Shown one piece after another: positions 1 through 39,674 of a stretch of DNA of 39,674 bases. Position numbers and translations under genes: made by a program. The stretch covers positions 1 to 39,674 of the forward strand of contig SHNC01000242.1 of the NCBI GenBank assembly GCA_004295105.1, in the 5' to 3' direction. Position 1 is the first letter of the stretch. The number at the start of each line of letters is the position of its first letter. A model generated the notes under the pieces. The model did no database searches. It was not told where the DNA came from and saw nothing but the letters and a program-made list of their open reading frames with translations. Source of the DNA: Betaproteobacteria bacterium (lineage in GTDB: Bacteria > Pseudomonadota > Gammaproteobacteria > Burkholderiales > Rhodocyclaceae).

Positions 1-1
1 G

Positions 2-163
2 CATGGTGCCGGCGGCAGCGTGTGCGCGAACTTCATGGATCTGCGCTTCCTGACGCCGGGGCGCGACAACATCCCGTTCCGCTATGGGCTGTGCGGTGGC
101 GACGGCGGCTGGCGCCTGTTCGAGCGCATGGCCGACGGGCGGCGCTGGGTCGTCGCACCTTAG
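2..163 (+). CDS. C-terminal end of an unrecognised protein (partial)
   Basis: The frame is open from the first bases of the window and ends at a TAG at 161-163, leaving 53 residues. The visible tail contains two cysteines, many glycines and several aromatic residues (for example FRYGLCGGDGGWRLFERM) and ends WVVAP. A cysteine- and glycine-containing tail of this sort would fit a secreted or periplasmic protein, but that is only an impression. I do not recognise the family and the start lies outside the window. The next gene begins 73 bases downstream on the same strand, so co-transcription is possible. Confidence 0.45.
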   Translation, partial: HGAGGSVCANFMDLRFLTPGRDNIPFRYGLCGGDGGWRLFERMADGRRWVVAP

Positions 164-236
164 TGCCGGTCGGCGACGAATCCGCTCGCGGTGCGAGCCA
201 GGCCGCTTCATCAATCGAGAGTCCGAACCCTTTCTC

Positions 237-791
237 ATGCAAGAAGAACACGCGCAGGTTTCGGCCATGCCCGCAACGCCGACGAAGAAGCGCAAGCGCC
301 GCTGGCTGCGGGAGCTGGCCGTCTTCGTGGCGGCGCTGATCGCGATCCAGTGGTGGCAGAGCTGGAACGTGCCCGACGGTCCGGCGCCCGCCATCGAGGC
401 GCCCTTCGTCGATGGCCGGCATGGCAGCCTCGCGGCGTGGCGCGCGGCGCATCCCGGGCAGCCGGTGCTGGTGTATTTCTGGGCCGACTGGTGCTCGATC
501 TGCAAGGCGCAGCAGCGCGGCGTCGAGTCGCTGCGCGCCGACTGGCCGGTGTTGACGGTGGCGATGCAGTCGGGCGACGCGGCGGCGGTGGCGAAGGTGC
601 TGCGCGAGCGCGGCCTGGACTGGACCACCGCCGTCGACGCCGACGGCCGCATCACCGCCAGCTACGGCCTGCGTGGCGTGCCGGCGATGGTGGTGATCGG
701 CGGTGATGGCCGCATCCGCTCGGTGTCGGTGGGTTTCACCACCGAGCTGGGGATGCGGCTGCGGCTGTGGTGGGCGCGGCTGAGCGCCTGA
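237..791 (+). CDS. membrane-anchored thioredoxin-fold protein disulfide oxidoreductase
   Basis: A 184-residue protein of the DsbE/TlpA/ScsD-like thioredoxin family. A basic N-terminus (KKRKRRW) precedes one membrane segment at about residues 27-43. A periplasmic thioredoxin domain follows, with the redox motif WCSIC at 85-89 (Cys86 and Cys89) and the cis-proline loop GVP before a hydrophobic strand. Such proteins shuttle electrons to or from periplasmic disulfides, often in cytochrome c maturation or thiol protection; which applies here cannot be told. The ATG at 237 was chosen. An in-frame ATG at 267 has a slightly better AGGT-like ribosome site and would remove ten residues without affecting any domain. 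No dedicated partner such as DsbD is adjacent. Confidence 0.85.
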   Translation: MQEEHAQVSAMPATPTKKRKRRWLRELAVFVAALIAIQWWQSWNVPDGPAPAIEAPFVDGRHGSLAAWRAAHPGQPVLVYFWADWCSICKAQQRGVESLRADWPVLTVAMQSGDAAAVAKVLRERGLDWTTAVDADGRITASYGLRGVPAMVVIGGDGRIRSVSVGFTTELGMRLRLWWARLSA

Positions 792-910
792 CGGGCTGTT
801 TCCCGCCCACTGACATCGACGTGCCCCCTGGTGATCAACCTGCGGGATGCTGCGCATCTGCGCCCGATTCGACGTTCGGCGCGCTTGCTGCAACACTGCG
901 GGCTGTGCAT

Positions 911-930
911 GCGCCCGGCCGATCGGGCGC
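911..930. repeat. GC-rich inverted repeat in the leader of the kinase gene
   Basis: GCGCCCG at 911-917 is the exact reverse complement of CGGGCGC at 924-930, separated by six bases. It ends 16 bases before the ATG at 947. It could be an operator or an mRNA hairpin close to the ribosome site, but seven-base GC-rich palindromes are frequent at this base composition. It has no T-tract, so it is not a terminator. Confidence 0.3.
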
Positions 931-946
931 GATTCCGGTGACCACC

Positions 947-2572
947 ATGATTTCATCTGCTGCCGACCGGTCTGTCGAAGACCACCAAAGTCTTGTCCGC
1001 AACCTGCAGCGCGCCGATGCCTTTCCGCATGCTGCGGCGGACATCGCCTGCATCGAGACGCACATCTCGTCGGTGGTGCTGGCGGGCGACTTCGCCTACA
1101 AGCTGAAGAAGCCGCTCGATCTCGGCTTTCTCGACTTCAGCACGCTCGAAAAGCGCCGCGCCGCGTGCGTCGAGGAGCTGCGGCTCAACCGGCGCACCGC
1201 GCCCGAACTCTATCTGGACGTGGTGGCGATCACCGGCAGCGTCGAGGCGCCGCGCATCGGCGGCGAAGGCGAGGCGATCGAGTACGCGGTACGCATGCGC
1301 CGCTTTGCGCAGTCGGCACTGCTGGGCGAGGCGCTGGACAAGGGTGCGCTGCCGCCCGACCTGCTCGACCGTCTGGCGCGCCACGTCGCCGACTTCCATG
1401 CGGCGGCGGCGGTCGCGGCGCCGGGCGAGGGCTTCGGCGATGTGCAGGCGGTGCATGGCCCGGTGCGGCAGAACTTCGAGCAGTTGCGCGCCCGCGTCGA
1501 TGACGACGCGCTGCTGGACCAGGCTGCGCGGGCGGAGCGCTGGAGCGAGGCGCAGTTCGTGGAACTGCAGCCGGTGTTCGAGCGCCGGCTGGCCGAGGGT
1601 CGGGTGCGCGAATGCCATGGCGATCTGCACCTGGGCAACCTGATCCTGCTCGATGGCGAGCCGCGGCTGTTCGACGGCATCGAGTTCAGCGCCGGGCTGC
1701 GCTGGATCGACGTCGCCGCCGATGTCGCCTTCCTGGTCATGGACCTGCAGCGGCGCGGCCGCCCCGATCTGGCGGCGCGCTTCCTGAATGCGTGGCTGGA
1801 GCGCAGTGGCGACTACGACAGCCTGCGCGTGATGCGCTACTACCTCGCTTACCGTGCGATGGTGCGCGCCAAGATCGCTGCGATCCGCCTCGGCCAGCTC
1901 GACGGCGAGGCGCGTGCCGCCTGCCTGGAGGAGTGTCGTGGCTATGTTGCGCTGGCGGTGGCGCAGGCCGCGGCGGCGCGGCCCTTCCTGGCGATCGCCA
2001 GCGGCGTGTCGGGTTCGGGCAAGACCAGCCAGTCGCAGGGTCTCGTCGAAGCGCGCGGCGTCATCCGCGTGCGTGCCGACGTCGAGCGCAAGCGCCTGTT
2101 CGGCCTTGCGCCGGAGGCATCCAGCGCCGCGGTGGCGGGCGGCATCTATGGTGCCGAGGCGAGCCGGCGCACTTACGCGCGGCTGGCGGAGCTCGCGGCC
2201 GGCGCGATCCTGGCCGGCTGGCCGGCGCTGGTCGACGCGACCTTTCTGCACCGCACGCAGCGCGCCACCTTCGCCGACCTCGCGCGCCGGCTGCAGGTGC
2301 CGTTCGTGCTTTTCGCCTTCGATGCGCCGGAAGCGACGCTGCGCGCGCGGGTGGCAGCGCGCATGGCGCAGGGCGGCGACGCTTCCGAGGCCGATGTGGC
2401 GGTGCTCGAGGTGCAGCTTGCGCAGCGCGAGCCGCTGGCCGGCGACGAGCTCGAGGTAGCGCTGGCGGTGGATACCGCCGCGCCGGTGTCGTGGCCCGCG
2501 CTGCTGCCGGCCCTCGACGCGCTGCTCGAACGCGGTGCCGTGGCGTTTGGCCATTCGGGCGGCGGTTTGTAG
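947..2572 (+). CDS. two-domain APH-like kinase / P-loop ATPase
   Basis: A 541-residue protein matching the conserved fusion usually annotated bifunctional aminoglycoside phosphotransferase/ATP-binding protein (COG2187 plus COG0645). Residues 1 to about 325 form an APH/choline-kinase-like domain. Its catalytic loop reads CHGDLHLGN near residue 224 and its metal-binding segment FDGIEF near 242. From about residue 345 there is an AAA/zeta-toxin-like kinase domain with the Walker A motif SGVSGSGKTS near 352. Despite the name, members are not established antibiotic-resistance enzymes; the physiological substrate is unknown. The ATG at 947 follows a GGTGACC stretch and is where the conserved part begins; the frame stays open further upstream but that part has no family similarity I recognise. 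It precedes the TRAP genes by 64 bases, with no visible functional link. Confidence 0.85.
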   Translation: MISSAADRSVEDHQSLVRNLQRADAFPHAAADIACIETHISSVVLAGDFAYKLKKPLDLGFLDFSTLEKRRAACVEELRLNRRTAPELYLDVVAITGSVEAPRIGGEGEAIEYAVRMRRFAQSALLGEALDKGALPPDLLDRLARHVADFHAAAAVAAPGEGFGDVQAVHGPVRQNFEQLRARVDDDALLDQAARAERWSEAQFVELQPVFERRLAEGRVRECHGDLHLGNLILLDGEPRLFDGIEFSAGLRWIDVAADVAFLVMDLQRRGRPDLAARFLNAWLERSGDYDSLRVMRYYLAYRAMVRAKIAAIRLGQLDGEARAACLEECRGYVALAVAQAAAARPFLAIASGVSGSGKTSQSQGLVEARGVIRVRADVERKRLFGLAPEASSAAVAGGIYGAEASRRTYARLAELAAGAILAGWPALVDATFLHRTQRATFADLARRLQVPFVLFAFDAPEATLRARVAARMAQGGDASEADVAVLEVQLAQREPLAGDELEVALAVDTAAPVSWPALLPALDALLERGAVAFGHSGGGL

Positions 2573-2636
2573 AATCCCCGGCTCGCACGTCGCGCCCCGG
2601 TGAGGTGCGCGCCGCTACACCCAGGGAGAGTTCCTC

Positions 2637-3668
2637 ATGCAAAAACGCCGTTTTTCCGCCCTCATCGCCGGTCTGCTCGCGTCCGCCGCGCTCGGTTTCT
2701 CGCTGCCGGCGCTGTCGGCGACCTACAAGGACGAGTACAAGCTGTCCACCGTGCTGGGCGAGGCCTATCCCTGGGGCTGGGGCGCCAAGCGTTGGGCCGA
2801 CCTGGTGGCCGAGAAGACGCAGGGCCGCATCAAGATCAAGGTCTATCCCGGCGCCTCGCTGGTTTCGGGCGACCAGACCAAGGAATTCACCGCGCTGCGC
2901 CAGGGCGTGATCGACATCGCCGTCGGGTCGACGATCAACTGGTCGCCGCAGATCAAGGAGCTGAATCTCTTCGCGCTGCCCTTCCTGATGCCGGACCACA
3001 AGGCGCTCGATGCGCTGACCCAGGGTCGCGTCGGCAAGAAGGTGTTCGACCTGCTCGGCGAGCGCGACGTGGTGCCGCTGGCCTGGGGCGAGAACGGCTT
3101 TCGCGAGGTGAGCAACTCGAAGAAGCCGATCCGCACGCCGGAAGACCTCAAGGGCCTGAAGATGCGCGTGGTGGGCTCGCCGCTGTTCCTCGCCACCTTC
3201 ACCGCGCTCGGTGCCAACCCGACGCAGATGAGCTGGGCCGACGCGCAGCCGGCGATGGCCACCGGCGCGGTCGACGGTCAGGAGAATCCGCTCGCGGTGT
3301 TCAACGCCGCCAAGCTGCACACCGTGGGCCAGAAGCACCTGACGTTGTGGGGCTACGTCGCCGATCCGCTGATGTTCGTGGTGAACAGGAACGTGTGGAA
3401 CAGTTGGTCGGCGGATGACCAGAAGGCGGTGCGCGAGGCCGCGCTGCAGGCGGCGAAGGAAGAGGTCGCTCGCGCCCGCGCCGGCATTTCCGCCGGCGAT
3501 GACGCGCTGCTGAAGGAGATCCAGGCCAACGGCGTGTCGGTGGTGACGCTCACCGACGCCGAGCGCGGCGCCTTCCGCAAGGCTACCGCCGGCGTGTACA
3601 AGGAATGGGCCGACAAGATCGGCGCCGACCTCGTTAAGCAGGCCGAGGAAGACATCGCCAAGCGCTGA
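2637..3668 (+). CDS. dctP: TRAP transporter substrate-binding protein DctP
   Basis: A 343-residue periplasmic solute-binding protein of the DctP family. It starts with a classical Sec signal peptide of about 28 residues ending LPALSA, preceded by a clear ribosome site (GGGAGAG). The mature protein shows the family pattern: a substrate-binding lobe with AYPWGWGAKRWADLVAEKT, the segment TKEFTALRQGVIDIAVGS, and the long conserved helix region GAVDGQENPLAVF that normally includes carboxylate-contacting positions. TRAP systems import organic acids, and sometimes other solutes, using the sodium gradient; the ligand cannot be deduced. dctQ and dctM follow but are separated from it by 242 bases, most of which is a long palindrome starting at the stop codon. 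This could allow more binding protein than permease to be made. Confidence 0.92.
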   Translation: MQKRRFSALIAGLLASAALGFSLPALSATYKDEYKLSTVLGEAYPWGWGAKRWADLVAEKTQGRIKIKVYPGASLVSGDQTKEFTALRQGVIDIAVGSTINWSPQIKELNLFALPFLMPDHKALDALTQGRVGKKVFDLLGERDVVPLAWGENGFREVSNSKKPIRTPEDLKGLKMRVVGSPLFLATFTALGANPTQMSWADAQPAMATGAVDGQENPLAVFNAAKLHTVGQKHLTLWGYVADPLMFVVNRNVWNSWSADDQKAVREAALQAAKEEVARARAGISAGDDALLKEIQANGVSVVTLTDAERGAFRKATAGVYKEWADKIGADLVKQAEEDIAKR

Positions 3669-3800
3669 TTTTTCGCTGTGTCCCCCCGGGGACGCGCGGG
3701 CCATTCGCTCTGCAGGCTGCGGAACTCGCTTCGCTCGGACAGTCCTCGCCTGCGCCGGGAATGCCCCGCACGTCCCCGGCTACCTGGGTGCTGAAAAATC
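3667..3800. repeat. 134-bp imperfect palindrome between dctP and dctQ
   Basis: The outer ends are GATTTTTC (3667-3674) and its exact reverse complement GAAAAATC (3793-3800). Inside, 3686-3706 pairs with 3759-3779 at 19 of 21 positions. Further in, GCAGGC at about 3713-3718 pairs with GCCTGC at about 3748-3753, around a CTCGCTTCGCTCG core. The left end lies on the dctP stop codon. As RNA this would fold into one long stem-loop. The shape resembles a MITE or REP-type repeat, and similar core sequence is, from memory, common in Rhodocyclales genomes. No target-site duplication or transposase is visible. Confidence 0.7.
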
Positions 3801-3910
3801 GGCCCGGGAACCAACTCTCTCCCGCGACGACTTGCGGCGCTTTGGAAGCGGTCGTGGCAGTGGTTTCTGTGCCCGTCGCACGCCCATCAAAACTCGAACA
3901 TCCCTCCTTC

Positions 3911-4405
3911 ATGCAAACTGATGCTTCACCCGACGGCAGCGCGCACGCTTCTGCGCCGCCCGCATACACCCTCGAGCAGATCCTGTCCGGCGTCGCCATG
4001 GGCCTGATCGTGCTGATCACCTTCGGCAACGTGGTGGCGCGCTATTTCACCTCGCAGTCCTTCGCCGCGACCGAGGAGTTCTCGATCGCGCTGCTGCTGA
4101 TCCTGTCCTTCCTCGGCTCGTCGGCCGCCTTTGCGCTGGATCGCCACATCCGCGTCACCTTCTTCATCGACCTGCTGCCGAAGGCCTGGCGCGCGGCGGC
4201 GGAATGGCTGTCCTTCGTCGTCACCGCGGCGCTGTTCGGCTTCATCGCCTTCTATGCCGGGCGGCTGACCTGGGACCAGTACCGCTTCGAGGAAACCTCG
4301 CCTGCGCTGGGCGTGCCGCAGTGGTGGTACACGATCTGGATGCCGGCGCTGTCGGCGGTGATCGTGCTGCGCCTGGTCGTCACGCGGCTGCGGGGGCGAG
4401 CATGA
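3911..4405 (+). CDS. dctQ: TRAP transporter small permease DctQ
   Basis: A 164-residue membrane protein with four predicted hydrophobic segments, at about residues 25-47, 60-80, 96-120 and 135-158. It carries family-typical residues such as GNVVARYF after the first helix and the ATEEFS segment before the second. DctQ pairs with DctM in the inner membrane and stabilises the transporter. The ATG at 3911 gives the usual family length; the frame is open to 3761 but that part lies in the palindromic element. The stop overlaps the dctM start as ATGA (4402-4405), so translation is coupled. Confidence 0.9.
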   Translation: MQTDASPDGSAHASAPPAYTLEQILSGVAMGLIVLITFGNVVARYFTSQSFAATEEFSIALLLILSFLGSSAAFALDRHIRVTFFIDLLPKAWRAAAEWLSFVVTAALFGFIAFYAGRLTWDQYRFEETSPALGVPQWWYTIWMPALSAVIVLRLVVTRLRGRA

Positions 4406-5685
4406 ACGGCGCGGTGCTGATCGGCCTCTTCCTGCTGACCCTGGTCGCGGGCATGCCGCTGGCGGTGGGCCTGGGCGTGGCCAGCGTCGCCGTGCTGGCG
4501 CTGGCCGGGTTCGACCAGTTGGCGGTGCCCACCAACATCTATGCCGGCATTGCCAAGTATCCGCTGCTGGCGATCCCGATGTTCATCCTCGCCGGCATGA
4601 TCTTCGAGCGCTCCGGTGTGGCGCAGCGCCTGGTGCGTTTCGTCACCGCCATTGTCGGCGAATGGACCGGCTCGCTGGCGGTGGTGGCGGTGCTGGTGTC
4701 GATGCTGCTGGGCGGCATCTCCGGCTCCGGCCCGGCGGATGCGGCAGCGGTGGCCGCGGTGATGCTGCCGTCGATGGTGAAGCGCGGCTATCCGAAGGGC
4801 TTTTCCGCCGGCCTGATCGCCGCGTCGGGTTCGACCGCGATCATCATCCCGCCTTCGGTAGCCTTCATCGTCTATAGCGTGATGGTGCCGGCGGCCACGG
4901 TGCCGGCGCTGTTCGCCGCCGGGCTGTTCCCCGGCATCGTCGCGGCGCTGTGCCTGCTGGTGCCGGCAGTCATCATCAGCCGCCGGCACGGCTTCGGCCG
5001 CGACTACACGGAGCCGCGCCCGCCGCTGGGCAGGAGCTTCATCGACGCGATCTGGGGCCTGCTGGCGCCGGTCATCATCCTCGGCGGCCTGCGCACCGGC
5101 CTGTTCACACCCACCGAGGCGGCGGTGGTGGCGGTGGCCTACGGCATCTTCGTCGGCATGGTGGTGTATCGCAGCATCACGCTGCAGGATCTGTTCCGCC
5201 TGCTGGTCGATGCCGCCGAACTGTCGGCGGTGGTGATGATGATCATCGGCATCGCCTCGGTGTTCGCTTGGGCGGGCAACACGCTGGGCATCTTCGATGC
5301 CGCGGCGAAGGCGCTGGTGGAGATGCATCCGGGACACTGGGGCATGCTGCTGTCGGTGAACCTGCTGCTGCTGGTGGCCGGCATGTTCCTCGACGCGATC
5401 TCGATCTTCCTGATCCTGCTGCCGCTGCTGGTCCCGATCGCCGTCGCGATGGGCTGGGATCTGGTGTGGTTCGGGGTGATGATGACGATCAACCTCGCCA
5501 TCGGCCAGTTCACGCCGCCAATGGCGATCTCGCTGATGATCACCTCGCGCATCGCCGGCATCGGCATGGAGGAGACCTTCCGCTGGGTGATCTGGCTCGT
5601 GCTGGCGATGGGCGCAGGGCTGGCGCTGATGATCGCGTTTCCGCAACTGGCGCTGTGGCTGCCGGCGAGGCTGGGCTATCTGTAG
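4402..5685 (+). CDS. dctM: TRAP transporter large permease DctM
   Basis: A 427-residue, highly hydrophobic protein of the DctM family and of usual length. It holds the sodium/substrate translocation core. Two inverted halves each contain a re-entrant hairpin-like motif: GGISGSGPADAAAVAAVMLPSM in the first half with SGSTAIIIPPS after it, and GMFLDAISIFLILLPLLVP with IGQFTPPMAISL in the second. It overlaps dctQ by four bases. With dctP and dctQ it forms a full TRAP system. Nothing regulatory for it is visible apart from the upstream palindrome. Confidence 0.93.
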   Translation: MNGAVLIGLFLLTLVAGMPLAVGLGVASVAVLALAGFDQLAVPTNIYAGIAKYPLLAIPMFILAGMIFERSGVAQRLVRFVTAIVGEWTGSLAVVAVLVSMLLGGISGSGPADAAAVAAVMLPSMVKRGYPKGFSAGLIAASGSTAIIIPPSVAFIVYSVMVPAATVPALFAAGLFPGIVAALCLLVPAVIISRRHGFGRDYTEPRPPLGRSFIDAIWGLLAPVIILGGLRTGLFTPTEAAVVAVAYGIFVGMVVYRSITLQDLFRLLVDAAELSAVVMMIIGIASVFAWAGNTLGIFDAAAKALVEMHPGHWGMLLSVNLLLLVAGMFLDAISIFLILLPLLVPIAVAMGWDLVWFGVMMTINLAIGQFTPPMAISLMITSRIAGIGMEETFRWVIWLVLAMGAGLALMIAFPQLALWLPARLGYL

Positions 5686-5836
5686 CCGATGTCACGCACG
5701 GAGGGGAAACGGCCCTTTACAACTGATTACCCGGCGTAACACCCTTGCCGGGCCGACTGGCCTATCGTTCGCATGCACCTGAGCGTTGTCACACGCCGGT
5801 GCGATTGCGCCCTTCCCCCACCCGAGGTCCACGACC

Positions 5837-6562
5837 ATGAAATCCGTTACTCCAGCATGGCGCATCTGGGCTCTTGCCCTGGCAGCCGCAGGCGCCCTCG
5901 GCGGGTGCGTGGTGGCGCCGGTGGAACCGTATTACGAGGAGGAGGTTTACCTCTCCCGTCCGGCGCCGCGCGTCGAGTATCGCGGCTACCCGCCCGCGGT
6001 CGACTACATCTGGATCGACGGCTACTGGGACCGTGCCGGACGCGGTTACGACTGGGTGCCGGGCTACTGGGCGCCGCCGCATGAGCGCTGGCGTCTGCAG
6101 CAGCGCATCGAACGCGAACGTGCATGGGAGCGTGAGCGCGAGCGCGCGATCGCCCGTCAGCGCGAACGCGCGCGCGAAGAAGATCGTCGCCGGGATCGCG
6201 AGGACGCGCGCGAACGGGAACGCGAACGGGACCTGGCGCGCGAGCGGGAACGTGAGCGCGAACAGCAGTGGCGCCGCGACCGCGAGCGCCAGCGCGACCT
6301 GGCCAACGAGCGCGAGCGTGCCGAGCAGCGCGATCGCCAGCGCGACCTGGAGCGGGAGCGCCAGCGTGCGCAGGAGCGCGACCGGCAGCGCGAGCAGGAT
6401 GCGGCCCGTCAGCGCGAGCAGGAACGGCGCGCGGAGTGGCTGCGCAATCGCGAGCGTGAACAGGCGCATCGCAACCAGAGCGAGGATGGCCACCCGCGAT
6501 CCGCGGGCGATCGCGAGCGGCCGGACTGGGCCGAGCGCATGCGCCAGATGCAGGAGCGCTGA
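5837..6562 (+). CDS. lipoprotein with YxWxxGYW repeats and a long Arg/Glu-rich helix
   Basis: A 241-residue protein. The signal peptide ends in the lipobox LGGC with Cys24 as the predicted lipidated residue. Two aromatic repeats follow, YIWIDGYWD (57-65) and YDWVPGYWAPP (71-81), the pattern of the WXXGXW/YXWV repeat family found in small envelope proteins. From about residue 84 to 218 the protein is almost only Arg, Glu, Gln, Asp and Ala with an ERER/RQRE pattern. It has essentially no hydrophobic heptads, so it should form a stable single alpha-helix rather than a coiled coil. Outer-membrane anchoring is likely because the residue after Cys24 is Val, not Asp. Function unknown. The ATG at 5837 was chosen because the signal peptide begins there. 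A terminator follows at 6597. Confidence 0.82.
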   Translation: MKSVTPAWRIWALALAAAGALGGCVVAPVEPYYEEEVYLSRPAPRVEYRGYPPAVDYIWIDGYWDRAGRGYDWVPGYWAPPHERWRLQQRIERERAWERERERAIARQRERAREEDRRRDREDARERERERDLAREREREREQQWRRDRERQRDLANERERAEQRDRQRDLERERQRAQERDRQREQDAARQREQERRAEWLRNREREQAHRNQSEDGHPRSAGDRERPDWAERMRQMQER

Positions 6563-6596
6563 TCCGCGTTCGGCAGCGACTTTTCGGATGCATTGC

Positions 6597-6630
6597 GGGT
6601 CGCCTCGTGTCGGGCGGCCCTTTCTCTTTT
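6597..6630 (+). terminator. rho-independent terminator after the lipoprotein gene
   Basis: GGGTCGCC (6597-6604) pairs with GGCGGCCC (6613-6620), an eight-pair stem with one G-U pair and an eight-base loop. TTTCTCTTTT follows directly. It lies 35 bases after the lipoprotein stop codon. Confidence 0.8.
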
Positions 6631-6740
6631 CGGTGATCGCCGTGAATCAGGCCGACCGGGGCCGCCCCGCGGACTCGGGATGCCCGGGTGAGTACGCGTC
6701 GGTCATTGCGCCCCGGTCAATACGCGTGAGCCCGTACGCC

Positions 6741-6779
6741 TGAGTCAGTAGCCCTGAGTCAGTAGCCCTGAGTCAGCAG
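6741..6779. repeat. 14-bp tandem repeat across the tetR stop codon
   Basis: The unit TGAGTCAGTAGCCC occurs at 6741-6754 and 6755-6768, with a third partial copy at 6769-6779. The tetR stop codon (6759-6761 on the minus strand) lies inside the second unit. Because 14 is not a multiple of three, gain or loss of a unit would shift the last codons, although the first copy read still ends near the same residues. Confidence 0.8.
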
Positions 6780-7376
6780 AAGGCGCAAGGTGGCCTGAAA
6801 GCGGCGAGTGACGGCGGCGCGGTCCATCTGTGGATTGCGGATGCCGCGGATCATCAGTCCCTCGAACATCGCCGCCAGCAATTCGACCATGCTGGCAATG
6901 GCGCTGTCATCGTCGTCGTGTCCGTCGGCCCTGCGAATCGCACGCAGCGTGGCAGCAAGGCTGTTGCGGCAGACGTCGTCGGCGCTGCGCACGATGTCCG
7001 CCACATGAGGGTTGCGCGCCGCTTCCGCCACCACTTCCAGCTTGAGCCCGGCCTCGAGCGGCTCGAGGCTGCGGCGCACGCCTTCGGTGACGTGCTCGAT
7101 CATCGCCTCGCGGGTGTCCCGTGCCGCGCGCAGTTCCGCACTCAGCGTCAGCAGGTACTCGAGGTCGCGCTCGACGATCGCGGCGATGATCGCTTCCTTG
7201 TTGTCGAAATAATGATAGATGTGGCCGGCACTCATGCCCGCCACCTTCGAGATCTGAGCAATGCTGGCACCGTGGAAGCCGCTGTTGCGGAAGCAGGTGG
7301 CGGCGGCGCACAGGATCTGCTCGCGCCGGGCTTCGGCACGTTGCTGTTCGGAAGGACTGCGGTGTTCTGCGGACAT
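6759..7376 (-). CDS. TetR/AcrR-family repressor of the adjacent RND efflux operon
   Basis: A 205-residue protein. The N-terminal TetR helix-turn-helix reads REQILCAAATCFRNSGFHGASIAQISKVAGMSAGHIYHYFDNKEAI, at about residues 18-62, with the usual tyrosine-rich recognition helix. The C-terminal ligand domain is variable, as is normal. It is transcribed away from the RND genes, and the 174-base intergenic region holds an inverted repeat over a promoter-like sequence, the usual arrangement for a local pump repressor. The ATG at 7376 is used; a TTG three codons upstream is an alternative. The last codons and stop sit in a 14-bp tandem repeat. The inducer is unknown. Confidence 0.9.
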   Translation of the reverse strand: MSAEHRSPSEQQRAEARREQILCAAATCFRNSGFHGASIAQISKVAGMSAGHIYHYFDNKEAIIAAIVERDLEYLLTLSAELRAARDTREAMIEHVTEGVRRSLEPLEAGLKLEVVAEAARNPHVADIVRSADDVCRNSLAATLRAIRRADGHDDDDSAIASMVELLAAMFEGLMIRGIRNPQMDRAAVTRRFQATLRLLLTQGY

Positions 7377-7420
7377 CGGGACCAAGATGATTGGGTAATT
7401 GAGAATGTGTCTTGACGACC

Positions 7421-7477
7421 TTGCGTTGCAGTAAAGACTAACATAGAATGAGCGTTCAATCTAGATCAATCATTCTA
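7421..7477 (+). promoter_or_regulatory. promoter and likely TetR operator of the RND operon
   Basis: A sigma-70-like promoter is visible: TTGCGT at 7421-7426, a 17-base spacer, and TAGAAT at 7444-7449. The -10 box is part of an inverted repeat, TAGAATGA (7444-7451) and TCATTCTA (7470-7477), exact reverse complements 18 bases apart. Within it, GAATGAGCGTTCAATC (7446-7461) is an imperfect palindrome matching at six of eight positions per half, resembling TetR/AcrR operators. Repressor binding here would cover the -10 element. This is inference from pattern and position. Confidence 0.6.
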
Positions 7478-7550
7478 ATTTCAGGGTGCAGGATGGGTAC
7501 GCCACGAGTGTGCCTTTCCTGCCCTGTGCCCCAATCGCGAGAGGCGAACC

Positions 7551-8750
7551 ATGCAGATCTCCCGTATTTCCGCGCTCAAACCGGCGGTCCTGGTGCTGGC
7601 AGGCGCATTGCTGCTGGCTGGCTGCGGCGGCAGCCAGCAGGGCGGCCAGCAGGCCGGTGCAGCGCCGGCCGCGCCGGCGGTCACCGTCGTGACGGTCAAG
7701 AGCGAGTCGGTGCCGCTGGTGACCGAGCTGCCCGGACGCACCACGCCCTACCTGATCGCCGAATTGCGACCGCAGGTCACCGGCATCGTCAAGCAGCGCC
7801 AGTTCGCCGAAGGTAGCGAGGTCAAGGCCGGCCAGTCGCTGTACCAGATCGACCCGTCCACCTATCAGGCGACCTACGACAGCGCCAAGGCCAGTCTGGC
7901 CCGCGCCGAGGCCAACCTCTACGCTGCGCGGCTGAAGGCGCAGCGCTACGCGGATCTGGTGAAGATCGAGGCGATCAGCAAGCAGCAGAACGACGATGCG
8001 GTGGCGGCGCTGAAGCAGGCCGAAGCCGACGTCTCGGCGGCGCGGGCGGCGACCGACAAGGCGCGCATCGACCTCGAATTCACTCGCGTGCTGTCGCCGA
8101 TCTCGGGCCGCATCGGTCGTTCCGCGGTGACGCCGGGTGCGCTGGTCACGGCCAATCAGGCGACCGCGCTGGCCACCGTGCAGCAGCTCGACCCCATCTA
8201 TGTGGACGTGACGCAGTCCAGCGCCGACATGCTGCGCCTGAAGCGGCAGGTCGAGGCGGGCAAGCTGCAGCGCAACGGCGGTGCAAGCGTGCCGGTACGG
8301 CTGGTGATGGAGGATGGCTCGCTCTACGCTGCCGAGGGCAAGCTGGCGTTCTCCGAGGTGTCGGTGGATGAGGGCACCGGCAGCGTCACGCTGCGCGCGG
8401 TCTTCCCCAACCCCAAGGGCGAGTTGCTGCCGGGCATGTACGTGCGCGCGCGTCTGGTGCAGGGCGTCAACAGCGACGCCTTCCTGGTGCCGCATGCGGC
8501 GCTGAGCCGCGATCCGCGCGGCAACGCGCAGGTCATGGTGGTGAACGCCGAGGGCAAGGTCGAGGCGCGTCCGGTGAAGGCCGCGCAGTCGATCGGCGAC
8601 AAGTGGGTGGTCACCGACGGGCTGGCCGAGGCCGAGCGCATCATCGTCGAGGGTCTGCAGCGCGCACGACCGGGCGCGCAGGTCCAGGCGCAGGAAGCGG
8701 GCGCGGCACCGGCCGCGCAGGGCGCCGCGCCCGCCGTGGCGGCGAAGTGA
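7551..8750 (+). CDS. RND efflux periplasmic adaptor (AcrA/MexA type)
   Basis: A 399-residue lipoprotein of the membrane-fusion family and of usual length. The lipobox LLAGC places the lipid anchor at Cys25. The order of domains is standard. A lipoyl-like half appears first (ELRPQVTGIVKQRQFAEGSEVKAGQSLYQID), then an alpha-helical hairpin rich in Ala, Glu and Lys, then the second lipoyl half (LSPISGRIGRSAVTPGALV). Beta-barrel and membrane-proximal domains complete it, with the motif GELLPGMYVRARL. It bridges the inner-membrane pump and the outer-membrane channel. An Ala/Gln-rich low-complexity tail ends the protein. It is the first gene of a three-gene pump operon. Confidence 0.95.
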   Translation: MQISRISALKPAVLVLAGALLLAGCGGSQQGGQQAGAAPAAPAVTVVTVKSESVPLVTELPGRTTPYLIAELRPQVTGIVKQRQFAEGSEVKAGQSLYQIDPSTYQATYDSAKASLARAEANLYAARLKAQRYADLVKIEAISKQQNDDAVAALKQAEADVSAARAATDKARIDLEFTRVLSPISGRIGRSAVTPGALVTANQATALATVQQLDPIYVDVTQSSADMLRLKRQVEAGKLQRNGGASVPVRLVMEDGSLYAAEGKLAFSEVSVDEGTGSVTLRAVFPNPKGELLPGMYVRARLVQGVNSDAFLVPHAALSRDPRGNAQVMVVNAEGKVEARPVKAAQSIGDKWVVTDGLAEAERIIVEGLQRARPGAQVQAQEAGAAPAAQGAAPAVAAK

Positions 8751-8761
8751 GGTAGCGCACC

Positions 8762-11919
<3,158 letters not shown>

Positions 11920-11920
<1 letters not shown>

Positions 11921-13326
11921 TGAACCGGCTACGCCTATCGACGATCGCCCTCGCCGCCGCGCTGGCGGGGGGCTGCTCGCTGATTCCCGAATACCAGCGC
12001 CCGGCGGCGCCGGTGCCCGCGGTCTTCCCGAACGCTGCGGCGAGCACCGGGGTCGCCGCCGCGCCACAGGCCGACACGCTCGCCTGGCGCGACTACTTCG
12101 CCGACGCGCGGCTGCGCGAGCTGATCGAGCTCGCGCTGACCAACAACCGCGACCTGCGCGTGGCGGCGCTCAATATCGAGCGTGCGCGTGCGCAATACGG
12201 CATCCAGCGCGCCGCGCTGTTTCCGGCCATCGGCGCCACCGCTGCGGAGAACGCTCAGCGCCTTCCGGCCGACCTGAGGCAGGGGGGCGAGGCCGGCATC
12301 AGCCGCCAGTTCAGCGCCACGCTGGGCTTTTCCGCCTACGAGCTGGATTTCTTCGGCCGCGTGCGCAGCCTGAACGAGCAGGCGCTGGAGCAGTATCTCG
12401 CCACCGAGGAAGCACGCCGCAGCGCGCAGATCGCGCTGGTGGCCGAAGTCGCCAACGCCTGGCGGACGCTGGCGGCCGACCGCGAACGCCTGACGCTGGC
12501 GGGCAGCACGCTCGCGACGCGGCAGAAGTCGTACGAGCTGACCAAGCGCAGCTTCGACGCCGGTGCGGTGTCGGCGCTCGACCTGCGCCAGGCAGAAACC
12601 CTGCTCGAGGGTGCCCGCGCCGACATGGCGCGCTACACCACGCTGGTGGCGCAGGACGAGAACGCGCTGGCGCTGGTCGCCGGTGCGCCGGTGCCCGCCG
12701 GGCTGCTGTCGGACAGGCTGGCCGATGCGCTCACCTCGGTGGCCGAACTGCCTGCGGGCGTGCCTTCCGAGGTGCTGGTGCGCCGTCCCGACATCCTGCA
12801 GGCCGAGCGCACGCTGCGTGCCGCCAATGCCAGCATCGGCGCGGCGCGCGCGGCCTTCTTCCCGAGCATCACGCTGACGGCCAGCGCCGGCACCGCGAGC
12901 GCGTCGCTCGACGGTCTGTTCCAGGGCGGTTCGGGCACCTGGAGCTTCCTGCCGCAGATCCGCATCCCGATCTTCGAGGCGGGCCGCCTGCAGGCCAGCC
13001 TCGATGCCGCCGAGATCCAGCGCGACATCAACGTGGCGCAGTACGAGAAGGCCATCCAGGGCGCCTTCCGCGAGGTGGCGGACGCCCTGGCGGTGCGCGC
13101 CAACATTGGTGAACAGCTTGCGGCGCAGCGCAGGCTGGTGGCGGCCACCGCGGAAAGCCTGCGCCTGTCGGACGCGCGCTACCGCGCCGGGGTGGACAGC
13201 TACCTCGGCCTGCTCGATGCGCAGCGTTCGCTGTATGTGGCGGAACAGGCGCTGATCGTGGCGCGCCTGACCGAGGCGAGCAACCGCGTGGCGCTGTACA
13301 AGGCGCTCGGCGGCGGCTGGCAGTAG
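11920..13326 (+). CDS. RND outer-membrane factor lipoprotein (OprM/NodT family)
   Basis: A 468-residue protein. The lipobox LAGGC predicts lipidation at Cys19. Two repeated OEP domains follow, the first with LRELIELALTNNRDLRVAALNIERARAQYGIQRAALFPAI and the second with LRAANASIGAARAAFFPSITLTA and RYRAGVDSYLGLLDAQRSLY. These are the hallmark helices and strands of trimeric channel-tunnels. Length and features match OprM, the exit duct that completes the AcrAB/MexAB-type pump. The start codon at 11920 shares bases with the pump stop, so translation is coupled. No terminator follows, and the next gene starts after 21 bases. Confidence 0.95.
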
Positions 13327-13347
13327 CGACTTGAATCAGGCGCCGCG

Positions 13348-14469
<1,122 letters not shown>

Positions 14470-14543
14470 ACCCGGCGCCCCGGCGCGGCGATTCGGTCGC
14501 GCAGTCGGGGTGCTGCCATCCATCATCTTGCGGGAGAGCCCAC

Positions 14544-14885
14544 ATGGCCGGATTCGAGAACTACCAGGATGCCACCCGCGACATCGAACTCGAGATCGAG
14601 CGCATGGGCGTGGCGCTGGGCATCGACTGGTCCAACGAGGCGCAGGTGCGTGCGCTGGCCCACGAGGCGCTGACAGAGTCGACCGATCTGGTGCGCCAGG
14701 CTGCGGCCGACCCCGCCGACCAGCAACTCGGTGCCAAGGTGACCCTGTTCGGCCTCGCCAACCTGATGCTGCGCACCATGGAAGAAAGCGCGAACGTCGG
14801 CCTCGAGACCCACGGCGGGCCGATCTGGAAGACCTTCGGCCGTGCGTTGTGGGCTGAGGCCGCACTGCGCCGGACGGAGGGCTGA
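14544..14885 (+). CDS. small conserved-looking protein of unknown function
   Basis: A 113-residue, acidic, predicted all-helical soluble protein without signal peptide or membrane segment. The start is well supported by GGGAGAG seven bases upstream. Its sequence has clear protein character, with ordered amphipathic helices such as RDIELEIERMGVALGIDWSNEAQVRALAHEAL and a C-terminal FGRALWAEAALRR. I do not recognise a family. It lies 74 bases after the CobW gene on the same strand and may share its transcript. It converges with the adenine deaminase gene, with only 33 bases between their stop codons. Confidence 0.75.
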   Translation: MAGFENYQDATRDIELEIERMGVALGIDWSNEAQVRALAHEALTESTDLVRQAAADPADQQLGAKVTLFGLANLMLRTMEESANVGLETHGGPIWKTFGRALWAEAALRRTEG

Positions 14886-14918
14886 GCGGCGGGCGCCGTT
14901 GCCGGCCCCGCCTGCCAC

Positions 14919-15923
14919 TCAATCGGGCACCGCCGCCAGCCGCGTCAGCCACGGCGCGCGGGTCGCCTCGTCGACGAAGGCCGCGTCCAGGCTGTTGCGC
15001 GCGATGCGCTTCAGTTCGGCGCGCGTGAGGCTCAGCGCCAGCGCGGTATCGAGATAGTTCTTCGCCACGTAGCCGCCGAAATACGCCGGGTCGTCGGAGT
15101 TGATCGTCACCTTCAGTCCGGCGTCGAGCAAGGCCCTCAGGTTGTGCTGCGCCAGCGTCGGGAACACGCACAGCCTGATGTTGGACAGCGGACACACCGT
15201 GAGCGGCACCTGTTCGCGCGCCAGGCGCTGCATCAGCGCCGGATCCTCCGCCGCCCGCACGCCGTGGTCGATGCGTTCCACCTTCAGGATGTCGAGTGCC
15301 TCGACGATGTAGGCCGGCGGCCCTTCCTCGCCGGCGTGGGCGACGATGTGCAGGCCGAGTTCGCGGCAGCGCGCGAACAGGCGCGCGAACTTCGACGGCG
15401 GATGGCCCTTTTCCGACGAGTCCAGGCCGACGCCATGGAAACGCGCCAGGTGCGGCAGCGCCTGCTCCAGCATGGCGTAGCTGTCTTCCGCGCTCAGGTG
15501 GCGCAGGAAGCACAGGATCAGGCGCGAGCTGATGCCGTAGCGGGCATGCGCCTCGGCACAGGCGCGTTCCAGACCCGACAGCACGGTGTCGAACGCGACG
15601 CCGCGGGAAGTGTGCGTCTGCGGATCGAAGAACAGTTCCGCATGCACCACGCCGTCGGCATGGGCGCGGGCGAAGTAGGCCATCGCCAGTTCGTGGAAGT
15701 CCTGCTCGTGGATCAATGCCGCGGCGCCCGCGTAATACAGGTCGAGGAAGCTCTGCAGGTCGGTGAAGTCGTAGGCGGCGCGGGTTTGCTCCACGCTCGC
15801 CCATGGCAGCGCAACCTGGTTGCGCGCGGCGAGGCGGAACATCAGTTCCGGTTCCAGGGTGCCCTCGATGTGCAGGTGCAGCTCGGCCTTGGGCAGGGCG
15901 CGGATGTAGGTGTCGAGTTCCAT
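14919..15923 (-). CDS. adenine deaminase (adenosine-deaminase-like fold)
   Basis: A 334-residue amidohydrolase of the adenosine deaminase superfamily. Zinc ligands are in the N-terminal [20 protein letters not shown] (HxH), in IVAHAGEEG (His plus catalytic Glu) and in [11 protein letters not shown] (Asp pair). The segments [21 protein letters not shown] and [14 protein letters not shown] match, from memory, the proteobacterial adenine deaminase subgroup (the PA0148-like enzymes). That subgroup converts adenine to hypoxanthine for purine salvage; true adenosine deaminases differ at these positions. The ATG at 15923 is preceded by a GGAG ribosome site, and the open frame upstream is not conserved. 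It is a single gene, convergent with the small unknown gene and divergent from the PEP-CTERM gene. Confidence 0.88.
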
Positions 15924-16235
15924 GATGCCTGGGCTCCGGTTGTTCGATGTGGGCGAGGAGCGCTGCTTGCGGTCATCGATGGCGACGCCGCTTCGCACGT
16001 TCCTGTATTCCGTCAGGGGATGGTAGCGCAGGCGAATTTGCGCTGCCGCACCTGCGGTCCTGTCGGCTCCCTTTACACTCGGCCACGCGCGGCCCCGTCC
16101 AGGCCGCCCAAGCCTGGTTACATGATTCTTCATCTATCTGTTATGACGCGGGTTTTTTACCGAGATCCGATTCTGGTATGAATATTGCTTAAGAGAATGC
16201 GCATTATTTTCGGATCAAGCAAGAGAAAAAACAGA
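15924..16235. other. 312-bp intergenic region between divergent genes
   Basis: This region separates adenine deaminase (minus) from the PEP-CTERM gene (plus). The half near adenine deaminase is GC-rich and shows nothing I can call. The half from about 16110 is distinctly more AT-rich and holds the sigma-54-type promoter at 16174-16188, plus an AAGAG ribosome site before the ATG at 16236. No coding frame of interest is present. Confidence 0.7.
16174..16188 (+). promoter_or_regulatory. sigma-54 (-24/-12) promoter of the PEP-CTERM gene
   Basis: TGGTATGAATATTGC matches the RpoN consensus TGGCACG-N4-TTGC at all positions except two C-to-T changes. The invariant GG (16175-16176) and GC (16187-16188) are exactly ten bases apart. 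Transcription would start near 16200, about 36 bases before the ATG. RpoN-dependent expression of PEP-CTERM genes is established in relatives such as Zoogloea, and PrsR-type activators are known partners. Confidence 0.75.
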
Positions 16236-17036
16236 ATGAAACTTCGTGCCTCTATTGCCGCTTTCGTGCTTGCGGTCCTCGCGCCGGGCGCCTCGGCAGC
16301 GCTCATCGCCAGCGACCAGTTCGACTATGCCCAAGGCGAGATCAACGGACAGCTTGGAGGTGCGGGCTGGGCTGGCGCCTGGACGGCCAACACGGGCGCG
16401 ACCCAGGTGGTCACACCGGGCGTCGCCCTGAACGGCAGCCGGGCGTTGCAGATCACTGGCAACAATGACAATGTGGCCTATCGCCAATTGGCCGCCGCCT
16501 TTACGGGCGACAATCTCTTCGTTTCGTTCCTCGTTCAGATCGATTCCGGCTCGCTGACGGCGAACGATTTTGTCGCACTGTGGCTGGACACGGTGACGAG
16601 CGGCGCTCACACCGATCGTCCCAACATCGGCATCAAGGCCGACGGCAGCGGCAACAACGACGTTTTCGTGCGAACGAACGGTACGGGCGGGAACTTCGCG
16701 CCGGAAGGCAACATCGGTTCGGGCAACGACGTGACACATCAGATCGTTGGCCGGCTGTCGCGCTCCGTGCCGGGCAACTACACACGTTTCGATCTGTGGC
16801 TGGATCCGGTCCTTGCCGATCTTGCCACGCCCGACGCGTCCTTCACCGGAAATGCGGGTATTTCCCAGATCACCCAGATCGGGTTCCGTTCGGCAAATCT
16901 CGACAGCGGCGACATCGTACTGGTGGACGACCTGCGCCTGGCGACCGAATGGACCAATGTCGTTCCCGAGCCGGCAAGCGTGGCGCTCTTGGGCCTGGGG
17001 CTCGTTGGGCTTGGCTTCGCCCGCCGCCGTCGCTGA
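16236..17036 (+). CDS. PEP-CTERM sorting-domain exported protein
   Basis: A 266-residue secreted protein. A Sec signal peptide of about 21 residues ends PGASA. The mature part is rich in Asn, Asp, Gly and Thr (for example DQFDYAQGEINGQLGGAGW) and probably folds as a beta-sandwich, lectin-like domain. The C-terminus from residue 243 is a textbook PEP-CTERM tail: VPEPAS, a hydrophobic helix, then FARRRR. Exosortase recognises this tail and processes the protein at the envelope; such proteins are tied to exopolysaccharide and floc or biofilm matrix. No exosortase gene is in the window, so it must be encoded elsewhere. A sigma-54 promoter lies upstream and a strong terminator downstream, so the gene is monocistronic. 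Confidence 0.92.
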   Translation: MKLRASIAAFVLAVLAPGASAALIASDQFDYAQGEINGQLGGAGWAGAWTANTGATQVVTPGVALNGSRALQITGNNDNVAYRQLAAAFTGDNLFVSFLVQIDSGSLTANDFVALWLDTVTSGAHTDRPNIGIKADGSGNNDVFVRTNGTGGNFAPEGNIGSGNDVTHQIVGRLSRSVPGNYTRFDLWLDPVLADLATPDASFTGNAGISQITQIGFRSANLDSGDIVLVDDLRLATEWTNVVPEPASVALLGLGLVGLGFARRRR

Positions 17037-17062
17037 ACGGCGAGTGCCCGATCGATTTCTTG

Positions 17063-17091
17063 CGGCGACTTCGGTCGCCGTTCCTTTTTTT
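17063..17091 (+). terminator. rho-independent terminator after the PEP-CTERM gene
   Basis: CGGCGAC (17063-17069) and GTCGCCG (17074-17080) form a perfect seven-pair stem with a stable TTCG loop. TTCCTTTTTTT follows at once. It lies 27 bases after the stop codon. Confidence 0.92.
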
Positions 17092-17204
17092 GGGCCACCG
17101 GCCAAGCTGACGCGGGGTGAGACCGTGAGCCGAGTCGTGCTCATGATGTTTCGAGGCGTCACGGATTGCTATGCTGTTGCGGTGTCCGGCCGTAACGACC
17201 TGCA

Positions 17205-18692
17205 TTGACTATCCGCAACGAACTCACTCCCTTCGAATCCCGCTGGCTCGCCGAGACCGTGCGACGGCACGAGGAGCGCCATGGCGCGCTGCAAGACGCG
17301 GCCGCCGTGGCGGCGGCGCGTCAATTGCCACCCGTGCTCGAGGCGCGCATCCTGCACCGCGCCGAGGTGCTGAGCGAGCACGAGGGCTGGCGCGACGCGC
17401 TGCTGCGCTGGCGCGGACGTGCGCGGCTGGGCCTGGCGGTGCTGGCGATGGTGGCGACGATCCTCGGCGTCGGTGCGGCGGCGGGGGTGCTCGGCGACGG
17501 CAGCCGCGCGGTGAATGTCGTGTGGGCGCTGGCCGGGCTGCTCGGTGTTCATCTGGCCAGCCTCGCGCTGTGGCTGGGCGCGATGCTGTTCGCCGGCCAT
17601 GCTTCGGGGGGCGGGCTGCATTCGGGCGGCGTCCCTGGCCGGCTGTGGCTGCGCCTCGTCACCGCGCTCGATCGCAGCCCGCAGGCTGCGGATCTGCCGC
17701 TCGCCCTCGGTGGGCTGCTGGGGCGCGGTCGCGCGGCGGCGTGGGGCATCGGCGCGGTGAGCCACGGGCTGTGGGCGCTGGCGCTGACCGGCGCGGCGGC
17801 CGGCTTGCTGCTGCTGTTCGCGACGCGCCGCTACGGCTTCGTGTGGGAGACGACCATCCTGCCGGCGTGGGCCTTCACGTCGCTGACTTCGGCGCTCGGC
17901 GTGCTGCCGGGGCAGCTCGGCTTTCCGGTGCCCGACGCCGCGCTGGTGGCCTCCAGCGGCAACGCGGTGATGACGGAGGAAGCCGGACGGCGCGCATGGG
18001 CAGGCTGGCTGGTCGGCTGCCTGCTGGTGTATGGCGTGCTGCCGCGGCTCGCGCTGGCGCTCGCCTGTGGCCTGCTGTGGCGCCGCGCGGCGGGGCGCCT
18101 CGCGCTGGAACTGTCGCGGCCCGGCTATGCCCGGCTGCGTGCGCGCCTGCTGCCCGACAGCGAACGCATCGGTGTGCGCGATGCCGAACCGCCGACGATG
18201 CCGCGCCCGGGGCGGCGAGGCGTGCATCCCGAGGCGGGCGCCGGGCGGGCGGTGGTGGGCTTGGAACTGGCGCAGGATCTGCCCTGGCCGCCGTCATTCG
18301 CCACCGTTGCGCTGGAGGTGGTCCTGGAAGGGGGCGCCGCCGCGGGAGCGGGGGTGGGCGTTGGCGGCGCGATCGCCGCGGCGCGCCTCGACAGCCGAGA
18401 GCAACGACGCGCGGCGCTGGCGCACTTCGACGCGCATCCTCCGCGGCGCCTGCTGATCGCCGTCGATCCGCGCCAGACGCCCGATCGCGGCAGCCTGGGC
18501 CTGATCGCCGAGCTGGCCGATCGGGCGGTGGAGACCTGCGTGTGGGCGCTTGCGCCGCCGGGTGCGGATGCCGGCGCTGGGGGCGAGCGTCTGCGGCTGT
18601 GGCGCGAGGGGCTGGCTCGCCTCGGTTTCGGCGATGCAGCGCTGATCACCACGGCCGAAGCGGCCCGCGACTGGCTGGAGGAGGGCCGATGA
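17205..18692 (+). CDS. DUF2868 membrane protein
   Basis: A 495-residue protein matching, from memory, the DUF2868 family, which is almost always found beside a DUF3482 GTPase. An N-terminal cytoplasmic helix bundle (ESRWLAETVRRHEERHG, residues about 10-70) is followed by four hydrophobic segments, near residues 73-95, 105-130, 184-205 and 268-293. A large, Ala/Gly-rich soluble C-terminal domain completes it. The only start that keeps the conserved N-terminus is TTG at 17205, since an in-frame TAA lies at 17193-17195; the first in-frame ATG would delete about 80 residues. The stop overlaps the next ATG, so the two proteins are translationally coupled. Function unknown. Confidence 0.82.
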   Translation: MTIRNELTPFESRWLAETVRRHEERHGALQDAAAVAAARQLPPVLEARILHRAEVLSEHEGWRDALLRWRGRARLGLAVLAMVATILGVGAAAGVLGDGSRAVNVVWALAGLLGVHLASLALWLGAMLFAGHASGGGLHSGGVPGRLWLRLVTALDRSPQAADLPLALGGLLGRGRAAAWGIGAVSHGLWALALTGAAAGLLLLFATRRYGFVWETTILPAWAFTSLTSALGVLPGQLGFPVPDAALVASSGNAVMTEEAGRRAWAGWLVGCLLVYGVLPRLALALACGLLWRRAAGRLALELSRPGYARLRARLLPDSERIGVRDAEPPTMPRPGRRGVHPEAGAGRAVVGLELAQDLPWPPSFATVALEVVLEGGAAAGAGVGVGGAIAAARLDSREQRRAALAHFDAHPPRRLLIAVDPRQTPDRGSLGLIAELADRAVETCVWALAPPGADAGAGGERLRLWREGLARLGFGDAALITTAEAARDWLEEGR

Positions 18693-20074
18693 ACGACATC
18701 CTGCGTGTGGCCGTGGTGGGCCACACCAATACCGGCAAGACTTCGCTGCTGCGCACGCTGGCGCGCGACGCCGGCTTCGGCGAAGTCTCGGACGCGGCCG
18801 GCACCACACGCCATGTCGAGGGCCTGCGCCTGATGGCCGATGGCCGGCCCGCAGTGGAGCTATATGACACGCCTGGCATGGAGGATGCCATCGCGCTGCT
18901 CGAGCGCATCGACGAACTGGCGCCGCCGGCCGAGCGCATCGAGGGCCCGGAGCGCATCGCGCGCTTTCTCGACACACCCGAAGCGGGGGGCCGCTTCGAG
19001 CAGGAGGCCAAGGTGTTGCGCCAGTTGCTCGCCAGCGATGCCGGTCTGTACGTGGTGGATGCGCGCGATCCGGTGCTGCCCAAGCACAAGGACGAGCTGG
19101 CCTTGCTCGCCGCCTGCGCGCGGCCGCTGCTGCCGGTGCTCAACTTCGTCGCCTCGCCGGACGCCCGCAGCGACGACTGGCGTTCCGCCCTCGCCCGCCT
19201 CGGCCTGCACGCCGTGGTCAATTTCGACACCGTGGCACCGGCGCTCGACGGCGAGCGTCTGCTGTTCGACACCCTCGCCACGCTGATGCATGGGCACCGG
19301 CCGGCGCTCGACCGCCTGATCGCGGCGCGCGAGCGCGAGACGGACGAGCGCCGCGAGGCCGCGCGACGCGAAGTCGCCGGACTGCTGATCGAGCTGGCGG
19401 CGCGCCGCGAGCGTGTCGAGGCGGAATCGGAGGCCGCGCTGCAGGCCGCCGTCGTCCGCCTGCGCGACGTGGTGCGCGCGCGCGAACAGGCTTGCGTCGA
19501 TGCGCTGCTGCGCCTGTACCGCTTCCGCCCCGACGATGCGCGCGCCGACGCGCTGCCGCTGACCGACGGGCGCTGGGAGGACGACCTCTTCAATCCCGAG
19601 ACCCTGCGCCAGATGGGGGTGCATCTGGGCACCGGCATGGCCGCGGGCGCCGCGGCCGGCGTCGGCATCGACCTGATGACCGGCGGCCTGACGCTGGGTG
19701 CGGCGGCCGCGCTGGGCGCGATCGCCGGCGGCCTGTGGCAGACCTTCGGCCATTACGGCGAGCGCATCGCGGCAAAGCTGCGCGGCCACCGCGAACTGAC
19801 CGTCGACGATGCCATCCTGCGCCTGGTCGCGCTGCGCCAGCGACTGCTGCTGGCCGCGCTGGAAGGGCGTGGCCATGCCGCGATGGCGCCGATCGAGCTG
19901 CGAGATGCGGAGGCCAGCCGTGCCACCGACGCCGACCCCGAGGCGCAGCGCTGGCGCAAGGGGGCACTGCCGTATGCGCTGGAGAAGGCGCGCGCGCATC
20001 CGGAATGGGCACAGGGCGAAGGCGACGAGCGGCGCGACGAGGCGATCGCCGAGCTGGCTGCAGAGCTTGCCTGA
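18689..20074 (+). CDS. GTPase with DUF3482 C-terminal domain
   Basis: A 461-residue protein. The N-terminal TRAFAC-type G domain shows G1 GHTNTGKTS at 11-19 and G3 DTPG at 60-63. The G4 position reads NFVAS (152-156) in place of NKxD, so guanine recognition is altered or lost. A long charged helical region (about 215-270, rich in Arg and Glu) leads to a glycine/alanine-rich membrane-active stretch at 313-350 (LGTGMAAGAAAGVGIDLMTGGLTLGA in outline), then a helical tail. This layout of G domain, helical stalk and glycine-zipper segment suggests a GTPase acting at a membrane with the DUF2868 partner encoded directly upstream and overlapping by four bases. No experimental function is known to me. 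Confidence 0.85.
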   Translation: MNDILRVAVVGHTNTGKTSLLRTLARDAGFGEVSDAAGTTRHVEGLRLMADGRPAVELYDTPGMEDAIALLERIDELAPPAERIEGPERIARFLDTPEAGGRFEQEAKVLRQLLASDAGLYVVDARDPVLPKHKDELALLAACARPLLPVLNFVASPDARSDDWRSALARLGLHAVVNFDTVAPALDGERLLFDTLATLMHGHRPALDRLIAARERETDERREAARREVAGLLIELAARRERVEAESEAALQAAVVRLRDVVRAREQACVDALLRLYRFRPDDARADALPLTDGRWEDDLFNPETLRQMGVHLGTGMAAGAAAGVGIDLMTGGLTLGAAAALGAIAGGLWQTFGHYGERIAAKLRGHRELTVDDAILRLVALRQRLLLAALEGRGHAAMAPIELRDAEASRATDADPEAQRWRKGALPYALEKARAHPEWAQGEGDERRDEAIAELAAELA

Positions 20075-20101
20075 GCGCGGGGCGAGGTAGGCGCCGGTGG
20101 C

Positions 20102-22036
<1,935 letters not shown>

Positions 22037-22158
22037 GTCGTCTCCTCCTGCGGCGCGGTCGCGCCCCACCCGTTGGGGGCGCCGGCCGGTCGCTGACCGT
22101 CGAGCGGTTTCTGAATGTACGGTTCAAGGTTAATCCACGCCGTCAGCCGCCTCAACCG

Positions 22159-22189
22159 AAAAAGGGACGGGGCGCTTGGGCGCGCCCCG
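22159..22189 (-). terminator. probable terminator after the GMC gene (minus strand)
   Basis: CGGGGCGC (22168-22175) and GCGCCCCG (22182-22189) form an eight-pair stem with a six-base loop. Read on the minus strand the stem is followed by TCCC and then TTTTT (22163-22159). The T-run is offset by about four bases, which weakens the call. It lies about 80 bases after the GMC stop codon and would separate the operon from the activator gene. Confidence 0.55.
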
Positions 22190-22268
22190 CGAACTGCCGG
22201 GCGGGGCAGGCACAACGGAAGTCGAGTCGGCCCGTCCGCTGCAAGGTCTTCGCTGCCGATGCGGCGGG

Positions 22269-23843
22269 TCAGAGCTCGCGCCGCTGCATCGCGCCAGCGA
22301 TGTACTCGGCCTGGCGCACCGCCAGCGCGACGATGGTCAGCGTCGGGTTGGCGGCGGAGCTGGAGGTAAACTGGCTGCCGTCGGAGATGAACAGGTTGTT
22401 GATGTCGTGCGTCTGGCCCCACTTGTTCACCACGCCGTCGCGCGCGTTGGCGCTCATGCGGTTGGTGCCCATGTTGTGGCTGGCGGGGTAGGGCGGCATG
22501 TCGATCACCCGGGTGGCGCCCACCGCCTCCGAGACCTTGCGCCACTGCGCCAGGCCGTGGCGGCGCATGGCGGCGTCGTTGGTGTGGTCGGTCTTGCTGA
22601 CGATGGGGATGGGCAGCCCGTACTGGTCCTTCTCGGTGGGATGCAGGCTGATGCCGTTTTCTTCCTGCGGCATGTCCTCGCCGCACACCCACACGCAGCT
22701 CATGTGGTCGTAATGCTCCAGCGCCGAGGTCACTTCGCGGCCCCAGCCGCCCGGCTTCATGAACGCGGCGGTGAAGGGCAGGTGCAGTGCCAGGCCCTCG
22801 AGGTGGTAGCCGCCGAGGAAGCCGCGATCGGGGTTGAGCTGCGCTTCGTCCGAGATCACCGCGGCGATGTCGAAGCCGCGATACATGTACACCGGCCCCT
22901 TGTGGATGGCGATGGCGGCGGCGGTGGTGTGGTTCATGTAGTTCTTGCCGACCTGGCCGGAGGAGTTGGCCAGCCCGTTGGGGAACAGGCTGGAGGCGGA
23001 GTTGAGCAGCAGCCGCGGCGACTCGATCGAGTTGCCGGCCACGCACACCACGCGCGCCTTCTGCAGGTGCTGGCGGCCGTCCTTGTCGGCATAGAGCACG
23101 CCGCTGACCTTGCCGCTCCTGTCGTGCTCGATCTTCAGCACCATGCTCTGCGGCCGCAGCTCTGCGTGGCCGGTGTCGAGCGCGCGCGGGATCTCCGAAT
23201 ACAGCGTCGACCACTTGGCGCCGATCTTGCAGCCCTGCATGCAGAAGCCGATCTGCTGACAGGCGGGGCGGCCGTCGTTGGGCCGGGTGTTGGAGGCGAC
23301 CGGGCGGCTGATGTCGGTGTAGCCCACCTTCTTGGCGCCGGCGGCGATGACCTTGTAGTGGTTGTTGGGCGGCATCTCCGGCAGGCCGCTGGCCCGGGTG
23401 CCGGCGACGCCCATCTTGCGTTCGGCGATATCGTAGTAGGGTGCCAGTTCCTCGTAGCTGATCGGCCAGTCGAGCACATTGGCGCCCCTGACCTCGCCAT
23501 AGGTGCTGCGAATGCGGAAATCGTGCGGCAGGAAGCGCAGCGCCAGCCCCGAGAAGTGCATGGTCGAGCCGCCCACGCCCTTCACGATCCAGGCCGGCAG
23601 GTTGGGATAGGTCTCGGTGTGATGCCAGCCGCCTGCGGAGATGCGCTTGTCCAGCCACGAGATCTTCTTGAACATCGCCCATTCGTCGTTCTCGAAATCG
23701 GCCTGGGTGTAGTGCTTGCCGGCCTCGAGGATGACGACGTCGACGCCGCGCCGGGTCAGTTCGTCGGCCAGCGTGCCACCGCCGGCGCCCGAGCCGACGA
23801 TCACCACCACGCTGTCGTCGTCCAGCGAGAATTTCGCGCTCAT
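22269..23843 (-). CDS. GMC-family FAD-dependent dehydrogenase with 3Fe-4S-type cysteine motif
   Basis: A 524-residue flavoprotein. The FAD-binding motif IVGSGAGGGTLADEL lies at 15-29, and the GMC signature region GVGGSTMHFSGLALRF near 89-104. The catalytic pair is His456 (ASHNMGTNRM) and Asn499 (SSAANPTLTI). Cys195, Cys201 and Cys205 form CX5CX3C, the motif that binds a 3Fe-4S cluster in bacterial FAD-glucose dehydrogenase and related three-subunit enzymes. It has no signal peptide of its own. It is preceded by a Tat-signal small subunit, the usual hitch-hiker export arrangement. The third, cytochrome c subunit of such enzymes is absent here. The ribosome site AGGAGA is strong. Substrate unknown; by context an alcohol or diol whose product enters the E1/E2 complex. 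Confidence 0.9.
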   Translation of the reverse strand: MSAKFSLDDDSVVVIVGSGAGGGTLADELTRRGVDVVILEAGKHYTQADFENDEWAMFKKISWLDKRISAGGWHHTETYPNLPAWIVKGVGGSTMHFSGLALRFLPHDFRIRSTYGEVRGANVLDWPISYEELAPYYDIAERKMGVAGTRASGLPEMPPNNHYKVIAAGAKKVGYTDISRPVASNTRPNDGRPACQQIGFCMQGCKIGAKWSTLYSEIPRALDTGHAELRPQSMVLKIEHDRSGKVSGVLYADKDGRQHLQKARVVCVAGNSIESPRLLLNSASSLFPNGLANSSGQVGKNYMNHTTAAAIAIHKGPVYMYRGFDIAAVISDEAQLNPDRGFLGGYHLEGLALHLPFTAAFMKPGGWGREVTSALEHYDHMSCVWVCGEDMPQEENGISLHPTEKDQYGLPIPIVSKTDHTNDAAMRRHGLAQWRKVSEAVGATRVIDMPPYPASHNMGTNRMSANARDGVVNKWGQTHDINNLFISDGSQFTSSSAANPTLTIVALAVRQAEYIAGAMQRREL

Positions 23844-23885
23844 GATGTGTCTCCTGAATGTTGTTGTGCGTTGGTGAGGGCGGGA

Positions 23886-24467
23886 TCAGGCGCCTTCCAG
23901 CCAGTCGATGTCGTCGAAGCCGCGGTTGAGGTAGCCGCCCTTTTCCCAGGACGAGCCCTCGTAGCCGAACAGCGGCCATACCGCCTTGTTGTCGTAGAAG
24001 CCGGTGACCAGATGGCCCTTGACCTTCTGAAAGAAGGCACCGTGCTCGATCACGTAGAGCAGGCTGACGCGGTCGCTCTCCCCGGCGAGGTCGGCGTAGG
24101 CCTTGTTGAAGCGCAGCTTCGACAGCCGGTCGAGCGCGGCCACGCCTTCGGTCAGCAGCTTCTTCAGCTTGTCGTCCGCGGCGGCCTGCGCTTCGAGCGG
24201 CTCGAGCGCCTGCAGGTAATATCGGTCGGAAATGCGGTCGTGCGGGAAGATGTCGCGCGCCAGCACCAGCAGCGTCTTGCCGGTGGCGGCGCCCAGCACC
24301 TTGAAGCTGGCGGCGAGCGCCTCGCGCGCCGGCGTCATCAGGGTGGCGGCCGACAGCGTGCCGACGCCGAGGGCGGCCATGCCGCTGCCCTTGAGGAAGC
24401 CGCGGCGGCTGAGGGTGATGCGCTTGTCGACGACGCGCATCGGCGCGCGCGTGTTTTCGGTGGTCAT
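23886..24467 (-). CDS. Tat-exported gluconate 2-dehydrogenase subunit 3-like small subunit
   Basis: A 193-residue protein with a twin-arginine signal, SRRGFLKGSGMAALGVG, at about residues 20-36 and a cleavage region near AREALA. The mature helical part (ARDIFPHDRISDRYYLQALEPLE...) matches the gluconate 2-dehydrogenase subunit 3 family. These small subunits fold with and carry the GMC catalytic subunit through the Tat pathway. The start ATG at 24467 has a textbook AAGGAG site nine bases upstream. The frame remains open well upstream, into the lipoate-ligase region, but that is out of frame with the ligase and not real. It is followed after 42 bases by the GMC gene. Confidence 0.88.
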   Translation of the reverse strand: MTTENTRAPMRVVDKRITLSRRGFLKGSGMAALGVGTLSAATLMTPAREALAASFKVLGAATGKTLLVLARDIFPHDRISDRYYLQALEPLEAQAAADDKLKKLLTEGVAALDRLSKLRFNKAYADLAGESDRVSLLYVIEHGAFFQKVKGHLVTGFYDNKAVWPLFGYEGSSWEKGGYLNRGFDDIDWLEGA

Positions 24468-24529
24468 GCTTGTCTCCTTGCTCTTGTGGCGGCCGGGATG
24501 GCCTTTTTCCGTGGGGGCCGGCGCGGTGG

Positions 24530-25318
24530 TCAGGTGTCGTCGTCGGTCGCGAGTTCGCCGAGCACGTCGGCCAGCATCTGCGCCAGGCTCCCGGCGAGGG
24601 TTTCGACGTGCATGGCATTGCCGTGCAGTTCGGCGCACGAGGTGGTGGCGGCTTGCAGCCGGGTGACGTCGGCCGCCGGCCGGTCGAGCGCGCGGCACAG
24701 CAGCGACCAGTCGGGGCGGTAGAGCAGGGTGCCGGTGGTGAGCAGCACGCCGTGCCGGCGGCGCAACTGGGCGAGGCCGACGAGCTTGCGGCCGTCGGCG
24801 ATCACTTCCCACGGTGACAGGCCGCCGAAGCAGGCCCAGGCCAGCGCCGGATCGGACGGCCGGCGCGCGAGTTCGTCCGGCGCCAGCGCATGGGCGGGCA
24901 GGCCGAAGTCGCGCAGCAGGCCGGCATGCAGCACGCCCAGCCAGCGGTAGCTCGACACCGTGCCGCCGGCGAGCAGGCGGTGATCCGGCGGCAGCACCAC
25001 CGAGGACGACAGCATCCAAGGCCCGGTCAGCACCGCGCCGCCGCCGGCGCGGCGCTGCACCAGCTCGCAATCGGTATGCGCCGCCCGCGCCGCCTCGTCG
25101 AACAGCGCCGCCTGGGCGCAGCCGAACACCACGCCGGGTGCCGGGTAGGTCCACACCCGGACCCGTGGCACGGTCACCGGCGCGGCGAGCTGGCGCATGT
25201 TCCAGTCCTGCTCGGCGGCGGCAGGCGCCACGGTCAGCCCACTGCCGACCGGCACGCGCCGGACGGCGGCACTGGCGAAGGGGGTGCGGACGGAGGGGGC
25301 GAGGGCGGCGGCGGGCAT
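24530..25318 (-). CDS. lipoate-protein ligase family protein (short, LplA-like)
   Basis: A 262-residue member of the biotin/lipoate protein ligase fold. It shows the lipoyl-AMP loop RRAGGGAVLTGP (89-100; RRxxGGG in LplA) and the catalytic-lysine segment DGRKLVGLAQ with Lys178. It lacks the C-terminal accessory domain of E. coli LplA (about 337 residues), so by family precedent it may need a separate partner, or may be an octanoyl/lipoyl transferase. The ATG overlaps the E2 stop codon as TGATG, so it is translationally coupled to the complex whose free lipoyl domain it probably modifies. It could instead act on other lipoyl proteins, but the position argues for a dedicated ligase. Confidence 0.82.
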   Translation of the reverse strand: MPAAALAPSVRTPFASAAVRRVPVGSGLTVAPAAAEQDWNMRQLAAPVTVPRVRVWTYPAPGVVFGCAQAALFDEAARAAHTDCELVQRRAGGGAVLTGPWMLSSSVVLPPDHRLLAGGTVSSYRWLGVLHAGLLRDFGLPAHALAPDELARRPSDPALAWACFGGLSPWEVIADGRKLVGLAQLRRRHGVLLTTGTLLYRPDWSLLCRALDRPAADVTRLQAATTSCAELHGNAMHVETLAGSLAQMLADVLGELATDDDT

Positions 25319-26046
25319 CAGTCGAACTCCGCCTGTTCCAGCCGGCGCGCGACCTCGCCGAGGAACAGCGCCGCCGGGTAGCCGTCCACCGCACGGTGGT
25401 CGAACACCAGCGTCAGGTTGGCCACCGGCGCGGCAACGATGGCGCCGTCCTTCACCACCGGGCGCAGCACGCTGCGGCCGACGCCGAGGATGGCCACCTG
25501 CGGCGGGTTGATGATGGGGCTGAAGCGGTCGATGCCGGTGGCGCCGAGGTTGGTCACGGTGAAGGTGCCGCGCTGGTAGGCGCCGCCGGTGAGGGCCCCG
25601 GCGCGGGCGCCCTCGGCAAGCCGGCGGGTTTCCGCCGCCAGTTGCGCCACCGCGAGCGTGTCCGCATTGCGGATTACCGGCACCATCAGGCCGTCGTCGA
25701 GCGCGACGGCGACACCGATGTTGATGTCGTCGACCGGCTCGACCTCCTTCTCGCGCATCAGCGCGTTCAGCCGCGGATGGGCGCGCAGCGCCTGCGCCAC
25801 CGCATGCAGCACGAAGGCATTGACGCTGGGTCGGTCGCCGGCGGCGGCACGCTCCGCGCGCACGGCCTCGACGCGGCTCAGGTCCACATCCACCGAATGT
25901 GCCACCCGCGGCACCTGCCAGCCCAGCCCCATGTTACGGGCGATGGCGCCGCGCAGGCCGACGAGCGGCACGCTGCGGCGCGCGCCCGCAGGCGCGGCAG
26001 CCGGGGAGGGGGCCACGGCGGCGCTCGTCGCCACTGTCGCGCTCAT
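25318..26046 (-). CDS. catalytic-only E2 acyltransferase of a 2-oxoacid/acetoin dehydrogenase complex
   Basis: A 242-residue protein that is only the 2-oxoacid dehydrogenase acyltransferase domain. The catalytic motif DHRAVDG carries His217 and Asp221. Other family segments are VPLVGLRGAIARNM at 26-39, GVAVALDDGLMVPVIRNAD at 111-129, and TFTVTNLGATGIDRFSPIINPPQVAILGVG. The first 24 residues are an Ala/Pro-rich linker remnant. There is no lipoyl domain and no recognisable peripheral-subunit-binding domain, whereas a normal E2 is 370 or more residues. The lipoyl domain is encoded separately by the gene three bases upstream. The complex should transfer an acyl group from lipoamide to CoA. Confidence 0.9.
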   Translation of the reverse strand: MSATVATSAAVAPSPAAAPAGARRSVPLVGLRGAIARNMGLGWQVPRVAHSVDVDLSRVEAVRAERAAAGDRPSVNAFVLHAVAQALRAHPRLNALMREKEVEPVDDINIGVAVALDDGLMVPVIRNADTLAVAQLAAETRRLAEGARAGALTGGAYQRGTFTVTNLGATGIDRFSPIINPPQVAILGVGRSVLRPVVKDGAIVAAPVANLTLVFDHRAVDGYPAALFLGEVARRLEQAEFD

Positions 26047-26049
26047 CGC

Positions 26050-26295
26050 TCAGCCCTCCAGTTGCGCGAGCACCGCGCCGCGGCCGAAGGTGTCCTGCTC
26101 GGCCACGTTCAGCCTGGCGATGCGGCCGGCCGATGGTGCGAAGATCTCGTGGCTGGTCTTCACCAATTCGGCCACTGCCAGAACCTGGCCGGCTTCCACC
26201 GTGTCGCCTTCCTTCACCTGCCATTCCTGCAGCAGCGCTTCGGTGCCTTCATCGACGTCGGCCCACACCGCGTCGTCGAGGATGATGTCGGTCAT
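26050..26295 (-). CDS. free-standing lipoyl domain protein
   Basis: An 81-residue protein that is a single biotinyl/lipoyl domain. The pattern is WADVDEGTEALLQEWQVKEGDTVEAGQVLAVAELVKTSHEIFAPSAGRIARL, and the lipoyl lysine is Lys46 in ELVKTSHEI at the usual hairpin position. There is no flanking linker or second domain. It starts after a good AGGAGA ribosome site and is followed three bases later by the catalytic E2. It lies 21 bases after E1 beta. Biotin domains usually have MKM at the modified turn, so lipoylation is favoured, and a lipoate ligase gene lies two genes downstream. It is likely the swinging arm of this complex as a mobile carrier protein. Confidence 0.9.
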   Translation of the reverse strand: MTDIILDDAVWADVDEGTEALLQEWQVKEGDTVEAGQVLAVAELVKTSHEIFAPSAGRIARLNVAEQDTFGRGAVLAQLEG

Positions 26296-26316
26296 GTTGT
26301 GTCTCCTGGTTGCTGG

Positions 26317-27351
26317 TCAATCAAGCTTGAAAGTCATCAGGCCGCGCACGCTGGCGACGATGTTGTCCACCTGGGGAATGGCGAACTGTTCGAGCGGGCG
26401 GCTGAACGGGATGGGCACGTCGGGCACCGCGAGGCGGCGCACCGGGGCCTTGAGGCGGAGGGTGTCGAGGTTTTCAGCCACCAGCGCGGCGATCTCGCCG
26501 GACAGGCCGAAACTGAGGTAGTCCTCGTCGGCGACCAGCAGCCGGCCGGTGCGCTGCACCGACTTCAGCACCGCGGCGCGGTCGAGTGGCACCAGCGTGC
26601 GCAGGTCGAGGACTTCGGCAGAAATACCTTCCGCGGCGAGCCGGTCGGCGGCGAGCACCGACTTCTGCACCATCTGCGACAGGGTCACGATGGTGACGTC
26701 GCTGCCCTCGCGCACCACGCGCGCCTGGCCGAAGGGAATGGTGTATTGCTCCTCCGGCACTTCGTTGGTGCTGCCCTCGAAGTACGACATCCAGGACAGC
26801 CCCATGATGCCCTTGTGGTAGAGGAAGACCACCGGGTTGTCGTCGCGGATCGCGGTCGTCATCAGCCCCTTGGCGTCGTAGGCGTTGGACGGCACCACCA
26901 CCTTGAGGCCGGGCACGTGGGCGAAGATCGAGTACAGGCACTGCGAGTGCTGGGCGGCGTCGTTGTAGCCGCCGCCGATGCCGGTGGTGATGACCAGCGG
27001 GTACCTGCAGGCGCCGCCCGACATGTAGTGGTTCTTGGCGATGTGGTTGTAGATCTGGTCGAAGCAGACACCGAAGAAGTCGACGAACATCAGCTCCGAG
27101 ATCGGCCGCAGGCCCTCGGCGGCGGCGCCGAGCGCGGCGCCCATGAAGCCGGTTTCAGAGATCGGCGTGTCCATCACGCGCTCCGGCCCGAACTGGTCGA
27201 GCAGCCCGGTGGTGGCGCTGAAAATGCCGCCGTACTTGCCGACGTCCTCGCCCATGACGAAGACGCGCGGGTCGCGCGCCATTTCCTGCGCGGTCGCTTC
27301 GGAGATCGCCTGCGCCATGGTCAGGCGGCGGGTGGTGGTGTTGGTGCTCAT
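26317..27351 (-). CDS. thiamine-diphosphate dehydrogenase E1 beta subunit (AcoB/PdhB-like)
   Basis: A 344-residue transketolase-like E1 beta. It opens with TMAQAISEATAQEMARDPRVFVMGEDVGKYGGIF, whose Glu in GED activates thiamine diphosphate, and contains RVMDTPISETGFMGAALGAA and VPSNAYDAKGL typical of the family. The C-terminal transketolase domain (VLDLRTLVPLDRAAVLKSVQRTGRLLVADED) is complete. Two starts are possible: the ATG at 27351 with CAGGAG at the right spacing, chosen here, or an ATG at 27372 overlapping the E1 alpha stop. It forms a heterotetramer with E1 alpha. Similarity is to acetoin and branched-chain type E1 enzymes; the substrate cannot be fixed by eye. Confidence 0.93.
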   Translation of the reverse strand: MSTNTTTRRLTMAQAISEATAQEMARDPRVFVMGEDVGKYGGIFSATTGLLDQFGPERVMDTPISETGFMGAALGAAAEGLRPISELMFVDFFGVCFDQIYNHIAKNHYMSGGACRYPLVITTGIGGGYNDAAQHSQCLYSIFAHVPGLKVVVPSNAYDAKGLMTTAIRDDNPVVFLYHKGIMGLSWMSYFEGSTNEVPEEQYTIPFGQARVVREGSDVTIVTLSQMVQKSVLAADRLAAEGISAEVLDLRTLVPLDRAAVLKSVQRTGRLLVADEDYLSFGLSGEIAALVAENLDTLRLKAPVRRLAVPDVPIPFSRPLEQFAIPQVDNIVASVRGLMTFKLD

Positions 27352-27368
27352 GTCGGTCTCCTGTGGGC

Positions 27369-28379
27369 TCATTCCGCGAACACGTGCAGCAGCGCGTCCT
27401 GCGGTTCCGGGTAGGGGCTGTTGCGGCCGAAGTCGTAGGCCGCCTGCACGCGCCCCGACACCCGCGCACGCAGCGCGGCGTCGGCCGCGTCGTCGAGCAG
27501 GCCGCGTGCGCGCAGCACGGCGCCGAGCGCCGGGATGGGGTCGTGCTGGCGCAGCTCTTTCGCTTCGCCCTTGGGCCGGTAGGTCTCGGGGTCGCCCTGG
27601 AAGTGGCCGAAGTAGCGGTCGGTCTTGACCTCGATCAGCGTCGGCCCGTCGCCGCGCCGGGCACGCGCCACCGCCTCGCCGGCCGCGGTGAAAACCGCGA
27701 GCGCATCGTTCCGTTCCACCAGCACGCCGGGCATGCCGTAGGCCACCGCGCGGTCGGCGTTGGAGGCGATCGCGGTCGACGCGGACTTCTCCACCGAGAT
27801 GCCGTACTTGTTGTCCTCGACCACGAACACCACCGGCAGCCTCCACAGCGCAGCGAGGTTGAGCGCCTCGTGGAAGGCGCCCTGGTTGGCCGCGCCCTCG
27901 CCGAAGAAGGCGATCGCCACCGCGTCGGTGCCCAGCTTCTTCGCCGCAAGCGCGGCGCCGCAGGCCTGTGGCGCGCCGGCGCCGACGATGCCGCTGCAGG
28001 AGAACTTCACCGCCGGGTCGAACAGGTGCATGTGGCCGCCCTTGCCGCGACCGAGGCCGGTGGCCTTGCCGAACATCTCGGCGGTCATCGCGTTCAGGTC
28101 GACGTCCTTGGCGATGGCGAAGTGATGTGGGCGATGTGCGCCGACCACCGTGTCGTCGCGCCGCAGGTGGGCGCACACGCCGACCGCCACCGGCTCCTGG
28201 CCGGCCGCCAGGTGCATCTCGCCCGGCACCGGGCCGGCGCCGATGTCGAAGGCCAGGCCCTTCTGGATCTTCGGCGGCAGCTTGGCCTCGAGATAGACGC
28301 GGGACATGGTTTCCTCGTAGTCCCGGATCTCGATCATCTTTTCGTACATCCACCGCAATTGCTCGGCAGTCGCTTCCAT
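27369..28379 (-). CDS. thiamine-diphosphate dehydrogenase E1 alpha subunit (AcoA/PdhA-like)
   Basis: A 336-residue E1 alpha, slightly longer than AcoA. Motifs include MHLAAGQEPVAVGVCAHL, GRGKGGHMHLFD and GIVGAGAPQACGAALA. The thiamine-diphosphate motif is FFGEGAANQGAFHEALNLAA, with GEG at 160-162 where most E1 enzymes have GDG, closing at Asp189-Asn190 (DNKYGIS). The phosphorylation-loop-like HFQGDPETYRPKGE is present. It is the first gene of the operon. The ATG at 28379 is preceded by AGGAGG. A sigma-54-type promoter lies about 105 bases upstream. The complex probably cleaves an acyloin or decarboxylates a 2-oxoacid, passing the acyl group to the separate lipoyl protein. Confidence 0.93.
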   Translation of the reverse strand: MEATAEQLRWMYEKMIEIRDYEETMSRVYLEAKLPPKIQKGLAFDIGAGPVPGEMHLAAGQEPVAVGVCAHLRRDDTVVGAHRPHHFAIAKDVDLNAMTAEMFGKATGLGRGKGGHMHLFDPAVKFSCSGIVGAGAPQACGAALAAKKLGTDAVAIAFFGEGAANQGAFHEALNLAALWRLPVVFVVEDNKYGISVEKSASTAIASNADRAVAYGMPGVLVERNDALAVFTAAGEAVARARRGDGPTLIEVKTDRYFGHFQGDPETYRPKGEAKELRQHDPIPALGAVLRARGLLDDAADAALRARVSGRVQAAYDFGRNSPYPEPQDALLHVFAE

Positions 28380-28483
28380 GGCTGGATTCCTCCTCGTTCG
28401 TGGGATGCCCGGCGCCGTCTGCTGCTGTCCGCCGCTGGCTGGTTGCCCGGTCTTGTGCGGCAGGGGCGCTTGCAGGATCTATC

Positions 28484-28498
28484 GCAAGAGCGATGCCA
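28484..28498 (-). promoter_or_regulatory. sigma-54 (-24/-12) promoter of the E1/E2/GMC operon
   Basis: Read on the minus strand the sequence is TGGCATCGCTCTTGC. It has TGGCA at -24 and TTGC at -12, with the invariant GG and GC exactly ten bases apart. The predicted start of transcription is near 28472, giving a leader of about 93 bases to the E1 alpha ATG. It agrees with the AcoR-like sigma-54 activator encoded at the end of the cluster. Confidence 0.75.
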
Positions 28499-28623
28499 TG
28501 CACCGTCCGAGCCCCGATTCCGGCTCCGGCTGCGCTGACAAGATGCTGAAAAGGAGAGGTTTTTTCGTGGCAGGCGAAGTGTGGGCGGAGGTCTGCAGGC
28601 GTGTCGTCCACTGTCGCAAGATC

Positions 28624-28661
28624 GTCGCAGCGGCTGCGACAGATGTCGCACCCGCTGCGAC
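28624..28661. promoter_or_regulatory. paired palindromic activator sites (upstream activating sequence)
   Basis: Two 17-bp palindromes share the same half-sites: GTCGCAGCGGCTGCGAC at 28624-28640 and GTCGCACCCGCTGCGAC at 28645-28661. Their centres are 21 bp apart, two helical turns, so both face the same side of the DNA. A further GTCGCA half-site lies at 28613-28618. They sit about 160 bp upstream of the -24/-12 promoter on the E1 alpha side, the usual range for a bacterial enhancer. They probably bind the Fis-type domain of the AcoR-like activator. They are also about 250 bp upstream of the divergent porin gene. Confidence 0.7.
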
Positions 28662-28913
28662 GGATGAACGGTCGTGACACGCGCCGGTGACAGGGCTGCC
28701 GCTGCCGTCCGCGGCGTCCTCGGCGGGGTCTTCGCGCAGTGCGCGAACGCATTGGATTCAAGGGGTTGGCGGGCATTGCCGGCGGATCGGCGCGGACGTC
28801 GGCAGGCGGTGCCCGCGGGCGGTGGCATTGCTGTTGCTATGAAGCTCTCCGCCACCCCTGGTGACCGCTTTCGGCCGGGGTGTCGCGACTCAAGCACCTC
28901 ACAGGGGAAAACA

Positions 28914-30014
28914 ATGCAGACGAAGCTTCTTGCCTTGGCCGTGGCCGGGCTGATCGGCGCGCCCGCCCTGGCGCAATCCAGCGTGAACGTCTACGGCGTG
29001 CTGGACATGGGTTATCGATGGAGCGGCGACCCTATCGATCCTTCTGTCGACAACCGTTCCGGTATCGACTCCGGCACCAGTGCGCCGTCGCGCCTGGGTT
29101 TCAGGGGCGCCGAGGACCTGGGCAACGGGCTGAAGGCCGGTTTCGTGCTGGAGCAGGGAATCGCGGCCGACACCGGATCCACGGTGGGCGGTGGCACCTT
29201 CAGCCGCCAGTCCTTCGTCAGTCTGAGCGGCGCCTTCGGCACCTTCGCTGCCGGGCGGCAGTACGCGCCCGGCTATGCGCTGACCTCGTCGGTCGATCCG
29301 TTCGGCGGAGTCACGGTGGGCCAGTACAACAACGTCTATCTGACCGAATACCGCTGGGACAACCTGCTGAGCTACGTGTCGCCGAGCTGGGGCGGCTTCT
29401 CCGTGACCGCCGCCTTCGCGCAGAACGGCTATGGCAACGAATCGAAGGGCAACCGCGGTGCGGGCGAGGTTGGAGACGTGCGGGCGCTGTCGGTCCTTCC
29501 CCAGTACCAGCAGGGCCCGCTCCTGGTCGGCGTGCACTTCCAGGACCTGCGCGCGAAATCGACCGGTCTTCGCGACGGCGAAAAGCTGCGCGTCTACGAC
29601 CTCGCCGGCACCTATGACTTCGGCGTCGTCAAGCTCGCGGCGGCTTATGGCATCCGCCGCGCCGACCGCGGTGACTTCAGCCCCGATACCGGCGCCTCCG
29701 AAGGCGAGAAGACCCGGCAGTGGTTCGTCGGCGTGACCGTGCCGGTCGGCCAGGCAGGCAAGGTGCTGGCTTCGTACGTGGCGCGCAAGACCGAAGCGGT
29801 CGCCGCCACCGACGACGCCAAGGTGAGCCAGTGGGCGCTCGGTTACGAGTACGCGCTATCGAAGCGCACAGCGGTGCATGCCACCTACGCCAAGCTCGAC
29901 AACAACCGCGCAGCACGCGAATCGGCCAACCTGTTCGGCTCGGTCAGTGCGGGCTACAACGGCTACGACGGCTATCAGAGCGGTGCCGCCGTCGGGATTC
30001 GCCACCTGTTCTGA
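28914..30014 (+). CDS. Gram-negative trimeric porin
   Basis: A 366-residue outer-membrane porin of the betaproteobacterial type (Porin_4 family). A signal peptide of about 20 residues ends APALAQ. The mature protein opens SSVNVYGVLDMGYRWSG, contains SRLGFRGAEDLGNGLKAGFVLEQG and RQSFVSLSGAFGTFAAGRQYAPGYAL, and ends with the outer-membrane insertion signal IRHLF with terminal Phe. Sixteen beta-strands are expected. The start at 28914 is where the signal peptide begins. It is divergent from the E1/E2/GMC operon and shares its upstream region, so it might supply that pathway's substrate, but the usual general-diffusion role is equally possible. Confidence 0.93.
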   Translation: MQTKLLALAVAGLIGAPALAQSSVNVYGVLDMGYRWSGDPIDPSVDNRSGIDSGTSAPSRLGFRGAEDLGNGLKAGFVLEQGIAADTGSTVGGGTFSRQSFVSLSGAFGTFAAGRQYAPGYALTSSVDPFGGVTVGQYNNVYLTEYRWDNLLSYVSPSWGGFSVTAAFAQNGYGNESKGNRGAGEVGDVRALSVLPQYQQGPLLVGVHFQDLRAKSTGLRDGEKLRVYDLAGTYDFGVVKLAAAYGIRRADRGDFSPDTGASEGEKTRQWFVGVTVPVGQAGKVLASYVARKTEAVAATDDAKVSQWALGYEYALSKRTAVHATYAKLDNNRAARESANLFGSVSAGYNGYDGYQSGAAVGIRHLF

Positions 30015-30075
30015 GGTCGCGCCTTGCATTGAGGCGCGCCGGCCGGGGCATCCGCCCAGGCCGAATCGCTTGCGG

Positions 30076-30098
30076 GGCCGTCGTGGTGGCGGCCTTTC
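30076..30098 (+). terminator. weak candidate terminator after the porin gene
   Basis: GGCCG (30076-30080) and CGGCC (30090-30094) form a five-pair stem followed by only TTT. The 274 bases between the porin and the DUF1614 gene show no better candidate and no other feature I can support. Confidence 0.25.
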
Positions 30099-30288
30099 CG
30101 CTTCTCGCGGCTGCGACCGTGGGCACAGGGTGGCCGCGCCGGCGCCGCGGCGCATGCGGCAGAATGTGGGGGTCCGTGCCGGCAGCACGATCTCCAGGAG
30201 TCCTTGCCGTGGTCCTCCCCAGTCGCCTTCCCGGCCGCCGCCGCCGGCGGGTCGTGCGGCAGTGGCTTTGCGACACGATCGACTGACC

Positions 30289-30951
30289 ATGCCCAACTCG
30301 CCGCTGCGCCTGCTGCTGCTCATCTTTCTGTTTGCCTTCGTGGTCGGCAGCGTGCAGCTCGGCGTGCTGCAGATCGCTTTCTACAAGCTCGGTCTCGAAC
30401 CGCGTTCCGCCTACCTGCTGCTGAGCGCGTCGCTGTTCGGCAGCCTCATCAATCTGCCGCTGTTCAGCGTCCGCGCCGAGGCGCCGCCGTCCGGCGAGCT
30501 GCCACCGCAGTTGCGCGAGTTCTTCGGCCTGCAGCGGCTGCCCTTCACCGGCCGGACCATCGTGGCGGTCAACGTCGGCGGCTGCGTGGTGCCGGTGGCG
30601 TTCTGCCTCTATCTGCTGGCGCATGCCCCACTCCATGCCGCGCATGTGATCGCTGCCGTCGCCGTGGTGGCGGGGGTGTCGTATCTGACCAGTTTTCCGC
30701 AGCGTGGGGTGGGCATCGCGATGCCCTTCCTGGTGGCGCCGGCCACCGCGGCTGCGGCGGCGATGGCGCTCGACATCGAGCATGCGGCACCGCTGGCCTA
30801 CATCGGCGGCACGCTGGGCGTGCTGATCGGCGCCGACCTGCTGCGCCTGCACCAGATCGGCCAGCTCGGCGCACCGGTGGCGTCGATCGGCGGCGCCGGC
30901 ACGTTCGACGGCATCGTGCTGACCGGCCTTCTGGCGGTGCTGCTGGCCTGA
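30289..30951 (+). CDS. DUF1614 multi-pass membrane protein
   Basis: A 220-residue protein with five or six hydrophobic segments. The first starts at the N-terminus (LRLLLLIFLFAFVVGSVQLGVLQI). It has the family-typical segments GLEPRSAYLLLSASLFGSLINLPL and IGGAGTFDGIVLTG near the C-terminus. The family, DUF1614 from memory, has no established function. The ATG at 30289 gives the usual length; the frame is open upstream through non-conserved, Arg/Pro-rich sequence. No ribosome site stands out. It is probably a single gene, since the next gene has its own regulated promoter. Confidence 0.8.
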   Translation: MPNSPLRLLLLIFLFAFVVGSVQLGVLQIAFYKLGLEPRSAYLLLSASLFGSLINLPLFSVRAEAPPSGELPPQLREFFGLQRLPFTGRTIVAVNVGGCVVPVAFCLYLLAHAPLHAAHVIAAVAVVAGVSYLTSFPQRGVGIAMPFLVAPATAAAAAMALDIEHAAPLAYIGGTLGVLIGADLLRLHQIGQLGAPVASIGGAGTFDGIVLTGLLAVLLA

Positions 30952-31068
30952 CCGAGGCGGGTGCGTCCGAGGAGACCATCGCCTTTTTCCAGGCGTCGGG
31001 ATCCTGCAATACGCCAGACCGGATTCAAGGCCGCCACCATTGCCTTCAGGCATTGGCGTTTTTCCTGA

Positions 31069-31109
31069 TTGACCGCTGCGGGTAAAAAGAGGTATTTTTG
31101 ATACATGTT
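31069..31109 (+). promoter_or_regulatory. hmp promoter with NsrR-type operator
   Basis: TTGACC (31069-31074), an 18-base spacer and TATTTT (31093-31098) make a plausible sigma-70 promoter. Over the -10 box, positions 31087-31109 match the 23-base NsrR consensus derived in enterobacteria at 19 positions, with half-sites AAGAGGTATTT and GATACATGTT. Binding of NsrR would block RNA polymerase, and nitric oxide would relieve it. The nsrR gene lies directly after hmp. Confidence 0.8.
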
Positions 31110-31190
31110 AAAGAGGCGGCAGCCGTTCGAAGACTTGTCGCCCTTCCCGTTTTCCCTCCCCCTCCCACCCGGATTCACTTTGGAGTACCC

Positions 31191-32390
31191 ATGGACGAAA
31201 AAGTACGCAGCCTCGTGAAGGCGACGGTTCCCGTTCTGAAAGAGCATGGCGTGGCGCTGACCACCTATTTTTATCAGCGCATGTTCCGCCACAATCCCGA
31301 GCTCAAGCACCTCTTCAACCGCACCCACCACGAGTCGGGCAAGCAGGCCACCGCGCTCGCCATGTCCGTGCTCGCCTATGCCGAAAACATCGATGATCCG
31401 TCGGTGCTGGCGCCCGTCATCACGCTGATCACCAACAAGCACGCCAGCATCGGCATTCGCGCCGAGCACTACCCCATCGTCGGCAAGCACCTGCTGGCCT
31501 CGATCAAGGAAGTGCTGGGCGATGCGGCGAGCGACGAGCTGATCGATGCCTGGGCGGTGGCCTATGGGGCGCTGGCCGACCTCTTCATCGAGGCGGAGAG
31601 CAAGCTGTACGGCGAAATCGCCAACCGCGACGGCGGCTGGAGCGGCTGGCGCGCCTTCCGCATCGTCGACAAGGTGAAGGAAAGCGAGCAGATCACCTCC
31701 TTCTACTTGGCGCCGGCCGACGGCGGCACGCTGCCCCACTACCGCGCCGGCCAGTACATCTCGGTGCGAGTGTACGTGCCGGAATGGGAAGTCATGCAGC
31801 CGCGGCAGTACACGCTGTCCGAGGCGCCGGGCGCGTCCTACCTGCGCATTTCGGTCAAGCGCGAGCCGGGCGGCGACGACACGCCGGCCGGCCGCGTGTC
31901 CAACCTGCTGCATGGCAAGTTCGACAAGGGCGACATCATCGATGTCGCGCCGCCGTTCGGCGACTTCTTCCTGCACGAGGATCGTGACACGCCGGTGGTG
32001 CTGATCAGCGGCGGCGTCGGCATCACGCCCATGGTGGCGATGCTGAACCGGCTGGCGACGACCGCGAAGGGGCGCGACGTGCAGTTCATTCATGCCAGCC
32101 GCAATGCCGGTGCATATGCGTTCGGTGCGCATCTGGCGAAGGTCGCCGCGGAAAACAGCCAGGTCGGGCTGCACGTATTCTTCGACGAGGGTCCGGCGGC
32201 CTTGCCGGCACGGGTCGGTATGCTGAACCTGCGCGAGCTCGGCGACACCGTGCTGAAACCGCAGGCCGACTACTACCTGTGCGGGCCGTCGGAGTTCATG
32301 GACGCGCACATCCGCGTGCTGCATGAGCTCGGCGTCGGCTCCGAGCGCATCCACGCCGAGGTGTTCAGCACCGGCGGCGTGGCGGTGTGA
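31191..32390 (+). CDS. hmp: flavohaemoglobin, nitric oxide dioxygenase
   Basis: A 399-residue three-domain protein of standard length. The globin domain (1 to about 140) has the distal Tyr28 (YFYQRMF), Gln52 and the proximal haem ligand His84 (NKHASIGI). The FAD domain (about 150-255) carries QPRQYTLSEAPG. The NAD domain shows SGGVGITPMVAML and YYLCGPSEFM. It oxidises nitric oxide to nitrate with O2 and NAD(P)H in the cytoplasm, protecting respiratory enzymes during denitrification or nitrosative stress. The ATG at 31191 follows TTGGAG. An NsrR-like operator covers the promoter about 90 bases upstream, and nsrR follows after 74 bases, suggesting a self-limiting regulatory unit. Confidence 0.96.
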   Translation: MDEKVRSLVKATVPVLKEHGVALTTYFYQRMFRHNPELKHLFNRTHHESGKQATALAMSVLAYAENIDDPSVLAPVITLITNKHASIGIRAEHYPIVGKHLLASIKEVLGDAASDELIDAWAVAYGALADLFIEAESKLYGEIANRDGGWSGWRAFRIVDKVKESEQITSFYLAPADGGTLPHYRAGQYISVRVYVPEWEVMQPRQYTLSEAPGASYLRISVKREPGGDDTPAGRVSNLLHGKFDKGDIIDVAPPFGDFFLHEDRDTPVVLISGGVGITPMVAMLNRLATTAKGRDVQFIHASRNAGAYAFGAHLAKVAAENSQVGLHVFFDEGPAALPARVGMLNLRELGDTVLKPQADYYLCGPSEFMDAHIRVLHELGVGSERIHAEVFSTGGVAV

Positions 32391-32464
32391 TCTAATCGGG
32401 GCGTGGCAGCCGTGCGCCACCGTGCGCCGCGGCTGCCCCGTGCAATGTCGAGGCGGCTACAGTC

Positions 32465-32923
32465 ATGCAGATCACCCGCTTCACCGATTTCAGCCTGCGC
32501 GTGCTGATGTACCTGACTGTCCCGCCCGATGGCGGGCCGGTCACGATCGACGAGATCGCGGCCCGCTTCGAGGTCTCGCGCCACCATCTGGCCAAGGTCG
32601 TGCATCGGCTGGGGCAACTGGGCTGGATCGTCGCCACCCGCGGCAAGGGTGGCGGCCTTGCGCTTGCGCGACCGGCGGAGCAGTACCGGCTCGGCGAGGT
32701 CGTGCGCGAGCTGGAGGGCGCCGAGCCGCTGGTCGACTGCAAGTCGCAGCCCTGCGTGCTGGTGCATGGCTGCAACGTGCGCGCGGCGTTGAACGATGCC
32801 CAGCGCGCCTTCTACGAGCGGCTGGATGACTACACGCTGGCCGACGTCGTGCGGCAGCAGACCGCAGCCTCGATCATCGAACTGCATCGCGGGCAGCGGC
32901 CTGTTGCGCCGGCGGTCACATGA
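32465..32923 (+). CDS. nsrR: Rrf2-family nitric-oxide-sensing repressor NsrR
   Basis: A 152-residue Rrf2 protein. It opens MQITRFTDFSLRVLMYL and has the winged helix with TIDEIAARFEVSRHHLAKVVHRL. The wing is RGKGGGLALARP. The three iron-sulfur cysteines are Cys92, Cys97 and Cys103 in DCKSQPCVLVHGC, spaced as in NsrR (and unlike IscR). The iron-sulfur cluster reacts with nitric oxide, releasing DNA. The position after hmp, the NsrR-type operator upstream of hmp, and the sequence together make the call firm. It converges on the glutamate dehydrogenase gene, with 42 bases between the stop codons. Confidence 0.95.
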   Translation: MQITRFTDFSLRVLMYLTVPPDGGPVTIDEIAARFEVSRHHLAKVVHRLGQLGWIVATRGKGGGLALARPAEQYRLGEVVRELEGAEPLVDCKSQPCVLVHGCNVRAALNDAQRAFYERLDDYTLADVVRQQTAASIIELHRGQRPVAPAVT

Positions 32924-32965
32924 CTGCACGGGGCCCGGCACGCATGCGCCGGCGCCGCCACATCC

Positions 32966-35900
32966 TCAGATCAGCGCCCGCAACTGCCGCAACGTCACCG
33001 ACAGCATCGCCAGATCCAGCGTGGCCGCCGGGCGCAGCTCGGACAACAACTGGCGGCAACGGGTGAGCTGGGCGTCGCGTTGAGCTTCCCAGGCGGCGAT
33101 CAGGGCGTCGGTGTCCTGCGCCTGCGGGCTCAGATCGAGCACCGACTGCGCCAGACCGTGGGCGATCGCGGTGAGGTCGTCGCGCAGCGCCACGCGGGCG
33201 AGCGCCGCCCAATGTCCATCGGCCGGCAGCGCGGAGATCTGGTGCGACATCCAGCCCAGGTCGAGGCGGCCGCCGAGGCCGAAATAGACTTCGGCGACGG
33301 TCTCCACCGTGCGCGCCGTCTCGCTGGCGATCTCGACGATGTCGAGCGCGGAGAACTGGGCTTCGAGCTGGGCGACGCGTTGAGCGAGCGACTTCGGCAC
33401 GCCCTGCGCCGTCAGTCGAGCCGCTTCGGCGTCCACCGGGGTGCGCTCGTGCGGTGCCAGCCAGCGGCCCAGGCCGTTGCCGACCTCGGCGACGCCCGGC
33501 GCGAAGCGGTGGATGGTGGCGTCGAGCTCGCCGAGGATGGCACGCCGCTGCAGCAGCCACACCGTGCCGCGCAGGGCCAGGCGCATGCTCGCCTGCAGGA
33601 TGTCCTGCTGCACCTCGACCGGTACGCCGTGGTCGAGTGCCTCGGCGGCGTTCCACAGCGACACCAGGCCGAAGATCTCGCGCGTGCCCAGGTAGGCGCG
33701 CACGACGTCGGCGGCGGCGGCGCCGGTTTCTTCCTGCAGCCGGAAGCAGAAGGTGGGGCCGACGCGATTGACCATGCTGTTCACCACATGCGTGGCGATG
33801 ATCTCGCGTCGCAGCGGGTGCTGCCGGACCTGCTGCGGGAAGCGCTCGCGCAGGGGCTCAGGAAAGTAGCGCTCCAGCGTGGTGGCGATATAGGGGTCTT
33901 CCGGGATGTCGGAGGCGAGCACCGCGTCGTACAGATCCATCTTGCCGTAGGCGAGCAGCACCGCGAGTTCCGGCGTGGTGAGCCCGACATGGGCCTGGCC
34001 GCGTTCGGCGACGACCTCGTCCGAAGGCAGGAACTCGAGGCGGCGGTTGAGCCGCCCGGCGCTGGCGAGGTGGCGCATGTAGCGCGCCTGCTCCTCGAGC
34101 TGGGCGGCGCCGCGCGCCCGCCCCAGCGCCAGGATCTGGTTCTGCGCGCGGTTGTCGCGCAGCACGAGTTGCGCCACTTCGTCGGTCATCTCGGCGAGCA
34201 GGCGATCGCGCTGCTTGCCGGTGAGCTCGCCCTCGGCCACCACCTGGTTGAGCAGGATCTTGATGTTGACCTCGTGGTCGGAACAATCGACGCCGCCCGA
34301 GTTGTCGATGGCGTCGGTGTTGATCAACCCGCCGCGCAGCGCGAACTCGATGCGTCCGCGCTGGGTCACGCCGAGGTTGCCGCCCTCGACCACCACCTTG
34401 CAGCGCAGTTGCGCGCCGTCCACGCGAATCGCGTCGTTGGCGCGGTCGCCCACTTCGGCGTGGTTCTCGGTGCTGGCCTTGATGAAGGTGCCGATTCCGC
34501 CGTTGTAGAGCAGGTCGACCGGCGCCTGCAGGATGGCGTGGATCAGCTCGGCCGGCGACAACTGCTCCACCCCCGGGTGAATGGCGTCGAGGCCGAGCAC
34601 GGCACGCGCCTGCGGCGACAGCGCCACCGACTTCGCGCTGCGCGCGTACACGCCGCCGCCACGCGAGATCAGCGTGGCGTCGTAGTCGGCCCACGACGAG
34701 CGCGGCAGCTTGAACAGGCGCTCGCGCTCGGCGAAGCTAGTCGCCACGTCGGGATCGGGGTCGATGAAGATGTGGCGGTGATCGAAGGCGGCCACCAGGC
34801 GGATGTGGCGCGACAGCAGCATGCCATTGCCGAACACGTCGCCCGACATGTCGCCGATGCCGACCACGGTAAAGTCCTGCGTCTGGCTGTCGCGCCCCAG
34901 GCTGCGGAAGTGGCGCTTCACCGATTCCCAGGCGCCGCGCGCGGTAATGGCCATGGCCTTGTGGTCGTAACCGGCCGAGCCTCCGGAAGCGAAGGCGTCG
35001 CCGAGCCAGAAGCCGTACTCGGCGGCGGTGCGGTTGGCAATGTCGGAGAAAGTGGCGGTGCCCTTGTCCGCCGCCACCACCAGGTAGGGGTCGTCCGGGT
35101 CGTGGCGCACCACGTCCGGCGGTGGCACGACCTGGCCGCCCGCGAGGTTGTCGGTGAGATCGAGCAGGCCGCGCAGATAGGTCTGGTAGCAGGCGATGCC
35201 TTCGCGCATCAGCGCGTCGCGGTCGCCGCCGGCGGGGGGCCGCTTCAGCACGAAGCCGCCCTTCGAGCCGACCGGCACGATCACCGCGTTCTTGACCTGC
35301 TGCGCCTTCACCAGGCCGAGCACTTCGGTGCGGTAATCCTCCATGCGGTCGGACCAGCGCAGGCCGCCGCGCGCGACCCTGCCGCCGCGCAGGTGCACGC
35401 CCTCCACCCGCGGCGAATGCACGAAGATCTCGAACATCGGCTTGGGCTCGGGCAGCAGCGGCACCCGCGCCGGATCGAACTTGAACGACAGCCAGCCCTT
35501 GGGCCGGCCGTCGGCACCGTGCTGGAAGAAGTTGGTGCGCAGCGTGGCCTGGATCAGCGCCAGGTAGTGGCGCAGGATCCGATCCTCGTCGAGGTTGGTC
35601 ACGCCATCGAGCGCGGCAGCGATGCGCCCGGCGACCTGCGCTTCGCGCGCGTCGCGCCCTTCGCCCTGCGCCGGATCGAAGCGGGCGTGGAACAGCGCGA
35701 TCAGCTCGGCGGCGATCGTCGGGTGGCTGGCCAGGGCCTGCTCGATGTAATGCTGGCTGAAGGTGAAGGCGGCCTGCTTCATGTAGCGCGCATAGGCGCG
35801 CAGCACCGTCACGGCGCGCCAGTCGAGGCCGGCGAGCAGCACCAGGCGGTTGAAATCGTCGTCGTCGTTGTCGCCGTGCCAGGTGCGCAGGAAGGTTTCC

Positions 35901-37846
35901 TGGAAGGGGGCGCGCAGGCGCTCGATGTCGAGTTCGGCCGTCGCCGGGCCGTCGGGCACGGCCAGGCCGAAGTCGTCGATCCACAGCTCCTGGCCGTCGG
36001 CGCGGCGCACCTCGAACGGGCGCTCCTCGAGCACCCGCACGCCCATGTGCTCGAGCATCGGCAGGCTCTGCGACAGCGGCGCCAGCTCGCCGGCGCGGAT
36101 CAGCTTGAAACGCAGCCGGCCCGGCGGTGCCTCGAGCGGCAGGTAGAGGTTCATCGCGATGGCGTCGGGCGTGTCCAGCGTCTCGAGCTGCTCGATGTCG
36201 TGCACCGCCATGCGCGGTGCGTGTTCCTCGCGGTAGCCGGCGGCGAAGCCGCCGGCATACTGCGCGAGCAGCGCGTTGCCGCGTTCCTCGCCGACCGCCT
36301 CGATCAGCGCCTGGGCGAGGTCGTCCTCCCAGCGCCGCGCCAGCCGCACCAGGCGCTGTTCCAGTTCGCGCACGTCGAAATCCGGCGCGGTGCCGGGCGG
36401 GGTGCGGATCACGATCAGGATGCGCGCCAGCGGCGAGTCGGCCAGATGCACGGTGAATTCCGACGACACGCCGTGCAGTGCCTCGGACAGCGCCGCCTGC
36501 ATGCGCTGGCGCACGTCGGTGTTGTAGTTCTCGCGCGGCACGAACAGCAGGCAGGCGTAGTAGCGGCCGAAGGTGTCGCGGCGAATGAACAGGCGCGTGC
36601 GCTGGCGCTCGCCCAGACGCAGGATGCCCATCGCGGTGGCGTAGAGGTCGTCGCTCGAGGTCTGGATCAGCTCGTCGCGCGGATACTGCTCGAGGATGGT
36701 GGCGAGCGCCTTCGCGGCATGGCTCTTGGGCAGGAAGCCGGCGCGCTGGGTGACCGCCGCCACCTTGCTGCGCAGCAGCGGAATCTGCGTCGGGCTGGTG
36801 CTGTAGGCGGCCGAGGTGTACAGGCCGAGCAGGCGGCGCTCGCCGATCACCTCGCCGGCGGCGTCGAAACGCTTGACGCCGATGTAGTCGAGATAGGCCG
36901 AGCGATGCACCGTCGCCCGCGCATTGGCCTTGGTCAGCGTCAGCAGGTTCTTGAGCCGGGCATAGGTGCGCAGTTCGGGCGGCATCTGCGAGAAGGCGAG
37001 CGACGGAACCGCCTGTCCGTGTTCACGCAGCACGCCGAGGCCGCTGCCCGGGACCACGCGCAGCTCATCGTCGCCCCCTTCCACCTCGCCGGTGCCCGCC
37101 GGGTCGCGTACGAGGTCGTAGTCGCGGCAGCCCAGCAGGGTGAAGTTGTCGTCGGCGATCCATTGCAGGAAGGCGCGGCCCTCGGCGACTTCTTCCGCCG
37201 ACAGCGGCGGCGGCGATAGTTCCAGTTCGGCGAGGATGTCGACGATGCGCTGCTGCATCCGGCGCCAGTCTTCCACCGCGGCGCGCACATCGCCGAGGAT
37301 GCGCAGCAGGCCGGCCTGCAGCGCATCGAGCTGGGTCCGTTCGGTGCGGCGGTCCACCTCGACATGGATCAGCGATTCGAAGCGCCCTTCGGCCTCGTTG
37401 CGCGAGCGCGCGACGTGCACGATGCGGTGTTCGGCGTCGCGCCGGATCTTCATGACCGGGTGCACCACCAGATGCACCATCAGCCCCTGGTGGTTCACCT
37501 CGTTGGTGATCGAATCGACCAGGAAGGGCATGTCGTCATTGACGATCTCGATCACCGTGTGGGTCGATTGCCAGCCGTGTTCTTCCAGCCGCGGGTTGTA
37601 GACCCGCAGGCGCGGCGCGCCGCCGGTGAAGCTGCGGGCGAAATGCCAGTGCGACAGCACCGCGCCGTAGAGGTCGTCGAGCGGGCGCTCGGCGAGATCC
37701 TCGGGCGCGGTCAGCGCGTAATACTGGCGCGCGAACTCGGCCGCCTCGTCGGCCTCGTCGGCCGGCAGCCGCGCGGCGATCGCTTCCGCGACGCGGGCCA
37801 CGGGGTCGAAGGCTTCAACATGAGGCGTGGTATCCGGTGTCGACAT
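32966..37846 (-). CDS. gdhB: large NAD-specific glutamate dehydrogenase (GDH-180 class)
   Basis: A 1626-residue enzyme of the 180-kDa class, far larger than the usual 450-residue enzyme. Long N-terminal ACT-like regions (about 1-650, with NDDMPFLVDSITNEVNHQG) precede the catalytic core. The core has PVGSKGGFVLKRPP near residue 860, carrying the substrate-binding lysine, and the dinucleotide-binding VGIGDMSGDVFGNGML near 990. GGVNIKTDAIDNSGG-like sequence (LINTDAIDNSGGVDCSDHEVNIKILL) follows near 1175. It deaminates glutamate to 2-oxoglutarate with NAD for catabolism. The ATG at 37846 is preceded by CAGGAGGAG. It is monocistronic. The symbol follows Pseudomonas usage; gdh2 is also used. Confidence 0.94.
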   Translation of the reverse strand: MSTPDTTPHVEAFDPVARVAEAIAARLPADEADEAAEFARQYYALTAPEDLAERPLDDLYGAVLSHWHFARSFTGGAPRLRVYNPRLEEHGWQSTHTVIEIVNDDMPFLVDSITNEVNHQGLMVHLVVHPVMKIRRDAEHRIVHVARSRNEAEGRFESLIHVEVDRRTERTQLDALQAGLLRILGDVRAAVEDWRRMQQRIVDILAELELSPPPLSAEEVAEGRAFLQWIADDNFTLLGCRDYDLVRDPAGTGEVEGGDDELRVVPGSGLGVLREHGQAVPSLAFSQMPPELRTYARLKNLLTLTKANARATVHRSAYLDYIGVKRFDAAGEVIGERRLLGLYTSAAYSTSPTQIPLLRSKVAAVTQRAGFLPKSHAAKALATILEQYPRDELIQTSSDDLYATAMGILRLGERQRTRLFIRRDTFGRYYACLLFVPRENYNTDVRQRMQAALSEALHGVSSEFTVHLADSPLARILIVIRTPPGTAPDFDVRELEQRLVRLARRWEDDLAQALIEAVGEERGNALLAQYAGGFAAGYREEHAPRMAVHDIEQLETLDTPDAIAMNLYLPLEAPPGRLRFKLIRAGELAPLSQSLPMLEHMGVRVLEERPFEVRRADGQELWIDDFGLAVPDGPATAELDIERLRAPFQETFLRTWHGDNDDDDFNRLVLLAGLDWRAVTVLRAYARYMKQAAFTFSQHYIEQALASHPTIAAELIALFHARFDPAQGEGRDAREAQVAGRIAAALDGVTNLDEDRILRHYLALIQATLRTNFFQHGADGRPKGWLSFKFDPARVPLLPEPKPMFEIFVHSPRVEGVHLRGGRVARGGLRWSDRMEDYRTEVLGLVKAQQVKNAVIVPVGSKGGFVLKRPPAGGDRDALMREGIACYQTYLRGLLDLTDNLAGGQVVPPPDVVRHDPDDPYLVVAADKGTATFSDIANRTAAEYGFWLGDAFASGGSAGYDHKAMAITARGAWESVKRHFRSLGRDSQTQDFTVVGIGDMSGDVFGNGMLLSRHIRLVAAFDHRHIFIDPDPDVATSFAERERLFKLPRSSWADYDATLISRGGGVYARSAKSVALSPQARAVLGLDAIHPGVEQLSPAELIHAILQAPVDLLYNGGIGTFIKASTENHAEVGDRANDAIRVDGAQLRCKVVVEGGNLGVTQRGRIEFALRGGLINTDAIDNSGGVDCSDHEVNIKILLNQVVAEGELTGKQRDRLLAEMTDEVAQLVLRDNRAQNQILALGRARGAAQLEEQARYMRHLASAGRLNRRLEFLPSDEVVAERGQAHVGLTTPELAVLLAYGKMDLYDAVLASDIPEDPYIATTLERYFPEPLRERFPQQVRQHPLRREIIATHVVNSMVNRVGPTFCFRLQEETGAAAADVVRAYLGTREIFGLVSLWNAAEALDHGVPVEVQQDILQASMRLALRGTVWLLQRRAILGELDATIHRFAPGVAEVGNGLGRWLAPHERTPVDAEAARLTAQGVPKSLAQRVAQLEAQFSALDIVEIASETARTVETVAEVYFGLGGRLDLGWMSHQISALPADGHWAALARVALRDDLTAIAHGLAQSVLDLSPQAQDTDALIAAWEAQRDAQLTRCRQLLSELRPAATLDLAMLSVTLRQLRALI

Positions 37847-37994
37847 GCCTTGCTCCTCCTGTAGGCGCCCTGCGGGGCGGTCCGTCGTCGTGTCGACCGG
37901 CCGCGGGGGACGAGCCGGGCGGACCGATCCTGCGGCCGCTCGCCCGCGCCGCCGACATGCTCTGAGCTTAGCCCGGATTGCGCCGGCTGCAGCC

Positions 37995-39674
37995 TCAGGG
38001 TTCACCCTTGTCCGGCTGCAGCGCGGCGGCGGCGCGCGGCGATGCCACCAGGATCAGCTTCATCGTCGCCCGGGTGGCACCGACGAAGAGCTTGCGCACG
38101 GTGGCCTCGTCCAGCGCGTCGAAGTCGATCTCGGTGAAGATCACGCACGGCGCCGACTGGCCCTTGAAGCGATACACCGAATCGATCAGCAGGTCGCCCT
38201 CGCTGTGCTCGGGTTCGCCGAACAGGTCGTAGCGGCCGGAGAACGCGCGCAGCCGGTGCGGCCCGAGGTGCGTGATGGGGGTGAAGCGCGAATGCTCGCG
38301 GCCGCGGAAGGTGACCAGCGCGATCATGTCGCGGCGGAAGCCGAGGCCGATGGCCCGGGTGATCGCGCGCCGGGTGGCGTCCATCAGGCCGGCGTCGCTG
38401 TCGTCCGGCCAGGCCAACACCTCCGGCGCGCTGCCGGCGAGAGGGCTGCCGGCGCGGATCGGCGCCGGCAGCGGCAGGCGGCGATTGAGCAGCGCCAGGA
38501 TGTCGGCCGGCGTGCGGTAGTTGGTGTCGGCGGTGATGCGTACCCAGCCGGGCAGCGGCACCGGCGCGCGGCCGTAGAGGTTCTGCATCGGGTCTTCCAG
38601 CCACCAGGCGCGGCCGTTCGCCGCGAGCAGCGCCAGCAGCGTGTCGCGCCAGGCCTCGGTGAAGTCCTGGCCCTCGTCGACGATCAGTTCGTCGAAACGC
38701 CAGGTGGGGTGAGGCATGGTCGCCACCAGCGTGGCGAAATCGGCCTCCATGCGGCGGAAGGCGCCCGGTGCGGCGAAATCGGGGGTGCGGCCGGCGGCGC
38801 GCAGGCGGCGGTCGCACAACTGGTGGAAGGTCGCCACCTCGCCGCCCGCCGGCGCGATGCGCGCGAAGTGGTCGGCCAGCGGCCGGTTGTAGCAGACGTA
38901 CAGCGGCCGGCGGCCGGCGCGCAGCGCATCGCCGTAGGCGGCGAGCGCGAGCTGCGTCTTGCCGCTGCCGGCGGTGGCGGTGACGTGCAGCCGGAACGGT
39001 GAGAACTCGATGCGCCGCGCCCACTCCGCGAGACCGCCCGACAGCCGGGTGGTCAGCGCTTCGGCGCGCCCGGCGAGCGCCTGCACGTCGGGGACGAGCT
39101 CGAGCAGGTCGGCGAAGAAGCGGTGCAGCACCGCGCGACGCTCGGCCGCGGCTGACGTCGCGTTCGTGACCGCGGTGCTCGCCGTCGCGCGCTCTCCGCT
39201 CTTGCCGGCCAGCGCGCGCACGATGGCCACCAGTTCGCCGCGCCGGCCGGCATCGACGATGCGCGCCGGATCCAGCCCGGCGGTGCCGGGCTGTCGCACG
39301 CGATAGTCCGGGCAGTAGAACAGGGTGTCGAGCGGCGGCTCCTCGCCCTGCAGCAGCGGGCGCAGGCGCGCGCGCAGCGCGTCGGTGCAGCGTGCCAGCT
39401 CGACGCTGACGCTGCGCGCACGGCGCGACGGTGGGCGCAGCAGGCCCTCCGCGGTCTCGTCGAGGAAGCCGGACTGCTGCTCGATCAGCAGCACGCGGCC
39501 GCTCGGGCCGACCACCGCGAAGCCGATCTCGCCGAACACCGTGTGTTCGCCTGCGGCCCGCGTCCAGTGCAAGCCGTGATAGACGGTGAAATCGTCGGGC
39601 AGGGCGTCGGCGAACAGCGCCAGCGTCGCTAGTTCGCGCGCGCGCGCGCCGCTCGCGGGGAGCTGTCGCCAGCC
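37995..39674 (-). CDS. SF1 (UvrD/Rep-like) helicase with degenerate NERD-like N-terminus (partial)
   Basis: The gene runs off the right edge; 559 codons are visible and the start lies beyond 39674. Helicase motifs are complete: Walker A ATAGSGKTQLAL, Walker B FDELIVDEGQDF, motif III WWLEDPMQNLYGR, motif IV region ITADTNYRTP, motif V IDSVYRFKGQSAPCVIF and motif VI LFVGATRATMKLILV. About 230 residues lie before Walker A. They include GEIGFAVVGPSGRVLLIEQQSG, which resembles a nuclease-related (NERD) core, but the expected Asp is Gly and the E-x-K lysine is Gln. It is likely a DNA helicase for repair or defence-like processing. The stop is 148 bases from the glutamate dehydrogenase start. Confidence 0.85.
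   Translation of the reverse strand, partial: GWRQLPASGARARELATLALFADALPDDFTVYHGLHWTRAAGEHTVFGEIGFAVVGPSGRVLLIEQQSGFLDETAEGLLRPPSRRARSVSVELARCTDALRARLRPLLQGEEPPLDTLFYCPDYRVRQPGTAGLDPARIVDAGRRGELVAIVRALAGKSGERATASTAVTNATSAAAERRAVLHRFFADLLELVPDVQALAGRAEALTTRLSGGLAEWARRIEFSPFRLHVTATAGSGKTQLALAAYGDALRAGRRPLYVCYNRPLADHFARIAPAGGEVATFHQLCDRRLRAAGRTPDFAAPGAFRRMEADFATLVATMPHPTWRFDELIVDEGQDFTEAWRDTLLALLAANGRAWWLEDPMQNLYGRAPVPLPGWVRITADTNYRTPADILALLNRRLPLPAPIRAGSPLAGSAPEVLAWPDDSDAGLMDATRRAITRAIGLGFRRDMIALVTFRGREHSRFTPITHLGPHRLRAFSGRYDLFGEPEHSEGDLLIDSVYRFKGQSAPCVIFTEIDFDALDEATVRKLFVGATRATMKLILVASPRAAAALQPDKGEP

Follow-up and report, generated by a model that had tools for sequence, protein, structure and literature searches.

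The window, by which we mean the whole 39,674-nucleotide stretch of betaproteobacterial DNA that was analyzed, carries an operon for the parts of a ThDP-dependent dehydrogenase in which the lipoyl arm and the acyltransferase core of E2 are encoded by adjacent genes. Read along the minus strand, the gene order is E1 alpha, E1 beta, LIP, E2 core, LPL, Tat protein, GMC oxidoreductase, and sigma-54 regulator:

27369–28379, minus strand: E1 alpha subunit, ThDP-dependent dehydrogenase, 336 aa (PF00676, E 3.1e-75)
26317–27351, minus strand: E1 beta subunit, 344 aa (PF02779 and PF02780; NF006667 above cut-off)
26050–26295, minus strand: LIP, lone lipoyl-domain protein, 81 aa, presumed lipoyl Lys46 (PF00364, E 3.2e-12)
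25318–26046, minus strand: E2 core, acyltransferase catalytic domain alone, 242 aa, His217 and Asp221 (PF00198, E 4.6e-68)
24530–25318, minus strand: LPL, single-domain lipoate/octanoate-protein ligase-like, 262 aa (PF21948, E 3.1e-12)
23886–24467, minus strand: small Tat-signal protein, gluconate 2-dehydrogenase subunit 3-like (PF13618, PF10518, TIGR01409)
22269–23843, minus strand: GMC-family FAD oxidoreductase, 524 aa (PF00732, PF05199)
20102–22069, minus strand: sigma-54-dependent regulator (PF00158, E 1.9e-65; PF02954)

LIP and the E2 core are separate genes with the lengths and positions given in an earlier note that was made from the sequence alone; lipoyl, subunit-binding, and catalytic domains joined in one E2 chain are not found in this operon. 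The core and LPL genes overlap within TGATG. E1 alpha scores 282.7 bits against TIGR03182, under the cut-off of 393.85, and the Pfam and NCBIfam matches of E1 beta were computed on a stretch without its first 7 residues. For the Tat protein, the start codon of which was picked by eye, PF13618 and PF10518 fall slightly below the Pfam cut-offs and the Tat signal (TIGR01409) lies above the NCBIfam cut-off. Elsewhere in the window, an ORF on the plus strand (31098–32390) with globin-like and reductase-like sequence resembles, by eye, a flavohemoglobin.

Domains and conserved residues

LIP has lipoyl/biotinyl-type Pfam matches, with Biotin_lipoyl (PF00364) found at E 0.001; at the same threshold it does not match GCV_H (PF01597), and it scores 23.4 bits against NCBIfam gcvH (cut-off 115.85). 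Among solved structures, E. coli AceF matches it best, so the earlier note's likening of LIP to the glycine-cleavage H protein holds as an analogy but not as a family assignment. Biotin carriers rank close behind the E2 lipoyl domains, so LIP could in principle be biotinylated instead. When the window LIP is aligned with 39 chosen relatives, W11, W25, Val45, and Lys46 are invariant in all 40 rows. The predicted structure is mostly beta (mean pLDDT 91.7).

In the window core, PF00198 (residues 23–240) is the sole Pfam domain, and PF02817 (E3_binding) is absent at E 0.001; both results agree with the proposal that this protein is an acyltransferase domain alone, without a tether and with no visible site to hold E1 or E3. 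PF00198 is likewise the only Pfam family matched in all 27 aligned split cores, none of which matches PF02817 or PF00364 at E 0.01; four further split cores also match neither. As a control, the fused E2 of locus L093 matches both PF02817 and PF00364, and that of L090 matches PF00364 alone. The latter (9112–10434, from a Marinimicrobia MAG) is a fused lipoyl-E2 with no subunit-binding domain match and is possibly an intermediate form.

The window core has the sequence FDHRAVDG near its C-terminus, and DHRxxDG is present in 37 of 38 split cores, the other (L097) being an annotated CDS that stops short of it. The predicted structure (mean pLDDT 81.6, with the N-terminal tail and residues 33–43 below 50) matches E2 catalytic domains, with 3mae_C as the best Foldseek match (E 8.9e-24, TM 0.75). 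In 28 betaproteobacterial split cores the tail extends 19–22 residues past DHRxxDG and has no hydrophobic run; the tails of E. coli AceF and SucB (22 and 24 residues past the motif) have one. In canonical E2 the terminal 3-10 helix forms the trimer–trimer contact (PMC10415282; this and the other PMC sources are cited as far as their available passages go), so the split core may be a trimer. However, the tail is a weak sign of oligomer state, since the split core of Halobaculum (L096) retains a hydrophobic tail and some fused E2s (L004, L093, L106) have none.

LPL matches PF21948 above cut-off, that is, it contains an LplA/B catalytic domain with the conserved lysine (Lys178 in RK(I/L)(V/A)GLAQ, invariant in 18/18 aligned rows); its matches to the NCBIfam ligase models are far below their cut-offs. 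The small accessory domain is not matched, and the 262 residues contain the catalytic domain only. The genome has one other LplA/B-type gene. No E3 match is found on the contig of the window; the single E3 above cut-off in the genome adjoins another E2 on a different contig (C35).

The junction between LIP and the core

In the window, LIP and the core are in the same frame, separated by TGA-GCG-ATG (one stop and one codon); by eye, AGGAGA precedes the LIP start and GGAGG precedes the core start. The shared frame is what one E2 gene interrupted by an in-frame stop would present, whether through sequencing error, nonsense mutation, or read-through, and the Ala/Pro-rich N-terminus of the window core resembles a linker remnant. 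The earlier note's statement that the pair is not a frameshift is true, but with both genes in one frame that statement does not by itself exclude an in-frame stop; the junctions of the relatives do. Among 38 junctions (the window, 29 relatives with the split pair, and 8 plasmid loci), 18 are in frame, with TGA or TAG as the stop, but 20 are in another frame, and in 11 of these 20 an ATG overlaps the LIP stop. All three stop codons are used (TGA 26, TAG 10, TAA 2), and the 28 betaproteobacterial split cores form a single clade (see below). The out-of-frame junctions rule out a broken, read-through, or frameshifted gene as the general account, and we consider an interrupted E2 gene extremely improbable; judged from these junctions, LIP and the core are confirmed as two real genes and not a sequencing artefact.

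Occurrence of the split pair

Relatives were collected with an E1 beta scan of named genomes, from which the best 80 of at least 434 confirmed loci were retained. Profile annotation of the window and these 80 loci identifies the split pair in 30 (class A), LIP and LPL with no E2 core in 29 (class B), and LIP alone in 16 (class C). Three others (L073, L081, L082) have LIP alone on contigs that end too early, two (L090, L093) have a fused E2, and the contig of one (L069) ends inside E1 beta. LIP is therefore without a neighboring E2 core in 45 of the 75 classified loci. Throughout these 75, LIP is located directly behind E1 beta, and the core, where adjacent, directly behind LIP; within the span of their contigs, the 30 class A loci all keep the order E1 alpha–E1 beta–LIP–core–LPL. 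The GMC and Tat proteins accompany 27/30 class A, 0/29 class B, and 0/16 class C loci and the sigma-54 regulator 27/30, 3/29, and 0/16, respectively, with contigs that end less than 3.5 kb from E1 beta in 3 class A, 4 class B, and 4 class C loci. Most of the 80 loci are labelled Betaproteobacteria; L077 (Chloroflexi), L090, and L093 are MAGs with affiliations as labelled. In class C locus L078, the contig begins with the end of another E2, 3.7 kb upstream of E1 alpha; we take this fragment to be part of a different complex.

Split pairs are also found on plasmids of Halobaculum, Aminobacter, Rhodococcus opacus (adjoining lipA), Gemmobacter, Sphingomonas, Phaeobacter, Roseibium, and Paracoccus, and the entire operon recurs on the Gemmobacter and Phaeobacter plasmids; these loci are a selection among the matches listed, from lists of 494 and 183 records. 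The pair is therefore not a lone oddity but recurs in other bacteria and in haloarchaea. LPL as a tblastn query gave no match against plasmids; a profile search identifies it in plasmid loci L099, L103, L112, and L113 and, more weakly, in L097. Other plasmid matches carry a fused E2 (L105, L106, L111). In even draws of genomes, LIP is rare: it occurs in 4 of 200 genomes of the order and in at least 2 of 398 of the phylum (at most 13 candidates scored per genome), the window's own genome included in both. Two of the other three order genomes are class B (G126, G153), and the third (G049) has a separate arrangement.

Several loci depart from the common layout. In G049 (L011), some 2 kb separate a lone LIP (9315–9647) from an E1 alpha/beta set and a fused lipoyl-E2 on the opposite strand. 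On a Shinella plasmid (L102, NZ_OZ000533.1, 978–6612), a lone lipoyl gene and a lone core are separated by glpD-like and aldolase genes; its E1 beta has no insert (see below), and the split here seems to have arisen independently, within a sugar-catabolic cluster. On a Variovorax plasmid (L095, NZ_CP070344.1), a LIP relative (9007–9237) has no E1 beta match within 9 kb; judged by eye, the ORF in front of it is similar to a nucleoside phosphorylase. In L091, a Glycos_transf_3 gene follows the E1–LIP–LPL genes.

The plasmid records of the eight genera with the pair (Halobaculum to Paracoccus, above) name the two genes 'lipoyl domain-containing protein' and '2-oxo acid dehydrogenase subunit E2', and in five plasmid records both genes already bear generic domain names. 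A 2007 paper on Haloferax volcanii reportedly mentions an unattached lipoyl domain. We found no description of the LIP/core pair in the open-licence literature, including the available passages of PMC3904984, PMC6067878, PMC8305020, PMC10332631, PMC10415282, PMC6270654, PMC8146983, PMC3543383, and PMC4377017; for Haloferax oadh operons 2 and 3, 'no substrate was identified' (PMC8305020). The split pair is recurrent and unnamed in the literature and records searched. It is also an annotation gap, with generic domain names only in the records examined. The adjoining ligase-like gene, the wide occurrence of the pair, and the large number of relatives with LIP but no neighboring E2 go beyond what the earlier note described.

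Phylogeny and the E1 beta insert

In a tree of the E2 cores (48 rows, careful method; class A L020 with a frameshift, class A L036 at a contig end, and the other E2 of L078 were left out), the 28 betaproteobacterial split cores form one clade (100/100), and the fused/split label requires 5 changes. A single origin is rejected when the 37 split rows without L102 are constrained to one clade (p-AU 4e-5). The state thus appears to have changed more than once; the tree has long branches and the number of origins is unsure. An E1 beta tree (89 rows, quick method) requires 4 changes in the presence of E2; in it, 27 E2-less rows are grouped (SH-aLRT 98), and the window-type E1 beta is separate from an AcoB-like copy in L038.

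The window-type E1 beta contains an insert of about 8 residues (the HKGIMGLSWMSYFEGS loop) that is absent from the four solved E1 beta chains aligned. It is present in 30/30 class A, 29/29 class B, 16/16 class C, 8/9 plasmid split, and 2/4 fused loci, and it is missing in the AcoB-like copy of L038 and in L102, L105, and L106. The two fused-E2 members that have it are L090 and L093, so the insert marks the E1 family and not the split.

Relatives with no adjacent E2

In nine class B and C genomes (L037, L039, L049, L055, L070, L074, L080, L088, and L092; five isolates and four MAGs as labelled), the open frame around every PF00198 match, counted stop to stop, is 422 aa or longer. In six class A genomes, the frames that hold the lone cores measure 234–273 aa; these six have three other short PF00198 frames (257, 314, and 325 aa), two of which lie less than 300 bases from where a contig starts. 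With no short frame in 9/9 E2-less genomes, the case against a lone core located elsewhere in them is strong, not absolute. An alternative acyltransferase beside the operon was also sought; among 33 neighboring proteins of the E2-less loci, picked mostly one per protein cluster, none has a Pfam match to the acyltransferase families.

Other neighbors of these loci include AMP-binding (acyl-CoA-synthetase-like) enzymes near L050 and L074 and NAD-kinase-like proteins, which we take to be AcoX-like, near L064 and L080. In a Rubrivivax MAG (L038, 3619–6750, minus strand), a second E1 alpha/beta set and an NAD-kinase-like (AcoX-like) gene adjoin the E2-less operon. In L056, a cysteine-rich CCG-domain protein (11803–13845) lies beside the operon, and its cluster is common to L058 and L068; such a domain also occurs in Hdr B subunits, and the protein is a possible redox partner.

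With no adjacent core in any of the 45 loci of classes B and C, LIP may hand its load elsewhere in much of the family. We tentatively suggest, as a reading somewhat more doubtful than probable, that a Burkholderiales branch runs E1 alpha/beta with a free lipoyl carrier, often with its own ligase and with no E2, and that the acyl-lipoyl carrier is handed to some other acceptor, which may be another enzyme, a thiol, or hydrolysis. If so, the branch would shuttle acyl groups in a way that falls outside the classical E1-E2-E3 scheme, and the split E2 of the window would be the form whose transferase is already a detachable part. This branch is the most surprising part of the distribution, and the place where a real surprise could lie; it raises the question of what else accepts the acyl group from a lipoyl protein.

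Comparison with known systems

The usual explanation for the efficiency of 2-oxoacid dehydrogenases is a swinging arm tethered to a large core. The operon resembles the acetoin/pyruvate-type complexes (E1 alpha2beta2, E2, and E3) in its E1 alpha/beta families, its E2 catalytic fold with HxxxDG, and its lipoyl fold; unlike those complexes, its E2 is two proteins with no subunit-binding domain found, the operon has no E3, and E1 beta has the 8-residue insert. The split pair calls into question the need for dehydrogenase parts joined in one chain, and the occurrence of untethered versions over many genera in Pseudomonadota, Actinomycetota, and haloarchaea would allow a direct test of tethering and cage formation.

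Other systems share single features with the operon. In Hdr-like sulfur oxidation, the free lipoyl protein LbpA is also encoded beside a ligase gene (PMC6067878, PMC10332631), and an active ligase of that system, like LPL, has no small accessory domain (PMC6067878); however, LbpA resembles GcvH and has Hdr proteins as its partners, whereas LIP is closer to the lipoyl domains of E2 and is encoded beside E1 genes. In the actinobacterial PDH/ODH system (PMC10415282), one E2 is believed to supply its lipoyl domains to sites on another protein, OdhA, and the core of that E2 is a trimer; there the arm is still within the E2 chain and trimers result from a 3-residue insert, whereas here the C-terminal tail is short. 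The acetoin cluster of Pelobacter carbinolicus (PMC3543383) combines its own lipoylation genes and AcoR regulators with the dehydrogenase, but the former are an octanoyltransferase and a lipoyl synthase (acoS), and the available text describes no split E2. Single-domain lipoyl proteins have been noted in archaeal genomes (PMC3904984), where the passages available do not describe pairing with a lone E2 core.

Proposed cycle and alternatives

We propose that the operon probably encodes a ThDP-dependent dehydrogenase in which E2 acts in trans as two proteins, with LIP shuttling the acyl group from E1 to a free core. LPL would attach lipoate or octanoate to Lys46 of LIP; E1 alpha/beta would cleave a 2-oxoacid or an alpha-hydroxyketone/alpha-diketone and reductively acylate the lipoyl group; acyl-LIP would diffuse to the core, which would pass the acyl group to CoA; and an E3 borrowed from a different complex of the cell would reoxidise dihydrolipoyl LIP. 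E1 may be fed by an alcohol that the adjacent Tat/GMC pair oxidises. The domain content, DHRxxDG, Lys46 and the ligase lysine, the predicted folds, the gene order, the recurrence on plasmids, the single E3, and the junctions support this reading, and LIP as a diffusible carrier is a plausible prediction.

A free carrier forgoes active-site coupling, which counts against the cycle in trans, and a non-covalent complex that is invisible in sequence could still hold the parts together. If the E1 beta insert or the N-terminal LIP motif (W11, W25) docked LIP on E1 or on the core, the arm would not be diffusible; the insert is present in every class A, B, and C locus and in all but one of the plasmid split loci, it is absent from the AcoB-like copy of L038, from L102, and from the fused-E2 loci L105 and L106, and both tryptophans are invariant. 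However, the insert also occurs with the fused E2s of L090 and L093 and so is tied to the E1 family, and we regard a stable docked complex as unlikely. Still less probable, in our judgment, is that LIP is an electron or regulatory carrier like LbpA and that the core is a side activity. The precedent of LbpA with its own single-domain ligase (PMC6067878), the 45 classified loci in which LIP has no adjacent core, and the CCG-domain neighbor at class B L056 favor such a role; against it, in the classified loci LIP directly follows E1 beta and any adjacent core directly follows LIP. Exceptions to this order are Shinella, and Variovorax L095 and G049, in which LIP has no adjacent E1 of this family.

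We also considered the gene context as a guide to the substrate of the dehydrogenase. The neighbors are mixed, with a PQQ dehydrogenase and cytochrome c at class A L022 and sugar or aromatic genes at plasmid loci, and they give no single answer. In L022, the PQQ-type dehydrogenase and cytochrome c genes (2967–6792, assigned with Pfam) are divergent from the operon; like divergent clusters are found in L020 and L023–L025, as judged by protein clusters, with Pfam applied to L022 only.
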